A stretch of 64,000 nucleotides of DNA from Bacteroidaceae bacterium (GTDB lineage Bacteria > Bacteroidota > Bacteroidia > Bacteroidales > Bacteroidaceae), in the NCBI GenBank assembly GCA_017481875.1, contig JAFUOP010000038.1, positions 25,716 to 89,715 of the forward strand, read 5' to 3'. A program made the position numbers and the translations under genes. Of the stretch, positions 1 to 64,000 are shown one piece after another (position 1 is the stretch's first letter; every line of letters begins with the position of its first letter). The notes under the pieces are model-generated. The model was given only the letters and a program-made list of their open reading frames with translations. It had not been told where the DNA came from and did no database searches.

Positions 1-1
1 T

Positions 2-910
2 GGCATAACACTGCTTATGGTTATAAGTGCCGTAGTATATTTTGTTGTGGGAATAAGATACGGAGAAACTCCCTCCAATGCCCTGCCTACAATGATGGTA
101 GGCCCCTACGCTGTAACTATACTCATACAAGCATTCTCACTTGCTATGACAAAGTGGTGGTGCAAGCACAACGACACGTTCAAAATTCTGTTGCTTATAA
201 ACGTGTGCGTGTCGCTGGCTTCTTACTGGGTTGCAGTGTACCTGATAGCTTTTAACCTGATGATTATACAATACCTGCTACTTGCGTTCAATGTGGGATA
301 TTTGCTTGTGAGAGCACGCATAAACAAGGAGATGCGCAATGTGTGGGTAGCTGCTTACATAGTGGGTGCACTCGCCTTTTTCAGTTCTTGCGAATATGTA
401 CTGCACAACGTGCTTAAACCGCACCAGAGAGTGCGAATAGAGGTTCTTTTAGGGCTTAAGGAAGACCTTGCCGGTGCCGGCTACAATGTGCACCAATCGA
501 AGATTGCGATAGGCTCGGGAGGAGTATTTGGCAAAGGATTCCTAAACGGCACACAAACAAAGCTGAAATACGTTCCCGAACAGGATACCGACTTTATATT
601 CTGTACGATTGGTGAAGAGCAGGGCTTTGCAGGCTCGGCCGTGGTACTTATGGTCTTTGCAGCATTCATTATGCGCCTGCTGGCACTGGCCGAGCGACAG
701 AACGATATATTCGGCAGAGTGTATGGTTATGCCATTGCATCAATATTCTTCTTCCACTTTACCATAAACATTGGAATGGTCATTGGTATTATGCCCGTGA
801 TAGGTATTCCGCTGCCATTCTTCAGCTACGGCGGCTCGTCGTTCCTTGGATTTTCTATTCTGCTTTTTACTTTTCTGCGCATCGATGCCGACCGCGAGAC
901 ACGAGCTTGA
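2..910 (+). CDS. rodA: Rod shape-determining protein RodA (C-terminal part, cut by window start)
   Basis: SEDS-family peptidoglycan glycosyltransferase that polymerises lipid II for side-wall growth in the inner membrane. The reading frame is open from base 2, so the N-terminus lies outside the window; about 302 codons are present. It shows many hydrophobic segments, the periplasmic loop GSGGVFGKGFLNGTQT and the stretch DTDFIFCTIGEEQGF typical of RodA/FtsW, and the C-terminal signature FSYGGSS followed by a last membrane helix. The loop fits RodA better than FtsW, but that choice is by resemblance. Its 3' end overlaps the convergent gldH gene by 44 bp. Confidence 0.9.
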   Translation, partial: GITLLMVISAVVYFVVGIRYGETPSNALPTMMVGPYAVTILIQAFSLAMTKWWCKHNDTFKILLLINVCVSLASYWVAVYLIAFNLMIIQYLLLAFNVGYLLVRARINKEMRNVWVAAYIVGALAFFSSCEYVLHNVLKPHQRVRIEVLLGLKEDLAGAGYNVHQSKIAIGSGGVFGKGFLNGTQTKLKYVPEQDTDFIFCTIGEEQGFAGSAVVLMVFAAFIMRLLALAERQNDIFGRVYGYAIASIFFFHFTINIGMVIGIMPVIGIPLPFFSYGGSSFLGFSILLFTFLRIDADRETRA

Positions 911-1376
911 TACCTACATCATACACCCCCTTTAAGAGAGAATCCTGCATAATATGTTGCAGACGTATTGTGTGGGCATTCTGCCGTGCAACAGGAGCCA
1001 CGTAATACTCTGCTTGGTACAAAGAACCTGCCGTGGAGCCGTTGCGACGACCTGTATTGTCATATATATCACAACAAACAGTGTCGCACAATACAACACT
1101 ATCACCGCCTGCATAGCCTGTTACCTGCAAACAAAGATTTTTATATTCATAGGCGGCACTGTAGCGCACACCCACATACAGGGCCAAAGAATCGGAGCCA
1201 CGGCACAAAGCAGAATCCTGTACAAAAGCAAGCGGACAACCTTGAGCCCACTCACCACCTACCGATTGATAACAATGCTGGTTATAGCCACCACACGAGA
1301 GCAACAACATTGTGGCAAGCAACAGTAGCAGACTATTCAGCTTTTTTAGACTTGCCACCCCTCTCTCCCTTCTCAT
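867..1376 (-). CDS. gldH: Gliding motility lipoprotein GldH
   Basis: Predicted outer-membrane lipoprotein of the GldH family, found widely in Bacteroidota, including non-gliding species. A hydrophobic leader ends in the lipobox LLSC, and the rest (about 140 residues) is a beta-rich domain with the family pattern of a conserved core strand and the closing ...LLKGVYDVGIKL. The frame is open further upstream (ATG at 1403), inside ricT. I place the start at the ATG at 1376; a GTG at 1358 just after a purine-rich stretch gives an even tidier signal peptide. It follows ricT with overlap, so it is probably translated from the metF-holB-ricT transcript. The function in a possibly non-motile organism is unclear. 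Confidence 0.75.
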   Translation of the reverse strand: MRRERGVASLKKLNSLLLLLATMLLLSCGGYNQHCYQSVGGEWAQGCPLAFVQDSALCRGSDSLALYVGVRYSAAYEYKNLCLQVTGYAGGDSVVLCDTVCCDIYDNTGRRNGSTAGSLYQAEYYVAPVARQNAHTIRLQHIMQDSLLKGVYDVGIKLVSRGRHRCAEK

Positions 1377-2499
1377 TGCGGTTTTCGTTACGAGGTTTTC
1401 CACCGTGCCCTTTTCTGCGCTTTTTATTTTTCCCTGTATTGTCGAAACGGTTTATATTTTCCTGTTCCAACAAATCTACAGGCCGCCTGCTATCACTTAT
1501 TCCCGAGGCATCAAGGCTTTCGGGACGCTCGCCACGCTTGTTCATCTCAATTATATTCAAAGCACGACGAGCACTTATGGTTACAAGATTGGCAGGTATA
1601 TGTTTGTCGGTAGAGTAAGTAACCTCACCACGCAAGATGTCGGCCTTGAAGAAGAAATATGTGCCCTCTGTTGTTTCGAGTTCAGCATCTCTTGGGGGGA
1701 GTGTGCGTGAGGCCTCCACATACGAATCGACCTCGTAATTCAAACAACATTTAAGCTTGGCACACTGCCCTGCCAATTTTTGCGGGTTCAAGGATATATC
1801 CTGGAAGCGTGCAGCCGATGTAGATACAGATATAAAGTTGGTAGTGAAAGTGGCACAGCACAACTCGCGGCCACAGGGCCCTATACCACCAATGCGGCCG
1901 GCCTCCTGGCGGGCACCAATCTGCTTCATTTCAATTTTAATTTTGAACACATCGGCAAGCACCTTAATGAGCTGGCGGAAATCGACACGGTTGTCGGCAA
2001 TATAGTAGAAAATAGCCTTTTGACCATCACCCTGATACTCTACGTCGCCAATTTTCATATCAAGCTCAAGGTCCTTGGCTATCTGGCGCGAACGTATCAT
2101 TGTGTCGTGCTCGCGAGCCTTTGCCTCTTCATATTTTTCCATATCCACAGGCTTGGCCTTGCGGTATATGCGCTTAAACTCACTTTCGGGCGTGAGACGT
2201 GTTTTCTTCAACTGCAGGAGCACCAAACGGCCTGTCATTGTAACCTTGCCTATGTCGTGCCCGGGATTGGCCTCAACAGCAACAATGTCGCCCTTTTGCA
2301 GAGGCAGGTTATTGCTGTTCTTGTAATACCCCTTACGGGTATTCTTGAACTGCACCTCAACAATATCGGTATATTCATCGTTGCCGGGTACATCGGCAAG
2401 CCAGTCGAAGGTGTTCAACGGCGCGTCCATTTTACCGCAACCTTTGCAGCAAATTCCGGCATTATTGTTCTGTTCTTTATATTTAAATTTTTCCTCCAT
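1333..2499 (-). CDS. ricT: PSP1-domain protein, RicT/YaaT family
   Basis: 388-residue member of the RicT (YaaT) family. In Bacillus RicT works with RicA and RicF in an iron-sulfur complex that affects RNA processing; the role in Bacteroidota is less defined. Visible features are an N-terminal Cys cluster (C17, C18, C21), the PSP1 core with GGIGPCGRELCCATF and the second Cys group QCAKLKCCLNYE, and a lysine/glycine-rich basic tail (about residues 355-388) that could contact RNA. The start codon directly abuts the stop of holB (2499/2500). The neighbourhood holB-ricT-gldH is typical of Bacteroidales. Confidence 0.88.
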   Translation of the reverse strand: MEEKFKYKEQNNNAGICCKGCGKMDAPLNTFDWLADVPGNDEYTDIVEVQFKNTRKGYYKNSNNLPLQKGDIVAVEANPGHDIGKVTMTGRLVLLQLKKTRLTPESEFKRIYRKAKPVDMEKYEEAKAREHDTMIRSRQIAKDLELDMKIGDVEYQGDGQKAIFYYIADNRVDFRQLIKVLADVFKIKIEMKQIGARQEAGRIGGIGPCGRELCCATFTTNFISVSTSAARFQDISLNPQKLAGQCAKLKCCLNYEVDSYVEASRTLPPRDAELETTEGTYFFFKADILRGEVTYSTDKHIPANLVTISARRALNIIEMNKRGERPESLDASGISDSRRPVDLLEQENINRFDNTGKNKKRRKGHGGKPRNENRNEKGERGGKSKKAE

Positions 2500-3642
2500 T
2501 TAACGATTTTTTATCCAAACAATCATTCTCAACGACATATCGAAAAAGACCATTTTTGCATTAACATTCTGTTCTATGTGTCTTTGCGCTTCGGACAACT
2601 CATCGACAATTCCAAAGATATTACGCTCATTCACAAAGGGTGAGAAACGCACCGAAAAATTTCGCTCCTCGGGCGATAGATTGAGCATATCGTCGCGCTT
2701 AAAGTTCATTATAAAATTCTCGCGTATCATACGCTGGCAATAGCCAAGCAAGCGTTTCTGGCGTTCACGGCCCATGGCAGCTACCTGCTCGCTCCAACGC
2801 CTCATTTCTTGTATGTTGCGGGCATACGCTATGCGCATAAGTTGCGAGAAGAGGTCGAGGTAAAGAGCTTTGTCGCTATCGAGCGAGAGCATCTCCTCGG
2901 CAGCCTCCCAGCTACCGCCACTCTGCTGTGCGACACGGGCAGCATCGGCCGCCGTGAGGCCGTGGCGGGCAATGAGTGCTCTTTCTATATCCTGCTGCAT
3001 TATACGTGGAATATCTACACGTTGTGTGCGGCTCAGTATAGTGGATATTATCTGCGCAGGCTCTTCCGACACAAGCATAAATAGCGTTTCCTGTGGTGGT
3101 TCCTCTATTATCTTCAACAATTTATTGGCACCCACATCTTTCATCTTTTCGGGCAACCATATTATAACAATCTTCCACCCGCCTTCACGCGATTTCATCG
3201 ATAGTTTTTGAAGAATCTCGCCACTCTCACGCTCATAAATCATTGGTTGCTGGTTGTCGAGGTCGAGTTTCTGCAACCAATCGTCGTAGCTGAAATAGGG
3301 GTTCTTTAGGAGCAATTCACGCCACTCGGCAATATAGTCGTCGCTCACGGGAGCACTGTCGGAGCCACCACTCTTTTTCCTTTTCACGGGAAAGACAAAG
3401 TGCAGGTCGCTGTGTATGAGCTTGTTCATTTTCACGCACGCAGGGCAGGTGCCACAAGCATCGCCTCCTTGCCTGTTGCCGCACAACAGATAATGCGCAA
3501 GAGCTACTGCAATGGCAAGCTTGCCATTACCGCGTGGACCTGTGAGCAAAAGAGCGTGTGCCAGGCGGTTCTCATCGACACTGCGCTTGAGTTGCTCGAT
3601 TACCTTTTGTTGCCCTATTATGTCGCCGAAGGTGAGTGCCAT
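2500..3642 (-). CDS. holB: DNA polymerase III subunit delta prime
   Basis: Clamp-loader subunit of the replicative polymerase, 380 residues. It has the AAA+ layout with a degenerate Walker A (GPRGNGKL, residues 35-42, lacking the usual Thr), a four-cysteine zinc module (C54, C63, C66, C69), and a sensor region ending ILSRTQR, which replaces the SRC motif. The degenerate P-loop fits delta prime, which does not hydrolyse ATP, rather than the gamma/tau subunit. Its ATG overlaps the metF stop by one base (TGATG), indicating coupled translation. It is essential and constitutive in relatives. Confidence 0.92.
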   Translation of the reverse strand: MALTFGDIIGQQKVIEQLKRSVDENRLAHALLLTGPRGNGKLAIAVALAHYLLCGNRQGGDACGTCPACVKMNKLIHSDLHFVFPVKRKKSGGSDSAPVSDDYIAEWRELLLKNPYFSYDDWLQKLDLDNQQPMIYERESGEILQKLSMKSREGGWKIVIIWLPEKMKDVGANKLLKIIEEPPQETLFMLVSEEPAQIISTILSRTQRVDIPRIMQQDIERALIARHGLTAADAARVAQQSGGSWEAAEEMLSLDSDKALYLDLFSQLMRIAYARNIQEMRRWSEQVAAMGRERQKRLLGYCQRMIRENFIMNFKRDDMLNLSPEERNFSVRFSPFVNERNIFGIVDELSEAQRHIEQNVNAKMVFFDMSLRMIVWIKNR

Positions 3643-4586
3643 CAGTAAATGGTTTTTGCTATCTCATAAACACTGTCCATAGCATTTATTGTGTAGAAAT
3701 GAATGCTTGGAACACCCTTTGACATAAGCTCGCGACACTGCGCTATGGCCCATTCCCGCCCCACCTGTGCTGCTGCCACATCGTCTTTGCATTGCTGCAT
3801 TGCAGCCACAAGCTCAACAGGTAAATCGACGTGGAAAGTTTTGGGCAGTATATTCAACTGCGACAGACGGTGCATCGGCTTTATTCCCGGAATAATAGGA
3901 ATATTTATTCCCATTGCACGGGCACGCTCCACAAAGGCAAAATACTTTTCGTTGTCGAAGAACATTTGCGTAACGGCATACTCGGCACCGGCATCGGCTT
4001 TCTGTTTCAGAACCAAGAGGTCGCTCTCGAGGTTCGGAGCCTCCTCGTGTTTTTCGGGGTAACAAGCCACACCGCAAGTAAAATGCCCGCCACGCTCTTT
4101 CATAGGCGAGCCATCGATAAAATAACCCTCGTTGAAACGGCCCACCTGGTGCAGAAGATCTATTGCGTGAGCGTGGGAATTACACTGCGCAGAGCCCTCT
4201 TTACACCTGTCGCCACGCAATACAAGAATGTCGGTTATACCCGATAGTTGCAAATCGATGAGCACATACTCGGTCTCTTCCAGCGAATAGCCGTTGCACA
4301 AAATATGCGGCACCACAGGCACACCAAAACGGTGCTGAATGGCAGTGGCCACAGCCACAGTACCCGGGCGGCGGCGTATGGTAGTGCGCTTGTATGTACC
4401 ATCGCCCATAGCTGTATATACCGGCTCGCTATGGTGGGTGGTAATATTTATATATTTAGGCTTAAATTCCATAAGCCTCTCAATATTGCTGAACAATTTC
4501 CCGGTACCGGTGCCCTTTATGGGTGGCAGCACCTCAAAAGAAAAAGCAGTTCCATTGCAATTATTTAAACTATCTATTACACTCAT
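3642..4586 (-). CDS. metF: Methylenetetrahydrofolate reductase
   Basis: FAD enzyme reducing 5,10-methylene-THF to 5-methyl-THF, the methyl donor for methionine synthesis; 314 residues, a full-length bacterial MetF. Visible motifs are FSFEVLPPIKG near the N-terminus (catalytic Glu18), the LVLRGDR segment of the flavin site, and GVACYPEKHEE. It is the first gene of the metF-holB-ricT-gldH run. The promoter region carries two copies of a 14-bp palindrome (see 4601-4678), so I expect repression, perhaps by a methionine- or SAM-linked regulator. The regulator is not in the window. Confidence 0.95.
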   Translation of the reverse strand: MSVIDSLNNCNGTAFSFEVLPPIKGTGTGKLFSNIERLMEFKPKYINITTHHSEPVYTAMGDGTYKRTTIRRRPGTVAVATAIQHRFGVPVVPHILCNGYSLEETEYVLIDLQLSGITDILVLRGDRCKEGSAQCNSHAHAIDLLHQVGRFNEGYFIDGSPMKERGGHFTCGVACYPEKHEEAPNLESDLLVLKQKADAGAEYAVTQMFFDNEKYFAFVERARAMGINIPIIPGIKPMHRLSQLNILPKTFHVDLPVELVAAMQQCKDDVAAAQVGREWAIAQCRELMSKGVPSIHFYTINAMDSVYEIAKTIY

Positions 4587-4600
4587 TTTATATTGGCTGT

Positions 4601-4678
4601 TCTAATTAATTACAAAGAGGGCACAATGAGCCATTTTGTAATTAATTACAAAAATAGTGCAAGCGAATGAAAAACAAA
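4601..4678 (-). promoter_or_regulatory. metF promoter with two palindromic operator-like sites
   Basis: On the minus strand a -7 box TATTTTTG lies at 4656-4649 and a TTTG at 4678-4675 sits 18 bp upstream, giving a start near 4642. The perfect palindrome TGTAATTAATTACA (4637-4650) covers the -7 box edge and the start site. A near-identical copy, TCTAATTAATTACA (4601-4614), lies 36 bp downstream, 15 bp before the metF ATG. The 14-bp arms 4603-4616 and 4635-4648 are also exact inverted repeats. The position fits a repressor operator; the binding protein is unknown. Confidence 0.6.
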
Positions 4679-4730
4679 ATAAATTTTGTGATTTTTGGCA
4701 ACCAAAGTATAAAACATAATAAATAAAAAC

Positions 4731-4756
4731 TCCCTTCGCCACAACACGAAGGGAGC
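4731..4756 (-). terminator. Rho-independent terminator after the PepSY-like lipoprotein gene
   Basis: Nine-bp perfect stem CTCCCTTCG/CGAAGGGAG (4731-4739 with 4748-4756) with an 8-base loop. On the minus strand it is followed by five T residues (4730-4726) and an AT-rich run. It lies 28 bp beyond the stop at 4785. Confidence 0.85.
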
Positions 4757-4784
4757 AAAATAACTATATTATTAACATAAAAAA

Positions 4785-5228
4785 CTAAAGCTCATCTATC
4801 ACAGTACCATCGAGCGACACTTTTAAATCTTTTTCAAAATTACCTTTCTCCACGTTTACTAAATAATAATCACCCGCAGAAGCCTGCACATAATCCACGT
4901 CGTCAATAAAATAACCGGGGTATTGTACATTTATGCCATCGACAGCAGCTTGTGGCAGGGAAGCCACAGGCACGTCCCACTCTGTGAGCACCCACTCATC
5001 GTTCTGGGTAAAATAAATATCTTTTTTCTTAGAATCGTGCACCACATCTACCTCTATAAGGCCATTGGGAGTTCTTTCGGCATCGGTAATAACAGCACCG
5101 GGATATTTTGTTGAGATAAAGCTCTTTACAGTGTCGCTGAGAACTACAGCAGGAGAATTATCGTCGTCGTTGCACGCAGCAAACACCAATGCCGGCAACA
5201 GGAACAGGAAATACAAAATACGTTTCAT
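4785..5228 (-). CDS. PepSY-like putative lipoprotein
   Basis: 147 residues. The hydrophobic leader ends in FAAC at the lipobox, followed by NDDDN, which matches the acidic export signal that sends Bacteroidota lipoproteins to the cell surface. The mature part has two PepSY-like halves (VKSFISTKYPGAVITDAE... and AVDGINVQYPGYFIDDVDYV...), each an alpha helix followed by beta strands with the phrase KYPG/QYPG. The PepSY-like family (DUF2874 type) has no established biochemical role. It follows a related gene at 5288-5728 with a 59-bp gap carrying a perfect palindrome, so the two are probably one transcript. Confidence 0.75.
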   Translation of the reverse strand: MKRILYFLFLLPALVFAACNDDDNSPAVVLSDTVKSFISTKYPGAVITDAERTPNGLIEVDVVHDSKKKDIYFTQNDEWVLTEWDVPVASLPQAAVDGINVQYPGYFIDDVDYVQASAGDYYLVNVEKGNFEKDLKVSLDGTVIDEL

Positions 5229-5244
5229 AATGCTTTTAGCTTGT

Positions 5245-5268
5245 GAGCAATGCCTGCAGGCATTGCTC
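5245..5268 (-). promoter_or_regulatory. 24-bp perfect palindrome between two PepSY-like genes
   Basis: Arms GAGCAATGCCTG/CAGGCATTGCTC meet without a spacer. No T-run follows on the minus strand, so it does not look like a strong terminator. It may be an intercistronic RNA hairpin that tunes the ratio of the two products, or a protein-binding site. Confidence 0.5.
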
Positions 5269-5287
5269 TTGTTTATATTTAAGTTGT

Positions 5288-5728
5288 TTAGTTATCGATA
5301 TCTATTATATTGAACTTTTTGTCGAAAGTGAGTTCAAAACGGTTGGACAGCTTAAGTTCATAATCGTTTGAATCGCGTTCTATTTTCAATATTTTAGCAT
5401 CGGGGTAGTTGGCTGTTACATAGTCTCTTATAGCCTCGGGGACTATTGCAGCAGGGACCTCATTATAGCGACAATCTACATCTTTCCAAGCACCCTTGCG
5501 AGTGAATTCAAGTTTTGAGCCGTCGGCAAAAACAACCTCGTATGAGTGCTCCAAGAAATCGCGTTCCTGCTTTGCATAAGAAATTTTAAGACCGGCAAAG
5601 TGAGTATCTATAAATGTCTGAGCCTCGGCAGGGAGCATATTCTTGCTGATAATTTTGTCGTTATCGGCTCTTGCAGTTAATACACTAAGTGAAAGAATCG
5701 CAGCAAATACAAATAAAATCTTTTTCAT
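5288..5728 (-). CDS. PepSY-like periplasmic protein
   Basis: 146 residues with a type I signal peptide (MKKILFVFAAILSLSVLTARA, then DNDK). Two repeated PepSY-like halves follow: EAQTFIDTHFAGLKISYAKQ... with strands ending EVVFADGSKLEFTRKGAW, and AIRDYVTANYPDAKILKIER... ending ELTFDKKFNIIDID. It is soluble and periplasmic, in contrast to its lipoprotein neighbour at 4785-5228, which looks like a diverged duplicate. Function is unknown; family members are proposed to act as inhibitors or binding proteins, which I cannot test here. Confidence 0.78.
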   Translation of the reverse strand: MKKILFVFAAILSLSVLTARADNDKIISKNMLPAEAQTFIDTHFAGLKISYAKQERDFLEHSYEVVFADGSKLEFTRKGAWKDVDCRYNEVPAAIVPEAIRDYVTANYPDAKILKIERDSNDYELKLSNRFELTFDKKFNIIDIDN

Positions 5729-5890
5729 AATTTCAGTTTTTAATTAGTTTTATATTCTACTTTAACAAGCGAAAGAGATATTCTGTTTAAACCCTTTCTT
5801 CATTATTTCCAATGCAAAGATTATGCACGATTCTGAAATGAAATTGAAATAAAAAAGAAAACACAAACAATATTCAAATTTTAACATAAA

Positions 5891-5941
5891 TTAACAACGG
5901 GGGGGTAATTATAGACATTTTAAATTTATATTTGCACAAAT
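5891..5941 (+). promoter_or_regulatory. Promoter of the first two-gene secreted unit, with a G7 tract
   Basis: A -7 box TATATTTG (5927-5934) predicts a start near 5941. Exactly 22 bp upstream of the box ends the tract AACAACGGGGGGGTAATT (seven G, 5899-5905). This tract occupies the -33 position where a TTTG would be expected. The block from TTAACAACGGG to TTTGCA is conserved at the second locus (44741-44786), with eight G and the same 22-bp spacing. Confidence 0.6.
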
Positions 5942-5991
5942 ATTAACATTTACAACAGTTTAAGATATTTACTCACATTAATTTAAAGCCT

Positions 5992-6468
5992 ATGAAAAAA
6001 CTCAAATTCTTAATTCTTTTGCTGCTTCTTGCAACATTCAACATTGCTGCAACAGCACAAAACAGCCTGGTTATTTACTTAACCGACGGCAGCACCGCTG
6101 TTTTTCCCCTGGCGGAACTACCCGAGATAACCTTTGAGGGCGAAAACTTCAAAGTAGTAGCAAAGCAGGCAAATATTGAACTACCACGCGCCGAAGTCAA
6201 GGAATTTAAATTCGAAGACCGCGAGAGCACTGCAATAGAAGATGTTACAGAAGAAGGGGACAACGCAACATTCAACGCCGACAACAACTACATAACAATC
6301 GACGGCATTGCCAACGGCACACAAGTAACAATATTCAATATTAAGGGACAAAAAGTTCTTGCAAGCACTGCCACAAACAACAGCTGCTGCATATCACTCG
6401 AAAGCCTGACGGCAGGCCTGTACATTATTAATTATAACAGCACAACCATTAAATTCTTGAAAAAATGA
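5992..6468 (+). CDS. Small secreted protein with T9SS-type C-terminal sorting domain (unit 1, protein A)
   Basis: 158 residues. Signal peptide 1-22; two short copies of a beta module (about 24-50, LVIYLTDGSTAVFPLAELPEI then TFEG; and 53-76, ending VKEFKFED); a linker; then residues 100-158 resembling a type A T9SS sorting domain (VTIFNIKGQKVL ... LTAGLYIINYNSTTIKFLKK). The protein is almost all module plus sorting domain, with no enzymatic passenger. It is closely similar to the 44841-45308 product. It overlaps the next gene by 4 bp (ATGA), so translation is coupled. Assigning the C-terminus to T9SS is by motif resemblance; the secretion machinery is not in the window. Confidence 0.7.
   Translation: MKKLKFLILLLLLATFNIAATAQNSLVIYLTDGSTAVFPLAELPEITFEGENFKVVAKQANIELPRAEVKEFKFEDRESTAIEDVTEEGDNATFNADNNYITIDGIANGTQVTIFNIKGQKVLASTATNNSCCISLESLTAGLYIINYNSTTIKFLKK
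6371..6439 (+). repeat. Upstream copy of a 69-bp direct repeat (3' part of protein A gene)
   Basis: This stretch, coding for the core of the sorting domain, recurs at 8652-8720 with 66 of 69 bases identical by my alignment. The two copies flank the partner gene 6465-8594 in direct orientation, so recombination between them would remove that gene. Confidence 0.8.
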
Positions 6469-8594
6469 GAAAAACTTTACTTGCATTAGCCACCTTGTGT
6501 ATAGCACTTTTCACACAAGCACAAGATGTGAACACAATGTATATCAACTACAAAAGCGGAGAAACCGTTGAAGTGGAAGTTGCAGAGGTTGAAAGTATTA
6601 CATTTACTAAACCTTTTAAAACAAATGATCTTTGGATTTCTCGCATCCATGAGAGTGGTAGATACAACTGGATCACTTCACACGGTGAGAACGTTCACTT
6701 CTGGCATAACCCCATTGGCGTAAACACTCACAGTAGCACAAACGCTGCTTTTGGCGATGCTAAAGATTGTGCTAAAGACAACATCGATGATATCCGCGTT
6801 ATAGACATTCTCTACAACAAAGATAGCGACTTGGACGACTACATAGGCGTATGCTTGCAGGACGGTACATCACACAGCGAGTTCACACAGATGGAGGAGC
6901 ATAACTTAGGTATTGCCTATACAATGGCTGACATCGAGGTTGACATCGTAACTGAGGAGGGTTTGGCCGTTGAGACAGACCAGAACAAGTTTATCAAACT
7001 CAAAGGCAGCGTGGTTACTCCTACAACTTACAACTTCGGCGACTACCACCGTTCATCAATCGGCCGCCGTCCCATTATTATGGCAGAGTTGTACCAAGAG
7101 AAAAATGGCCAAAAGACTACTATCAAGACAGCTTACATCGTTCTTCAGATTGTTACTGACATGACAACCGGTGGCGGTGTGGGAGGAGGCTCCAACACTT
7201 ATGAAACAACTTTCAACGAGTACAATTTCACCACAACAGATTACTTCGGTAAGGAGGTTGACTTCTGCGATGGCGACGTTGTTGAAATCACAGCGGAGCA
7301 GATGAACTATGTTTACACAGGTGAGAAAGTTTCTAAGGAAGAGTTTGCAAGCAACTATCTATTCTATCCTACTTCTACTTCTATAAGAATCAACGGTAAG
7401 ACATACATCACAACCGAGGGTGTAAGCTACTCTGCAAACGTTGGTGCTGAAACAACTTACGGTTTGACATGGGCTCTTGATGCTGATTATATCTGGAACA
7501 ATGCAGGTACAACACCTAAAGCAACAGCTATCTACAGGCACAAGAGCAAAGACCACTACGTAATCATCAATCTCACAACTAAGCAGGCTATTCCTTCTCA
7601 CAAGGCAGATCTCCAGCTCAACAGCGAGAAGATTGAGGAGTATTGGAAGAACGATTTGACTATTGCCGACTTCACCACACGCGTGCCTTATTTTGGAGAG
7701 AACACAAGTGAACAATGCGTTTTTGAGAACGATATTTTAACCCTCTTCAGAGAGAACAAGGATCCCAAAACTCTCTTGGAGAAGAAGATTAACACAAGCA
7801 TCTACAAAGTAAGCTCTGTAACAGGCGTTTCTAATGTTGATGTAGAATATGTTATCACGGGTGCTACTTGCTCAGGCCAGAAGACAAAAGGTACATTCAG
7901 AGTTGTAAATGGCACAATCCTCAACTACCGTGTAAGCGGCACAGATCACTTCATTGCAGAGTTGAGAGGCAATTCAGTATTCTTCAACAACGATCACACT
8001 GACAACGTAATTGCAGAAGAGTTGCTCAACACAAACAACCTCGTTGTAACATTCGACGTTAAGGCAGAGTTTGAGAGCTGCCTCGGTACATATGCCATTC
8101 CTACAGAGGGTGGTGCAGCCTTCGATGTTCACTATGTCCGCCCCATAAATGTAAAAAATAGCACATCGGTATCATTCCAGGACGGTGTTGATTTTGGTGG
8201 TGAAGGCACATTGTTAAAGACTTCTGACGTTATTGCTTTGTTCGACTGGCGTAACCGAGAAATTACAAAAGATAGCTACCTCTTTGGTTATTATGGCATC
8301 AGCCGTGTAACAGTTGATAACAGCAAAATCACATGCAACGTGGAATCTGGTAACAACATCATGCTACCTGTTGGTATAAAGGCAGGTATTGTCGATAACG
8401 GAGCAAAAAATGATGCTAGCTTAGCACCTATACTGGGTAATTTAGCTAACGATGAATGGCTATTCTACTACAATTACAGCGGTACCGTTCTTCAGGAGAA
8501 TATCTCAATCAACTTCCCCGTTATCGTTGAGTACTGGTGGGGTAAGGTTGTTACAGAAACAGTTACTGTAACGGTAAAAAAGGCAAATTACTAA
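6465..8594 (+). CDS. Large secreted protein of unknown function (unit 1, protein B payload)
   Basis: 709 residues. A signal peptide (1-20) is followed by the segment DVNTMYINYKSG...VESITFTKP (to residue 50), which matches the first 50 residues of the protein at 45305 at 33 positions. This N-terminal module is common in Bacteroidota surface proteins. Residues 51-709 match nothing I recognise; a glycine-rich hinge (GGGVGGG) near residue 235 divides a domain of about 180 residues from one of about 465. The end (VTETVTVTVKKANY) is beta-rich and lacks a sorting domain, unlike its small partner. Ile codons are mostly ATC/ATT, unlike the ATA-rich neighbours, suggesting strong expression or foreign origin. 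Function unknown. Confidence 0.75.
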   Translation: MRKTLLALATLCIALFTQAQDVNTMYINYKSGETVEVEVAEVESITFTKPFKTNDLWISRIHESGRYNWITSHGENVHFWHNPIGVNTHSSTNAAFGDAKDCAKDNIDDIRVIDILYNKDSDLDDYIGVCLQDGTSHSEFTQMEEHNLGIAYTMADIEVDIVTEEGLAVETDQNKFIKLKGSVVTPTTYNFGDYHRSSIGRRPIIMAELYQEKNGQKTTIKTAYIVLQIVTDMTTGGGVGGGSNTYETTFNEYNFTTTDYFGKEVDFCDGDVVEITAEQMNYVYTGEKVSKEEFASNYLFYPTSTSIRINGKTYITTEGVSYSANVGAETTYGLTWALDADYIWNNAGTTPKATAIYRHKSKDHYVIINLTTKQAIPSHKADLQLNSEKIEEYWKNDLTIADFTTRVPYFGENTSEQCVFENDILTLFRENKDPKTLLEKKINTSIYKVSSVTGVSNVDVEYVITGATCSGQKTKGTFRVVNGTILNYRVSGTDHFIAELRGNSVFFNNDHTDNVIAEELLNTNNLVVTFDVKAEFESCLGTYAIPTEGGAAFDVHYVRPINVKNSTSVSFQDGVDFGGEGTLLKTSDVIALFDWRNREITKDSYLFGYYGISRVTVDNSKITCNVESGNNIMLPVGIKAGIVDNGAKNDASLAPILGNLANDEWLFYYNYSGTVLQENISINFPVIVEYWWGKVVTETVTVTVKKANY

Positions 8595-8604
8595 CGTATA
8601 AAAT

Positions 8605-8648
8605 GATAGAAAAAAGATTGAGGGCTAGCCCTCAATCTTTTTTCTATC
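8605..8648. terminator. Loopless 44-bp palindromic terminator
   Basis: Perfect palindrome with 22-bp arms centred between 8626 and 8627; the core is GAGGGCTAGCCCTC flanked by AAAAAAGATT and AATCTTTTTT. The T-runs inside the arms allow it to end transcription in both directions. It lies just after the 709-aa gene. Confidence 0.85.
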
Positions 8649-8651
8649 TCC

Positions 8652-8720
8652 CCACAAACAACAGCTGCTGCATATCACTCGAAAGCATGGCAGCAGGCCT
8701 GTACATTATTAATTATAACA
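8652..8720 (+). pseudogene. Orphan fragment of a T9SS-type sorting-domain gene
   Basis: Near copy (66/69) of 6371-6439. In frame it reads TNNSCCISLESMAAGLYIINYN, then diverges to NKDITIELILLF... and stops near 8774, inside the end of the kinase gene on the other strand. It has no start, no signal peptide and no promoter. It looks like the tail of another protein A gene left by recombination or partial duplication. Confidence 0.7.
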
Positions 8721-8750
8721 AAGATATCACTATTGAATTGATATTATTGT

Positions 8751-10019
8751 TTATATACCAAACCCTATTTTAAACAAATGCCTGCCCTCGTTGAATGAGT
8801 ATTCCACCTTCATTTTATAACTGCGGGCAATGGAACCCACTAGAGCAAGACCAAGCCCTGTGTTACCCGTTTTGCCCTGCTTATAAAAGCGGTGGAACAG
8901 GCGTGTTGAATCTAAAGCCTCACTGCCACTATTAGCAAAAATGAGGGTGCTGCCTGTGGTGTAAACAGATATTTTGCCACCGCCGGGCGAGTGAAGGAAG
9001 GCATTCTTCAATAGGTTGGTTACAAAAATGGTTGCAAGTTCCTCGTTCATGCGGAACACAAGACGTTGCGGCAAATCTACCACGCACTCTATTCCTCGCC
9101 CAGCATATATCTCGGAATAGGTTTCAGCCTCTTCCCTTATTAGTTCTGCTATATTTACATCGGCAACCTCAGGAAACTGCCCGTTATCTATTTTTGCAAG
9201 CAACAGAAGGGTGCGGTTCAGGCGCACCAAACGACGCAATGCCTGCTGCATTTTGTTAAGCTCAGCAGCCTGTTCGTTGGTCAACGCCGTGTTATCGAGC
9301 AGCCACTCTATGCGGTTACCAAGCACGGCAAGCGGTGTTTGCAATTCGTGCGATGCATTGCCTATAAACTGTTTTTGCTGTTCAAAGTAGCTCTCGGCAC
9401 GGGTTATTGTGGCTCTTGCCGAATCTATGAGATTGCGGAACTCCACCACCGATGGCGATGCAGGGAAGTTACTCACTCCCTTACCGGGCGTGTACTGTTC
9501 GAGCCAGCCAAGCAGGCGATAGAGCGGGCGCATACTGCGGTGGAACACAAAGATTGTGGCAAGGAATATTGTGAGCACTATAGCCAGGAAGAGCACCAAA
9601 ATGTGCCAGAATACTGAGGACAAGAGGTCTTCGCGCTCAAATGTGGGCATTACCACCTGTAGGCGGTACATTGCGCCATCGGCATCGGAAAAGCAGGTAG
9701 TGAGCACACGAGCCGGCTCGGTCTCTCGTTTTTCGTGGATATACACAAGTGAGTCGCTGTATTGCATTGAAGGCACAACGGATTTGTCGTGCCCCAGGAA
9801 CTCCAGCACGTAGCTGTTGTTGGTACCATCGCCCACGGCAGGCAACTCCTTGCCTGCAAGCGTACGACGCATTATAAGCTCTGCATAGCCCTCGAGGCTG
9901 TCGTCGGCTTCGTCGTTTATCTCCTCTACCATTGCAAAGTAGAAAACCACCGACCAAAGGGCCAAAATGGGCAAGAGTGCCACCGCCAGGCGCACAAGAA
10001 TTGTATTCAATAGTTTCAT
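8751..10019 (-). CDS. Two-component sensor histidine kinase
   Basis: 422 residues when started at the ATG at 10019, which overlaps the response regulator stop by 4 bp (ATGA); an in-frame ATG at 10034 is less likely. Transmembrane segments lie at about 8-30 and 136-160, enclosing a periplasmic sensor region of about 105 residues. The H-box is FIGNASHELQTPL (phospho-accepting His224), the N-box NLLKNAFLHSPGG, and the G2 box TGLGLALVGSIA. The G1 box is weak (FANSGSEA). It pairs with the OmpR-type regulator immediately upstream. The signal sensed is not evident from the sequence. Confidence 0.9.
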   Translation of the reverse strand: MKLLNTILVRLAVALLPILALWSVVFYFAMVEEINDEADDSLEGYAELIMRRTLAGKELPAVGDGTNNSYVLEFLGHDKSVVPSMQYSDSLVYIHEKRETEPARVLTTCFSDADGAMYRLQVVMPTFEREDLLSSVFWHILVLFLAIVLTIFLATIFVFHRSMRPLYRLLGWLEQYTPGKGVSNFPASPSVVEFRNLIDSARATITRAESYFEQQKQFIGNASHELQTPLAVLGNRIEWLLDNTALTNEQAAELNKMQQALRRLVRLNRTLLLLAKIDNGQFPEVADVNIAELIREEAETYSEIYAGRGIECVVDLPQRLVFRMNEELATIFVTNLLKNAFLHSPGGGKISVYTTGSTLIFANSGSEALDSTRLFHRFYKQGKTGNTGLGLALVGSIARSYKMKVEYSFNEGRHLFKIGFGI

Positions 10020-10699
10020 GGCTCTACCTCGCAAAATTTATAACCAAAACCATAGACCGCCTTCACATTGTATGTGGCAGCCGCATCGGCAAGCCTTTTT
10101 CTCAAGTTTTTTATTTGTGCATAAACAAACTGAAAATTGTCGGCAGCATCAATATGGTCGCCCCAAACAGACTCGGCAAGCACAGCTTTATCGACAATGT
10201 GGCCCGGGCGTTGCATAAAATAGAGCAAGATATCAAACTCTTTTTTGAGCAGTGGCACATCGCTGCCGGCCACCGACACTCGGCGACTATCTATATTCAG
10301 TTCTATGTTACCGGCCTTCATCTGCCTGGACACAGCAGCACTACCCCTGCGCAATACGCTTTTTATACGCGCCGACAGCTCGGCTATATAAAAAGGCTTG
10401 GCAAGGTAGTCATCGGCACCGAGGTCGAGCCCCGCAACCTTGTCGTCTATGGAGTCGCGTGCCGATATTATTATTACGCGGTCGCCCTTGTCGAGAGATT
10501 TTATGTGTTCAAGCAATTTAAGACCGTTACCATCGGGCAACATTATATCGAGCAGAATGCAGTCGTAGCTGTAACCCGCTATTTTATCTTCAGCATCGAA
10601 GAATGTGGCGGCACTCTCCACCACATAACCCTCGCTACGCAGTGCGCGGCACATTATCTCGTTCAGCGAGGCGTCGTCTTCTATTATAAGCAGCTTCAT
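10016..10699 (-). CDS. OmpR/PhoB-family response regulator
   Basis: 227 residues. The receiver domain (about 1-115) has acidic D8/D9, phospho-acceptor Asp51 in LLDIMLPDGNG, and Lys101 in LAKPFY. The C-terminal winged-helix DNA-binding domain (about 130-225) contains LLKKEFDILLYFMQRPGHIVD and the recognition region VYAQIKNLRKRL. It is coupled to the histidine kinase by a 4-bp overlap and precedes it in the operon. A -7 box lies just upstream at 10725-10718. Target genes are unknown. Confidence 0.93.
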   Translation of the reverse strand: MKLLIIEDDASLNEIMCRALRSEGYVVESAATFFDAEDKIAGYSYDCILLDIMLPDGNGLKLLEHIKSLDKGDRVIIISARDSIDDKVAGLDLGADDYLAKPFYIAELSARIKSVLRRGSAAVSRQMKAGNIELNIDSRRVSVAGSDVPLLKKEFDILLYFMQRPGHIVDKAVLAESVWGDHIDAADNFQFVYAQIKNLRKRLADAAATYNVKAVYGFGYKFCEVEP

Positions 10700-10717
10700 A
10701 GTAAAAAGTATTTACTG

Positions 10718-10725
10718 CAAACGTA
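10718..10725 (-). promoter_or_regulatory. Promoter -7 box of the two-component operon
   Basis: TACGTTTG on the minus strand matches TAnnTTTG exactly and would start transcription about 10-12 nt before the response regulator ATG (10699). No clear -33 TTTG is visible. Confidence 0.45.
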
Positions 10726-10766
10726 CAACCTGATTTTGAAAAGAAATTGAAATTCCCTTGCAAAAA

Positions 10767-12926
10767 TCAAAGGCTGCCGTAATGCTCCACAAGGTCGAAA
10801 TCGAGTTGCTTGCGGTCGAGGTTGGCACGCGCTATGCGCACACGCACTGCATCGCCTATGGTGTAACGCCCGTGCTTGCGGCGGCCCACGAGGCAGTAGT
10901 TTGCATCGTCAAACTCGTAGTAATCGTCTTGCAGTGTGCGCACAGGAATCATACCCTCGCACTTGTTATCGTTTATTTCGGCATATATACCCCACTCGGT
11001 AACGCCACTTATCACGGCATCGAACTCCTCGCCTATGTGCTCGCTCATAAACTCCACCTGCTTGTATTTAATGCTTGCACGCTCGGCATTGGCTGCCACC
11101 TGCTCCTGTGCCGAGCAGTGGTCGCAGAAATCCTCGTACTTGGGAAGGCTCACCGAGCGGGAACCCTGCAACAGGTAGCGTGTCAGCAGGCGGTGGACAA
11201 GAAGGTCGGGGTAGCGGCGTATGGGCGATGTAAAGTGTGTGTAGTAACGGAATGCAAGGCCGTAGTGCCCTATATTTTCGGTGGAGTAACGCGCCTTTTG
11301 CATTGTGCGCACAGATATCTGTTCTATAACGTTCTGCTCTTTAGTGCCGTGCACCTCCTTGAGCAGGTTGTTCATAGCCGTAGCCGACGTAGTGCGCCCC
11401 GAGCCACTGCGCATCTTGTAGCCCAGCTTGCTCACAAATTTAGAGAGCATAGCAAGTTTTTCGGGGTCGGGCTGGTCGTGTATGCGATAGACAAAGGTTT
11501 TGGGGCTGTTGCCCGGGGCACGGCGGCCTATTCTTTCGGCCACAGTGCGGTTGGCAAGGAGCATAAACTCCTCTATAAGCTGGTGCGACTCATTGCTCTC
11601 GCTGAAATAAACCGACAGAGGCTTGCCCGCCTCGTCGAGGCGGAAATGCACCTCGGCTTGCTGGAAGTCTATGGCACCTGCATCGAAACGCTTACTGCGC
11701 ATAACTTGTGCAAGTGAATTGAGCAAAGAAATCTCTTTGTAAAACTCGCCCTCGCCTTTTTCTATTATCTGCTGCACCTCGTCGTAGCAGAAACGGCGGT
11801 TGCTGTTTATCACTGAACGGCAAATGCGATACTCCTTCACTTCGGCTTTTTCGTTCATTGTGAAGATGACCGAATAGGTGAGCTTATCTTCGTGTGGGCG
11901 CAAGGAGCAGAGGAAGTTGCAAAGCCTTTCGGGCAGCATAGGTATTGTTCTATCTACAAGGTAGATTGATGTGGCACGCTTAAAGGCCTCTTTGTCTATG
12001 GTGCTGCCCTCGGTAACGTAGAACGATACATCGGCAATGTGCACACCCACCTCCCACAAACCGCCGGGGAGGGGGCGCACCGACAGCGCATCGTCAAAAT
12101 CCTTGGCATCATCGGGGTCGATGGTAAATGTGGTTACCTCGCGGAAATCCTCGCGGGCGGCAATCTCCTCGGGGGTGATACCCACCGGTAGCCTCTCGGC
12201 AGCCTGTTCCACTGCGGCGGGGTATGTATAAGGAAGGCCGAATTCCGCAAGAATAGCGTTCATCTCGGTATCATTTTCGCCCGCCTTGCCTAAGATATCC
12301 AGCACCTTACCCACGGGATTTTTGCTCTCGGCAGGCCACTCAAGCAGTTTCACAACCGCCTTGTCGCCGTTCTTTCCACCTTTTAAAAGGTCTTTGGGAA
12401 TAAATATATCAAAAGGCATCAAACGGTTCTCAGTGAGCAGAAAAGCATAGTGCTTTTCCACGTGCAGCTCGCCCACAAAGGTATCGTGCGCACGCTTAAG
12501 CACTTCCACCACCTCTCCTTCGCGACCACGACCGCGACGATTGGCAAAGAGCGCGAGACGCACATAATCGTCGGTGAGAGCGTGCCCCGAATTGCGTTCC
12601 GTAACAATTACCGGCTCGCTGTCATCTTCGGGGTAAAAAAGGTTGTAACCGTTATTGTTGCGCTGGAATGTACCCAGCATAGAAGTGCTGCTGTTGGCAA
12701 GCTGGTAGCGGCGGAAAGCCGGCTCAATGAGATAGCCATCGAACACAAGGTCGTCGAGAATACTCACGCACAGCGTGCGTGCCGATGACGATGTGAGGGC
12801 AAGCTCCTTGAAAATCTCCTTTGTACTTATCGGCTCACCTTCGTGCCTGTTAAAGAACTCCACAAGCATATCCACAAGCACGCGCTTGTTCATTCGCCCC
12901 TTTGATTTTCCACCTTTCTTTGCCAT
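10767..12926 (-). CDS. rnr: Ribonuclease R
   Basis: 719-residue 3'-to-5' exoribonuclease, the usual length for Bacteroidales. Domains in order: an N-terminal winged-helix region (about 12-75), cold-shock domains (about 80-235), the RNB catalytic domain with the metal-binding acidic cluster IDPDDAKDFDDA (270-280), and a C-terminal S1 domain (about 630-710, EFDAVISGVTEWGIYAEI). RNase R degrades structured RNA, rRNA fragments and tmRNA-tagged messages. The start at 12926 gives a basic N-terminus MAKKGGKSKG. It appears transcribed alone; I found no convincing promoter in the 169 bp upstream. Confidence 0.95.
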   Translation of the reverse strand: MAKKGGKSKGRMNKRVLVDMLVEFFNRHEGEPISTKEIFKELALTSSSARTLCVSILDDLVFDGYLIEPAFRRYQLANSSTSMLGTFQRNNNGYNLFYPEDDSEPVIVTERNSGHALTDDYVRLALFANRRGRGREGEVVEVLKRAHDTFVGELHVEKHYAFLLTENRLMPFDIFIPKDLLKGGKNGDKAVVKLLEWPAESKNPVGKVLDILGKAGENDTEMNAILAEFGLPYTYPAAVEQAAERLPVGITPEEIAAREDFREVTTFTIDPDDAKDFDDALSVRPLPGGLWEVGVHIADVSFYVTEGSTIDKEAFKRATSIYLVDRTIPMLPERLCNFLCSLRPHEDKLTYSVIFTMNEKAEVKEYRICRSVINSNRRFCYDEVQQIIEKGEGEFYKEISLLNSLAQVMRSKRFDAGAIDFQQAEVHFRLDEAGKPLSVYFSESNESHQLIEEFMLLANRTVAERIGRRAPGNSPKTFVYRIHDQPDPEKLAMLSKFVSKLGYKMRSGSGRTTSATAMNNLLKEVHGTKEQNVIEQISVRTMQKARYSTENIGHYGLAFRYYTHFTSPIRRYPDLLVHRLLTRYLLQGSRSVSLPKYEDFCDHCSAQEQVAANAERASIKYKQVEFMSEHIGEEFDAVISGVTEWGIYAEINDNKCEGMIPVRTLQDDYYEFDDANYCLVGRRKHGRYTIGDAVRVRIARANLDRKQLDFDLVEHYGSL

Positions 12927-13095
12927 AATTTCACTGTTTTATAGTTATAAATAACCCGCTTGCACCGTGCCTTTAAACGCACAGGCTATGCAATGTGCTA
13001 AATTACTAATAAAAAAAGATTGTGCAAGCTACAAGAGAAAAAAGCTGTGAAATTGGAATATTAAACTATGTAAAATTTTAAGAAACTGTTTAAAT
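12927..13095. other. Gap between rnr and the small hypothetical gene
   Basis: 169 bp of AT-rich sequence. I see no gene, no tRNA and no strong hairpin. The rnr promoter should lie here, but no exact TAnnTTTG is present on the minus strand. Confidence 0.5.
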
Positions 13096-13455
13096 CTACG
13101 CCTTAAAATTGCGGCGGACAATATCAGCAAGCACCCTGCTGCGCTCGTGTGCATCGGCCTCATAGATAACCCCAATACAATTGGCACCCACAAGCGCAGG
13201 CACGTGATTGGAAAGCTTGCCCACCGACAACTGCGACAGATTCTTTGTCGCACCGCAATAAATTGGTTCATACACAAAACGCATACGCAAAAAATCGAAA
13301 GCACGGCGGGCAAAAAGAAAAACCGCCCCCTCGTCGGGGAAAGCATCTTCAACACCATTTACTTTGTCGAACAAAAAGAGAACAAAAGAGTACCTGTACC
13401 CCGATGCCCCGAATACCGAGAGAAGCGATTTTAATTTTTTAAGCATATGATTCAA
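13096..13455 (-). CDS. Small conserved-looking hypothetical protein
   Basis: 119 residues (or 116 from a second ATG at 13446). No signal peptide or membrane helix. It has mixed alpha/beta composition with ordered phrases such as AFPDEGAVFLFARRAFD, VYEPIYCGATKNLSQL and GANCIGVIYEADAHERSR. The balanced composition favours a real soluble protein over the overlapping frame 13029-13358, which reads as low-quality hydrophobic sequence. Divergent from the epimerase gene. I do not recognise the family. Confidence 0.55.
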   Translation of the reverse strand: MNHMLKKLKSLLSVFGASGYRYSFVLFLFDKVNGVEDAFPDEGAVFLFARRAFDFLRMRFVYEPIYCGATKNLSQLSVGKLSNHVPALVGANCIGVIYEADAHERSRVLADIVRRNFKA

Positions 13456-13555
13456 ACAACAGCCACAAAGATAACCGGCAGCGCACGGTGGCAGGTTGCT
13501 ATATTACCAAAAACACTTTTTCGGGTATAAAATAGAGTAAACGACAAAAATGTTG

Positions 13556-13563
13556 TAAGTTTG
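13556..13563 (+). promoter_or_regulatory. Promoter -7 box of the epimerase-PAP2 operon
   Basis: TAAGTTTG matches TAnnTTTG and predicts a start near 13570, 18 nt before the ATG at 13588. This argues against the in-frame TTG at 13561 as the start codon. Confidence 0.6.
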
Positions 13564-13587
13564 CACACAAAATATTGCAAAAAGATA

Positions 13588-14601
13588 ATGAGCAAGAAAA
13601 AGATACTCGTAACAGGAGCGAGCGGCTTCATTGGCAGCTTCATTGTGGAGCAAGGAATTGCAGCCGGCTATGAGGTGTGGGCCGGCATAAGAGCCGGCAG
13701 CAGCCGCAAATACCTGCAACACCCCGAAACACGGTTCATAGAACTAAACATAAACAACGAGCAGAGGCTGCAAGAGCAGCTTGCCGCGTTCAAGAAAGAG
13801 AACGGCACGTGGGACTATGTGATACACGCCGCAGGCGTTACAAAATGTCTCGATAAAAAGGAGTTTTTACGAATAAACTACGAGGGTACAAAGAACCTTG
13901 TAGAGGCACTTAAAAAGAGCGAAACAGCCCCACAAAAGCTCATCTACCTGAGCTCGCTCAGCATATTCGGCCCGGTGAGGGAAGAGGAGCCGCACACACC
14001 CATAAAAGAGAGCGACCAGGCAATCCCCAACACCGCATACGGCCACAGCAAGCTAATGGCAGAGGCATACATAAAACACTGCGGGGTGCCATACATTATT
14101 CTGCGCCCCACAGGCGTGTATGGCCCGCGTGAGCGCGACTACTACCAAATGGCGGTGAGCATAAAAAAACACATAGACTTTGCCGTGGGCTATAAAAAAC
14201 AGACCATCACATTCATTTATGTTAAAGACCTTGTAAAGGCCATATATCTTGCCGTGGAAAAAGAGGCCACCAACCGTTGCTACTTTGTGAGCGAGCCACG
14301 CGGGTACAGCAGCCGCAGTTTCAGCGACTACATACAAGAGAGCTTGGGCATAAATAGAGTGTTGCACATAACCGCGCCCCTGTTTGTGCTCAAAGCAATA
14401 TCAACGGTGAGCGATTTTTTTGCCCGCATAACCAAAAAACCGGCAACACTCAACAGCGACAAATACAATATAATGAAGCAGCGCAACTGGCTGTGCGACA
14501 CCACACCCATAGAAGAGGAGCTTGGCTTTAAAGCCGACTACGACTTGCGCAAAGGAACAGAAGAGACAATACAATGGTATATACAAGAAAAATGGTTATA
14601 G
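13588..14601 (+). CDS. NAD-dependent epimerase/dehydratase family protein
   Basis: 337 residues from the ATG at 13588. Extended short-chain dehydrogenase with the NAD(P)-binding motif VTGASGFIG (Gly10, 13, 16), an active-site Ser in YLSSLSIFG, and the catalytic pair Y151-xxx-K155 (AYGHSKLMAEAY). Substrates of this superfamily include nucleotide sugars and sterol- or dihydroflavonol-like molecules; the exact one is not readable here. The gene overlaps the following PAP2 protein gene, and this pairing in Bacteroidales suggests a role in lipid or envelope metabolism, which is inference. Confidence 0.85.
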   Translation: MSKKKILVTGASGFIGSFIVEQGIAAGYEVWAGIRAGSSRKYLQHPETRFIELNINNEQRLQEQLAAFKKENGTWDYVIHAAGVTKCLDKKEFLRINYEGTKNLVEALKKSETAPQKLIYLSSLSIFGPVREEEPHTPIKESDQAIPNTAYGHSKLMAEAYIKHCGVPYIILRPTGVYGPRERDYYQMAVSIKKHIDFAVGYKKQTITFIYVKDLVKAIYLAVEKEATNRCYFVSEPRGYSSRSFSDYIQESLGINRVLHITAPLFVLKAISTVSDFFARITKKPATLNSDKYNIMKQRNWLCDTTPIEEELGFKADYDLRKGTEETIQWYIQEKWL

Positions 14602-15539
14602 ATTTTTTTAAGAGAGAGGAAGGAAAAACACAATTCCTCGCCGTGGAGAGCCTCAACCTCATATACAACCTACTCACCACCCTGCTCATCATCATATTCT
14701 TCAACAGCCTGCAAAACCCACAAGAGATGCTTATGGGGCGTTTTTTCATAGCTGCAGGCACATTCACAGTCATATACCTTTATACCCTCTACCCGTCGCC
14801 ACTTACACGCTACCTGCGCATAGCATCGCAGATGGCATTGCTAGCCTACTGGTACCCCGACACCTTTGAATTCAACCGCATATTCCCCAACCTCGACCAC
14901 CTATTTGCCACAGCCGAGTTCAGCATTTTCGGTTGCCAGCCCGCCATACTATTTGAGCAGGTATGCAGCCACCCACTGTGGCGCGAGGCCTTCAATATGG
15001 GCTATTGGGCATACTACCCAATGATATTCACTATGGTAACGTGGTATTTCTTCAAGCAGGCACGCGACGTGGAGCGTTGCACATTCGTAATTATGGCATC
15101 GTTCTTTATTTACTATTTTATATATATGTTTGTCCCTGTTGCCGGGCCGCAATTCTATTTCCCCGTGATAGGCGATGCCGTTGCCGCCGCAGGCCCCTAC
15201 CCCGCAATAGGCGACTATTTTAACCTAAACCCCGAAATAACAATACCTCAAGCCAATAAAGGAGGCTTCTTCACATCGCTTGTAAATGCAGCGCAAGAAT
15301 CGGGCGAGCGGCCCACGGCAGCCTTCCCAAGCTCGCACATAGGAATATCCACAATACTTATGTTGCTTGCCCGCAGAAGCCACAAAGGGCTTATGTTCAC
15401 ACTACTACCCTTCTACCTATTGCTATGCTGCGCAACGGTGTATATAAAAGCACACTACCTGATAGACGGCATTGCCGGCGTGGCAAGCGGTGTTGCGATA
15501 TATGCGCTCACAACATATTTATACAAGAAAACAGCGTGA
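14592..15539 (+). CDS. PAP2-superfamily membrane phosphatase/phosphotransferase
   Basis: 315 residues from the ATG at 14592 (an ATG at 14574 is also in frame; both overlap the epimerase gene). Six or so membrane helices with the PAP2 core: AFPSSHIG (PSSH at 246-249) and AHYLIDGIAGVASG (288-301). The segment FVPVAGPQFYFP resembles the inositol-phosphotransferase (Aur1/Ipt1-like) branch more than ordinary lipid phosphatases. Bacteroidales make sphingolipids and inositol lipids, so a head-group transfer role is plausible but not proven. Transcribed with the epimerase gene. Confidence 0.8.
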   Translation: MVIDFFKREEGKTQFLAVESLNLIYNLLTTLLIIIFFNSLQNPQEMLMGRFFIAAGTFTVIYLYTLYPSPLTRYLRIASQMALLAYWYPDTFEFNRIFPNLDHLFATAEFSIFGCQPAILFEQVCSHPLWREAFNMGYWAYYPMIFTMVTWYFFKQARDVERCTFVIMASFFIYYFIYMFVPVAGPQFYFPVIGDAVAAAGPYPAIGDYFNLNPEITIPQANKGGFFTSLVNAAQESGERPTAAFPSSHIGISTILMLLARRSHKGLMFTLLPFYLLLCCATVYIKAHYLIDGIAGVASGVAIYALTTYLYKKTA

Positions 15540-15555
15540 AAAAGTAAATTTCTTT

Positions 15556-16047
15556 CTACATACCCTCCACAAGCACAACACTACCGGCTGCAAGCGAAGC
15601 GGAAACATCTATCACACGTTGGTTGCTGCTGCCACGGAAACGTAGTTGCTCATCTTTTAAGGCCTCAACGAAAGGACCATCGACAAGCACATCGATATAC
15701 TTTAAAAGTTCCTTTTGAACGGGGTTTTTCAGTAGATTTTCGAACAGGAAGCCGGTGAAGCACCATATATTCTTGGTGCTTTTCTGCTTTATGGCAATAG
15801 CAAGCTCGGTGAAGCCTTGCGGCTGCGCCATAGGGTCGCCACCGCTGAAGGTAACATCGGCAAAAGGGTCGGCAAGGATTTTTTTAAGAATTTCGGAAGT
15901 CTCCATCGCACGGCCGTTGGCAATATCCCACGACTGCGGGTTGTGGCAGCCCGGGCAATGGTTGGGGCAACCTGCACAATAGACCGAGGTGCGGAACCCC
16001 GGCCCATCGACGGTTGTATCTTCTAATATATCGAGGATATATAACAT
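15556..16047 (-). CDS. nrdG: Anaerobic ribonucleotide reductase activating protein
   Basis: Radical-SAM activase, 163 residues, that installs the glycyl radical on NrdD. The cluster motif CX3CX2C is C27-PNH-C31-PG-C34 (CAGCPNHCPGCHNPQSW), followed by the SAM-binding TFSGGDPMAQP. It starts 2 bp after the nrdD stop, so the two are translated together and share the upstream cobalamin riboswitch. Confidence 0.95.
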   Translation of the reverse strand: MLYILDILEDTTVDGPGFRTSVYCAGCPNHCPGCHNPQSWDIANGRAMETSEILKKILADPFADVTFSGGDPMAQPQGFTELAIAIKQKSTKNIWCFTGFLFENLLKNPVQKELLKYIDVLVDGPFVEALKDEQLRFRGSSNQRVIDVSASLAAGSVVLVEGM

Positions 16048-16049
16048 TT

Positions 16050-18257
16050 TTATTCGTGTATAACGCGGTCGTTAAGCTCGGCAAGCTTGGCACTGTTCCA
16101 GCGGTCGGTGGTGCCCACAAGGTAGCCTGTGATGCGTTGCAGCTTATCAATGCGGGTGCTGCCACACTTGGGGCAGACCTTCAGTTCCTTGTCTGAATTT
16201 TCGTAGCCGCAGTCGAGACAGCGATTGCGGTTGTGGTTCACCGAGCCGTAACCAATATTATACTTATCCATCATATCCACCACACGCATAATGGCATCGG
16301 GGTTGTGGGTGGCATCGCCGTCAATTTCCACATAGAATATGTGGCCACCACCCGTAAGGGCGTGGTAGGGAGCCTCAACCTCGGCCTTGTGGCGTGCGCT
16401 GCATTTGTAATAGACGGGAACGTGGTTGCTATTGGTGTAGTAGTCGCGGTCGGTAATGCCTGCAATGACACCGAATTTCTTACGGTCGGCACGGGTGAAC
16501 TTGCCCGAAAGGCCCTCGGCCGGAGTGGCAAGCACGCTGTAGTTGTGCTGGTAACGCTCCGAGAAATCGTTGGCGCGGTCGCGCATATAAGTTATTATCT
16601 TCACTCCAAGCTCCTGCGATTCGGCACTCTCGCCGTGGTGCCGGCCTGTGAGTGCAACCAAGCACTCGGCAAGGCCTATAAAACCTATACCCAAGGTACC
16701 TTGGTTTATAACAGAGGCAATGGTGTCGGTGGGCTTGAGTTTTTCGCTACCTACCCAAAGAGCCGACATAAGCAGGGGGAATTGCTTTGCAAATGCGGTG
16801 CGCTGGAACTCCATACGCTCGTGCAGTTGCTTGGCAGTGAGTTCGAGTATATTATCGAGTTTTGCAAAGAACTGCGCAATGCGCTGCTCCTTGTTTTCAA
16901 TGTCCATGCACTCTATTGCAAGGCGCACTATATTCACGGTGGAGAATGAGAGGTTTCCGCGACCTACAGATGTTTTGGGGCCAAAGCGGTTCTCGAACAC
17001 ACGGGTGCGGCAGCCCATTGTAGCCACCTCGTGTATGTAGCGTTTGGGGTCGTCGGCACGCCACTCCTCGCTTTGGTTGAATGTGGCATCGAGGTTCAGA
17101 AAGTTGGGGAAGAAACGACGGGCACTCACCTTGCAGGCAAGCTCGTAGAGGTCGTAGTTGCGGTCGGTGGGCAGGTAGCTCACGCCACGTTTCTTTTTCC
17201 ATATCTGTATGGGGAAGATGGCTGTTTCACCATTACCCACACCGCGATAGGTGCTGCCCAGCAGCTCGCGAATGACGCAACGCCCCTCGGCCGATGTGTC
17301 GGTACCGTAGTTTATGGAACTGAACACCACCTGGTTGCCACCACGTGAGTGTATTGTGTTCATATTGTGTATGAAAGCCTCCATTGCCTGGTGCACACGC
17401 TTCACGGTTTTGTTCATTGCGTGCTGCACTATGCGCTCGTCGCCCGAGAGGAAATCGAGCGGGCACTCCACATAATCGCTCACCTCGCGGTTATAAAGAT
17501 GCTCATAGCTTGCCGAAGTGAGCTCTTCAAGGCTCTTAAGCTCTTCAATGAATGTGCTGCGCACGTATGGTGCCATATAAAAATCGAAGGCGGGGATTGC
17601 CTGGCCGCCGTGCATCTCATTCTGCGCGGTTTCCATAGATATGCAGGCAAGCACGCTGGCTGTCTCTATGCGCTTTGCAGGGCGCGACTCGCCGTGCCCC
17701 ACGCAGAAACCATTTTTAAGTATGTGGTCTAAAGGGTGCTGGCAGCAGGTGAGGCTTTTTGTGGGATAGTAATCCTTGTCGTGGATATGTATGTAGCTGT
17801 TGTGCACAGCCTCCATAACCTCCTCGTCGAGCAAGAAATCATCGACAAAGGGCTTTGTTGTTTCGCTGGCAAATTTCATCATCATTCCTGCCGGGGTGTC
17901 GGCATTCATATTGGCATTCTCGCGGGTGATGTCATTGGATTTTATGTTTATAATCTCCTGGAACATATCGCGCGTTTTTGCCTTGCGGGCAATGCGACGC
18001 TGGTTGCGATAGGCTATATACTTTTTCGCAACATCTTTGCGGCTACTCTTCATCAGCTCCATTTCCACCATATCTTGAATGGCCTCCACGGTCATCTGCG
18101 AATCTCCACGGAAGGAGATGTGGTCGGTTATTTGGCGTATGAGTGCCATATCCTCACCCTTTTCGGTGTGGAGCATAGCCTTACGAATGGCTGTTACAAT
18201 TTTTTCTTCATTAAAACCCACGATGCGGCCATCGCGCTTAACAACAGTCTGAATCAT
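16050..18257 (-). CDS. nrdD: Anaerobic (class III) ribonucleoside-triphosphate reductase
   Basis: 735-residue glycyl-radical enzyme reducing ribonucleotides without oxygen. The N-terminal ATP cone (about 3-95, VVKRDGRIVGFNEEKIVTAI) mediates allosteric control. The C-terminal zinc site is C680/C683/C695/C698, and the radical glycine is G711 in RITGYLVG. The enzyme is intact. A cobalamin riboswitch lies in its 5' leader, implying repression when vitamin B12 is available, presumably because the organism also has a B12-dependent class II reductase outside the window. Confidence 0.97.
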   Translation of the reverse strand: MIQTVVKRDGRIVGFNEEKIVTAIRKAMLHTEKGEDMALIRQITDHISFRGDSQMTVEAIQDMVEMELMKSSRKDVAKKYIAYRNQRRIARKAKTRDMFQEIINIKSNDITRENANMNADTPAGMMMKFASETTKPFVDDFLLDEEVMEAVHNSYIHIHDKDYYPTKSLTCCQHPLDHILKNGFCVGHGESRPAKRIETASVLACISMETAQNEMHGGQAIPAFDFYMAPYVRSTFIEELKSLEELTSASYEHLYNREVSDYVECPLDFLSGDERIVQHAMNKTVKRVHQAMEAFIHNMNTIHSRGGNQVVFSSINYGTDTSAEGRCVIRELLGSTYRGVGNGETAIFPIQIWKKKRGVSYLPTDRNYDLYELACKVSARRFFPNFLNLDATFNQSEEWRADDPKRYIHEVATMGCRTRVFENRFGPKTSVGRGNLSFSTVNIVRLAIECMDIENKEQRIAQFFAKLDNILELTAKQLHERMEFQRTAFAKQFPLLMSALWVGSEKLKPTDTIASVINQGTLGIGFIGLAECLVALTGRHHGESAESQELGVKIITYMRDRANDFSERYQHNYSVLATPAEGLSGKFTRADRKKFGVIAGITDRDYYTNSNHVPVYYKCSARHKAEVEAPYHALTGGGHIFYVEIDGDATHNPDAIMRVVDMMDKYNIGYGSVNHNRNRCLDCGYENSDKELKVCPKCGSTRIDKLQRITGYLVGTTDRWNSAKLAELNDRVIHE

Positions 18258-18331
18258 TTGACTTTGAACATTGTGTATTGATAAATATTTCGCACTGCGC
18301 CCTATCCCACGAGTAGCAACAGCCTTTAATG

Positions 18332-18505
18332 AATGGTAGGTCTTCTGACTTACTCCTAATCTCGGCAGCCTTCCCGATAAAAATCAGTGGCAAAAGGTGT
18401 TGCCTCGATGTCGCCGGAGATTCACAGCAGCGGGACTGTTCGGGATTTGCACCCGATTCCCTTTTAATCACTCCCGATGAAATCGGGAGTGAACCTATTC
18501 TTTTG
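18332..18505 (-). promoter_or_regulatory. Cobalamin (B12) riboswitch upstream of nrdDG
   Basis: Read on the minus strand, the conserved core elements appear in order: GGGAATCGGGTGCAAATCCC, ACAGTCCCGCTGCTGTGA, the loop with GAGGCAACACC, GCCACTG, CGGGAAGGC, and AGTCAGAAGACCTACC. A downstream TGTTGC (minus strand, about 18321-18316) can pair with GCAACA of the L5 loop (18404-18398 region), the usual kissing loop of this class. No T-run follows, so control of translation of nrdD (start 18257, about 60 nt on) is likely. Boundaries are approximate. Confidence 0.9.
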
Positions 18506-18589
18506 CGAATATAATGAATTCCCGCAAATTTATATATATAAAATTCATACATTTTAATAGAAAGTAATCAACAGGGAAAACCAAAAAAG

Positions 18590-18629
18590 CCACTACCCCC
18601 GCCACAATGTATTGTGGCGGGGGTAGTGG
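18590..18629 (-). terminator. Strong GC-rich terminator after the membrane glycosyltransferase gene
   Basis: Perfect 19-bp stem (18590-18608 with 18611-18629) closed by a 2-base centre, with CTACCCCCGCC in the left arm. On the minus strand a T-rich run follows (18588-18583). It ends the minus-strand cluster whose last gene stops at 18670 and may also insulate the riboswitch region. Confidence 0.88.
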
Positions 18630-18669
18630 AAAATTTTATCTTTTAAAATTATTTTAAAATTGCAAAAAA

Positions 18670-20217
18670 CTACCACCTGTGCCCATTGCTTTTGAGCCAC
18701 TGTGCAGCCTCCTTCTTTTTAAATTTCAAAAGAATTGATGTCGGTTGATTAGTGTACTTAAGCAACTCGAAGAAATCACTATGCTGTTGCACAAAAGGAT
18801 AAAGCACATCATAAGTGTATTTAAATCCCATATTCTCCAATACCAGGTAATCTATATTCTCGTCGAGCATATGATTGAGTATTGCAACGTTGGTCTTTTC
18901 CTCCTTTAAACGCTTGCCACGCACACCCGAATGCACATAAAGCAATTCCGGCTTGCGCGATGCTACAATCTTTGCATCGGGATATTTTGCCACAGCATCG
19001 CCCATTGCAATAAAATTCTTCAACGTTATTGGATAGCCGTCAGCAGCATTTTTGTGCAGACCGAATATTGTGTGTTTGCTTTTATCACTTGCAGTAAACA
19101 GCAGTGGCACAAAAAGCAACAACATAACCCACGAACCAATGGAACGCTTTAGCAGGCGAGTTGCTACAAGGCTTATGAGATTCCAAAGCCCCACAACAAG
19201 CCCTGCTGTGATAAACGGCAGCACAATTATCATATAACGGTAGCTGCTCGGGGTATTCATTATAGATACAATGGCAATGTTCCCAAGAAGCAATAGCGGC
19301 AACACCACGCGCAGGTTTTTCAATTTTAAAAAGCCATAAATGACAACTATAAACATAGACACCGCAAGCACATACAACAGCAAAGAGGGCTGTGTTTTAT
19401 ATTGCACAGACACAAAAGGTATCACACTCTCGGGAATCGCTTGAACAACAAGCATTTCAAGGTTGCCCCAAATATTTGAAAAATCTATCTGGCTCACATA
19501 GCGCGACTGCCCAAGCTCCAATGCCGCATTACGCAAGGCCCAGGGCGACCAACAAGTGGCAAAAACAACCACAAGCAAAGCGGCCAGCTTAAAGCGACGG
19601 ACCACTAACAAAGCCGCAAAAAATGCGATAAACAGCACCACGGCCTGTGTGCGGATTAAAAAGGAGTATGCAACAGAAAAGAGAAAAACCCAAAGCCAAG
19701 GGGAACGCCAGGGGAGAGCCTTTGTGCCTTGCATAACGGAACAGACACGCAGATAGGCCCACAGCGAGAGAGCTATAAAAAGAACACACGAAGCCTCGCT
19801 CATCATCATTGTGGAGAACTCGAGCAGGTGTGGCGTAACAAGCACTGCAGCACAAGCAACAAAAGAAATAAAGCGTTTGACCTCCACAGCAAGCAAGCTG
19901 AAATATAGCAGCATCACAGCCCCAAAGAGGAAAAGCAGGTTCATCACCTTTTGTGCCACCACGCTGTCGGTTATAAAGCGCAGGGGCGTCATAAGCAACG
20001 GGTAGCCCGGAGGAAAGAGTGCCGACGGCTCACCTGCGACATCGACATAACCCTCGCCTGCAGCCAATGCCGAAGCAAATGCATAATAGTAGCAGTTATC
20101 ACCGTTAATATCTATTTGGGGGTTGAATATATACTTAAAAACCAACAAGGCAAGCAAAGCAAGCCCTGTTGGATAAATATATTTCTCTATTGAGGAATCG
20201 TTTTTCGTCATAACCAT
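18670..20217 (-). CDS. GT-C type membrane glycosyltransferase (family 39-like)
   Basis: 515 residues with about eleven membrane helices and a C-terminal extracytoplasmic portion (about 420-515). The first loop carries DINGDNCYYYAFASALAAG and ALFPPGYPLLM, the pattern of PMT/ArnT-like GT-C enzymes that use polyprenyl-phosphate sugars. The acceptor is unknown. The ATG overlaps the aminopeptidase stop by one base (TAATG); a second ATG at 20211 is equally possible. It is the last gene of the minus-strand glycan cluster, before the terminator at 18590-18629. Confidence 0.75.
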   Translation of the reverse strand: MVMTKNDSSIEKYIYPTGLALLALLVFKYIFNPQIDINGDNCYYYAFASALAAGEGYVDVAGEPSALFPPGYPLLMTPLRFITDSVVAQKVMNLLFLFGAVMLLYFSLLAVEVKRFISFVACAAVLVTPHLLEFSTMMMSEASCVLFIALSLWAYLRVCSVMQGTKALPWRSPWLWVFLFSVAYSFLIRTQAVVLFIAFFAALLVVRRFKLAALLVVVFATCWSPWALRNAALELGQSRYVSQIDFSNIWGNLEMLVVQAIPESVIPFVSVQYKTQPSLLLYVLAVSMFIVVIYGFLKLKNLRVVLPLLLLGNIAIVSIMNTPSSYRYMIIVLPFITAGLVVGLWNLISLVATRLLKRSIGSWVMLLLFVPLLFTASDKSKHTIFGLHKNAADGYPITLKNFIAMGDAVAKYPDAKIVASRKPELLYVHSGVRGKRLKEEKTNVAILNHMLDENIDYLVLENMGFKYTYDVLYPFVQQHSDFFELLKYTNQPTSILLKFKKKEAAQWLKSNGHRW

Positions 20218-21608
20218 TATTTATTATGTTCGGCTTCAATCTCCTCGGGCGACATAGGCTTGTACTTACCCAGGCGACGGGCACCACCCTCGAACACATA
20301 GTAATCCTCCTCGTTGCGTATGCCACCGAAGGAACGCCAAGCGTCGAGTTTGTCGTAACATATAAAATCGGTAAACTGCTTTTCGGCACGCCATTTATCT
20401 ATGAGGTCGGGGATAAAATAAATACCGGGCTCCACGGTGAAAACATAACCGGGCTCCAACGCCTTGACAAGGCGCAAGGACTTCCAGCCGAAAAGAGTGC
20501 TCTTTGAGCGGCCCTCTTCGTAACCCACATAAAGCTCGCCTAAATTCTCCATATCGTGAACATCGAGGCCCATCATATGGCCAAGGCCGTGGGGCAGGAA
20601 CATACAGGCGGCACCCACACGGGCGGCCTCGGCAGCATCGCCCTTCATAAGGCCCAAGTCTATCATACCTTTAGCTATTTCAGTGAGCACGGTGTGGTGA
20701 ACATCGCGGTACTCCACGCCCGGCTTTATTGCATCGAGCGCGGCAAGATGAGCTGTGCGCAATATATTGCACACAACACGCTGCTGCTCGGTAAACTGCT
20801 TGCCCACAGGCATAGTGGTTGTGAGGTCGCCCGCATAGTGCATAGCATTCTCGCAACCCGAATCGAGCAGGAACATCTGCCCCTCGCGCAAAGGCTCGGT
20901 GCCATATGCGTGGTTGTGCAGTGTCTGGCCGTTCACTGTAGCTATGATGGGGAACGAGAGGTTAAAATTGTGCTTTGCAGCCTCGGCCTGCACCACCGAC
21001 ACAATCTCGGCTTCGGTAGTTCCCGGGCGCACGGCACGCATAGCAGCACAGTGCATATCTACCGACACATTCACGGCTTCTTCTATCTGCTCAATCTCTT
21101 CGGCAGTCTTGTAGTTACGCTGTGCAATTACAGCCTTCACAAAAGCCATCGACACGGCAGCCTGCTGCTCGGCGGGATTAATACCAAGAAGCTCTTGCAA
21201 CCACACCTTGTGGTCGCCACGGTAAGGGGGAAGGAAATGTATCTTTTGCCCCTTACTTTGGGCAGCCTTCACATATGTGGCAAGCTCACTCATAGGCTTG
21301 GTTATGGCAATGCCCACGCGCTCGCTCTTTTCGCGTATGGTGGGCTGCACGCCTGTCCACACAATGTCATCTATTGTGAGCTCGTCGCCAAAGATTATCT
21401 CTTTATCTTCATCAATATCAATAACCGCTGCAAGCCCCGAATAATCGGAAGCAAAATAGTAGAGAAAGGTGGAATCCTGGCGAAAATGGTAGGCATTGTC
21501 GGCATAGTTCACGCCCACTTCACCATTACCCAGGAAAAGCAACAGACCGCTGCCCACACTCTTTTTCAAAACCTCGCGACGTTTAATGTAAGTCTCTTTA
21601 CTGAACAT
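20217..21608 (-). CDS. pepP: Xaa-Pro aminopeptidase (M24B)
   Basis: 463 residues. An N-terminal aminopeptidase P domain precedes a C-terminal pita-bread metallopeptidase. The dinuclear metal ligands are visible: LLDSGCENAMHYAGDLTTTM (two Asp), FLPHGLGHMMGLDVHD (His), TVEPGIYF (Glu) and GGIRNEEDYYVF (Glu). It cleaves N-terminal residues preceding proline in the cytoplasm. It sits between glycan genes and is translationally coupled to the GT-C gene, but a functional link to glycan synthesis is not obvious. Confidence 0.95.
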   Translation of the reverse strand: MFSKETYIKRREVLKKSVGSGLLLFLGNGEVGVNYADNAYHFRQDSTFLYYFASDYSGLAAVIDIDEDKEIIFGDELTIDDIVWTGVQPTIREKSERVGIAITKPMSELATYVKAAQSKGQKIHFLPPYRGDHKVWLQELLGINPAEQQAAVSMAFVKAVIAQRNYKTAEEIEQIEEAVNVSVDMHCAAMRAVRPGTTEAEIVSVVQAEAAKHNFNLSFPIIATVNGQTLHNHAYGTEPLREGQMFLLDSGCENAMHYAGDLTTTMPVGKQFTEQQRVVCNILRTAHLAALDAIKPGVEYRDVHHTVLTEIAKGMIDLGLMKGDAAEAARVGAACMFLPHGLGHMMGLDVHDMENLGELYVGYEEGRSKSTLFGWKSLRLVKALEPGYVFTVEPGIYFIPDLIDKWRAEKQFTDFICYDKLDAWRSFGGIRNEEDYYVFEGGARRLGKYKPMSPEEIEAEHNK

Positions 21609-21627
21609 ATTTGTAAATTTTGGTTAG

Positions 21628-22371
21628 TTATTTCTTAATTATTGCTCTAAGTACAAACCACACGTGGTGCAATACCGTGGAGAGCACACCGTAGTGCTTG
21701 CACATAATATTGAAACGTTCTATGAGCGATGCTCTGTGATTCTGCAAAGATAACCCGTTTTGCAAATAATTTATTATGGTTGTGTGAGTATTAACAAGCA
21801 CCGACGATTTTTTCATCACCCTTATGCACCAATCTACATCGGCTGAAAGGCGGTATTTTAAATCGTACAGAGGTGCAAGGTCGCGCCGTACAAAAAATGC
21901 CTGGTGGCACACCAACATACCCTTTTTAAAACTTTTCCAATTGAGATTTTCGGGTGCTTGCAGGCGGCGCATACGCACAAAGCAGCGTTGCTCATTAACC
22001 TCGGCGGTTTCACCGTATATTACACAAGGCAGCGATGGCATATTTTCTATTGCAGCCACCATACGTTCGAGCGTGTCGGGGGCATAAAGTGCATCGCCCG
22101 CATTGAGAAAACAGAGATAATCGCCTTTGGCAAGCGCAATACCCTTGTTCATTGCGTCGTAAAGACCGGCATCGCCCTCACTCACTATGTGAGCAAATTC
22201 AATACCCGTAGCCACCGCCTTGCTCACTGTGTCGTCGGTAGAGGCACCATCGATGAGCAGATATTCGTAATTTTTGTAACTCTGCGCAGCAACGCTCTGC
22301 AACGTAGGCTCAATAACCGACGAAGCATTGTATGTAACTGTTATTATGGAAAATTTTGGTCTTAAAGCCAT
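21628..22371 (-). CDS. Glycosyltransferase family 2
   Basis: 247 residues with the GT-A fold opening FSIITVTYNASSVIEPTLQS, the nucleotide-binding LIDGASTDDTV, and the metal-site region FLNAGDALY, which replaces a classical DxD. The C-terminal part includes the SADVDWCIRVMKKS acceptor-side segment. Probably adds a sugar to a lipid-linked glycan at the cytoplasmic face. It starts 6 bp after the YfhO gene, in one transcript. Donor and acceptor are unknown. Confidence 0.88.
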   Translation of the reverse strand: MALRPKFSIITVTYNASSVIEPTLQSVAAQSYKNYEYLLIDGASTDDTVSKAVATGIEFAHIVSEGDAGLYDAMNKGIALAKGDYLCFLNAGDALYAPDTLERMVAAIENMPSLPCVIYGETAEVNEQRCFVRMRRLQAPENLNWKSFKKGMLVCHQAFFVRRDLAPLYDLKYRLSADVDWCIRVMKKSSVLVNTHTTIINYLQNGLSLQNHRASLIERFNIMCKHYGVLSTVLHHVWFVLRAIIKK

Positions 22372-22377
22372 TGTACA

Positions 22378-24825
22378 CTACTCCTTTACCTTTTTATATA
22401 CCAAAGCTCCTGCAAGCAACAATATAAGTGCTCCTACAAGCAACGACGATATAAATGATATTTTTGCCGACGCAAGAATAACCTCATCGACACAACGCAA
22501 TTCAATGTCATGCTCACCGGCAGGCACAGGCAAGGCACGCAACAGATAGTTGGCACGCAACAAGGGTACCTCCTTGCCGTCAATATAAGCCTTCCAGGTT
22601 TTGTAATACACCTCGGAGAACACAGCTAGGTGTGCAGCCTGCGCATTGCTCTTGTATGTTATGTGCCCGGGGTTCTTGTATTCGTCGAGCACTATATACG
22701 AAGCGGAATCCACGGGGTTGCAAAACTCCTTGTTGCCGTTAAACTGTTCCTGCCAACTTTTTTCTATGAACGCACAAGAGAGGAGGTCGCCCTCGCCTAT
22801 CATGCGAATTTCATCGTCGGGAGTGTCGGCCCACACAATTGTATCGACAAACCAACAATTGCCAAAGGCACCGGGGTTCATCTGCACCTGCGGCCCACCC
22901 TCTTCCGAGGGAATTATAACATAGCGCACATTGAGCATATTGAGCACGTTCATATTCAGTTCATTGCTGAAATATGTATCTATTATATCCTGGTAGCGAC
23001 GCAACTTTGCAGGGCTGTAGCCACCCACCGATTTATGGAAATAAGAGGTGCGAGAATCGTTGAATGTACTTGTGGCAAGGTTCAGCACACGGTAGTCGGG
23101 GTCGGTGTCGCGCATTATAGCTTTATCGGCAGCCGTGGGAGTAATTTCTGTTGCTGCGCGTTTAGGCACAAACATATCCCACGAAAGGAAACGCTTATCG
23201 ACCACCCACAAATCGGCAAACACCAACAGTGTGAGAATGGCCACAACGTAGCCGGCACGTACCTTTGTGCGCACATAAACCAACAGAGCTGCAAAAGCTG
23301 CGGCAATGAAGAGGAAGGAACGCCAAGCGTCGGATATGAGCATATTCTCGCGGTCGGCACGCAAAGCGTCAGCAAGTACCGAGGGGTAGCCACCATCGCC
23401 GGGAGCAGAAAAATCGAAGATGCTGCCACCAAAAAGAGCAAGCAACAGCGATAGACCGCCCGACACTGCAAAAGATATTACAAGCGCACGGGTAATTTCT
23501 TTTTCACAACCGCCCTCTTTGCGACGTTTCATAAGTTCAGCCACGGCAAGAACACCCAATGTAACCATTGTGAGCGAGGCTATGACCAAAGCCATTGATG
23601 GGGCACGAAACTTATTGTACAATGGCAAATTGTAGAAAAGGAAATTATTTACCAAAGGCAGATATTTTCCCCACGCCATAACCAGCGACAACAAGGTGGC
23701 GGCAACAAGCCACCAACGCTCACGCCCCTTTACAAGACATATACCAAGCACAAACAAGAAACACACAATGGCACCTACATATACAGGGCCCGACGTAAAA
23801 GGCTGTGCTCCCCAATAGGCCGGCATCTGCTTAACCACCTGCTTTGCTTGCGAAGCACCATAGGCAGGGCGAAGAACTTTATAAACCTCGGAATCGGTAC
23901 CCAGGTTGTAGTGCGAACTTGCACCATAGATATTGGGAACGAGCAGCGTGAGTGTTTCATCTATACCATAGCTCCACGCATAGGCATAGTCGATGTCGAG
24001 GCCCGAACTTGCAGACTCGCTACCCTTGGGCTGTAGCACGGCACCACCACGCACGCTCTCTTTTGTATAGTCCATTGTGGGCCACAGCTGCCCCACAGAG
24101 GGCAATATTGCAAGCACGGCAATAACAGCAAGCACCCCGGTAGCTTTAAGGAAGGGGGCAAAGGCCTTCTCGCGCACTGCAAAAACGCCATAAACAACAG
24201 CCAATATTAGCAGAGTGAGCAGGAGGTAATAACTTATCTGCTGATGATTCCAATATATATTAAGGCCTGCAAAAATGAGCGTTACAAGGCTGCCGCAAAG
24301 CAACTTCCCGCGGTAGCACATTACCACACCGCCAATAATGGGAGCCATTGTAGCCATAACCAGGGCTTTGTTCATGTGCCCCGCATTTATGATTATAAAA
24401 TTATAGGAGCACAGAGTATAGGCCACGGCACCCATAAAGCTGAGCCACGAGCGGCAGCCCATCGATAGCAGGAATATATAAAAACATATAAACGAAAGGA
24501 AAATATACCCATTGTGGCGGCCTGTCCAGCCAAGCCAAGAGAGGGTGAGAAAACGGCCTATGTGGCGGAACACATTAGAAGACTCGGGCATATATGTGTA
24601 GTTGGCAGGCATACCACCGAACATTGCATTGGACCAGTGGGCATACTCGCCCGTCTCCTCGTGATACTCACGCAAATCCTGCCCCCAGCCACGGGAATTT
24701 ATGGCATCGTCTTGCACAAGGTCTTTCCCCTGCAATGTAGGAGCAAAATATATCCCTGTCATCAACAAAAAGGCAAGTACCGCAAACAGGTGAGGGTAGA
24801 GGCTCTTAAAATTAAAATTCTTCAT
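22378..24825 (-). CDS. YfhO-family multi-span membrane protein
   Basis: 815 residues with about twelve to thirteen helices, mostly in the first 560 residues, a long extracytoplasmic segment (about 560-780), and a final helix (about 785-810). The N-terminal loop holds LVQDDAINSRGWGQDLREYH and MFGGMPANYTYMP, characteristic of Bacteroidota YfhO proteins. The Gram-positive homologue is a GT-C enzyme glycosylating lipoteichoic acid; here a similar extracytoplasmic glycan modification is inferred. It lies between the two cytoplasmic glycosyltransferase genes. Confidence 0.85.
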   Translation of the reverse strand: MKNFNFKSLYPHLFAVLAFLLMTGIYFAPTLQGKDLVQDDAINSRGWGQDLREYHEETGEYAHWSNAMFGGMPANYTYMPESSNVFRHIGRFLTLSWLGWTGRHNGYIFLSFICFYIFLLSMGCRSWLSFMGAVAYTLCSYNFIIINAGHMNKALVMATMAPIIGGVVMCYRGKLLCGSLVTLIFAGLNIYWNHQQISYYLLLTLLILAVVYGVFAVREKAFAPFLKATGVLAVIAVLAILPSVGQLWPTMDYTKESVRGGAVLQPKGSESASSGLDIDYAYAWSYGIDETLTLLVPNIYGASSHYNLGTDSEVYKVLRPAYGASQAKQVVKQMPAYWGAQPFTSGPVYVGAIVCFLFVLGICLVKGRERWWLVAATLLSLVMAWGKYLPLVNNFLFYNLPLYNKFRAPSMALVIASLTMVTLGVLAVAELMKRRKEGGCEKEITRALVISFAVSGGLSLLLALFGGSIFDFSAPGDGGYPSVLADALRADRENMLISDAWRSFLFIAAAFAALLVYVRTKVRAGYVVAILTLLVFADLWVVDKRFLSWDMFVPKRAATEITPTAADKAIMRDTDPDYRVLNLATSTFNDSRTSYFHKSVGGYSPAKLRRYQDIIDTYFSNELNMNVLNMLNVRYVIIPSEEGGPQVQMNPGAFGNCWFVDTIVWADTPDDEIRMIGEGDLLSCAFIEKSWQEQFNGNKEFCNPVDSASYIVLDEYKNPGHITYKSNAQAAHLAVFSEVYYKTWKAYIDGKEVPLLRANYLLRALPVPAGEHDIELRCVDEVILASAKISFISSLLVGALILLLAGALVYKKVKE

Positions 24826-24859
24826 AAAATATACTTTTTACACAGGCATAGCCGTATTT

Positions 24860-25948
24860 TTATAATTTACGATAAACATCACAAGTTTGTTGCACCATAC
24901 GCTCGAGTGAGTACTCCTTTGAACGTTGCAGGCCACGCAGGCGCAAATCGTCGCGCAGGGCGGGCGAGGCTATAAGCTCCTGCAGAGCATCGGCCATAGA
25001 CTGAGCATCGTGCGGATTGAAATATATTGCTGCATCGCCGGCTACTTCGGGAAAACAGCTGGCATTGCTCAGGCACACGGGGCAACCATTGTAGAAAGCC
25101 TCGAGAATGGGAATACCAAAGCCCTCGTAGTGCGACGGGAACACAAAGCAGAGTGCGTGGCGGTAGAGCGATGCCATTTGTGCATCGTTGGCTGCAATAT
25201 GCACCAGCCTGTCCGAAATGTTCCATTTTGCAAACAACTCGGCTTCACTGCTGCTGAAGGGTGAGCCGGTGCACACAATGCGCAGTGTAGGGTACTTCAT
25301 AAGTAGCGGCCTCACCGCCGACAGCCACGGAAGGAAATTCTTGTAGCCCTTTCTCTCACCTACATACAGCACATAGTTGTCGAAGAGTTGCTCGGCTACA
25401 CTGCCCACAGCGCGGTAGCCGTGATGCACTACCGATATTTTGCTTGGCGACGTGCCAAGAATCTCCACAATGTCGCGTTTTGTATTCTCGCTCACGGCAA
25501 TAATGTGCGCAGCCTTCTCTACAAGTAGCTTTTTATGTTGTATTGTGCGGTCGTATATGAGCACATCTTGCGGATAACGCTCAAAAACCATATCGTGCAC
25601 TGTGAGCACAAACGGTTTTTTATTCTTTTCCAACGCACCCAAGAAATAGGGGCTGAAGTACGTGGGGTGGAAAATATCGTAATTGCCCTTTCTCAAAGCA
25701 CGCCAGGCAAAGAGCCTGTTTACAGGCTGATAAAGACGGCGACGCAGGCGGTAGGAACTTGGGAAAGAAAAAGAAGAGAAATTCTGCTTATAGGTTTCTG
25801 TAATATAGTGATTCTCGCAGAAGTGCATAGGCAACGATGCTTCAAATTCATCGGCAGGCAGGCTGTATATGAGGTCGGCAAAATAACGTGTAACCCCACC
25901 AAACCGCTGAAAGGTAAACATCTGATTGTCGAACAGTATCTTTTTCAT
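24860..25948 (-). CDS. Glycosyltransferase family 4 (GT-B)
   Basis: 362 residues. The N-terminal half begins MKKILFDNQMFTFQRFGGVTRY with the glycine-rich acceptor loop. The C-terminal half has the nucleotide-sugar site FPSHYEGFGIPILEAFYNGCPV, with the E-x7-E pattern, and SNASCFPEVAGDAAIYFNP. Retaining sugar transferase for a surface polysaccharide. It begins 3 bp downstream of the flippase gene stop, in the same operon. Confidence 0.92.
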   Translation of the reverse strand: MKKILFDNQMFTFQRFGGVTRYFADLIYSLPADEFEASLPMHFCENHYITETYKQNFSSFSFPSSYRLRRRLYQPVNRLFAWRALRKGNYDIFHPTYFSPYFLGALEKNKKPFVLTVHDMVFERYPQDVLIYDRTIQHKKLLVEKAAHIIAVSENTKRDIVEILGTSPSKISVVHHGYRAVGSVAEQLFDNYVLYVGERKGYKNFLPWLSAVRPLLMKYPTLRIVCTGSPFSSSEAELFAKWNISDRLVHIAANDAQMASLYRHALCFVFPSHYEGFGIPILEAFYNGCPVCLSNASCFPEVAGDAAIYFNPHDAQSMADALQELIASPALRDDLRLRGLQRSKEYSLERMVQQTCDVYRKL

Positions 25949-25951
25949 AAA

Positions 25952-27412
25952 CTAATCTTTGTTATTCTTGCGACGCAGAAGATAGGCGATGGATTCACGC
26001 AATTCCTCGAAACGACACAAAAAACATAAAATAAAATAGAACAAAGCCGCGAGCAGAACACGCAGCAACAACAATACCACCATACTATCTACTCCGGCTG
26101 TAGCATAAGCAGCAAGAGCCATCGCCACAAGGGCCACAAGCATAAATGGCAAGAAATCGGCAACAAACATTCTTATGGTAAGCGCAATGTCGCGCTTCAC
26201 AAGAACACACCACAAGAAGAGCCAGGCAATATTAAACACGCAATAGGCTACAAGCATTGGTTTTATGCCCAAAGAGCGCATTGCAAGCAACATAACCAAC
26301 ACCAAAAGCCCTTGTGCTATGGTGCTCCACATAAATGTGTTTGTGCGGCCACAGCTCACAAGCAGGTTGGTAAACATAGACTGTATGGGCATAAATGCGC
26401 CCCACAGGCAGAGTATTTGCAACATACGGGCACTTTCAACCCACTTGTCGGTGAGCACCACCACTATAAGCTCGTGCGCCACAAGTGAAAGGCCAAAAAG
26501 CAACGGAAATGAGATAAAGGCCGTGAAACGCAACATCTTGCGGAACACGCGCAACTGACGTTCATTGTCATCGACCACCCTGGCAAGCACAGGCTGTGCC
26601 ACAGTGTTTACCATTACATTCACCATATCACTGCCCATACGGAACCAATCGGCCGCCTTTGAGTAGTTGCCCACATCGGTGCGGGTGTAAAACTTGCCAA
26701 GCACAAACGAAAAAACATTCCAATTTAACTTCTGGAATATATTTGTGATAAGAAGTTTATAACTGAACGCAAAAAGGTAGCGCAGGGGGTAGAAATGCAC
26801 TTTAAATGTGGGCCTCCACGGGGTGTAGTACCAATAGACCAACAGGCGCACAAGCACATAGGTTATAAGCTGCATAGATATTCCCCAATAGGAGTACCCG
26901 TTGGCAGCAAGCACAATACCTATGATTCCCGAGGTAAAGAGAGCAAGCACCGCAGCTATAGAGCGTTGCTTAACCTTGAGCTCACGGAACAGATAGGCTG
27001 AGAAGGCTACACTGAAACCGTTTATAACAAAGGCTGTGAAATTGAACCTTGCAAGCCACAACAGCACAGGCTGGTTAAAGAAATCGGCTATAAACGGGGC
27101 GGCGGCATAGAGCACGGCATATATGATGAACGACGTTATTACACTGAACCAGAAGACGGCATTGTAATCGTCGTGCCCCACGCTCTTGCGATTGGCAATG
27201 GCAGCCACAAAACCACTCTCTTGCAATGAACTTGCAATGGCATTGAAAATGGCAAGCATACCTATGGGCCCGTAATCGTCGGGGCCGAGTATGCGTGCCA
27301 GATACACACCAAAGAGCACACTCATCAACTGACACACAGCATTGCTCATGCCGCCCCAAAGAAAACTCTTTGCGACGGCATTTTTAAGTGTATCGGTTGC
27401 CTTGCTGCTCAT
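25952..27412 (-). CDS. Wzx-type polysaccharide flippase (MOP superfamily)
   Basis: 486 residues with about fourteen helices, starting KNAVAKSFLWGGMSNAVCQL and VYLARILGPDDYGPIGML, the N-terminal signature of polysaccharide-transport (RfbX/MVF-like) proteins. Expected to flip lipid-linked oligosaccharides across the inner membrane. Its ATG overlaps the metG stop by one base (TAATG), so the glycan cluster seems to be co-transcribed downstream of metG. Confidence 0.9.
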   Translation of the reverse strand: MSSKATDTLKNAVAKSFLWGGMSNAVCQLMSVLFGVYLARILGPDDYGPIGMLAIFNAIASSLQESGFVAAIANRKSVGHDDYNAVFWFSVITSFIIYAVLYAAAPFIADFFNQPVLLWLARFNFTAFVINGFSVAFSAYLFRELKVKQRSIAAVLALFTSGIIGIVLAANGYSYWGISMQLITYVLVRLLVYWYYTPWRPTFKVHFYPLRYLFAFSYKLLITNIFQKLNWNVFSFVLGKFYTRTDVGNYSKAADWFRMGSDMVNVMVNTVAQPVLARVVDDNERQLRVFRKMLRFTAFISFPLLFGLSLVAHELIVVVLTDKWVESARMLQILCLWGAFMPIQSMFTNLLVSCGRTNTFMWSTIAQGLLVLVMLLAMRSLGIKPMLVAYCVFNIAWLFLWCVLVKRDIALTIRMFVADFLPFMLVALVAMALAAYATAGVDSMVVLLLLRVLLAALFYFILCFLCRFEELRESIAYLLRRKNNKD

Positions 27413-29451
27413 TACTTAACTTCGCTACCGGGTTTAGCAGTAGGAGCAACGGTGAGAAGCGAAAGCTTGCCCTCGTTGTCCTCGGCACTGAGAATCATAC
27501 CCTGGCTCACTATGCCACGCATTGTGCGGGGCGCAAGATTGGCCACAAAGCACACCTGCTTGCCCACAAGTTCCTCGGGCTTGAACTGCTTGGCAATACC
27601 CGAAACAATGGTGCGTGTCTCCAAGCCGTCATCTATTTTAAACTGCAACAATTTGTCGGCCTTGGGCACCTTGGTGCACTCGAGCACAGTGCCTACGCGT
27701 ATATCAACCTTTGTAAAATCCTCAAAAGCAATCTCTGGGCGTATCGGGTTGGCTTTGTATGCCGCAGCGGCGTTGGCCTTCTTTATATTCTCCAATCTGT
27801 CGAGCTGTGCCTGAATGGCATCGTCCTCAATTTTTTCGAACAAAAGGCTCACCTCACCAAGTTCGTGGCCCTCGGCAAGCAGGCCGATGCTGCCAAGGCT
27901 TGCCCAGTCGAAGGTGCTCATCTGCAACATTTCACGCAATTTCTTGCTGCTGAAGGGCAAGAAGGGCTCGAACACAATAGAAAGGTTGGCAACCAATTGC
28001 AAAGAGAGGTTCAAAATTGTTGCCACACGGCCAAGGTCGGTTTTTGCAACCTTCCAAGGCTCGGTCTCGGCAAGGTAGCGGTTACCAATGCGGGCAAGCT
28101 CCATAGCCTCTTTCTGTGCATCACGGAACTTGTACTGGCCAAGCAGGTTTTCAACCTTGTCCTTTACATCTACAAACTCGGCAATTATGGCCTTGTCGTA
28201 GCCGGTAAACTCGCCTGCTGCGGGCACCTTGCCCTCGAAATATTTTTTTGTGAGCACAAGAGCGCGGTTCACAAAGTTACCATACACGGCTACAAGCTCG
28301 TTGTTGTTGCGTGCCTGGAAATCCTTCCAGGTGAAATTGTTATCTTTTGTTTCGGGCGCATTGGCTGTGAGCACGTAGCGCAGAACATCTTGCTTGCCGG
28401 GGAAATCGACAAGGTACTCATTGAGCCACACAGCCCAATTGCGAGAAGTAGATATTTTATCGTCTTCAAGATTCAAGAACTCGTTGCTTGGGACATTGTC
28501 GGGCAACACATAGTCGCCGTGAGCCTTAAGCATTGTGGGGAACACAATACAGTGGAATACAATATTGTCCTTACCAATGAAGTGTACGAGGCGTGTATCC
28601 TCGCTCTTCCACCACTGCTCCCAAGTATCGGGCAACAACTCTTTGGTGTTGCTTATGTAGCCGATGGGGGCATCGAACCACACATAAAGCACTTTACCCT
28701 CGGCACCCTCCACTGGCACGGGAATACCCCAATTGAGGTCGCGGGTAACGGCACGGGGCTTAAGACCTGTGTCGAGCCAGCTCTTGCACTGGCCATACAC
28801 GTTGCTGCGCCACTCCTTGTGGTCGTTCAGAATCCACTGCTCTAGCCAGGGCTGATAGGCATCGAGGGGCAGGTACCAGTGGCTGGTTTTGCGCTTCACA
28901 AGTTTGTTGCCCGAGTCGGCGTTGTAGGGGTTTATAAGCTCGTCGGGAGAGAGTGTGGCACCACACTTTTCGCACTGGTCGCCATAGGCGTCGGCAGCGT
29001 GGCAACGGGGGCATTCACCGCGTATGTTACGGTCGGTGAGGAACTGTTGCTCACCCTCGTCATAGTACTGCTCACTCTCCATTTCCACAAACTTGCCCTC
29101 GTCGTAGAGCTTGCGGAAGAAATCCGATGCAAGCTCGCGGTGTGTCTGCGATGTGGTGCGCGAATATACATCGAACGAGATACCGAAGCCCTCGAACGAT
29201 TCTTTGATTATATTGTGGTAACGATCGACCACGTCTTGCGGAGTTATACCCTCCTTCTTTGCACGAATGGTAACGGGCACGCCGTGTTCATCGCTACCAC
29301 CGATGAAGAGCACCTCCTCGCCTTTGAGGCGCAAGTAACGTACATAAATGTCGGCAGGCACATACACACCTGCAAGGTGGCCTATGTGCACGGGGCCGTT
29401 GGCATAAGGCAGAGCCGAAGTTACCAAAGTTCTTTTAAATTTCTTTTCCAT
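27412..29451 (-). CDS. metG: Methionyl-tRNA synthetase
   Basis: 679 residues, class I synthetase. HIGH motif at 22-25 (VHIGHLAG), a zinc knuckle [23 protein letters not shown] variant KISTS ([12 protein letters not shown]), an anticodon-binding helical domain, and a C-terminal tRNA-binding domain (about 570-679, [20 protein letters not shown]) that dimerises the enzyme. All are present and the gene is intact. It is the first gene of the long minus-strand run into the glycan cluster. Confidence 0.97.
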
Positions 29452-29601
29452 AGAAGATTTATATTTTGTTTTCTGTTTTATCTGCGCTTTTGGTGCATTT
29501 TACAAAGCAACTTACAAAAATAGGCATTTAATTTTAAATTGAAAGCATAAAATATTATTTATATTAAATTGCGCGCGAAGATGCCAACTTAAGAGGTGGC
29601 G

Positions 29602-29633
29602 TTTGCATAATTGGGCGGGATATGTTACATTTG
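29602..29633 (+). promoter_or_regulatory. Full Bacteroidota promoter of the acyltransferase gene
   Basis: TTTG at 29602-29605, a 20-bp spacer, and TACATTTG at 29626-29633, an excellent match to the TTTG/TAnnTTTG consensus. Transcription would start near 29640. This excludes the in-frame TTG at 29603 as the start codon. Confidence 0.75.
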
Positions 29634-29665
29634 TAACCAAGCAACACGAAAGAACGAAGAAAACC

Positions 29666-30835
29666 ATGCAAAAAACCACCCTTTCATCGGTACATTTTGC
29701 CGACACAAAACCACACTACGAACTACTCGACGGCCTGCGCGGTGTTGCCGCCTTGCTGGTGCTTTGGTATCACATATTCGAGGGCTTTGCCTTTGCCCAA
29801 ACAACAAACGGAGCCGGCGACGGCCTCATCACCACGCTGAACCACGGGCACATTGCAGTTGATTTCTTTTTTATACTTTCGGGCTTTGTAATAAGCTATG
29901 CCTACGACGACCGTTGGGGTAAAATGAGCATAGGCGGTTTCTTCAAACGCCGCCTCATACGCCTGCACCCCATGCTTGTAATGGGTGCAGTGATAGGTGC
30001 AATTGCTTTCTTTACCGAAGGCTGCAAGCAGTGGAACGGCACCACCACACCCACAAGCTGGGTGATGATAGCCACCCTGCTCACAATGTTTATGATACCC
30101 GCCCTGCCCGGTGCGCCCCACGAGATACGCGGCAACGGAGAGATGTTCCCCCTCAACGGCCCCACCTGGTCGCTGTGGTTCGAATACATAGGCAATATAC
30201 TTTATGCCCTGTTCATACGCCGCCTGCCCACCAAAGCCCTTGCACTGCTTGCCGTGGCACTCGGTGTAGCACACGCCTGGTTCTTTGTAGGCAACATTTC
30301 GGGCTATGACATGGTGGGTGTAGGCTGGGCCATCGACAGCATTAACTTTTGGGGCGGCCTTGTGCGTATGCTCTTCCCATTCACTGTGGGTATGCTGCTT
30401 GCCCGCACATTCAAGCCAAGCAAGGTAAGAGGAGCATTCTGGATATGCACACTGTTGCTCGTTGTGGTATTCTCGGTGCCCTACATAGCATCTACGGGCA
30501 CAGCAAGCATAAATAGCCTTTATGAATTCCTGTGCATAGCTCTGCTGTTCCCCGCCATAGTGTGGGTGGGTGCTTGTGGCAGCTGCAGCGACAACGTAAC
30601 CGGCCGCATAAACAAATTCCTGGGAGACATTTCATACCCGCTCTACATTGTGCACTACCCCATAATGTATATTTTCTACAAGTGGCTCATTGAGAAAAAA
30701 CTATACACACTTGGTGAAACCTGGGGTGTGGCGGTGATGGTGATAATTGTGAGCATTCTGCTTGCTTACGCCAGCCTTAAACTATACGACGAGCCTGTGC
30801 GCAGATTTTTGGCAAAGAGATTTTTGATGAGATAG
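29666..30835 (+). CDS. Acyltransferase 3 family membrane protein
   Basis: 389 residues from the ATG at 29666, chosen because the promoter lies inside the longer frame. About ten helices. The N-terminal motif LLDGLRGVAALLVLWYHIFEGF contains the catalytic-type His and the R of the family, with later motifs FFILSGFVISYAY and RRLIRLHPM. Members O-acetylate LPS, capsule or peptidoglycan sugars on the periplasmic side. No partner gene is adjacent, so the substrate is unknown. Confidence 0.9.
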   Translation: MQKTTLSSVHFADTKPHYELLDGLRGVAALLVLWYHIFEGFAFAQTTNGAGDGLITTLNHGHIAVDFFFILSGFVISYAYDDRWGKMSIGGFFKRRLIRLHPMLVMGAVIGAIAFFTEGCKQWNGTTTPTSWVMIATLLTMFMIPALPGAPHEIRGNGEMFPLNGPTWSLWFEYIGNILYALFIRRLPTKALALLAVALGVAHAWFFVGNISGYDMVGVGWAIDSINFWGGLVRMLFPFTVGMLLARTFKPSKVRGAFWICTLLLVVVFSVPYIASTGTASINSLYEFLCIALLFPAIVWVGACGSCSDNVTGRINKFLGDISYPLYIVHYPIMYIFYKWLIEKKLYTLGETWGVAVMVIIVSILLAYASLKLYDEPVRRFLAKRFLMR

Positions 30836-30963
30836 AAAATATTGAAATTCAATATAACATTGGTGCATTGCCTGGAGCCTGGTACTTGTTATAAAACCTT
30901 TTAGCAGATTTATATTTATCTATTTTGATAATTGAGTTAAAAGATTTGTTTAAACAATCGACT

Positions 30964-31704
30964 TTATGCTCTTTGATAAAAAAAATCTTTATGGCTATGA
31001 TTTGTAAATCCACTCACCCAAAATGAGTTATCAATAGAGACACCATCTTCGGAGTCACCAACATAATATACAATTCTATTGCTAAACACCAATGGACTTT
31101 TCTCCTTGGTGTATTCTATGCGTTTAGATGCACGCTTGGGATTGTTCAATTTTTTGTTGCCACAATCCAAATATACATAATCAGATACATTGAAACTCAC
31201 AACGCGTTTTGCCGAATTTGACGGTACACATATGAATTTAGGCTCTTTGGTCGTAACACTTTTTGCTACTGCACCGGTTGCAGTAAATTGCGCACCTCGC
31301 GCAACAACGGTAGGAGTCCACATTGGGAACTCATACCCGAATTGTGTATATGATTTTGCAAGTGATGCACTTGCACCCGCCATAGATGTTGCGCTACTCG
31401 TGTATTCAGCATCAGAAAAATAGTCGTATGCAATACCATTGCGAATGATGAATGAACGAGATAGGTCGATGTATATATCTTTATCGGTGTTGTTCATAAA
31501 GAAAAAACTCATATCGCCGGCTTCACTCCAAAAGTCGTAAATTATTTTACAATCCTTGTTGCTGTAGAGTACCATATCATCACTGCTATCCAACCCTTCC
31601 GATTGGACATCATAAACCTGATAATAAAAATGCGTGGTACACGACTGCATAATAACGGCAACAACAAGAGAAATGGTTGCCTTAATAAATGATGTTGTTT
31701 TGAT
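30964..31704 (-). CDS. Putative lipoprotein with a non-canonical (ATC) start
   Basis: From the ATG at 31650 the frame gives 228 residues beginning MQSCTTH, which lacks a signal peptide. Reading upstream in the same frame restores a lipoprotein leader: ATC at 31704, then KTTSFIKATISL, a hydrophobic run, and MQSC at the lipobox. There is no ATG, GTG or TTG in frame up to the stop at 31732-31734. Either ATC (or another near-cognate codon) is used, or the start codon has mutated. The mature part is beta-rich, with no domain I recognise. The leader RNA is long and structured (see 31758-31928). Confidence 0.6.
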   Translation of the reverse strand: MKTTSFIKATISLVVAVIMQSCTTHFYYQVYDVQSEGLDSSDDMVLYSNKDCKIIYDFWSEAGDMSFFFMNNTDKDIYIDLSRSFIIRNGIAYDYFSDAEYTSSATSMAGASASLAKSYTQFGYEFPMWTPTVVARGAQFTATGAVAKSVTTKEPKFICVPSNSAKRVVSFNVSDYVYLDCGNKKLNNPKRASKRIEYTKEKSPLVFSNRIVYYVGDSEDGVSIDNSFWVSGFTNHSHKDFFYQRA

Positions 31705-31757
31705 AGTGATATATTTGCGATAAACAATAAATTAATCAATATGCATTTGAGAGGGCA

Positions 31758-31928
31758 CAAAAAGAGGTGCAGACCCAAATAGTTACCGCCGAGGTTTACC
31801 ACAACCACACACACAGCTATAAGAGCCTGCACCTTTATGTACAAGTCCTTTTCTGTGTGTTTTGTTCTCTTTACTCAATGTGGTAATTCGGCGGTAAACA
31901 AGAACAACAATATGTCTGTCAAAATTGA
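31758..31928 (-). ncRNA. Structured leader or small RNA with pseudoknot and terminator-like 3' end
   Basis: A good promoter (31934-31964) would start a minus-strand RNA near 31928. The RNA can form a long hairpin: TTACCGCCGAATTACCAC (31897-31880) pairs with 31802-31783, then after a 13-nt bulge a second stem of 14 positions, 12 paired (31866-31853 with 31816-31803). In the apical loop an 8-nt AGGTGCAG (31834-31827) is complementary to CTGCACCT (31772-31765), which is followed by five T. So either a pseudoknot or a terminator stem forms. It could be an attenuator for the lipoprotein gene, or a free RNA resembling 6S RNA (long hairpin with a one-sided bulge). Confidence 0.45.
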
Positions 31929-31933
31929 GACTG

Positions 31934-31964
31934 CAAAGATATATCTTTTAACAAAGCAAACAAC
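31934..31964 (-). promoter_or_regulatory. Promoter of the structured RNA and lipoprotein gene
   Basis: Minus strand: GTTG at 31964-31961, a 19-bp spacer, and TATCTTTG at 31941-31934, followed by CAGTC. This is a close match to the Bacteroidota consensus. Confidence 0.65.
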
Positions 31965-32042
31965 TTTTTTATATCAAAAACAAATAAAACATCTTTTAAC
32001 CTCTTAAATAAATAAAGCGATGCGAGATTACAGATTTTTCAC

Positions 32043-32050
32043 TATCTTCG
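32043..32050 (+). promoter_or_regulatory. Probable dapB promoter -7 box
   Basis: TATCTTCG, one base off TAnnTTTG, followed by CA, 22 bp before the dapB ATG. No clear -33 element. Confidence 0.4.
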
Positions 32051-32072
32051 CACAATTAAATTACAACGCTTT

Positions 32073-32828
32073 ATGAAAATTGCACTTATAGGATATGGCA
32101 AAATGGGAAAAACCATTGAAAAAATAGCCATTGAGAGAGGACACGAGATAGTATCGATAATAGATATCGACAACCGCGAGGATTTCGGCAGCGAGGCATT
32201 CCGCTCGGCCGACGTTGCCATTGAATTCACAGCCCCCACCGTGGCGTATGACAACTGCAAGCAGGCTATGGCAGCAGGTGTAAAGGTGGTAAGTGGCAGC
32301 ACAGGCTGGTACAGCGACCACGAGGCCGAGATGCGCGAATTGTGTGAGAAGGAGGGCAAAACACTCTTCTGGGCAAGCAATTTCAGCCTGGGTGTGGCTA
32401 TCTTCTCGGCAGTGAACCGCTACCTTGCAAAGATAATGAACCGCTTCCCCGGCTACGACGTTCAAATGGAGGAGACACACCACATACACAAGCTCGACGC
32501 TCCCAGCGGCACCGCTATTACCCTTGCCGAGGGTATTTTGGAGAACCTCGACCGCAAGGCCTCCTGGGTTATGGGCGACCTCACCAACCCCGACGGCAGT
32601 GTAACCACAGGCAAGCAGCCACAGGAGAATGAGCTCAAAATAGATGCCATACGCCGCGACGAGGTACCCGGCATACACAGCATTACCTACAACTCGGCTG
32701 CCGACAGCATCACCATCACCCACGACGCAAAGAACCGTAGCGGTTTTGCACTTGGCGCAGTGCTTGCTGCGGAGTATGTGAACGAGCACAACGGCCTCCT
32801 GGGCATGAACGACCTGTTCGACTTCTAA
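32073..32828 (+). CDS. dapB: 4-hydroxy-tetrahydrodipicolinate reductase
   Basis: Second committed enzyme of the diaminopimelate/lysine pathway, 251 residues. N-terminal Rossmann motif LIGYGKMGKTIE; the segment SNFSLGVAIFSAV; the catalytic and substrate-binding stretch EETHHIHKLDAPSGTA (His-His and Lys, then the SGT loop). Full length. It precedes lepB and a WbqC-like gene, a run conserved in Bacteroidales, all on the plus strand with short gaps. Confidence 0.96.
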   Translation: MKIALIGYGKMGKTIEKIAIERGHEIVSIIDIDNREDFGSEAFRSADVAIEFTAPTVAYDNCKQAMAAGVKVVSGSTGWYSDHEAEMRELCEKEGKTLFWASNFSLGVAIFSAVNRYLAKIMNRFPGYDVQMEETHHIHKLDAPSGTAITLAEGILENLDRKASWVMGDLTNPDGSVTTGKQPQENELKIDAIRRDEVPGIHSITYNSAADSITITHDAKNRSGFALGAVLAAEYVNEHNGLLGMNDLFDF

Positions 32829-32867
32829 AAACTGTTTCAAATTCCGCACCAAAAAGTAATTTACAAA

Positions 32868-34289
32868 ATGAGAAAGCCCACAAAGAAAGATTACATACGC
32901 CTTGCTATTGCCCTCACGCTCTACATAATATTCCTCGTGTGGGTAAAAAGTTGGTTGGGAATAGTTGTTATACCGTTTATCATAGACAACTACATTACCA
33001 AATTTATCCCTTGGGGGTGGTGGAAGAAAAGCGAGAACAAAACCGTGCGTGGCATTATGAGCTGGGTAGATGCAATAGTGTTTGCCCTTGTGGCGGTATA
33101 TTTTGTAAACCTCTTCTTTTTCCAGAACTATGTAATCCCATCGTCGTCGCTCGAAAAATCGCTGCTCGTGGGCGACTATCTCTTTGTGAGCAAAATGAAC
33201 TACGGCCCCCGCAAGCCACATACCCCGCTGAGCATGCCACTCACCCAGCACACTATGCCTGTAACGGGCAGCAAAAGCTACCTCGACTGCATACAGTGGG
33301 ATTATGAGCGCGTTAAGGGGTGGGAAGATATTGAAAAAGGCGACATTGTGGTGTTCAACTACCCCGCCGGCGACACCGCCACCACAAACCCCAATGTTAT
33401 CGACTACTATGCCGAGTGCTACTACATTGGCGAGAGCCTCTACCCCAACAAGCCCATAATGGACAGCCTCACAGCCGAGCGCAGGCGTGCGGTATATAAC
33501 CTCTACTACACCGCGGGCAGCCAATATATGGCCCGCCACCCCGAGCAATTCGGTGAGAAGGTGTGGAGGCCCGTTGACCGTCGCGAAAATTATGTAAAAC
33601 GTTGTGTGGGCCTCCCGGGCGAAACTCTTGAAATAAAAGACAAGGAGATTTACATTAACGGTGTTAAAACCACTGCACCCGAGAATGTACAGTTCAACTA
33701 TTGGGTGGAGTTCACAGCACCAATGAACGAGCGTACACGCCACAAACTGGGCATAAGCAAAGACGACTTGAAAGACTACTACAACGGCCGATACCTTATA
33801 CCGCTCACCGCAAAGACACTTGCCGAGCTAAAGAGCTACACAAGCCTTGTAAAATCGATAGAACCGGTGGAAAATGTGGAGACACGCGGCATATACCCGC
33901 TTAACGGCCACACCGGCTGGACCATAGACAACTACGGCCCTGTGTGGATTCCCAAACGTGGCGAGAGCGTGGAACTCACACTCGAAAACCTCCCCATCTA
34001 TGAACGCCCCATAGCTGTATATGAAGGCAACAACCTTAAAGTAAAGGGCGGAAAAATATACATAAACGGCGAGGAGAGCACAAGCTACACATTCAAAATG
34101 GATTACTATTGGATGATGGGCGACAACCGCCACAAGAGTGCCGACTCGCGCTGCTGGGGCTTTGTTCCCGAAGACCACATTGTGGGCAAGCCCATACTTA
34201 TATGGCTGTCGCTCGACAAAGACCGCGGCTGGTTCGATGGCAAGATACGCTGGAACCGCCTGTTCCGCTTCGTCGATAGCTATAAATAG
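32868..34289 (+). CDS. lepB: Signal peptidase I
   Basis: 473 residues, long for the family owing to an inserted region of about 100 residues, as in other Bacteroidota. Two N-terminal membrane segments (about 11-40 and 66-86) precede the catalytic domain. The nucleophile is Ser94 in VIPSSSLEKSLLVGD; the general-base Lys is in NYVKRCVGLPGETLEI; the C-terminal box is MMGDNRHKSADSRCWGFV. It cleaves leader peptides at the outer face of the inner membrane. Confidence 0.95.
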   Translation: MRKPTKKDYIRLAIALTLYIIFLVWVKSWLGIVVIPFIIDNYITKFIPWGWWKKSENKTVRGIMSWVDAIVFALVAVYFVNLFFFQNYVIPSSSLEKSLLVGDYLFVSKMNYGPRKPHTPLSMPLTQHTMPVTGSKSYLDCIQWDYERVKGWEDIEKGDIVVFNYPAGDTATTNPNVIDYYAECYYIGESLYPNKPIMDSLTAERRRAVYNLYYTAGSQYMARHPEQFGEKVWRPVDRRENYVKRCVGLPGETLEIKDKEIYINGVKTTAPENVQFNYWVEFTAPMNERTRHKLGISKDDLKDYYNGRYLIPLTAKTLAELKSYTSLVKSIEPVENVETRGIYPLNGHTGWTIDNYGPVWIPKRGESVELTLENLPIYERPIAVYEGNNLKVKGGKIYINGEESTSYTFKMDYYWMMGDNRHKSADSRCWGFVPEDHIVGKPILIWLSLDKDRGWFDGKIRWNRLFRFVDSYK

Positions 34290-34298
34290 AAAGCAGCA

Positions 34299-34913
34299 AT
34301 GGAAATTCTCTCGCACCCGCTATACCTGGCACCCGTGCCACTATATGCCCGCCTTTTCGCCGCCGACGGAATAGTGTTTGACGGCGGCAGCCCCTTCACC
34401 AAGCAGACCTTTCGCAACCGCGCTGTGATAGCCACAGAAAACGGCACACAGGCACTCACAATACCCATTGTGCACACGGGTGGCAAGCAAGCAATGCGCG
34501 ACATACGCATAAGCGAGCACGGCAATTGGCGGCACCTGCACTGGAACGCCATTGTGAGCGCATACCGCAAAAGCCCATTCTTCGATTACTATGCCGACGA
34601 CTTTGCCCACTTTTACGAAGAGCGCGATGGATTCCTTATGGACTTCAACCTGCGCCTGCACGCGGTAGTGTGCGATCTGTTGGGCCTTGAACGCAACACC
34701 GGAACAACGGTGGAAAGGGCAAAAAAAAATCTCGAGGACTTGCGCAGCCTGGCCGAGCCTGCAACCCTCACGCAGGCAAAAGGATTCACTCCGCAGCCCT
34801 ATTACCAGGTATTTACACAACGCAACGGGTTCCAGCCCTGCTTAAGCATTGCCGACCTCCTTTTTAATATGGGCCCCGAGGCTCTTATCACATTGCGCGA
34901 CTGCGCCCGATAA
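34299..34913 (+). CDS. WbqC-like family protein
   Basis: 204 residues. The opening PLYLAPVPLYARLFAADGIVFDGGSPFTKQ and the later IRISEHGNWRHLHWNAI match the WbqC-like family, whose members sit in polysaccharide or lipid operons and lack a settled activity. It starts 9 bp after lepB, in the same operon. No signal peptide is seen, so it is cytoplasmic. Confidence 0.85.
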   Translation: MEILSHPLYLAPVPLYARLFAADGIVFDGGSPFTKQTFRNRAVIATENGTQALTIPIVHTGGKQAMRDIRISEHGNWRHLHWNAIVSAYRKSPFFDYYADDFAHFYEERDGFLMDFNLRLHAVVCDLLGLERNTGTTVERAKKNLEDLRSLAEPATLTQAKGFTPQPYYQVFTQRNGFQPCLSIADLLFNMGPEALITLRDCAR

Positions 34914-34973
34914 TAGCTCTACCCTCCTATTACTAATAACAAAAGTTAAATATCGCCATAAACCGACAATTTA

Positions 34974-35015
34974 TTTCTAAAATATTAGATTTCTAAAATA
35001 TTCGTTATATATTTG
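34974..35015 (+). promoter_or_regulatory. Promoter and repeat operator of the blaI-blaR1 operon
   Basis: -7 box TATATTTG at 35008-35015. Two direct copies of TTTCTAAAATATT (34974-34986 and 34990-35002), 16 bp apart, cover the -33 region. BlaI/MecI-type repressors bind tandem sites at their own promoters, so these repeats are candidate operators. Confidence 0.5.
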
Positions 35016-35055
35016 TTGCAGCAAAAAAAATAAACAGCCGGTAAATTTTAATATT

Positions 35056-35436
35056 ATGGCAGAGAAAAAGTACGACACACTTACCAAAGCAGAAATGCAG
35101 GTAATGACAATTCTGTGGGACATGCCCGACGGTGGCTGCATACACGAAATTATCGCACGCTACCCGCTACCCAAGCCGGCATACACCACAGTATCGACAT
35201 TCCTTAAAATATTATATAATAAAGGATTTGTCGATTTCCGCAAACTTAGCGGCAAGACACACACCTACTACCCGCTTATAAGCAAAGACAACTACACCAC
35301 ACAGGTGATGAAAGATGTTAAAGACTCTTTCTTCGGTGGCTCGGGCTCTTCGTTTGTAAAATATTTTGTAGAGAATGAGCAGCTTAGCGAGCAGGAGATA
35401 AAGGAACTTTTGGAGATAATACAAAGCTCACACTGA
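35056..35436 (+). CDS. BlaI/MecI/CopY-family transcriptional repressor
   Basis: 126 residues. N-terminal winged helix (about 5-75: LTKAEMQVMTILWDMPDGGCIHEII and the recognition region AYTTVSTFLKILYNKGFVDFRK) and a helical dimerisation and cleavage region. In the family, a BlaR1-type membrane protease triggers cleavage of the repressor. The partner gene follows after 37 bp. No beta-lactamase gene is present, so the regulon is probably the envelope protein downstream. Confidence 0.93.
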   Translation: MAEKKYDTLTKAEMQVMTILWDMPDGGCIHEIIARYPLPKPAYTTVSTFLKILYNKGFVDFRKLSGKTHTYYPLISKDNYTTQVMKDVKDSFFGGSGSSFVKYFVENEQLSEQEIKELLEIIQSSH

Positions 35437-35473
35437 TAACAAGCACTCCCCCTGTAACCAACAAACAGCCACT

Positions 35474-36976
35474 ATGGAAGCAACCCTCATATACATACTT
35501 AAATGGGCCTTGTGCCTTGCGGTGTTGTATATACCGTTTACACTATTGCTGCGCCGCGAGAGCTTTGCAAGCCTCAACCGCCGCCTGCTGCTGTGTGCGG
35601 TAATAGTGTCGGGTATGCTGCCTGCCATTGTTGTGCGCTACAAGGTGGAGATTCCAACAGAAGCAGCCATATACGAGAAGCAACATATTTCCGAGACTCT
35701 GCACAATACCATTCTTGCCACAGCACCGGCCAACCACTACGATATATTCACTTGGGAAAATGCTGCAATACTGTACCTTGCAGGCGTGGCTGTGGCACTT
35801 CTGTGGGGAGTGGCGGGAGTTGCAAGAACAATAAAGCACATAAACCGTGGCACCCTGTGGACCGACAAACAACAGGGGATAACAATACACTGCCACGCAG
35901 GCAATAGTGCCGCATTCAGCTGGTTCGGGCACATTGTAATATCGGAAAACGACTACAACGAGTGTGGCACCGAGATACTGCTGCACGAAAAAGGGCACAT
36001 ACACCAAAAACACTCCTATGATATGCTTCTCATTGGAGTAGTAAAGGCCCTGCAGTGGTTCAACCCGTTTATATATATGCTTGAAAACGACATAAGGGAA
36101 CTGCACGAATATGAGGCCGACCGCTATGTATTGCAGAACCACACCGACACACAGGCATACCAACTGCTCATTTTAAGAAAGTCATTGGGCAACAAAGCTA
36201 TTTCACTTGTAAATAATTTCGGCACAAGCAACGTGCGAAAAAGAATTATGATGATGGCACGCAAAAAGGAATCGGGTGCACTCCAACGCGCAAAATGGGC
36301 TTATCTTATACCCACCGCAGCACTGCTAATGCTCTTCTTTGCAGAGCCCGAATATATCTACACAACACCGGCAAGAAAGTTTATTGCCACCGCCACACCA
36401 GTGGCCACACCCAAAACAGAAATTACTGCCACAGATAAAAAGCCACAAAAAACATCAACCACACAAAACTTAACAGCAAAGAGCAAAAGGCTACAGCCTA
36501 TTGCAAACGAAGCTCCTGTGCAACAAACCACAGCCAAGAGCACAGCAGAAACACCCACAGTGGCAACACCTCCCGCAAACAAAGAGGTTATGCAATATGC
36601 GCACGAAACATATTACGAATACAAAGAACTGAAAGAAGTGCTCACAAGCAATGATGCCGGTGTGAAAAAGTGCAGTGTAAGAATGCAGTTTACAGCCGAC
36701 AAAAACGGCAGGGCAAGCAATATAACCGCAAAAGGGTGCAATATTTCAATGAGCATAGGCGAAAACAGCAGCTACACATTAGAAGATATACAAGCCACAA
36801 TAATAGCCGCCACAAAGCAATATATTGAATCAAAGGAGTGGGCAGCCGCAACAGGCATGGAAGACATAAACACCAAATACGATGCACATATTATATTCCA
36901 CAACGGCACACCCACAACTATAGCATCAAACAGCAACAAACGGCCGTTACTCATAGGTTCAACACCCATATACTGA
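35474..36976 (+). CDS. BlaR1-type M56 peptidase, membrane sensor
   Basis: 500 residues. N-terminal helices (about 5-25, 38-52, 97-120) surround the cytoplasmic zinc protease motif HEKGH (171-175) followed by QKHSYDMLL; another helix near 275-290. The extracytoplasmic part lacks a penicillin-binding domain. Instead it has a Thr/Ala-rich linker (about 305-380) and a C-terminal beta-rich domain (about 385-490), possibly TonB-C-like. It probably senses an envelope signal and relieves repression by the upstream BlaI homologue. Confidence 0.88.
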   Translation: MEATLIYILKWALCLAVLYIPFTLLLRRESFASLNRRLLLCAVIVSGMLPAIVVRYKVEIPTEAAIYEKQHISETLHNTILATAPANHYDIFTWENAAILYLAGVAVALLWGVAGVARTIKHINRGTLWTDKQQGITIHCHAGNSAAFSWFGHIVISENDYNECGTEILLHEKGHIHQKHSYDMLLIGVVKALQWFNPFIYMLENDIRELHEYEADRYVLQNHTDTQAYQLLILRKSLGNKAISLVNNFGTSNVRKRIMMMARKKESGALQRAKWAYLIPTAALLMLFFAEPEYIYTTPARKFIATATPVATPKTEITATDKKPQKTSTTQNLTAKSKRLQPIANEAPVQQTTAKSTAETPTVATPPANKEVMQYAHETYYEYKELKEVLTSNDAGVKKCSVRMQFTADKNGRASNITAKGCNISMSIGENSSYTLEDIQATIIAATKQYIESKEWAAATGMEDINTKYDAHIIFHNGTPTTIASNSNKRPLLIGSTPIY

Positions 36977-36982
36977 TAAATT

Positions 36983-39900
36983 ATGAAACAGCTGACATTT
37001 ATAGCAAGCCTTATGACAATGCTTGCAGCACCACTATTCTCGCAAAACGACAGTAGCAAGGTGTTGCGCAACCCGCTCGACAACCTCATAGTGCGCTCGG
37101 TGGTGAAGCAGAGCATCTTCCCCGAGGAGCGTGTTTACCTGCATTTCGATAACAATGCCTATTTTTTGGGCGAGACAATGTGGTTCAAAGCATACGTAAC
37201 AAGCGGCACCAACGACACCCCCACAACAATGAGCCGTGTTCTATACGTGGAGTTGGTGGCACCCGAGGGGTACGTTGTAAAGACCAACAAATACAAAATA
37301 GACAACAACGGCTGCTGCCACGGAGAATTTGAGCTGAACAGGCTGTTGCTTTCGGGATACTACGAAGTGAGAGCCTATACACGATATATGCTCAATCGCG
37401 GGAAAGAGGCCATATTCAGCCGAGTATTCCCGGTGTTTGACGAGGTAAAGAACGGCGACTGGACCTTTCGCAATATGCTCGATAGAAAAAGAGCCTTCCT
37501 TGTAGATGTGGAGAAGGACAGCACCGTTACAGGCCTCGAAAGAGAGGTAGCGTGGGAAAACGGTAAACTGCCCGAGTGTGATGTAAAATTCTTCCCCGAA
37601 GGAGGACACCTTGTAGAGGGGATAGAAAGCAGGGTTGCCTATGAAGTATTTGGCACCGACGGCATAAACAGCAACAAGAGCATAACAATTCTGGCCAATG
37701 GCGAGGAGATGTTCACCACCACACCCGAACATAACGGAGTGGGCACATTCTCCATAACACCCAAAGAGAAAACCAAATACACAGCCCTGCTTAAACAAGG
37801 CAAAAAGAGTGAAAAATTCCACCTGCCGAAGGCCGAAAAAGAGGGCGCAGTAATAGAGATAGAGAACAACGGCAGCACAGTGTGCATAGCAGTGAAAAAC
37901 AACCTTACCACCGACACAGAGCTTGGCCTTGCCGTGCTGCACCGTGGCAAGACAAACTATTACGAACGATTCCCGGCAGCCGAGCGCAATATGCTTTTTG
38001 CCATAGACAAAAGCACACTGCCCGAGGGCGTGAACCGCGTTGTGCTTTTTGTAGATGATGGTATCCCCTATGCCGAACGTCTCTTTTTTATTGCCCACGA
38101 CGAAACAAGCGACGGAAGCCGCTCCACAGCAAAACTCATTGTAAAAAACAGCACCGGCAGCCTGCAACCGCACGAAAAGATAAAACTTGAGATAGAGCGC
38201 GAAGACGGCAAGCCAATAACCAACGGTGGCAGCTTCTCACTCGCGGTAACCGACAAGAGTGGTAATATAACAACATCTTACAACCATAATTTATACACCT
38301 ACCTACTGCTTGGCAGCGAAATAAAGGGCTATATTCCCAACCCTGCACGGTACTTTGACACCCACAACGAAAATCGTGCACGCGAGCTCGACCTCATTAT
38401 GCTCACACGCGGCTGGACATCGTACGACTGGAGCAAGCTGAGCAACAAAACAGCCGACATTGACGAGCCTGTTGAGAAGGGAATAACCATAAAAGGGCGT
38501 TTTATAAAGAAAACACCCAACCGCAAAATAGGCAAGCTCGACAGGTATAATATAGCAAATATGCCCGACAGCAAGGTGAAGTTTGAAATATCGTACAGAG
38601 ACAGCAACATCACAATTTACGACTTCCGCACCGATGCCAACGGAGAATTCTACCTGCAAACAAAAGACTTTACAGGCAAAAAGATAGCAAAACTCACACC
38701 ACGCAACAACAGCATATCCACAAAAGACAGCATCTTCACCTTCAACCTGCAACGATACTTCTCGCCCGCAATGCGCCTCTACGAGTACTGGGAACGCAAC
38801 ACAGGGCTGCCCGCCACCGAAGAAGAACTGGCCCGAGAGAGGGAGATGATAATAAAAATTAACCCCTTTGAGTACCTGCTAACACAAGTGGAGGTGGTTT
38901 CAAAACAGAAACACCCAAAAAACTACCGCCCTCCACGCAGTGAAATGCGCCTCGATTTCCTCGACGAGTGGGAGTATGCACAGGACGTAACCTATTTCAC
39001 GAACAAGAAGAGCGTTCACAGCCCCGGATATACCAAACCCACCCGTGGATACTCCACCTACGACGGGCCGGCCGTGGACAACCCGATATCGCTGCACGCG
39101 TTCAGTGTAAACAGAGCAGAGCACGTGGGTGCAAGGAATACCCACCACAGTTTTTACGACGACTACGACACACGGAGTGCGTTTGACAGGTCCGTAACAA
39201 ACAACAGCAATAACCCCATTATACACAGTGTAACCAACAACGACTTACCATACAGCGAGGTTTACATAGCAGACCCTGCCTATGAAGGCACTCTCAACTG
39301 TGCCGATGTTCTGCGCAGTGCCTTCTGGCGACACAACTTCAACTGGTGCTATTGGATACAAAGTATAGTTATCGACGGAGAATACAACCCCGACAGCATA
39401 CCACGCAAAGATGAAGAATATACCAAAGGAGTGAACGTAAGAAAAATGCTTAATTTCAAGGAATTTATTATACGTTCCGACGAGAAAACACGCAGGGCAC
39501 ATATAAAAGAGACACGCCCGGGCGGTAGCAAGGAGAAAAGAATAAAAACCTACGACTACGACAATTTCTACAATTCGTTTGAAAATAAAATGGGTATAGC
39601 CCCGCGAAACTGGGATATTGACGGCTCGCCCGACGCCACCACCTTTGAACACCGTATAAGGGAAGAAAAGAACGACGAACTCCCCAACTATGTTGCCTGC
39701 TTCATACCATACAACGAGCAGGAGGAGGCTGCGAGTATAATACCGATGCTCGCCCACCGCAGCAGTTCACGCTATACCATGGTCTATGGATATACCGAAA
39801 GCAAACAGTTCTACACACCCGACTATAGCAAACTTCACCCCAACAGTAATGCCGCGCCCGACTACCGCCGCACACTGCTATGGGTGCCACAAGCAACAAG

Positions 39901-40927
39901 CAAAAACGGCAAGATTGAGGTAGAGCTATATAACAATGCAGTAGCAAAGGATATTTCGGTTAATATTGAGGGATATGCCGACGGTACCTTTTACAGCACC
40001 GACAGCATAACCCAAACTCGTGAAAACGAGAGAAAAAAAGAACAAACAGCAATGGCACCACAGGAGGTGGAGTACATTAACGGAATAGACAAGCCCGAAC
40101 TGCTTGCCCACTGCTTTATAAAGAACGAGGAGGGCAGGGCTCACTACCGCGACAAAGATTACCAAAAGGCATTTGAGCTATTCAACGAGGCCGCGTCGCT
40201 CGGATACCCCGACGCAGTATTTAACCGTGCAGTGTGCCTTATGCTGGGGCACGGCACCACAAAAGACAGCATAGAGGGGTTCCGCCAGTTCCGTGCAGTG
40301 GCGAATATGGGCAACATACAGGCACTGCACAACCTTGCAAGCTGCTATATGCACGGTGTGGGAACCGATAAAAACGACTCGCTTGCCATTGTGTACTACA
40401 CTCAATCGGCCGGCAACGGATATGCCCCATCGCAAACACTCCTTGCCGACTGCTACCTTAAAGGAACAGGCGTTGAAAAGGACAGCACCACCGCATACCA
40501 TTGGTTTGGGAAAGCTGCCGAGCAGAACGAGCCCATAGCACTCTTTACACTTGCCGAGAAGCACGCAAAGCAGGACTCTATTGCCGCATTGAGCAAACGC
40601 AAACTGCGCAAGCAACCCACAATAGATTACTACACGCGCGCTGCAAATGTAGGACATACAAAGGCACAATTTAAACTGGCAGAGTTCTACGACAACGGAA
40701 CATACGTGCGAAAGAGCCGCAAAAAGGCATTCTATTGGTACCTTGCAGCAGCAAAAAAGGGACACCCCGTGGCAATGGAGCGTGTGGCGTACCGCTACGA
40801 GAAAGGGCGCGGAACAAAGAAAAACCCTATTTCGGCACTCCACTGGTACAAACTTGCCGAGAAACAGGGAAGCGAGCTTGCCGAGCAAAAAATGCGATGG
40901 TACAATACATTCCGTTTTTTTGAGTAA
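36983..40927 (+). CDS. Large secreted MG2-like protein fused to Sel1 repeats
   Basis: 1314 residues with a signal peptide (1-20). The first part (about 35-150) is a macroglobulin-type MG2 domain (VYLHFDNNAYFLGETMWFKAYV); further beta-sandwich regions extend to about residue 1015 (LLWVPQATSKNGKIEVELYNN). From about 1045 to 1310 a series of Sel1-like helical repeats follows (ALHNLASCYMHGVGTDKNDS, AQFKLAEFYDNGTYVRKS, HPVAMERVAYRYEKGRGT). The MG2-type family is common next to BlaR1 genes in Bacteroidota. The Sel1 tail looks like a fusion. Location is probably periplasmic or outer membrane. It starts 6 bp after the BlaR1 gene. Function unknown. Confidence 0.85.
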   Translation: MKQLTFIASLMTMLAAPLFSQNDSSKVLRNPLDNLIVRSVVKQSIFPEERVYLHFDNNAYFLGETMWFKAYVTSGTNDTPTTMSRVLYVELVAPEGYVVKTNKYKIDNNGCCHGEFELNRLLLSGYYEVRAYTRYMLNRGKEAIFSRVFPVFDEVKNGDWTFRNMLDRKRAFLVDVEKDSTVTGLEREVAWENGKLPECDVKFFPEGGHLVEGIESRVAYEVFGTDGINSNKSITILANGEEMFTTTPEHNGVGTFSITPKEKTKYTALLKQGKKSEKFHLPKAEKEGAVIEIENNGSTVCIAVKNNLTTDTELGLAVLHRGKTNYYERFPAAERNMLFAIDKSTLPEGVNRVVLFVDDGIPYAERLFFIAHDETSDGSRSTAKLIVKNSTGSLQPHEKIKLEIEREDGKPITNGGSFSLAVTDKSGNITTSYNHNLYTYLLLGSEIKGYIPNPARYFDTHNENRARELDLIMLTRGWTSYDWSKLSNKTADIDEPVEKGITIKGRFIKKTPNRKIGKLDRYNIANMPDSKVKFEISYRDSNITIYDFRTDANGEFYLQTKDFTGKKIAKLTPRNNSISTKDSIFTFNLQRYFSPAMRLYEYWERNTGLPATEEELAREREMIIKINPFEYLLTQVEVVSKQKHPKNYRPPRSEMRLDFLDEWEYAQDVTYFTNKKSVHSPGYTKPTRGYSTYDGPAVDNPISLHAFSVNRAEHVGARNTHHSFYDDYDTRSAFDRSVTNNSNNPIIHSVTNNDLPYSEVYIADPAYEGTLNCADVLRSAFWRHNFNWCYWIQSIVIDGEYNPDSIPRKDEEYTKGVNVRKMLNFKEFIIRSDEKTRRAHIKETRPGGSKEKRIKTYDYDNFYNSFENKMGIAPRNWDIDGSPDATTFEHRIREEKNDELPNYVACFIPYNEQEEAASIIPMLAHRSSSRYTMVYGYTESKQFYTPDYSKLHPNSNAAPDYRRTLLWVPQATSKNGKIEVELYNNAVAKDISVNIEGYADGTFYSTDSITQTRENERKKEQTAMAPQEVEYINGIDKPELLAHCFIKNEEGRAHYRDKDYQKAFELFNEAASLGYPDAVFNRAVCLMLGHGTTKDSIEGFRQFRAVANMGNIQALHNLASCYMHGVGTDKNDSLAIVYYTQSAGNGYAPSQTLLADCYLKGTGVEKDSTTAYHWFGKAAEQNEPIALFTLAEKHAKQDSIAALSKRKLRKQPTIDYYTRAANVGHTKAQFKLAEFYDNGTYVRKSRKKAFYWYLAAAKKGHPVAMERVAYRYEKGRGTKKNPISALHWYKLAEKQGSELAEQKMRWYNTFRFFE

Positions 40928-40946
40928 CATATGTTACTCAAAAAAA
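40915..40946. terminator. Bidirectional 32-bp palindromic terminator
   Basis: Perfect palindrome, seven T then GAGTAACAT/ATGTTACTC then seven A, spanning the stop codon of the 1314-aa gene. It serves that gene and, from the other side, the end of proA (40978). Confidence 0.8.
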
Positions 40947-40977
40947 TGAACAATGTAACCAACATGTAGCACACCTA

Positions 40978-42228
40978 TCAACAGGGGCGCACCTGCCCGT
41001 TACCCTTTATAATCCATTTATAGGTAACAATCTCCTCCAATGCCATAGGGCCGCGAGCGTGCAGTTTCTGCGTGCTTATGCCTATTTCGGCACCAAGCCC
41101 GAACTGCGCACCGTCGGTGAACGAGGTGGGGGCATTTACATACACACAAGCAGCATCGACAAGCAGTGTGAACATATTGGCAACAGCCTCATCGGCAGCC
41201 ACCACGCACTCGCTGTGGCCCGAGCCATAGACTGCTATGTGAGCTATGGCCTCATCGGCTGTATCAACGGTTTTCACCGCCATTGCATAACTCAGGAATT
41301 CGGTACCAAAACTCTCTTCGGTAGCCGGCAGCAAGAGGGTGGCAGGGTAACTGCCCGCAAGAGCATTATAGGCCTTTTCATCGGCATATATCACTACATT
41401 GCTCTGCTGCAGGGGGGCACAGAGGGCGGCAAGGTCGCCAAGACGGCTACTGTGCACCAGCAAGCAGTCGAGCGCGTTGCACACGCTCACACGGCGCGTT
41501 TTTGCATTGTTCACAATGGCAGCACCCATAGCAAGGTCGCCCGATGCATCGAAGTAGGTGTGGCACACACCTGCGCCTGTTTCAATGACTGGGATTGTGG
41601 CGTTGGAGCGCACATAATTTATGAGCCTGCTGCTGCCACGGGGGATTATTAAATCGACAAAGCCGCGTGCCGACAAAAGTGCCTGTGTAGCCTCCCTTTC
41701 TACGGGCAACAGTGCCACTACCTGCCGGTTTATTCCCAAACGCTCGAGTACCGAATGAATAACTGCCACAATGGCCTTGTTGGACATTTCGGCATCGCTG
41801 CCGCCCTTGAGCACACAAGCACTGCCCGCCTTCATACAGAGGGCAAATACATCGAAACTCACATTGGGGCGTGCCTCATAAATGACACCTATAACACCAA
41901 AGGGCACAGCCACGCGGGTGAGGTGCAAGCCGTTGGGCAGCACACTCTCTTTGAGCACACGGCCAAGCGGCGAGGGGAGTGATGCCACCTTGCGCATATC
42001 GGCAGCTATTGCCTCAATGCGGGCGGGCGTAAGACGCAGACGGTCGTAACGTGGGTCGTCGGGCGAGAGGCGCGACAAATCCTGCTCATTGGCAGCAAGA
42101 ATAGACGCCTGCTGCTCCACTGCAGCATCGGCTACTGCCAAAAGCAAGGAATTAACCTGTTCTTCACTCAACTTGAGCAACTCACTCGACGCGCTCTTAA
42201 CCTCTTTGAATATATCGTTGTAGTTCAT
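40978..42228 (-). CDS. proA: Gamma-glutamyl phosphate reductase
   Basis: NADPH-dependent second enzyme of proline synthesis, 416 residues, full length. Aldehyde-dehydrogenase fold with [19 protein letters not shown], the cofactor-side [13 protein letters not shown], and the catalytic Cys in [16 protein letters not shown]. Last gene of proC-proB-proA on the minus strand. A 422-bp gap separates it from proB and holds an inverted-repeat element (42342-42647), so read-through from the proB promoter must cross that element. Confidence 0.97.
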
Positions 42229-42278
42229 AAGTTATTTTATATTTTCAATCTCATTGGCTCGCTTTGATTTTAACCACC

Positions 42279-42311
42279 CGCGTGGCATAAACTTCGTCTA
42301 TGCTTCACGCG
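42279..42311. repeat. Hairpin beside the short inverted-repeat element
   Basis: CGCGTG with GCATA (42279-42289) faces TATGC and CACGCG (42299-42311), forming a stem with a small internal bulge. It lies between proA and the element at 42342-42647 and may belong to it or be a transcript-stability hairpin. Confidence 0.35.
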
Positions 42312-42341
42312 ACCAACGGCTGCAAAACTCACCGATGAGGC

Positions 42342-42647
42342 TGACTAAAAAGTATTTTTTAGCAGCCTCTTTTTGCAGGGAGATGAATAAAAAGATGTAG
42401 TTTAAAGCTTTTGCAAACGAGCAAAACATAAAGTTTACTTTAATGTTTTACTGCGAGTGCAGCAAAGGTTCGCTATAAGCAGTGTGCTTGCGCAGCCTGA
42501 AAAACCGCAGTTTACTAAGCGTAAATGAGGATTTTGAAGGCAAGCGTAACGCAAAAAATTTGTGCAAACGAGCGAAACATAAAGTTTACTTTAATGTTTT
42601 ACTGCGAGTGAAGCCAAATTTGGGGAACCAAATACACTTTTTAGTCA
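42342..42647. mobile_element. 306-bp MITE-like element between proB and proA
   Basis: Bounded by exact 12-bp terminal inverted repeats TGACTAAAAAGT (42342-42353) and ACTTTTTAGTCA (42636-42647). It has no credible gene inside. It contains two copies of a 48-bp motif (42412-42459 and 42563-42610, one mismatch) with the dyad AAACATAAAGTTTACTTTAA. Parts recur at 59942-60068 and 44590-44641. The size, inverted ends and dispersed copies suggest a non-autonomous transposable element; no target-site duplication is clear. The right end is 3 bp from the proB stop codon. Confidence 0.6.
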
Positions 42648-42650
42648 TCT

Positions 42651-43739
42651 TCATTCAAGATAAAGATAATCATAATGTATTACAGGCCTGCAACCGTGCT
42701 TGCCTATTATGTTTTTTATCTCATCGCTGTCGTAAGCCACACGCCCCACACCAAGCACTGTGCCGTCGGTCGAAGCAAGCTGCACAAGGTCGCCCTGCTT
42801 GAAGTCGCCTTCGGCACTCACAACACCCACGGGCAGCACGCTCACAGCCTTGCTGCCACACACAGCCTGCACGGCATCGTCTTTTAGCACAATGGTTCCT
42901 TTTGTGAAGCCGGTGCTATGAGCTATCCACTTTTTAATGGGCGATGCAGTTGTTGCACTTGGCACAAAACAGGTACAGACAACTTTTTCGGGGGCTGTTA
43001 CAAGAGATGTGAGTATGTCATTGCGCTTGCCGTTGGCAATATACACGGCAATGCCTTCTTCGGCCACTTTTGCGGCAATATTGCACTTGGTCATCATACC
43101 GCCACGGCCAAAGCTCGACTTTGTTGCCTGAATGTAATCGGAGAGCTCCTTACCCTGCTCCACGCGACGAATAACTTCGACACCTTCGTTGCCGGGCACA
43201 CCGTTATAGACACCATCGACATTGGAAAGTATAACGAGTGCCTGCACATCGAGCATTGTGGCTACAAGGCCCGACAGCTCATCGTTGTCGGTGAACATAA
43301 GCTCGGTAACGCTCATCGTGTCGTTCTCGTTTATAATGGGGAGCACACCGTTTTCGAGCATCACCAGCATACAGTGGCGTTGGTTCAGGTAGAGACGGCG
43401 AGTGGAAAAACACTCCTTCATTGTAAGTACCTGCCCTACAGGTATATTATGCTCGCGGAAAAGCTCGTAGTAACGGTTTATGAGCTTAGCCTGCCCCACT
43501 GCCGAGAATAGCTGGCGTTGCCCAACGGTGTCGAGCTGACGCAATGGCATACCGCGCATTTCACTGCGGCCGCTTGCTACAGCTCCCGATGATATGAGAA
43601 CTACCTCCACACCCATTGAGCGCAGGGCTGCCACTTGATCGACTATTGCCGACATACGAGTAACATCGAGCGTTCCGTCGGGGCGGGTGAGCACGTTACT
43701 ACCCACCTTCACTGCAATACGTTTATATATAGTGTTCAT
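42651..43739 (-). CDS. proB: Glutamate 5-kinase
   Basis: First enzyme of proline synthesis, 362 residues. The amino-acid kinase domain starts RIAVKVGSNVLTRPDG and contains VVLISSGAVASGR and the substrate/feedback region NENDTMSVTELMFTDNDELSGLVA. The C-terminal part (about 270-362) is a PUA domain (KGTIVLKDDAVQAVCGSKAVSVLPVGV). Follows proC after 14 bp. Confidence 0.97.
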   Translation of the reverse strand: MNTIYKRIAVKVGSNVLTRPDGTLDVTRMSAIVDQVAALRSMGVEVVLISSGAVASGRSEMRGMPLRQLDTVGQRQLFSAVGQAKLINRYYELFREHNIPVGQVLTMKECFSTRRLYLNQRHCMLVMLENGVLPIINENDTMSVTELMFTDNDELSGLVATMLDVQALVILSNVDGVYNGVPGNEGVEVIRRVEQGKELSDYIQATKSSFGRGGMMTKCNIAAKVAEEGIAVYIANGKRNDILTSLVTAPEKVVCTCFVPSATTASPIKKWIAHSTGFTKGTIVLKDDAVQAVCGSKAVSVLPVGVVSAEGDFKQGDLVQLASTDGTVLGVGRVAYDSDEIKNIIGKHGCRPVIHYDYLYLE

Positions 43740-43753
43740 TGTAAAAATTCTAT

Positions 43754-44545
43754 TTATTTCTTTGTTGAGGCGTGCAAGCCGTCTATAATACTTTGAGAGA
43801 AACCGCCCTCTCGCATAGCCTCCAAGCCACGCAAGGTGAGCCCGCCGGGAGTGGTTACGCGGTCTATTTCTGTTTGTGGAGAGGCACCACCCGCCCCAAG
43901 CACACTCAATGCTCCGCGCACTGTTTGCATTACAATTTCAAGTGCCTGCTCGCGAGAGAAACCAAGCTCACAACCACCCGCCATAGATGCATTTATATAC
44001 TGCAAGGCGTATGCTATGCCACACGACGCAAGCGACGTGCCGGCGGGTATAAGCTCCTCGGGCACCATCATAGCCCTGCCCATAGCCGCAAAAAGGGCTG
44101 TTATATGATCGTCGGCTTGTTGCATGGTGCGCTTACTGCTGATGAATGTCATACCACATAGGGTGGCAATGGCTGTGTTTGGAATAACAATAAATAACTG
44201 CGGCAGTACACCACCCTCTTTGGCAAGCCAGCCATCGAGCAACTCGCTGCCCACGCCGCCGGCTACCGACACAACCACCTGCCTGCTGTAATCGAGCACA
44301 GGCCTTATTTCGACAATAACCTCTTCCATTTTCCACGGTTTTACGGCAAGGAAAACAAAGTCGGCACCTGCAGCAGCTGTACAATTGCAGGTTGTGGTTT
44401 CTATTTGTGGAAATTCTTGTTTAAGCGCATCGAGCTTGCCCACAGAGGGATTCGACACAATAATATTGGTACCTTCGGCGGTGCGGACCACTCCGCGGGC
44501 TATGGCACCACCCATATTTCCGGCTCCAATGATAGCAATTTTCAT
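43754..44545 (-). CDS. proC: Pyrroline-5-carboxylate reductase
   Basis: Last enzyme of proline synthesis, 263 residues. Rossmann motif IAIIGAGNMGGAIARG, NADPH-side VFLAVKPWKMEEV, and the C-terminal dimer domain signature GGLTLRGLEAMREGGF. First gene of proC-proB-proA, an order that places all three steps in one transcript. Its leader carries a fragment of the dispersed repeat family (44590-44641). Confidence 0.96.
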   Translation of the reverse strand: MKIAIIGAGNMGGAIARGVVRTAEGTNIIVSNPSVGKLDALKQEFPQIETTTCNCTAAAGADFVFLAVKPWKMEEVIVEIRPVLDYSRQVVVSVAGGVGSELLDGWLAKEGGVLPQLFIVIPNTAIATLCGMTFISSKRTMQQADDHITALFAAMGRAMMVPEELIPAGTSLASCGIAYALQYINASMAGGCELGFSREQALEIVMQTVRGALSVLGAGGASPQTEIDRVTTPGGLTLRGLEAMREGGFSQSIIDGLHASTKK

Positions 44546-44589
44546 AATACTGATAGCTGTTGTTTAGTTATAAACTTGCCATAAAAACT

Positions 44590-44641
44590 GCAGTTTACTA
44601 AACGTAAATTAGGATTTAAAGGCAAGCGCAACACAGAAATT
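44590..44641. repeat. Fragment of the dispersed element in the proC leader
   Basis: GCAGTTTACTAAACGTAAAT and the following bases through CAAGCGCAACACAGAAATT align with 42507-42560 inside the proB-proA element with a handful of differences. No terminal inverted repeat is present here, so it is a remnant. Confidence 0.55.
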
Positions 44642-44665
44642 CATCTTTTTATTAGTTGCAGACTG

Positions 44666-44683
44666 CAAATTTAATCAAATATA
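44666..44683 (-). promoter_or_regulatory. Candidate -7 boxes of the proCBA operon
   Basis: Two matches to TAnnTTTG on the minus strand, TATATTTG (44683-44676) and TAAATTTG (44673-44666), would give leaders of about 115-130 nt. Neither has a clear -33 element, so the assignment is tentative. Confidence 0.35.
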
Positions 44684-44740
44684 AAATAGTTGCGTTATAA
44701 TAAGGAATAAAACTTATCATTGTGCATATTTAACGTTTTT

Positions 44741-44791
44741 TAACAACGGGGGGGGTGATTGTAAAATCTTTTAATTTACATTTGCATAATT
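44741..44791 (+). promoter_or_regulatory. Promoter of the second two-gene secreted unit, with a G8 tract
   Basis: -7 box TACATTTG (44777-44784), with eight G at 44748-44755 ending 22 bp upstream, as at the first locus (seven G). The shared block reads TTAACAACGGGG..., then TTTTAATTTA and ATTTGCA. In both loci the start codon is preceded by TTAA(A)GCCT. Confidence 0.6.
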
Positions 44792-44840
44792 ACAAGCAAA
44801 ATTCAACTACACAAATTGTTAATTTACATCTATTAAGCCT

Positions 44841-45308
44841 ATGAGAAGAACAAGACTTTTTATCTCCTTGCTGTTTATGCTGCTCGCATTCGGGGCTACA
44901 GCACAAAGCAGCCTGGTTATATACCTTACCGACGGCAGCTCGGCTGTGTTCCCCTTAACGGAACAGCCCAAAATAACCTTTGAGGGTGAATATTTTAAAG
45001 TAGTAGCGGAGCAAGCAACCATTGAAATGCCACGTGCCGATGTAAAGACATTTAAGTTTGAGGAGAGAGATGCTACTGCAATTGACGAGGTTGCAAACGA
45101 AGCTACCTCCATTACCACCAACGGAAATTCGGTTACAATCAATGGCATTGCCGAAGGCTGCGCCGTGCGGGTTTTTAACATCAACGGACAGATGGTGCTA
45201 ACTGCCACTGCAAGCAACGGCAGTTGCTCGCTATCGCTCGAGGAGCTTGCTAACGGGCTCTACATTATTAACTACAACAATACTACCATTAAATTCTTGA
45301 AAAAATGA
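44841..45308 (+). CDS. Small secreted protein with T9SS-type C-terminal sorting domain (unit 2, protein A)
   Basis: 155 residues, a close paralogue of the 5992-6468 product: signal peptide (1-21), the module SLVIYLTDGSSAVFPL...ITFEGEYF with its second half ending VKTFKFEER, a variable linker, and a sorting-domain-like C-terminus (VRVFNINGQMVL ... LANGLYIINYNNTTIKFLKK). The linker (about 79-97) is the main region of difference from unit 1. It overlaps the next gene by 4 bp. It lacks any passenger domain, suggesting an anchor or adaptor role, which is inference. Confidence 0.7.
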   Translation: MRRTRLFISLLFMLLAFGATAQSSLVIYLTDGSSAVFPLTEQPKITFEGEYFKVVAEQATIEMPRADVKTFKFEERDATAIDEVANEATSITTNGNSVTINGIAEGCAVRVFNINGQMVLTATASNGSCSLSLEELANGLYIINYNNTTIKFLKK

Positions 45309-46054
45309 GAAAGTTTTTACTTACCTTAACCACACTGTGCATCGCTCTTTTTGCACAGGCACAAGATGTGAATACTATGTATATATACCGCAACAACGGT
45401 AATATAGAGGAAATTCCTGTTACTGATATCGACAGTATTACATTTACAAAACCGGCAACAAGCAACCCCGATGTTCCCACTGAGCCCGACCAGCCTACAA
45501 TTACCGCAGGCGAGGCTATAGACCTTGGCCTTTCCGTTAAATGGGCAAGCTGCAATGTAGGTGCTACCGAACCCGAGGAGTATGGTGGTTATTACGCCTG
45601 GGGAGAGACTGAGGAGAAAGAGAATTACAGTTGGGAGACCTATAAACACAGCACAAATAGTTATTTTACCCAAGGATACTACAAAACCAAGCTTGACCTC
45701 AAAGATGATGTTGCCTATGTAAAATGGGGTGGCAATTGGCGTATGCCCACTCGTGCCGAGCAAGAAGAATTACGTGCAAAATGTAAATGGGAGTGGAGCT
45801 CCTATAAAGGCGTAGAAGGTTACAAAGTAACCGGGCCCAGTGGCAACTATATCTTCTTGCCTGGCGCAGGTTGCATAGATGGTATGACAAACTCCCATTC
45901 TTTTGCTCTTTCTGGTTGCTATTGGTCGAGCGAACTTAGCTATTACGACAAGGAGCCCAACCTGCTCTACTTTTTCCATAATGATGACGATTATTACATT
46001 AATACTTACGAAGGCTGCCACTGGGGTCTCACAGTGCGCCCTGTGTGTGAGTAA
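45305..46054 (+). CDS. Secreted protein with Fibrobacter-type paralogous domain (unit 2, protein B payload)
   Basis: 249 residues. Signal peptide (1-20), then DVNTMYIYRNNG...IDSITFTKP (to residue 50), aligned without gaps to the start of the 709-aa protein. A short Pro/Glu/Thr linker follows, then from about residue 70 a domain resembling the Fibrobacter succinogenes major paralogous domain (VKWASCNVGATEPEEYGGYY, WRMPTRAEQEEL, CYWSSELSYYD, LTVRPVCE). That domain is common in Bacteroidota surface proteins, and its role is not settled. There is no sorting domain of its own. Confidence 0.78.
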   Translation: MRKFLLTLTTLCIALFAQAQDVNTMYIYRNNGNIEEIPVTDIDSITFTKPATSNPDVPTEPDQPTITAGEAIDLGLSVKWASCNVGATEPEEYGGYYAWGETEEKENYSWETYKHSTNSYFTQGYYKTKLDLKDDVAYVKWGGNWRMPTRAEQEELRAKCKWEWSSYKGVEGYKVTGPSGNYIFLPGAGCIDGMTNSHSFALSGCYWSSELSYYDKEPNLLYFFHNDDDYYINTYEGCHWGLTVRPVCE

Positions 46055-46068
46055 TAAATACATTATAT

Positions 46069-46106
46069 AAAAAATTGGCAACCCTGTGCAGGGCTGCCAA
46101 TTTTTT
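46069..46106. terminator. Bidirectional terminator between unit 2 and fumarate reductase
   Basis: Stem ATTGGCA/TGCCAAT with inner CCCTG/CAGGG, one mismatch, flanked by A6 on the left and T6 on the right. It can serve the gene ending at 46054 (plus) and frdB ending at 46124 (minus). Confidence 0.85.
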
Positions 46107-46123
46107 ATATCAACTAATGATTA

Positions 46124-46879
46124 TTAGTCTTTCAGCTTTGCTTTGATGAACTCGCGGTTCAAGCGAGCAATGTTGCTGATAGATATACACTTGGGGCACT
46201 CTGCCTCGCAAGCGCGGGTGTTGGTACAGTTACCGAAGCCCAGCTCGTCCATCTTCGCAATCATTGATTTTGCACGCTTTGCAGCCTCGGGCTTACCCTG
46301 TGGCAAGAGTGCAAACTGGCTCACTTTTGCAGAAACAAAAAGCATTGCAGAACCGTTCTTGCAAGCAGCTACACAAGCACCGCAACCAATACAAGCGGCA
46401 GCGTCCATAGCCTCCTCTGCAATATCTTTGCCTATAGGCAGTGCATTGGCATCGGGCATACCACCGGTGTTGATTGATACATAGCCACCGGCCTGCTGTA
46501 TTTTATCGAACGCTGTACGGTCGACCATAAGGTCACGTATAACGGGGAATGCAGCCGAACGCCAAGGCTCAACAGTGATTGTGTCGCCGTCTTTGAAACG
46601 ACGCATATACAACTGACAGGTTGTGGCACCTGTTGCAGGGCCGTGAGGGTGTCCGTTCACATAGAGTGAACACATACCGCAGATTCCCTCGCGGCAGTCG
46701 TGGTCGAACACGATAGGCTCCTCGCCCTTGTTTACCAAACTCTCGTTTAGAATGTCAAGCATCTCCAAGAATGAGGTATCACCGGGGATATCCTTCATCT
46801 CATAAGTCGCAAAAGCACCTTTCTCTTTAGGACCTCTCTGACGCCATACTTTCAATGTAAAACTTATATTTTTATCCAT
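46124..46879 (-). CDS. frdB: Succinate dehydrogenase/fumarate reductase iron-sulfur subunit
   Basis: 251 residues. 2Fe-2S ligands in [15 protein letters not shown] with a later Cys in GATTCQLY; 4Fe-4S and 3Fe-4S ligands in [14 protein letters not shown] and [11 protein letters not shown]. It passes electrons between the cytochrome b subunit and the flavoprotein. Third gene of frdC-frdA-frdB on the minus strand. In anaerobic Bacteroidales this complex works mainly as quinol:fumarate reductase. Confidence 0.95.
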
Positions 46880-46899
46880 TGTTTTTCTGTTTTTTCGGG

Positions 46900-48858
46900 T
46901 TAGTTCTTGTAGTTACGTTGCTGCACCTTAATGTACTGGTAGTTAAGGTCCTCTTTTATAAGCTCGGGCTCCTGTCCGTCGCCTGTATATTTCCAGCAAG
47001 CAACATATGAGAAGTTCTCGTCATCGCGTTTAGCCTCGCCCTCTTCGGTCTGGTGCTCCTCGCGGAAGTGTCCACCGCAAGACTCCTCACGATTGAGTGC
47101 GTCATAAGCCATAAGTTTACCTATCTCAATAAAGTCGAGCAAGCGGAGTGCCTTCTCTAGCTCTACGTTGAGTGTATCGGCTGCACCGGGGATAAACAGG
47201 TCGCTCCAGAAAAGTGTCTCAACCTCGGCGAGTTTCTTCAATGCAGTTTCAAGAGACTCCTTGGTACGTGCCATACCTACATAATCCCACATAACGTGTC
47301 CAAGTTCCTTGTGGATAGAATCTACACTGCGCTTGCCCTTGATAGCCATAAGCTTGGCAATCTTGTCGGTAACAGCCTTCTCGGCAGCAACGAATTCGGG
47401 AGCATCGGTGCTGAAGCGGGGAACCTGAATCTGGTCGGAGAGGTAGTTCTGTATTGTATAAGGAAGCACGAAGTAACCATCGGCCAAGCCCTGCATAAGA
47501 GCAGAAGCACCAAGACGGTTTGCACCGTGGTCGCTGAAGTTAGCCTCACCAATTGCGAACAAACCGGGAACAGATGTCTGTAACTCGTAATCTACCCAGA
47601 TACCACCCATTGTGTAGTGGATAGCGGGGAATATCATCATAGGCTCCTTGTAGGGGTTGGTGTCGGCAATCTCCTCGTACATATCGAAGAGGTTTCCGTA
47701 ACGCTGACGTACAACGTCCTCACCCAAACGCTGGATTGCGTATTTGAAATCGAGGAACACAGCAAGGCCGGTGTTGTTTACGCCGAAGCCTGCATCGCAA
47801 CGCTCTTTTGCAGCACGTGAAGCAACGTCACGGGGCACGAGGTTACCGAATGCGGGATAACGACGCTCCAAGTAGAAGTCGCGGTCCTCGTCGGGGATAT
47901 CGTTGGGGTGCTTCTTGCCTGCCTGCAATGCCTTTGCATCTTCCAATTTCTTGGGAACCCAAATGCGACCGTCGTTACGCAAAGACTCTGACATAAGAGT
48001 GAGCTTCGACTGCTTATCGCCGTGAACAGGAATACAGGTGGGGTGAATCTGTGCGTAGCAGGGGTTGGCAAACCAAGCACCCTTGCGGTAGCACTGCAAA
48101 GCGGCAGAACCGTTGCTACCCATAGCATTTGTAGAGAGGAAGTATGTGTTACCATAGCCACCGGTACCGATAACCACTGCGTGAGCAGCAAAACGCTCAA
48201 CCTTACCTGTTACAAGGTTACGAGCAATGATACCGCGTGCACGGCCGTCGATGATAACGAGGTCGAGCATCTCGTAGCGTGTGAACACCTTCACTGTACC
48301 CTGGCTCACCTGATAGTTAAGAGCCGAGTATGCACCAAGGAGAAGCTGCTGACCGGTCTGACCGCGGGCATAGAATGTACGTGATACCTGAGCACCACCG
48401 AATGAACGGTTGGCAAGCAAGCCGCCGTACTCGCGTGCAAAGGGAACACACTGTGCAACGCACTGGTCGATGATAGCACCCGAAACCTCGGCCAAACGAT
48501 AAACGTTAGCCTCGCGTGCACGGTAATCACCGCCCTTTATAGTATCGTAGAAGAGGCGATAAACAGAGTCGCCGTCGTTCTGGTAGTTCTTGGCAGCGTT
48601 AATACCACCCTGAGCCGCGATAGAGTGAGCGCGGCGGGGAGAATCCTGAATACAGAAGTTAAGAACGTTGAAACCCATTGCACCAAGTGAGGCGGCTGCC
48701 GAAGCACCTGCAAGACCGGTACCCACAACAATAATATCGAGCTTACGTTTGTTGGCAGGGTTCACCAATTTCTGATGTGCCTTATAGTTGGTCCATTTTT
48801 CGGCCAAAGGGCCCTCAGGAATTTTGGAATCCACTTTTATTGAACTAATTTTAGCCAT
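46900..48858 (-). CDS. frdA: Succinate dehydrogenase/fumarate reductase flavoprotein subunit
   Basis: 652 residues from the ATG at 48858 ([11 protein letters not shown]); a frame open to 48924 overlaps frdC and would add a poor N-terminus. FAD motif [16 protein letters not shown] (Gly46, 48, 51), the FAD-attachment region [11 protein letters not shown], and the active-site segment [15 protein letters not shown] with [11 protein letters not shown]. The long form matches the Bacteroidota/epsilon-type enzyme. Its Ile and Leu codons look like those of a highly expressed gene. Confidence 0.95.
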
Positions 48859-48895
48859 AATATCTGATTTTTGAAATTTTACACTTAATAAATCA

Positions 48896-49582
48896 TTAGC
48901 AACCGGCACAAGGGCAAACTGCATAAACAGCTACTACTGCCAAGAAACCAAGAATGATGATAGTAACAATTACATTGCCGATAACTCTCCAGCGGTTGAA
49001 CCATATTTGGTTTGCCCAACCAAGTGTCTGCAATGCGCTCCAGAAACCGTGTGTGAGGTGGAACCACAATGCAACCAACCAGATAACATAGAGAGCTACA
49101 TAAACGGGACAAGCAAATGTCTCTTTAATGTAGTGAACACCGTCGGCTGCAAGCGATGCATCTACGTTGGCACCCAGCATGTGAAGAACCTCAACAAGCT
49201 GCATATTTGCCCAGAAATTGAACAAGTGCAATGCCATACCAAGAATTACGATAACTCCGAGTACAAACATATTCTGTGAAGCCCACTCTACATTTTTAGG
49301 CTTAACAGTGTAGGCATAACCCTGGCCACCGCGAGCCTTTTTGTTCTGCAAAGTGAGAATGATTGCATAAACAAAATGCACCACCACAAGAGCGGCAAGG
49401 CCTGCTGTTGCAATGAGCGCATACCAGTTAGCACCCAAAAACTCACAAATCATGTTGTACCCCTCGGCGCTGAAGATAGCCACCAAGTTCATTGACATAT
49501 GGAAAAGGAGGAAAAGCACAAGGGCAATACCCGACACGCTCATAATAACCTTCTTTCCCACAGAAGAATTAAATAACCACAT
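48896..49582 (-). CDS. frdC: Fumarate reductase cytochrome b subunit (di-haem type)
   Basis: 228 residues with five membrane helices, the single-subunit di-haem anchor type. Candidate axial His residues are H28 (FLLFHMSMN), H69 (VVVHFVYA), H119 (MALHLFNF) and H175/H178 (WFHLTHGFW). It anchors FrdAB and oxidises menaquinol. First gene of the operon; an imperfect -7-like sequence lies near 49640 on the minus strand. Confidence 0.93.
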
Positions 49583-49778
49583 AATAAATTGATATTAAAT
49601 TATATAATAAATAAATTGTTAATGCTGTACAAAGACTATTATGCTAATGTAATACTCTTAATTCACAAAAATAAGTCTTTTTTATTAAAAACAATATTTT
49701 TTAATGAAATAATTCCCCTAAATATGTTTAGGTGGTAAATATTAAAGATAACCTATCGGGTAAAAAAAATGTTTTTAT

Positions 49779-49786
49779 TATCTTTG
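49779..49786 (+). promoter_or_regulatory. mnmG promoter -7 box
   Basis: TATCTTTG, an exact TAnnTTTG match, 68 bp before the GTG start, giving a leader of about 62 nt. The rest of the 272-bp gap after frdC (49583-49854) is AT-rich and shows no gene and no cluster of DnaA boxes. Confidence 0.6.
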
Positions 49787-49854
49787 GCTTGCCGAAAACA
49801 GGCAGCACTCACCTGCCACAGTTTTCGCACTAAACCAGACAGATTTACATAAAA

Positions 49855-51726
49855 GTGATATTCGAATACGACATATTGGTTATTGGGGCCGGGCACGCAG
49901 GGTGCGAGGCGGCAGCGGCAGCGGCAAACTTGGGCAAAAGAACTTGTCTGATGACAATGGACATGAACAAAATTGCCCAAATGAGTTGCAACCCGGCAAT
50001 AGGAGGAATTGCAAAAGGACAAATAGTGCGCGAAATTGATGCACTCGGTGGTTATATGGGTATAATAACCGACAGAGCGTCCATACAATTCCGTATGCTC
50101 AACCGCTCTAAAGGCCCTGCAATGTGGAGCCCGCGTGCACAGTGCGACCGTATGAAATTCAGCCAATACTGGAGAGAGACGCTCGAAAATATTCCCAACC
50201 TGCATATGTGGCAAGACTCAGCCACTGAAATTATTGTAGAAGACGGCAAGGCTGTAGGTGCAAGAACACAGCTCGGTGCGGAGTTCCGCGCAAAGAGCAT
50301 TATAATAACAGCCGGCACATTCCTAAACGGGCTGATGCACGTGGGGCGCGTGCAGTTTGAAGGCGGCCGCATTGCCGAGCCCGCAGCAAAAGGACTCACT
50401 GAGTCTTTAAAAAAACAGGGCATAGAAGCGGGACGTATGAAAACAGGCACTCCTGTGCGCCTCGACAAGCGCAGTATAAATATGGAACTCGTTGATATTC
50501 AACAAGGTGATAAAGATTTTCACTGTTTCTCATATTTATCCAGCGAGCGCAAATTACAACAACTTCCCTGCTGGGCTTGTTACACAAACCCCGAAGTTCA
50601 CCAGACTTTGCGCGATGGGCTCAACGACTCACCACTCTACAACGGACAGATACAAAGCATAGGCCCACGCTACTGCCCAAGCATAGAGACAAAGATTGTA
50701 ACCTTTGCCGAGCGTGAAAGACACCTGCTCTTTTTGGAGCCCGAGGGAGAGACCACACAAGAGGTTTATGTAAACGGTTTCTCGTCGTCGCTACCGATGG
50801 ACATTCAGCTAAACGCTCTGCGCAAAATACCCGCGCTGAAAGACGCAGTAGCCTATCGCCCGGGATACGCCATAGAGTATGACTACTTTCCGCCCACGCA
50901 ACTATACCACACTCTTGAATCGAAGATAGTGAAAAACCTCTATTTTGCGGGGCAGGTAAACGGCACCACCGGCTACGAAGAGGCAGCCGGCCAGGGGATA
51001 GTTGCCGGCATAAATGCAGCCCTGAAAATTGACGGGAAAGAGAGTTTTGTGTTGCGCCGCAACGAAGCATATATAGGCGTGCTCATCGACGACCTGGTAA
51101 CAAAAGGGGTAGATGAACCTTACCGAATGTTTACATCGCGTGCCGAGTACCGCATACTCCTGCGTTCCGACAATGCCGACAGACGACTTACCGAAAAAGC
51201 TCACTCACTGGGGCTTGTAACAGAGGAACGCTATCGCAAGTTGTGCGAGAAAAAAGAACTTATGCAAAAACTAACCGAGTTCATTGAAAACTTCTCGGTA
51301 AAAGCAAACCTTATAAACGATGGGTTGCAAAAACTCGGCACCACTCCACTTGCAAGGGGTTGCAAATTGGCGGCCATAATAGAACGCCCGCAAATAACCA
51401 TAAACAATATTGCACAATACATAAAACCGCTAAAAAGCGAGCTCGAAAAACTCGGCGACCGCCGCGAAGAGATTACCGAAGCCGTAGAGATTGAAATAAA
51501 ATACCGAGGCTACATTGAGCGCGAGCGAGAAGAAGCAGAGAGAATGCTACGATTGGAGAACATACGCATACGCGGCAAGTTCAACTACAACGAGCTCGAC
51601 TCGCTATCAACCGAAGCACGACAAAAACTCACAGCAATAGACCCCGAAACACTTGCACAGGCAAGCCGCATACCGGGAGTGTCGCCAAGCGACGTAAACG
51701 TATTGCTTGTGCTTATGAGAAAATAA
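49855..51726 (+). CDS. mnmG: tRNA uridine-5-carboxymethylaminomethyl modification enzyme MnmG (GidA)
   Basis: 623 residues from a GTG start; the next residues (IFEYDILVIGAGHAGCEAAA) begin the FAD-binding fold, so little could be missing. GidA signatures are present: MSCNPAIGGIAKGQIVREIDALGG, FAGQVNGTTGYEEAAGQG, and the C-terminal tRNA-binding helical region. With MnmE it modifies U34 of several tRNAs. mnmG often lies near the chromosome origin, and a parS site follows immediately. Confidence 0.96.
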   Translation: MIFEYDILVIGAGHAGCEAAAAAANLGKRTCLMTMDMNKIAQMSCNPAIGGIAKGQIVREIDALGGYMGIITDRASIQFRMLNRSKGPAMWSPRAQCDRMKFSQYWRETLENIPNLHMWQDSATEIIVEDGKAVGARTQLGAEFRAKSIIITAGTFLNGLMHVGRVQFEGGRIAEPAAKGLTESLKKQGIEAGRMKTGTPVRLDKRSINMELVDIQQGDKDFHCFSYLSSERKLQQLPCWACYTNPEVHQTLRDGLNDSPLYNGQIQSIGPRYCPSIETKIVTFAERERHLLFLEPEGETTQEVYVNGFSSSLPMDIQLNALRKIPALKDAVAYRPGYAIEYDYFPPTQLYHTLESKIVKNLYFAGQVNGTTGYEEAAGQGIVAGINAALKIDGKESFVLRRNEAYIGVLIDDLVTKGVDEPYRMFTSRAEYRILLRSDNADRRLTEKAHSLGLVTEERYRKLCEKKELMQKLTEFIENFSVKANLINDGLQKLGTTPLARGCKLAAIIERPQITINNIAQYIKPLKSELEKLGDRREEITEAVEIEIKYRGYIEREREEAERMLRLENIRIRGKFNYNELDSLSTEARQKLTAIDPETLAQASRIPGVSPSDVNVLLVLMRK

Positions 51727-51729
51727 CAC

Positions 51730-51745
51730 TGTTCCACGTGAAACA
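51730..51745. other. Chromosomal parS site (ParB-binding centromere)
   Basis: TGTTCCACGTGAAACA matches the bacterial consensus TGTTNCACGTGAAACA at every defined position. It lies in the short gap between mnmG and apt. I saw no other match in the window; the other CACGTG hexamers lie inside genes and lack the flanks. Confidence 0.85.
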
Positions 51746-51765
51746 TTAACAAAAAACATAGAACT

Positions 51766-52299
51766 ATGAACAAAGAATTATTGCTTTCAAATTTGAGAAA
51801 TATCCCCGACTTTCCTATACCGGGAATTCAGTTTAAGGACGTAACATCACTCTTCAAGAACCCCGCTTGCATGCAGGAGCTCGACAAAGCTCTCTATGAA
51901 ATGTACAAAGATTGCGGCATAACAAAAATTGTAGGCATAGAGTCGCGCGGTTTTGTTATGGCTTCGGCACTTGCCGTAAAACTAAACGCAGGATTCGTAC
52001 CCATTCGCAAACCCGGCAAGCTGCCCGCAGAAACTATAAGCGAAAGCTATGGTAAGGAGTATGGCCGCGACACCATAGAGATACACAAAGACGCTATTGA
52101 TGAGAACGACGTTGTGCTCATTCACGACGACCTTCTTGCAACAGGTGGCACCATGCTTGCTGCATACAACCTTGTAAAGAAACTGAACCCCAAAAGAGTA
52201 ATGATAAACTTCCTTATAGAGCTTGAGGGATTGAAAGGCCGCAGCACATTCCCTGCCGATGCCGAGATTGACTGCTTGCTCACACTCGAAGGCAAATAA
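51766..52299 (+). CDS. apt: Adenine phosphoribosyltransferase
   Basis: 177-residue purine salvage enzyme joining adenine to PRPP. Family features: NIPDFPIPGIQFKDVTSLF at the N-terminus, GIESRGFVMASALA, and the PRPP-binding VVLIHDDLLATGGTMLAA. Follows mnmG and the parS site; uvrC starts at the base after its stop codon. Confidence 0.96.
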   Translation: MNKELLLSNLRNIPDFPIPGIQFKDVTSLFKNPACMQELDKALYEMYKDCGITKIVGIESRGFVMASALAVKLNAGFVPIRKPGKLPAETISESYGKEYGRDTIEIHKDAIDENDVVLIHDDLLATGGTMLAAYNLVKKLNPKRVMINFLIELEGLKGRSTFPADAEIDCLLTLEGK

Positions 52300-54117
52300 A
52301 TGAAAAGGGAGGAGGAAAAGAACAAAAGGGAGGAGCATATAAAAGAGATTGTAAGCAACCTACCCGACTCACCCGGCTGCTACCAATACCTCAACGATGC
52401 CGGGGTAATAATCTACGTGGGCAAGGCAAAGAACCTTAAACGCCGCGTCTCCTCCTACTTTAACAAAGAACAGCAGTCGCTGAAAACACGCCTGTTGGTT
52501 TCAAAGATTGCCGATATAAAATACATTGTGGTAAACAGCGAGGCCGATGCACTGCTTTTGGAGAACAACCTCATAAAGCGGCACAAGCCTCGCTACAACA
52601 TTCTATTGAAAGACGACAAAACCTATCCGTCTATTTGCATAAGCAACGACTACTTTCCAAAGATTTTCAAAACAAGAAAAATAGACAAAAAGTGGGGAAG
52701 GTTCTTTGGCCCATATACAAACGCAGGTGCGTTGCACGCTCTTTTGGAACTTATAAAAGAGCTATACCCCCTGCGCAGCTGCAATCTTAAGATAACGCCC
52801 GAAGCTGTGAGAGCCGGCAAGTTTAATTGTTGCCTGGAATACCAGATTGAGAAATGCTGCGCACCCTGCATTGGTAGAATATCACAGGCCGAATATGCAA
52901 GATACATCGACGAAGTAACAACGATTTTAAAAGGCGACATACGCATTCTACAGGAAAAATTAATTGCCGAAATGCGGTTGAAAGCAGAGAAATTGGATTT
53001 TGAAGGAGCACAAAAAACAAAAGAAAAATATACACTGATAGAGAACTTCCGCAGCCGCAGCGAGGTGGTGAGTTCTTCGCTTAACAACCTCGATGTATTC
53101 TCAATTGAAAGCGACGAGAAAAACGCATTCATCAATTTCCTGCACATCACAAACGGCTGCATAAACCAAGCATTCACCATAGAATACCGTAAAAAACTCG
53201 ATGAAACCGATGAAGAAATATTAACTATGGGCATTATTGAAATGCGCGAACGCTTCAGCAGCCAGGCAAAAGAGATAATACTGCCATTTAATATTGAACT
53301 GCCGCTTGAGGGAGTGAGCATAACACTACCACAAAAGGGCGACAAGGCACGATTGCTTGCTCTGTCGAAACTAAATGTAAAGCAGTACAAAGCCGACCGC
53401 TTGAAGCAGGAAGAAAAACTAAACCCGGAACAAAAAAGCACGCGCTTGATGAAGGAGATTCAAGAGGCTCTGCACCTCGAAAAACTACCGATTATCATTG
53501 AAAGTTTCGACAATTCCAACATACAGGGAAACGATGCTGTTGCAGCGTGCGTTGTGTTCCGCAAGCTAAAACCATCTAAAAAAGATTACAGAAAATACAA
53601 TATTAAAACTGTTGTGGGGGCCGACGATTACGCATCAATGCGCGAGGTTGCAGAAAGACGTTACAGCCGCATAATAGAGGAAGGAGGCGAGCTCCCCAAC
53701 CTGATAATTGCCGATGGCGGTAAAGGACAAATAGAGGCGATACGTAGCATTACCGAAGATAAACTTGGGCTGAACATACCCATTGCAGGCCTTGTAAAAG
53801 ACGGAAAACACCGTACTTCGGAATTGCTCATAAACGGCAATTCAATAGGGCTGAAACAGAACACTACCCTATTCCGCCTTATGACACAGATACAGGACGA
53901 GGTGCACCGCTTTGCTATAACATTCCACCGCAATAAACGCAGCAAAAGATTGACAGAATCGGAGCTGGACAGCATAAAAGGTATTGGCGAAAAGAGCAAA
54001 CAAGCTCTGCTACAACACTTTAAGAGCACAAAACGCATAAAAGAGGCCGGTGCAGAAGATATCGTAGCTATTATTGGCAAGGCAAAAGCAGAAATATTGA
54101 TTAATGCGCTTAAATAG
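52300..54117 (+). CDS. uvrC: Excinuclease ABC subunit C
   Basis: 605 residues, nucleotide-excision repair nuclease. GIY-YIG domain near the N-terminus (SPGCYQYLNDAGVIIYVGKA), a UVR motif in the middle (about 205-240), the RNase H-like endonuclease domain (IIESFDNSNIQGNDAVAACV; LIIADGGKGQ), and C-terminal helix-hairpin-helix motifs (LDSIKGIGEKSKQALLQHF). All are complete. Starts directly after apt. Confidence 0.96.
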   Translation: MKREEEKNKREEHIKEIVSNLPDSPGCYQYLNDAGVIIYVGKAKNLKRRVSSYFNKEQQSLKTRLLVSKIADIKYIVVNSEADALLLENNLIKRHKPRYNILLKDDKTYPSICISNDYFPKIFKTRKIDKKWGRFFGPYTNAGALHALLELIKELYPLRSCNLKITPEAVRAGKFNCCLEYQIEKCCAPCIGRISQAEYARYIDEVTTILKGDIRILQEKLIAEMRLKAEKLDFEGAQKTKEKYTLIENFRSRSEVVSSSLNNLDVFSIESDEKNAFINFLHITNGCINQAFTIEYRKKLDETDEEILTMGIIEMRERFSSQAKEIILPFNIELPLEGVSITLPQKGDKARLLALSKLNVKQYKADRLKQEEKLNPEQKSTRLMKEIQEALHLEKLPIIIESFDNSNIQGNDAVAACVVFRKLKPSKKDYRKYNIKTVVGADDYASMREVAERRYSRIIEEGGELPNLIIADGGKGQIEAIRSITEDKLGLNIPIAGLVKDGKHRTSELLINGNSIGLKQNTTLFRLMTQIQDEVHRFAITFHRNKRSKRLTESELDSIKGIGEKSKQALLQHFKSTKRIKEAGAEDIVAIIGKAKAEILINALK

Positions 54118-54130
54118 ATTAAAAAATAGC

Positions 54131-54138
54131 TACCTTTG
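54131..54138 (+). promoter_or_regulatory. dtd operon promoter -7 box
   Basis: TACCTTTG, an exact TAnnTTTG match followed by TAC, 33 bp before the dtd ATG and just after the uvrC stop. Confidence 0.55.
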
Positions 54139-54170
54139 TACTAAAGCCACACGCAGAAAAGTAAAATACA

Positions 54171-54623
54171 ATGAAAATACTTATACAGAGAGTAAAAAAG
54201 GCTTCCGTTACCGTAGAAGGAGAACTTATATCACTGATAAACAAAGGTTTATTGGTTTTTGTTGGTATATGTAATGAGGACAACGACGAAGACATCGAGT
54301 GGCTCACAAAAAAGATAGCCAACATACGCCTCTTTGACGATGAAAACGGAGTGATGAATCTATCGGTAACCGACATAGGCGGTGAGGTTCTTGCTGTGAG
54401 CCAATTCACACTTATGGCATCGACCAAAAAGGGCAACCGCCCTTCATATATAAAGGCTGCAAAACCCGAGATTTCAGTGCCCCTCTACGAGCAGTTCTGC
54501 AATGAGCTGGAGATAGCCCTCAACAGCTCGATAAAAAGAGGAATCTTTGGTGCAGATATGAAGGTTGAACTAATAAACGACGGGCCTGTTACTATATTTA
54601 TAGACTCAAAAAACAGAGAGTAA
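54171..54623 (+). CDS. dtd: D-aminoacyl-tRNA deacylase
   Basis: 150 residues. Removes D-amino acids mischarged on tRNA. Motifs: LIQRVKKASVTVEGE, the substrate loop AVSQFTLMASTKKGNRPS, and the C-terminal NDGPVTIFIDS. Length is normal. First of dtd, mazG-like and deoC, spaced by 2 bp and then an overlap. Confidence 0.95.
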   Translation: MKILIQRVKKASVTVEGELISLINKGLLVFVGICNEDNDEDIEWLTKKIANIRLFDDENGVMNLSVTDIGGEVLAVSQFTLMASTKKGNRPSYIKAAKPEISVPLYEQFCNELEIALNSSIKRGIFGADMKVELINDGPVTIFIDSKNRE

Positions 54624-54625
54624 GT

Positions 54626-54967
54626 ATGACAATTAAAGAGGCACAAGAGCAGGTCGATGCTTGGATAAAAGAGTATGGAGTGCGCTACTTCAACGAGCTC
54701 ACAAACACCGCAATTCTTGCCGAGGAGGTGGGCGAGGTTGCACGCATAATGGCACGCAAGTATGGCGAGCAATCGTTCAAAGAGGGCGAAAAAAGCGACC
54801 TCGGCGATGAACTTGCCGATGTACTATGGGTGCTGATATGCATCGCTAACCAAACAGACACAGACCTCACTGCGGCATTCCAAAAAAACCTCGATAAAAA
54901 GAGTAAAAGAGATAATAAAAGACATATAAATAACCCTAAATTATACAATGATGAGCGAGAATTGTAA
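54626..54967 (+). CDS. MazG-like nucleotide pyrophosphohydrolase
   Basis: 113 residues, a single MazG-type helical domain with the metal-binding pattern EEVGEVARIMA ... DELADVLWVL. Such short proteins hydrolyse (d)NTPs or modified nucleotides to monophosphates for house-cleaning. Overlaps deoC by 20 bp. Confidence 0.9.
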   Translation: MTIKEAQEQVDAWIKEYGVRYFNELTNTAILAEEVGEVARIMARKYGEQSFKEGEKSDLGDELADVLWVLICIANQTDTDLTAAFQKNLDKKSKRDNKRHINNPKLYNDEREL

Positions 54968-55892
54968 CTGTGGTTGTGGTGGCGAGCATAAACACTACCA
55001 CGCCGAGGAGGAGAGCAAGTACGACTTTGTACTGAGCGAGTATGCACCCGCAATGAGCGACAACGAGGTTGCCGCCGCTGTGAAAAAACTTATTGATGAG
55101 AAGGTTGAAGAGAACAACACACAAGAGGTAAAGAAGTTCCTTTTCAACTGCATAGACCTCACTACTCTCAAATGCACCGACAGCGAGGAGAGCGTGCTTA
55201 AATTCACCGAGAAAGTAAATGAATTCGAGGATAAATACCCCGACCTTAAGAACGTTGCCGCAATATGCGTATATCCTAATTTTGCAAAGATTGTGAGCCA
55301 GTCGCTGGAGGTTGAGAACGTTGGTATCGCCTGCGTGTCGGGCGGCTTCCCCTCATCGCAAACTTTCCAAGAGATAAAAGTGGCAGAGACAGCAATGGCA
55401 ATACACGACGGTGCAACAGAAATTGACATTGTGCTTAGTGTGGGTAAATTCCTGAGCGGGGACTACGAAGGCGTATGCGACGAAATACAGGAGCTAAAAA
55501 GCGTATGCGGAGAAAAACACCTAAAAGTGATTTTGGAGACCGGTGCACTGAAAACAGCCGAAAACATTAAAAAAGCGTCCATTTTATCGATGTATTCCGG
55601 CGCCGATTTCATAAAAACATCTACCGGAAAAGAGTCGCCTGCCGCAACACCCGAGGCTGCATACGTTATGTGTAGCACCATAAAGGAGTACTACCAAAAG
55701 ACAGGCCGTAAAATTGGTTTTAAGCCCGCAGGAGGCATTAACACCGTGCACGATGCACTTGTGTATTACACAATAGTAAAAGAGCTCTTAGGCGAGGAAT
55801 GGCTCACAAACGAACTGTTCCGCTTGGGCACAAGCCGCCTTGCAAATCTATGCCTTGGCGAAATTACAGGCGAGGAGACAAAATTCTTTTAA
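54948..55892 (+). CDS. deoC: Deoxyribose-phosphate aldolase with Cys/His-rich N-terminus
   Basis: 314 residues. The TIM-barrel aldolase core carries the Schiff-base Lys in SGADFIKTSTGKES and the conserved GFKPAGGI. It catalyses cleavage of deoxyribose 5-phosphate in nucleoside catabolism. Unusual is the N-terminal CNCGCGGEHKHYH (residues 6-18: Cys 6, 8, 10 and His 14, 16, 18), a likely metal-binding tag not needed for the aldolase fold. Two adjacent ATGs (54948, 54951) are possible starts. Ends before a strong bidirectional terminator. Confidence 0.93.
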   Translation: MMSENCNCGCGGEHKHYHAEEESKYDFVLSEYAPAMSDNEVAAAVKKLIDEKVEENNTQEVKKFLFNCIDLTTLKCTDSEESVLKFTEKVNEFEDKYPDLKNVAAICVYPNFAKIVSQSLEVENVGIACVSGGFPSSQTFQEIKVAETAMAIHDGATEIDIVLSVGKFLSGDYEGVCDEIQELKSVCGEKHLKVILETGALKTAENIKKASILSMYSGADFIKTSTGKESPAATPEAAYVMCSTIKEYYQKTGRKIGFKPAGGINTVHDALVYYTIVKELLGEEWLTNELFRLGTSRLANLCLGEITGEETKFF

Positions 55893-55906
55893 AAAACAGA
55901 GAACAT

Positions 55907-55952
55907 AAATAGCATAAAAAACCACGCTTAAGCGTGGTTTTTTATGCTATTT
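55907..55952. terminator. Loopless 46-bp bidirectional terminator
   Basis: Perfect palindrome with 23-bp arms centred at 55929/55930; core ACCACGCTTAAGCGTGGT with A6 before and T6 after. It serves deoC (plus) and the polyprenyl synthase gene (minus), whose TAG stop lies within the right arm. Confidence 0.9.
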
Positions 55953-56921
55953 ATTACGAGATATCACATAATCTAAATATGCTACCAGAGCATTGCGGCA
56001 ATCGGCAGGAATTGCACAGGGGAGCATAGAGAGAGCCTCCGCGCGTAAATACTCTATCCTATCGAGAGCATACTGCACACCACCCTCGCTTTTCGACAGT
56101 TCTATAAGTGATTCTATATCCTTTTCATCGAGTTCTTTTTCAGCAGCCAATTTCTCATTAATAACTGCTACGACAGGTGCTTTTGAAGTGCGCAATACAT
56201 ATAGCGCAGGCAGGGTAATTTTTCCCTCGCGCATATCACTGCCTGTGGGCTTGCCAATGTCTCCTTCATAATAGTCGAAGATGTCATCTTTTATCTGAAA
56301 ACAGATGCCCAGTAACTCGCCAAAGCGACGGAATTCTGCAGCTTGCTGCACTGCGGCTCCTGCCGACAATGCACCAATATATGCACAAGATGCAAAGAGC
56401 GAGGCTGTTTTTCCTTTTATTATGTTCAAGTAACTTTCTTCGGAATATACCCCGGTTTTTTGTGCCTGTAACTGCATCATTTCTCCACTCGACAGTGCAC
56501 AACCCAACTGCGATAATTGTTCGATTATTTCGAGATTTTTTGTTTTTGCAGCATTGTTCAATGCAAGCGAGAAAAGATAATCTCCTGTGAGTATTGCTAT
56601 ACGGTTATTATAAAGAGCGTTCAGCGACGGACGGCTGCGGCGCATAGGGCTTTCATCAACTACATCATCGTGCAAAAGACTTGCTGTGTGCAACAGCTCG
56701 AGCGAAGCTGCAGCAGCGTGTGTGGCCGGCAATACAGAGCCACAGCTCTTTGCAACAAGCAACAAAAGCATTGGGCGCATCATTTTACCCACAGAGCCGG
56801 AAACACTATTCAAAGCACTATTCAGCAGAGGGACTTCGCTGCTGAACTGTGATCTAAAGTACTCCTTAAAAGCTGTGAATTCCTGCTTTATAGGTGCTTG
56901 TATGGCCGATAATTTATCCAT
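55947..56921 (-). CDS. Polyprenyl (trans-isoprenyl) diphosphate synthase
   Basis: 324 residues from the ATG at 56921 (MDKLSAIQAPI). The frame is open to 56993, but a promoter box at 57017-57010 would leave that start almost no leader, and the extra 24 residues look non-coding. Two aspartate-rich motifs are visible: LLHDDVVDESPMRRSRPS and QIKDDIFDYYEGD. Makes a long-chain isoprenoid, probably the menaquinone side chain or a similar chain; the length specificity cannot be read reliably. Confidence 0.92.
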   Translation of the reverse strand: MDKLSAIQAPIKQEFTAFKEYFRSQFSSEVPLLNSALNSVSGSVGKMMRPMLLLLVAKSCGSVLPATHAAAASLELLHTASLLHDDVVDESPMRRSRPSLNALYNNRIAILTGDYLFSLALNNAAKTKNLEIIEQLSQLGCALSSGEMMQLQAQKTGVYSEESYLNIIKGKTASLFASCAYIGALSAGAAVQQAAEFRRFGELLGICFQIKDDIFDYYEGDIGKPTGSDMREGKITLPALYVLRTSKAPVVAVINEKLAAEKELDEKDIESLIELSKSEGGVQYALDRIEYLRAEALSMLPCAIPADCRNALVAYLDYVISRNK

Positions 56922-57009
56922 ATTAAAGTAATGCGGCAGTTTTATTTGTTGTTTCAATATATTTATATCCGTTTTAATAAAATTTGAGAACATTTACCGC
57001 TTAACAACG

Positions 57010-57017
57010 CAAAAGTA
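57010..57017 (-). promoter_or_regulatory. Promoter -7 box of the polyprenyl synthase gene
   Basis: TACTTTTG on the minus strand, an exact TAnnTTTG match, giving a leader of about 80 nt to the ATG at 56921. Confidence 0.5.
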
Positions 57018-57083
57018 ATAAAAAAGAATATGGTTAGTGTTATAATTTTTGTATTTTTACGTTCAATTTGTATTTATTAGAAG

Positions 57084-59906
57084 ATGGACAAACTATTTCT
57101 GCTCGATGCCTACGCACTTATATACCGTGCTTACTACGCTTTTATAAAAAGCCCAAGAATAAATTCAAAGGGATTCAACACTTCGGCAATTCTCGGATTT
57201 GTGAACACGCTCGAAGATGTTCTGAAGAAAGAGAACCCCACACATATTGGTATTGCTTTCGACCCCCGTGGAAAAACATTCCGCCACGAGGCATACGAGC
57301 AATACAAAGCACAGCGCGAGGAGACTCCCGAGGTTATACGCGAGTCGGTTCCGGTGATAAAAGAGATTATAAAAGCCTACAACATACCCGTATTCGAGGT
57401 ACCAGGCTATGAGGCCGACGACGTGGTGGGAACACTTGCAAAAGAGGCGGAAAAAAGGGGAATTATTACATATATGATGACCCCCGACAAGGACTACGGA
57501 CAGCTCGTTTCGGACAATGTTTTCATCTACCGCCCCAAGTATGGCGACAAGGAGTTCGAGGTAATGGGTGTTGAACGGGTGAAGGAGAAATTCGGCATAG
57601 AACGCACCGAACAGGTGATAGACCTCCTGGGCCTTATGGGCGATGCAAGCGACAACATACCCGGCTGCCCGGGAGTGGGAGAAAAAACCGCACAAAAGCT
57701 CATTGCCGAATTTGACAGCATCGACGGCTTGCTTGCAAACACCGACAAACTAAAAGGAGCACTCAAGACAAAGGTTGAGGAGAACAGGGAAAAAATTCTC
57801 TTCAGCAAATTCCTTGCAACCATAAAAACCGACGTCCCTATTGAACTCGATATGGAGGCTCTAAAAAGAAAGCCGGCCAATGAAGCCGAGCTTACTCGTT
57901 TGCTCGACTTTTACGAACTGCGTGCACTAAAGGAGCGAGTGAAGAAAACCAGCTTTGCCCCTTCACTCTTCGACGCACCCGCCGAGGAAGATAGCACGGA
58001 GAAAAAGAGCAAAAGCAAAAAAAATGACTCTCTCCAACCCTCTCTCTTTGATTTTTTTCCCGCCGAAGATACGGGCGATGAAAAAAATTCCAGCCATTTG
58101 AGCTTAAAAGACACCCCACACAGCTATAAACTCCTTGATACAGAAGATGATATACATAATTTTATCGCTGCTATAAAAAATTGCGAAACTGTGTGCATAG
58201 ACACCGAAACCACAAGCACCAACGCTTTGGAAGCCGAGCTTGTTGGAATTTCACTCTCGGTGCGTGAGGGCGAGGCGGTTTACATACCCATTGCCGCCGA
58301 CAGAGCAGCCGCCACCACCCGACTCCAAATTCTACGCCCCGTCATAGAAGACGAAAAAATATGCAAGGTGGGGCAAAACATAAAATACGACCTCACTGTG
58401 CTTGGCAACTACGGCGTGGAACTTCGCGGTAAAATGTTCGACACTATGATTGCCCACTACGTACTGCAACCCGAGCTTTACCACGGAATGGATTACCTTG
58501 CCGAAATTTACCTCAACTACGAGACCATAAAGATAACCGAGCTTATTGGCCCAAAGGGAAAGAACCAAAAAAATATGCGCGACCTTGCACCTGCCGATAT
58601 CTGCGATTATGCCTGTGAAGATGCCGACATAACACTGCGCCTGAAGAATATTTTGGAGAAGGAGATAAAAGAGGCCGGCATAGAGGAACTATTTTATAAA
58701 ATAGAGATGCCGCTCATACCCGTACTTGCATATATGGAACGCAACGGAGCACGCATAGACACCAATGCCCTGCGCGAAACATCGGCACTTCTTGGCAAGC
58801 GACTCGACGAGATTGAGGAGGAAATATTCACACAAGCAGGCGAGCCGTTCAACATTGCATCACCCAAGCAGGTGGGCGACATACTTTTTGGTAAACTAAG
58901 AATTGTTGAAAAGCCCAAAAAGACAAAGACCGGCCAGTTTGTAACATCGGAGGAGGTGCTTGCACAGCTGCAAAACCGCCACCCTATTGTAAAAAATATT
59001 TTACAATACCGAGGCCTTAAAAAACTATTGAGCACATACATCGACAGCCTGCCCGCGCTTGTCAACAACCGCACAGGAAAGATACATACATCGTACAACC
59101 AAACAGTAACTGCCACCGGCCGATTGAGCTCAAGCAACCCCAACCTGCAAAACATACCCATACGCGACGAAGAGGGCAAGGAGGTGCGCAAGGCATTTAT
59201 CCCCGACGATGGCTGTCTCTTCCTCTCGGTCGATTATTCGCAGATAGAATTGCGCATTATGGCACACCTGAGCGGTGATAGCAATATGATTGAGGACTTC
59301 CGCAGCGGTTACGATATTCACGCGGCAACAGCGGCAAAAATATACAAAAAGCCCATTGAAGAGGTAACAAAAGACGAACGACGCAAAGCAAAGGTTGCAA
59401 ACTTCGGTATCATATACGGAATATCGGTATTCGGCCTTGCCGAGCGTATGAACGTAAACCGCTTCGAAGCAAAAACACTCATAGACAACTATTTTGAAAC
59501 ATACAAAGGGGTAGCCGATTACATTGAAAAATGTAAACAAGACGCCAAGCTCAACGGCTATGTAGAAACCGTGTTCAAGCGCAAGCGTTACCTACCCGAC
59601 ATAAACTCGCACAATGCAGTGGTGCGCGGGTATGCCGAGCGAAATGCTGTGAACGCACCCATACAGGGAAGTGCAGCCGACATTATTAAGGTGGCAATGA
59701 TAAACATATACCGCCGTATGAAGGAGCAGCAGATGCGCTCCACAATGATACTGCAGGTGCACGACGAACTTAACTTCAACGTGGTGCCCAATGAAAAGGA
59801 GGCTGTGCAAGCAATTGTGGTCGAGGAGATGCAGCAGGCATTTGCAATGAAGGTGCCCCTTGTTGCCGACTATGGCTGGGGTGCAAACTGGTTGGAAGCA
59901 CATTGA
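57084..59906 (+). CDS. polA: DNA polymerase I
   Basis: 940 residues with all three activities: an N-terminal 5' nuclease (about 1-300, FEVPGYEADDVVGTLA), a 3'-5' proofreading exonuclease (about 330-530, VCIDTETTSTNALEAELVG), and the polymerase domain with motif A VDYSQIELRIMAHLSGD, motif B RRKAKVANFGIIYGISVFGL and motif C LQVHDELNF. Intact and full length. Divergent from the polyprenyl synthase gene. Confidence 0.97.
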   Translation: MDKLFLLDAYALIYRAYYAFIKSPRINSKGFNTSAILGFVNTLEDVLKKENPTHIGIAFDPRGKTFRHEAYEQYKAQREETPEVIRESVPVIKEIIKAYNIPVFEVPGYEADDVVGTLAKEAEKRGIITYMMTPDKDYGQLVSDNVFIYRPKYGDKEFEVMGVERVKEKFGIERTEQVIDLLGLMGDASDNIPGCPGVGEKTAQKLIAEFDSIDGLLANTDKLKGALKTKVEENREKILFSKFLATIKTDVPIELDMEALKRKPANEAELTRLLDFYELRALKERVKKTSFAPSLFDAPAEEDSTEKKSKSKKNDSLQPSLFDFFPAEDTGDEKNSSHLSLKDTPHSYKLLDTEDDIHNFIAAIKNCETVCIDTETTSTNALEAELVGISLSVREGEAVYIPIAADRAAATTRLQILRPVIEDEKICKVGQNIKYDLTVLGNYGVELRGKMFDTMIAHYVLQPELYHGMDYLAEIYLNYETIKITELIGPKGKNQKNMRDLAPADICDYACEDADITLRLKNILEKEIKEAGIEELFYKIEMPLIPVLAYMERNGARIDTNALRETSALLGKRLDEIEEEIFTQAGEPFNIASPKQVGDILFGKLRIVEKPKKTKTGQFVTSEEVLAQLQNRHPIVKNILQYRGLKKLLSTYIDSLPALVNNRTGKIHTSYNQTVTATGRLSSSNPNLQNIPIRDEEGKEVRKAFIPDDGCLFLSVDYSQIELRIMAHLSGDSNMIEDFRSGYDIHAATAAKIYKKPIEEVTKDERRKAKVANFGIIYGISVFGLAERMNVNRFEAKTLIDNYFETYKGVADYIEKCKQDAKLNGYVETVFKRKRYLPDINSHNAVVRGYAERNAVNAPIQGSAADIIKVAMINIYRRMKEQQMRSTMILQVHDELNFNVVPNEKEAVQAIVVEEMQQAFAMKVPLVADYGWGANWLEAH

Positions 59907-59922
59907 GATAATTTATAAAGAG

Positions 59923-59944
59923 AAAAGGCTGAATTCAGCCTTTT
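59923..59944 (+). terminator. Terminator after polA
   Basis: Palindrome with arms AAAAGGCTGAA/TTCAGCCTTTT running into TTTTTT, 16 bp after the polA stop. Confidence 0.85.
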
Positions 59945-60068
59945 TTGCAGGGAGATGAATAAAAAGGTGTAGTTTAAGGCTTTTGCAAACGAGCAAAACA
60001 TAAAGTTTACTTTAATGTTTTACTGCGAGTGCAGCCAAATTTGGGGAACCAAATACACTTTTTAGTCA
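59942..60068. repeat. Second, shorter copy of the MITE-like element
   Basis: Matches 42370-42473 and then 42611-42647, with only a few base differences, but carries one 48-bp motif (59984-60031) instead of two. The right terminal repeat ACTTTTTAGTCA is intact (60057-60068); the left terminal repeat is absent, replaced by the polA terminator. It fills the gap between polA and the ECF operon promoter. Confidence 0.7.
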
Positions 60069-60076
60069 TCTTCTTT

Positions 60077-60105
60077 TGTAACCTTTCGGCAGGTACCCGT
60101 GTCTA
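60077..60105 (+). promoter_or_regulatory. ECF sigma-type promoter upstream of the sigma operon
   Basis: TGTAACCTTT (60077-60086), with the AAC core typical of ECF -35 elements, and CGTGTCTA (60098-60105) as the -10, in ECF-like spacing. No TAnnTTTG is seen. It lies 50 bp before the first gene of an operon that itself encodes an ECF sigma factor, so autoregulation is likely. Confidence 0.6.
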
Positions 60106-60154
60106 ACATACGGTACCGAAAAAAAGTCATAACCACTAAAAACAGAAAAAAGCG

Positions 60155-60856
60155 ATGAAACAAATTGTAAAAACCATTCTTTTTGTGGCAATCATAGCCA
60201 TACTGCCCACACTATCGGAGGCACAAACAGACCACAAACAGTGGATGGAACTTGCCGAGCAGGGATACATAACCAAAGAGGAGGCTGCCACAGCCATTGA
60301 TAAATTAGAATTGGAGAGGATGGAAAACACCCGCTTGGCTATGGAACAGAACCACGAAAAAGATATGCGACAGGCAGCAATTAAACATAGTGAGAAAATC
60401 TGCCGAGCCATAATACCCATTGTGGCAATCATAGCCATAACAGGCGGTATTGTATTGGTTTCTATGCTTGCCTTCCGCAACCTACGGCGCAAAGACGAGC
60501 AAAAGAAAGAAATGTTTAACAAACTCATTGACAAAGGTGTTTTCACACAGGGAGAAGCGGTGAACCTCGAACTTTTCAATGCACAAAAAAGCGTTACCAC
60601 GGGCAAGAATTTCATTACCGATGCAACTATTGCAGGTATAGGCTTCGGCTTTATCAACGTAGGCAACGCATGGGCCGATATAATATTAGCCTTTGCAAAT
60701 ATACTCTTTTGGGTGGGTATTTTGCGCCTCACCGTGCGCACAGCCATAGCTATTGCAAAATTCGTAAAAGATAAAAAAGTTAATAAAAAGGTTGAAAACG
60801 GTTCCACGGAAAGCACCGCTGCACCCGCCCCGGCTGCTGAAGAAACGAATGAATAA
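60155..60856 (+). CDS. DUF6249-like membrane protein
   Basis: 233 residues. Signal peptide or first helix (1-23), a short helical stretch with Glu/Lys (about 30-75), a membrane helix (about 86-107, IIPIVAIIAITGGIVLVSML), a cytoplasmic helix, then two weaker membrane segments (about 155-210) and an acidic, Ala/Pro-rich tail. Resembles the DUF6249 proteins commonly found upstream of ECF sigma genes in Bacteroidota. It may take part in regulating the sigma factor. Starts 12 bp before the sigma gene. Confidence 0.7.
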   Translation: MKQIVKTILFVAIIAILPTLSEAQTDHKQWMELAEQGYITKEEAATAIDKLELERMENTRLAMEQNHEKDMRQAAIKHSEKICRAIIPIVAIIAITGGIVLVSMLAFRNLRRKDEQKKEMFNKLIDKGVFTQGEAVNLELFNAQKSVTTGKNFITDATIAGIGFGFINVGNAWADIILAFANILFWVGILRLTVRTAIAIAKFVKDKKVNKKVENGSTESTAAPAPAAEETNE

Positions 60857-60868
60857 AGAGCCGATGCA

Positions 60869-61417
60869 ATGAAAAATTCAGAAGACATTCTGTGGGTAAC
60901 AAGGGTGCTTCTATGGAACGACGAACGCGCATTCAGGCGTTTGATGGAGAAATATCTACCCCAAGTGCGTAGATATTTCCTCGTGCAGACGATGGGAAAC
61001 CAAGCCACGAGCGACGACCTCACACAAGAGACCTTCATAAAGGCGTGGCAAGGGATTGGAGGATTCCGCGGGCTATCCTCGTTCAGCACCTGGCTCTACC
61101 GCATAGCGTTCAACACATTTATGAACCACACACGCAGTGCAGCCTGGCAAACCACACCCATAGACGATGAACGCACCGCATACGAAATAGCCGATGAAGC
61201 CCCACCGCCCCGCCGGCAGGAAGAGGCACTGCAAAATGCCATTTGCCGGCTCAACGAAAAGGAGCGACACTGCATAACGCTTTTCTACCTTGAGGAGATG
61301 AGCATAAAAGAGATACAGAAAATAACAGGCTACCCTGCCGGCAGCATAAAGGCATATCTGTCGCGCGGGCGCAACAACCTCGAAAAGATTCTAAAAAGCG
61401 ATGAAAGAGAGAGATAG
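60869..61417 (+). CDS. ECF-type RNA polymerase sigma factor
   Basis: 182 residues. Region 2 includes DDLTQETFIKAWQGIGGFRG and STWLYRIAFNTFMNH (-10 recognition); region 4 is LNEKERHCITLFYLEEMSIKEIQKITG and the recognition helix PAGSIKAYLSRGRNNL. RpoE-like, with no extra C-terminal domain. Overlaps the next gene by 17 bp; that product is the likely anti-sigma factor. Confidence 0.92.
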   Translation: MKNSEDILWVTRVLLWNDERAFRRLMEKYLPQVRRYFLVQTMGNQATSDDLTQETFIKAWQGIGGFRGLSSFSTWLYRIAFNTFMNHTRSAAWQTTPIDDERTAYEIADEAPPPRRQEEALQNAICRLNEKERHCITLFYLEEMSIKEIQKITGYPAGSIKAYLSRGRNNLEKILKSDERER

Positions 61418-61793
61418 ACAACTTACCGATGCACTTAAAAAGGCATTCCCCGCACAGCCCGAAAGGGAAAAACAGCTGCTGGTGCAAATAGAGAGGCGCC
61501 TGCCTGCACGCAAAAGCAGGCTTGCCATGCTGCCACTCTTGCTCAACTGCATAGCTATTATAGGTTGTGTCTCTCTGCTTTTGATAACCGATTGGAGTGA
61601 AACTGCCCACTATATTGCATACATTACAACAGAATACCTTAACGAAGGTATATCATTAAACAGTTTAGATTACAATATACTGCTGTTGCCACTGCTTGCA
61701 ATAACAATAATATGGCTGCTCTACAATACCATAGAGGAGTATCGCAACAACCGCAATATGGATATTTTGGAACAAGCGTTGAAACAGAGATAG
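61401..61793 (+). CDS. Putative anti-sigma factor, small membrane protein
   Basis: 130 residues. A charged cytoplasmic N-terminus (1-40, with many Lys/Arg/Glu), then two helices (about 43-63 and 90-110), and a short tail. The size and position directly after an ECF sigma gene with a 17-bp overlap suggest an anti-sigma or regulatory membrane partner. No zinc-binding anti-sigma motif (HxxxCxxC) is present, so the mechanism would differ from ZAS proteins. Confidence 0.65.
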   Translation: MKERDRQLTDALKKAFPAQPEREKQLLVQIERRLPARKSRLAMLPLLLNCIAIIGCVSLLLITDWSETAHYIAYITTEYLNEGISLNSLDYNILLLPLLAITIIWLLYNTIEEYRNNRNMDILEQALKQR

Positions 61794-61836
61794 TAAAGAG
61801 AGGGAGCCTCCATTTTTTACTTACGAAATTATTCGC

Positions 61837-61878
61837 TATTTTTGCAGTGCCTTTTAATAAAAGAGGGCACTGCAAAAA
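61837..61878 (+). promoter_or_regulatory. ychF promoter overlapping a 13-bp inverted repeat
   Basis: -7 box TATTTTTG (61837-61844). Exact inverted repeats TTTTTGCAGTGCC (61839-61851) and GGCACTGCAAAAA (61866-61878), 14 bp apart, overlap the -7 box and the predicted start (about 61851). It could be an operator, or a hairpin at the 5' end of the ychF message. Confidence 0.55.
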
Positions 61879-61906
61879 TTTTAATAACCGAATAAGATAC
61901 AAAAAT

Positions 61907-63010
61907 ATGGCTTTGAAAGCAGGAATTGTGGGCTTGCCCAACGTAGGAAAATCGACACTTTTCAACTGCCTCTCGAGCGCAAAGGCGCAGGCAGCAAACT
62001 TCCCATTCTGCACCATCGATGCACAGATGGGGCAGATTACAGTACCCGACGAGCGACTGAACAAGCTCGCCGAGATTGTACACCCCGGGCGCATAGTACC
62101 CGCAACGTGCGACATTGTGGATATTGCAGGCCTTGTAAAAGGTGCAAGCAAGGGCGAGGGCTTGGGTAACCAATTCCTTGGAAACATACGCGAGACCGAT
62201 GCCATTATACACGTTCTACGCTGCTTCGACAACGATAACATTGTGCACGTTGATGGCTCGGTGAACCCTGTGCGCGACAAAGAGATTATAGACATTGAAT
62301 TGCAGCTTAAGGACCTTGAAACCATTGAAAACCGTATAAAGCGTGTGGAGAAGCAGGCACGTGTGGGCGGAGACAAACAGGCAAAGTTGGAATACGATGT
62401 ACTTATGCAGTACAAAGATGCCCTGGAAGCGGGAAAATCGGCCCGCACAGTGGTTTTTGAGACCGAAGACGAACAGAACGTTGCAAAGAACCTTTTCTTG
62501 CTAACATCGAAGCCTGTGCTCTATGTGTGCAATGTAGATGACACATCGGCTGCAAACGGCAACAAATATGTAGATGCTGTGCGCGAGGCCATTAAAGAGG
62601 AGAACGCCGAGCTGCTTATTATTTCGGCACAGACCGAAGCCGACATTGCCGAGCTCGAGAGCTACGAGGAGAAGCAGATGTTCCTGGAGGATATGGGGCT
62701 CACCGAGTCGGGCTGCGACCGCCTTATAAAATCCATTTACACACTATTGAACCTGCAAACCTTTATTACTGCAGGTGAAATGGAGGTAAAAGCGTGGACA
62801 TTCCGCAAGGGGTGGAAGGCACCACAATGTGCCGGCGTTATTCACACCGATTTTGAGAAGGGCTTCATACGCGCCGAGGTTATTAAATATGACGACTACA
62901 TAAACTACGGCTCCGAGGCTGCTGTAAAAGAAGCTGGTAAAATGGGTGTCGAGGGAAAAGAATATATTGTACAAGACGGCGACATAATGCACTTCCGTTT
63001 TAATGTATAA
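61907..63010 (+). CDS. ychF: Redox-regulated ATPase YchF (Obg family)
   Basis: 367 residues from the ATG at 61907, the canonical YchF length and start (MALKAGIVGLPNVGKSTLF); a longer frame begins at 61712 inside the previous gene. P-loop GLPNVGKST, switch region DIVDIAGLVKGASKGEGLG, a coiled-coil insertion (about 130-200) and a C-terminal TGS domain. YchF hydrolyses ATP and binds ribosomes; it responds to oxidative stress in other bacteria. Downstream of its own promoter, followed 5 bp later by lgt. Confidence 0.95.
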   Translation: MALKAGIVGLPNVGKSTLFNCLSSAKAQAANFPFCTIDAQMGQITVPDERLNKLAEIVHPGRIVPATCDIVDIAGLVKGASKGEGLGNQFLGNIRETDAIIHVLRCFDNDNIVHVDGSVNPVRDKEIIDIELQLKDLETIENRIKRVEKQARVGGDKQAKLEYDVLMQYKDALEAGKSARTVVFETEDEQNVAKNLFLLTSKPVLYVCNVDDTSAANGNKYVDAVREAIKEENAELLIISAQTEADIAELESYEEKQMFLEDMGLTESGCDRLIKSIYTLLNLQTFITAGEMEVKAWTFRKGWKAPQCAGVIHTDFEKGFIRAEVIKYDDYINYGSEAAVKEAGKMGVEGKEYIVQDGDIMHFRFNV

Positions 63011-63015
63011 AAACA

Positions 63016-63840
63016 ATGAACACACTACCCTGCCACATAATTTGGGACCCCGCAACAGGCCCATTCTCCATAGGTAACTTTGAAGTACGTTACTACTCGC
63101 TCTGTTGGGTAATAGGGCTTGCGTTGGGTTATTTTATAATACAACACCTGTACAAAAAGCAAAAGATAAGCGAACAGCTTTTTGAACCACTTTTTATGTA
63201 CTGCTTTATTGGAATACTCCTTGGTGCAAGGCTTGGGCACTGCCTTTTCTATGAACCGGAGTACTATTTAAGCCACTTTTGGGAGATGCTGCTGCCCATA
63301 AAAGCAACAGCCGACGGGTGGCGGTTTATTGGCTATCAAGGGCTTGCAAGCCACGGAGGAACTATAGGAATACTTGTTGCGTTAATTCTTTATAGCCGCA
63401 AAACAAAACTTTCACTTTTATGGGTATTCGACAATATTGCCATAGCTACACCATTAGTGGCAGCTTTCATACGCTTGGGCAATTTTATGAATTCCGAAAT
63501 TTTGGGCCGTGCAACAGAGAGCCCGTTGGGTATAATATTTGCACAGGTAGATAATGTTCCACGCCACCCGGCACAGCTGTACGAGGCCATAGCTTACCTG
63601 CTAATATTCATTGGAGGCTGGTTTATATACAAGAAATTCCCAAAGCGTGTAGGTACAGGTTTCTATTTTGGCTACTGCCTTGCTACGATATTCACATTCC
63701 GTTTCTTTGTGGAGTTCATAAAGGAGGTACAGGTGGATTTTGAGCAGGGAATGACACTCGATATGGGGCAATGGCTCAGTATTCCATTTATGATTATAGG
63801 AATTTATTATATGATTACATCAATAAAAAAAGCAGCGTAG
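63016..63840 (+). CDS. lgt: Prolipoprotein diacylglyceryl transferase
   Basis: 274 residues, seven membrane helices. Transfers diacylglycerol to the lipobox Cys of prolipoproteins. Conserved regions: CFIGILLGARLGHCLFYEP, QGLASHGGTIGI, IRLGNFMNSEILGRATESP and the RHPAQLYEAIAYL motif. Essential in relatives; its products include the lipoproteins of this window. Its TAG stop lies in the terminator stem-loop that follows. Confidence 0.96.
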   Translation: MNTLPCHIIWDPATGPFSIGNFEVRYYSLCWVIGLALGYFIIQHLYKKQKISEQLFEPLFMYCFIGILLGARLGHCLFYEPEYYLSHFWEMLLPIKATADGWRFIGYQGLASHGGTIGILVALILYSRKTKLSLLWVFDNIAIATPLVAAFIRLGNFMNSEILGRATESPLGIIFAQVDNVPRHPAQLYEAIAYLLIFIGGWFIYKKFPKRVGTGFYFGYCLATIFTFRFFVEFIKEVQVDFEQGMTLDMGQWLSIPFMIIGIYYMITSIKKAA

Positions 63841-63859
63841 GCTGCTTTTTTTATTGATG
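63818..63859 (+). terminator. Terminator at the end of lgt
   Basis: Perfect 19-bp stem (63818-63836 with 63841-63859), GTAG loop, containing AAAAAAAGCAGC/GCTGCTTTTTTT. The lgt stop codon is in the loop. Confidence 0.9.
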
Positions 63860-63860
63860 T

Positions 63861-64000
63861 TGTCCCGTCCTAAAATAGCGTTACACAATAAAAAGTAAAG
63901 CTATGGAAGAAAAGAGTAAAAGCTTGTATATCAAGCGAACGCAACGCGACTATCCGATGAGTTTCAAGTTGGCGGTAGTCCGAGAAGTAGAAAGTGGCGC
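63861..64000 (+). mobile_element. Left end of an IS3-type insertion sequence (cut by window end)
   Basis: Starts TGTCCCGTCCTAAAATAGCG, which looks like an IS end beginning with TG, directly after the lgt terminator. It contains the start of a transposase gene at 63903. The right half is outside the window, so the terminal inverted repeat cannot be confirmed. Confidence 0.7.
63903..64000 (+). CDS. Transposase OrfA, helix-turn-helix part (partial)
   Basis: 32 codons are visible: LYIKRTQRDYPMSFKLAVV and then REVESG. This matches the start of the OrfA-type transposase of IS3-family elements common in Bacteroidales, whose N-terminus is a helix-turn-helix DNA-binding region. The rest lies beyond the window. 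No frameshift is visible in this piece. Confidence 0.75.
   Translation, partial: MEEKSKSLYIKRTQRDYPMSFKLAVVREVESG

Follow-up and report, generated by a model that had tools for sequence, protein, structure and literature searches.

A small type A sorting-domain protein as a likely carrier for a CTD-less secreted partner in Bacteroidales

In the 64,000-nucleotide stretch of a Bacteroidaceae genome analysed here (the window, G000:C28:25716-89715; the genome, G000, comprises 2.0 Mb and is 76% complete), two bicistronic units, A1-B1 and A2-B2, each encode a small protein (A) with a signal peptide and a C-terminal sorting domain (CTD) of the type IX secretion system (T9SS), followed by a secreted protein (B) in which no CTD was found. 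As read from sequence, A is likely a dedicated carrier (adaptor), onto which B would dock, with which it would be co-exported by the T9SS and by which it would be anchored at the cell surface. This reading is favoured because the payload of B1 is lipid-anchored elsewhere, because payloads of the Cthe_2159 family have alternative anchors, and because the A module, a dockerin and the B module occur fused in one chain. A preliminary description of this DNA had proposed A as a sorting or anchoring adaptor for B, and the homologous modules, the fusions and the lipid-anchored B1 payload of relatives lend support to that proposal. The features of the two units are as follows.

5891..5934, + strand: promoter of unit 1, TTAACAACGGGGGGG at 5891-5905 and a -7-like box, TATATTTG, at 5927-5934 (genome motif scan; box by pattern)
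5992..6468, + strand: gene A1, putative carrier, 158 aa (profile matches, AlphaFold model)
6061-6219, + strand: putative docking module of A1, residues 24-76 (AlphaFold model)
6268-6465, + strand: type A CTD of A1, residues 93-158 (profile matches, model)
6465..8594, + strand: gene B1 of 709 aa, CTD-less partner (4-bp overlap with A1)
6522..6614, + strand: putative half docking module of B1, residues 20-50 (profile and DNA comparison)
6615..8591, + strand: B1 payload (sequence relatives, beta-sandwich chain model)
8608..8645, + strand: likely terminator of unit 1, an inverted repeat with a terminal T run (read from the sequence)
8652..8720, + strand: relic of an A-type 3' end, 69 bp (95.7% identical to 6371-6439 in A1)
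44740..44755, + strand: promoter motif of unit 2, containing eight consecutive G (genome motif scan)
44841..45308, + strand: gene A2, putative carrier, 155 aa (profile matches)
45305..46054, + strand: gene B2, CTD-less partner with a FISUMP-like payload, 249 aa (overlaps A2 by 4 bp)

The two units and protein A

The preliminary description had placed a two-gene unit at 5891..8594; the unit stands, but 5891 is the start of the promoter motif and not of a gene, as A1 begins at 5992. In both units the stop of A lies within the start of B with an overlap of 4 bp (ATGA in A1/B1). The DNA of unit 1 resembles that of unit 2 over 5880-6613 and 44729-45453 (70%), i.e., over the promoter, the whole of A and the head of B, and not beyond; since this similarity ends at the payload, a head cassette appears to have been joined to different payloads. 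At the protein level, 33 of the first 50 residues of B1 and B2 are identical, and the two payloads share no significant similarity (best E 0.09), which confirms the earlier claim of a second unit with the same arrangement and an unrelated payload. The 69-bp relic behind the likely terminator of B1 reads as the trace of a duplication or exchange at that place. Two other pairs are present in the same genome, one at G000:C1, where A has a Cthe_2159 partner, and one at G000:C31 (A of 168 aa, B of at least 1102 aa, spacing -4).

At both A promoters of the window, TTAACAAC is followed by 7 or 8 G and lies about 21 bases 5' of a TAnnTTTG box. When the 2.0 Mb genome was scanned for this promoter motif with at most one mismatch, copies were found before A1 and A2 only, and among 43 A genes of the genus just one further gene has a run of five G within 200 bases upstream. 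The length of the G run may vary and thereby switch the units.

A had been described as a signal peptide, two short modules and a T9SS-type sorting domain, and this architecture holds. The signal peptide of A1 was recognised by eye, and both proteins exceed the curated cut-offs of PF18962 (31.7 bits for A1 and 31.8 for A2; cut-off 27) and TIGR04183 (29.9 and 31.2 bits; cut-off 23). Three proteins of the genome pass the PF18962 cut-off, namely A1, A2 and the A at G000:C1. In the AlphaFold model of A1 (pLDDT 88), the strands within residues 24-76 form two beta-beta-turn-beta repeats; residues 81-88 are a disordered linker, and residues 93-157 make up a domain of seven strands, consistent with the seven-strand sandwich fold of a CTD. 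K154, the conserved C-terminal lysine, is invariant in 40 A proteins, and a lysine lies within the last six residues in 83 of 84. A linker motif resembling PorU cleavage sites was found by a strict pattern in 55 of the 84 and is missing in 29; the lengths fall in a narrow range of 150-180 aa (n=84). Foldseek returned weak Sm/Hfq-like matches only for the A model (E about 0.1), from which no fold name was drawn, and the VIA-align rows, mainly over residues 87-158, are uninformative on the A module. Residues 1-51 of PDB 6d2w_A (signal peptide included) match the first part of the A profile with an E of 2e-5. This crystallised enzyme of 776 residues is named BglC, has no reported CTD stretch, and is possibly a B-type protein whose structure has been solved.

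Constancy of the pair and diversity of its partners

Of the three outcomes named beforehand as evidence against an adaptor, two could be checked, A genes usually found alone and a hidden sorting signal in B, and neither was observed. A search of 61 genomes with A1 gave 66 listed full-length matches (covering the query from position 16 or earlier to position 149 or later) in 37 genomes of the genus, and A turned out not to be usually alone: each of the 66 listed standalone full-length genes has a predicted secreted B directly behind it, 64 of them with a 4-bp overlap. Among the best 43 of the 66, two of which are those of the window, B lies at -4 in 42 cases and at +3 in one; one of these B genes is cut by a contig end and one is broken. 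The other 23 likewise have a predicted secreted protein directly behind them, 22 of them at -4; at L384 the -4 start is TTG, with a likely ATG about 20 bases downstream. Outside the 66 stand five partial matches in the genus, all of comparable size (140-174 aa frames), i.e., the C31 pair, G031:C8, G010:C23, G001:C23 and G015:C15.

Outside the genus, the best listed matches among 295 genomes of the order supplied 58 standalone A genes from other families, and the module in their B proteins was judged by eye. A module-bearing partner lies within 170 bp at 54 of 57 evaluable genes. The first 41 loci have a B-type gene within 160 bp at 40, from 40 genomes, 15 of them at -4, and at L130 no B was found within 600 bp; of the first 41 outgroup B, the genus-trained B profile finds 21 at E<1, and the rest depend on inspection. 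The next 17 comprise 14 with a module-bearing B (at L400 with an ATG at about +169), one where the contig ends behind A (L407), and two whose secreted neighbour has no module visible by eye (L396, L409). None was visible by eye either in one class of six B of the genus (G000:C31, L387, L388, L392, L393, L394); these six and the two outgroup neighbours are exceptions to the adaptor reading. They count against the carrier, as do L130, the limited reach of the genus-trained profile and the presence of the strict linker motif in only part of the A proteins.

As a control, 20 long CTD cargo genes were taken from the order-wide search. Two of them (L198, L200) have a B-type gene behind and encode a LamG-like passenger (by eye) ending in the module and the CTD, i.e., they are A with a passenger. 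A third, L205, is a long cargo whose match spans the module and which has no B behind, which counts against the carrier; the remaining 17 have no B behind. The same composition is seen at L282:1760-4006 and L283:1501-3675, where a LamG-like passenger (by eye) precedes an A-type module and CTD, with a B gene at -4; these proteins would be carriers with their own passenger. A scan of named genomes with the alignment of Cthe_2159-class A placed 34 of 37 loci in Bacteroidaceae or Bacteroidales MAGs, and the isolate names of most such MAGs point to the ruminant gut. When partners were shuffled within genomes in a mirror-tree style, 0 of 2000 shuffles reached the observed correlation, a result that co-inheritance alone also predicts.

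The claim that B is without a sorting domain is upheld by both scans. The CTD profile built from A proteins, which the 84 A match by construction, matches 0 of 82 B, and the type A and type B CTD families (TIGR04183, TIGR04131) match none of 12 B scanned. B1 and B2 have no lipobox, and the pattern matches in 3 of 82 B all lie within the hydrophobic core, none being convincing; the signal peptides of B proteins are ordinary ones, judged by eye. A C-terminal sorting-like pattern in the B protein G171_L117 was rejected, as it fails the profile and resembles the end of a FISUMP-type domain.

The payloads differ widely. The 43 genus B proteins cluster into seven groups, with B1 as the sole member of one, and ten B from the other six groups, when scanned, had payload families unrelated across groups: Cthe_2159, CotH, transglutaminase with a sub-threshold LRR_5, SusD-like, and Lcl_C with FISUMP below the NCBIfam cut-off, one of the six groups giving no family match. 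B2, with weak matches only to Pfam and NCBIfam (below cut-off), clusters with the B proteins matching Lcl_C/FISUMP. Clustering and family scan agree with the expectation that A genes are followed by B proteins with unrelated remainders. Within the retrieved stretches, whose ORFs were read, no SusC gene was found near two SusD-like B loci. The CotH-type B gene of G012 (L082) is split into two frames (214 and 332 aa), by an assembly error or as a pseudogene.

The remainder of B1 had been said to belong to no recognised family, and indeed neither Pfam nor NCBIfam gives a match to B1 at E<=1; for its payload, neither a PDB sequence relative at E<=0.1 nor a phage relative was found. With a pLDDT of 69 and a pTM of 0.51, the quality of the B1 model is moderate; TM reaches at most 0.30 in its PDB matches (S-layer, protocadherin and other Ig/cadherin-like rods), so the payload is described with moderate confidence as a chain of beta-sandwich domains.

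Shared modules, fusions and exchange of anchors

Profile comparison, with signal peptides removed, indicates that the modules of A and B are homologous (90% probability, E 1.5e-6); the probability was 84-94% in four splits by genus and outgroup, and at most 1.1% for the CTD and payload controls. An HMM of genus B modules, searched against the 88 ORFs of the window (ATG, at least 100 aa), reached E<1 for B1, B2, A1 and A2 only, which exceeds chance; B1 and B2 are training members, and A1 (E 0.0016) and A2 (E 0.056) lie outside the training set. The 4-bp overlap and the module at the N-terminus of B1, both noted in the preliminary description, are borne out. B1 carries one repeat of the kind seen in A1 (strands 24-28 and 34-38, at low model confidence), and the presence of one repeat in B1 and B2 against two in A counts against the carrier reading.

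Both modules were also found in one chain. A protein of 674 residues in the same genus (G036:C56, L342:1702-3723) consists of a signal peptide with an A module, a dockerin (PF00404, 35.5 bits, cut-off 22.9), a B module and a Cthe_2159 payload. Its N-terminal part has 24 BLAST matches to A and none to B, its residues 127-674 align with a B over 548 columns at 65% identity, and its B-module part matches A modules by plain BLAST (best E 8e-5). A second protein, L338:1222-4515 (G036:C31), has a similar layout with weaker support: its dockerin is below the cut-off (16.3 bits), its N-terminal part has 4 matches to A and none to B, its payload matches B, and its presumed B module has no BLAST match to B and one to A. 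In this layout the A and B modules are covalently joined, with another attachment domain in the position of the CTD. Judging by their C-termini, neither L338 nor L342 has a CTD, which was counted against the carrier reading. Eleven further G036 loci match the dockerin stretch of the query, and among the dockerin matches listed the only other genus genome is G331, with one match.

The same payloads occur on other anchors. The B1 payload (residues 51-709) was found in 7 of 200 relatives and in 32 of 251 family genomes, its own included in each count. Its nearest relative, in G035 of the same genus (56% identity), is a lipoprotein that contains DUF4988 and a collagen-like segment. Of 29 payload relatives taken as loci, 8 had an unreadable N-terminus, and the 21 readable ones are all lipoproteins (18 by pattern, 3 by eye), most of which have an acidic stretch (KDYDDD, for example) behind the Cys, similar to lipoprotein export signals in the literature (PMC5080379). 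On this comparison, the B module takes the place of the lipid head of the B1 payload in the window, with A in front. For Cthe_2159, 47 genus loci examined out of a longer list comprise 31 A-B pairs, 14 lipid anchors and 2 A-B fusions. The first 30 Cthe_2159 loci are 29 with A at -4 and the L338 fusion, and a further 18, drawn mainly from weaker matches, comprise 14 lipoproteins that have no A, two loci where A lies at -4, the L342 fusion and L338 a second time. Among 30 CotH loci, two are in A-B units (L251, and the broken pair L262), five are lipoproteins (L244, L245, L259 and L260 by pattern, L256 by eye), and most others encode long proteins, nine of them with short-CTD-like ends. These nine (L261, L263, L266-L270, L272, L273) have GxYIxxGxK-type tails by eye, which resemble the short CTDs of P. 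intermedia, according to its authors the sole species for which CTDs of both kinds, short and long, are reported (PMC11969387).

The lipoprotein forms of payload families suggest a surface fate, and this, like the modules common to A and B, would also be expected if A were an anchor only, B crossing the outer membrane by its own signal and being caught outside by the surface-bound A module; the data give no order of export and binding. We regard this alternative as unlikely: the B proteins scanned yielded no CTD of either type (A or B) and, the payloads being unrelated between groups, a common hidden signal of B would have to be the module itself. It is quite improbable that A serves B as a secretion chaperone and that the two enter the medium together, without surface anchoring. 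Type A cargo may be released or anchored (PMC12635249) and the strict linker motif is missing in 29 of 84 A, but PorU is present and the same payloads, where they have another head, carry a lipid anchor. There is very little to be said for A as a regulator or sensor merely co-transcribed with a periplasmic B: P. gingivalis PorA is a small CTD protein acting on T9SS expression (PMC7712824), but many different payloads are found behind A, both modules are fused in one chain, and the B1 payload is lipid-anchored elsewhere. Equally hard to credit is the pair as a relic of an ordinary single cargo (module, payload, CTD) broken into halves by a rearrangement, since, although the A 3' end relic behind B1 and the shared head cassette do show rearrangement, the CTD half precedes the other and has a module and a signal peptide of its own, the pair recurs at 40 of the first 41 outgroup loci in 40 genomes, and the length range of A is narrow. 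A frameshift fusion at the 4-bp overlap was dropped because the A ends differ between loci.

Proposed carriage and comparison with known systems

The carrier reading requires a T9SS, of which SprA and PorU were sought: all 41 genus genomes have SprA and 39 of them have PorU, and in the genome of the window the two lie at G000:C1 and G000:C3, respectively. The T9SS is described as an exporter of folded proteins (PMC9251779), which makes the carriage of a folded partner mechanically possible. We infer binding, co-export, cleavage and anchoring of A and B in the following way. Both proteins would pass the inner membrane via Sec, and in the periplasm the N-terminal docking module of A would pair with its homologue at the start of mature B. 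The type A CTD of A would then be taken up by the SprA translocon and PorV, with B carried through alongside. The PorU sortase would probably cut the linker of A, leaving its docking module on the surface polysaccharide, where it would hold B. Translational coupling at the 4-bp overlap would keep A and B in step. As in hitchhiking, one partner has the signal, with the CTD in A and none found in B, and this applies to the outer membrane only.

It is somewhat probable that the pair exemplifies a general export class of Bacteroidales, in which passenger-less CTD proteins are exchangeable carriers that take folded CTD-less proteins through the T9SS via a docking module. Such carriage would be an alternative to lipid anchoring, and the element that provides attachment between the docking halves (CTD or dockerin) would itself be exchangeable. 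T9SS substrates are predicted from the CTD. If the proposal is true, many orphan small sorting-domain proteins are carriers, and CTD-only prediction of T9SS secretomes misses the partner of each. If the CTD acts in trans, small sorting-domain proteins without an assigned role gain one, and a second layer of surface proteins has been overlooked in this order, which would include CotH kinases, SusD-like and carbohydrate-binding proteins, transglutaminases and possible adhesins. Such a carrier would also make translocon export of non-covalent complexes directly testable, and the pair offers a two-part surface display tag. No such adaptor was found in the accessible parts of the literature searched, including PMC10994853, PMC12635249, PMC7712824, PMC5445135, PMC11969387, PMC10202324, PMC9251779, PMC5080379, PMC12618676 and PMC9143113; most subscription papers and bioRxiv were outside its scope.

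Among the closest known systems is T9SS type A cargo (TIGR04183 / PF18962), with which A shares a signal peptide, a CTD and the conserved C-terminal lysine; unlike such cargo, A has no passenger beyond a module of about 53 residues, and the presumed cargo is its partner B, which has no CTD. Type B substrates with dedicated PorP/SprF carriers likewise consist of a cargo with its own, often genetically linked, carrier (PMC12635249, PMC12618676, PMC9143113), but there, as these sources describe it, the CTD is on the cargo and the carrier is an outer-membrane protein, whereas here the putative carrier is a small CTD protein and the cargo is CTD-less. P. gingivalis PorA (PMC7712824) is, like A, a small protein composed of a signal peptide, a domain and a CTD; it is set apart by its description as a 246-aa protein with a FimH-like N-domain acting in signalling, with no partner mentioned in the available portion of that source, the A module being about 53 residues. 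Surface lipoproteins with an export signal (LES, PMC5080379) resemble the lipoprotein forms in which B1 and Cthe_2159 payloads also occur, and differ from B in that their lipid anchor is on the payload itself. There is also a likeness to Tat hitchhikers and peroxisomal piggyback import, where the signal is on one subunit and the partner is carried folded (PMC4273604, PMC9251779), although these, unlike the A-B pair, use other membranes and other machines.
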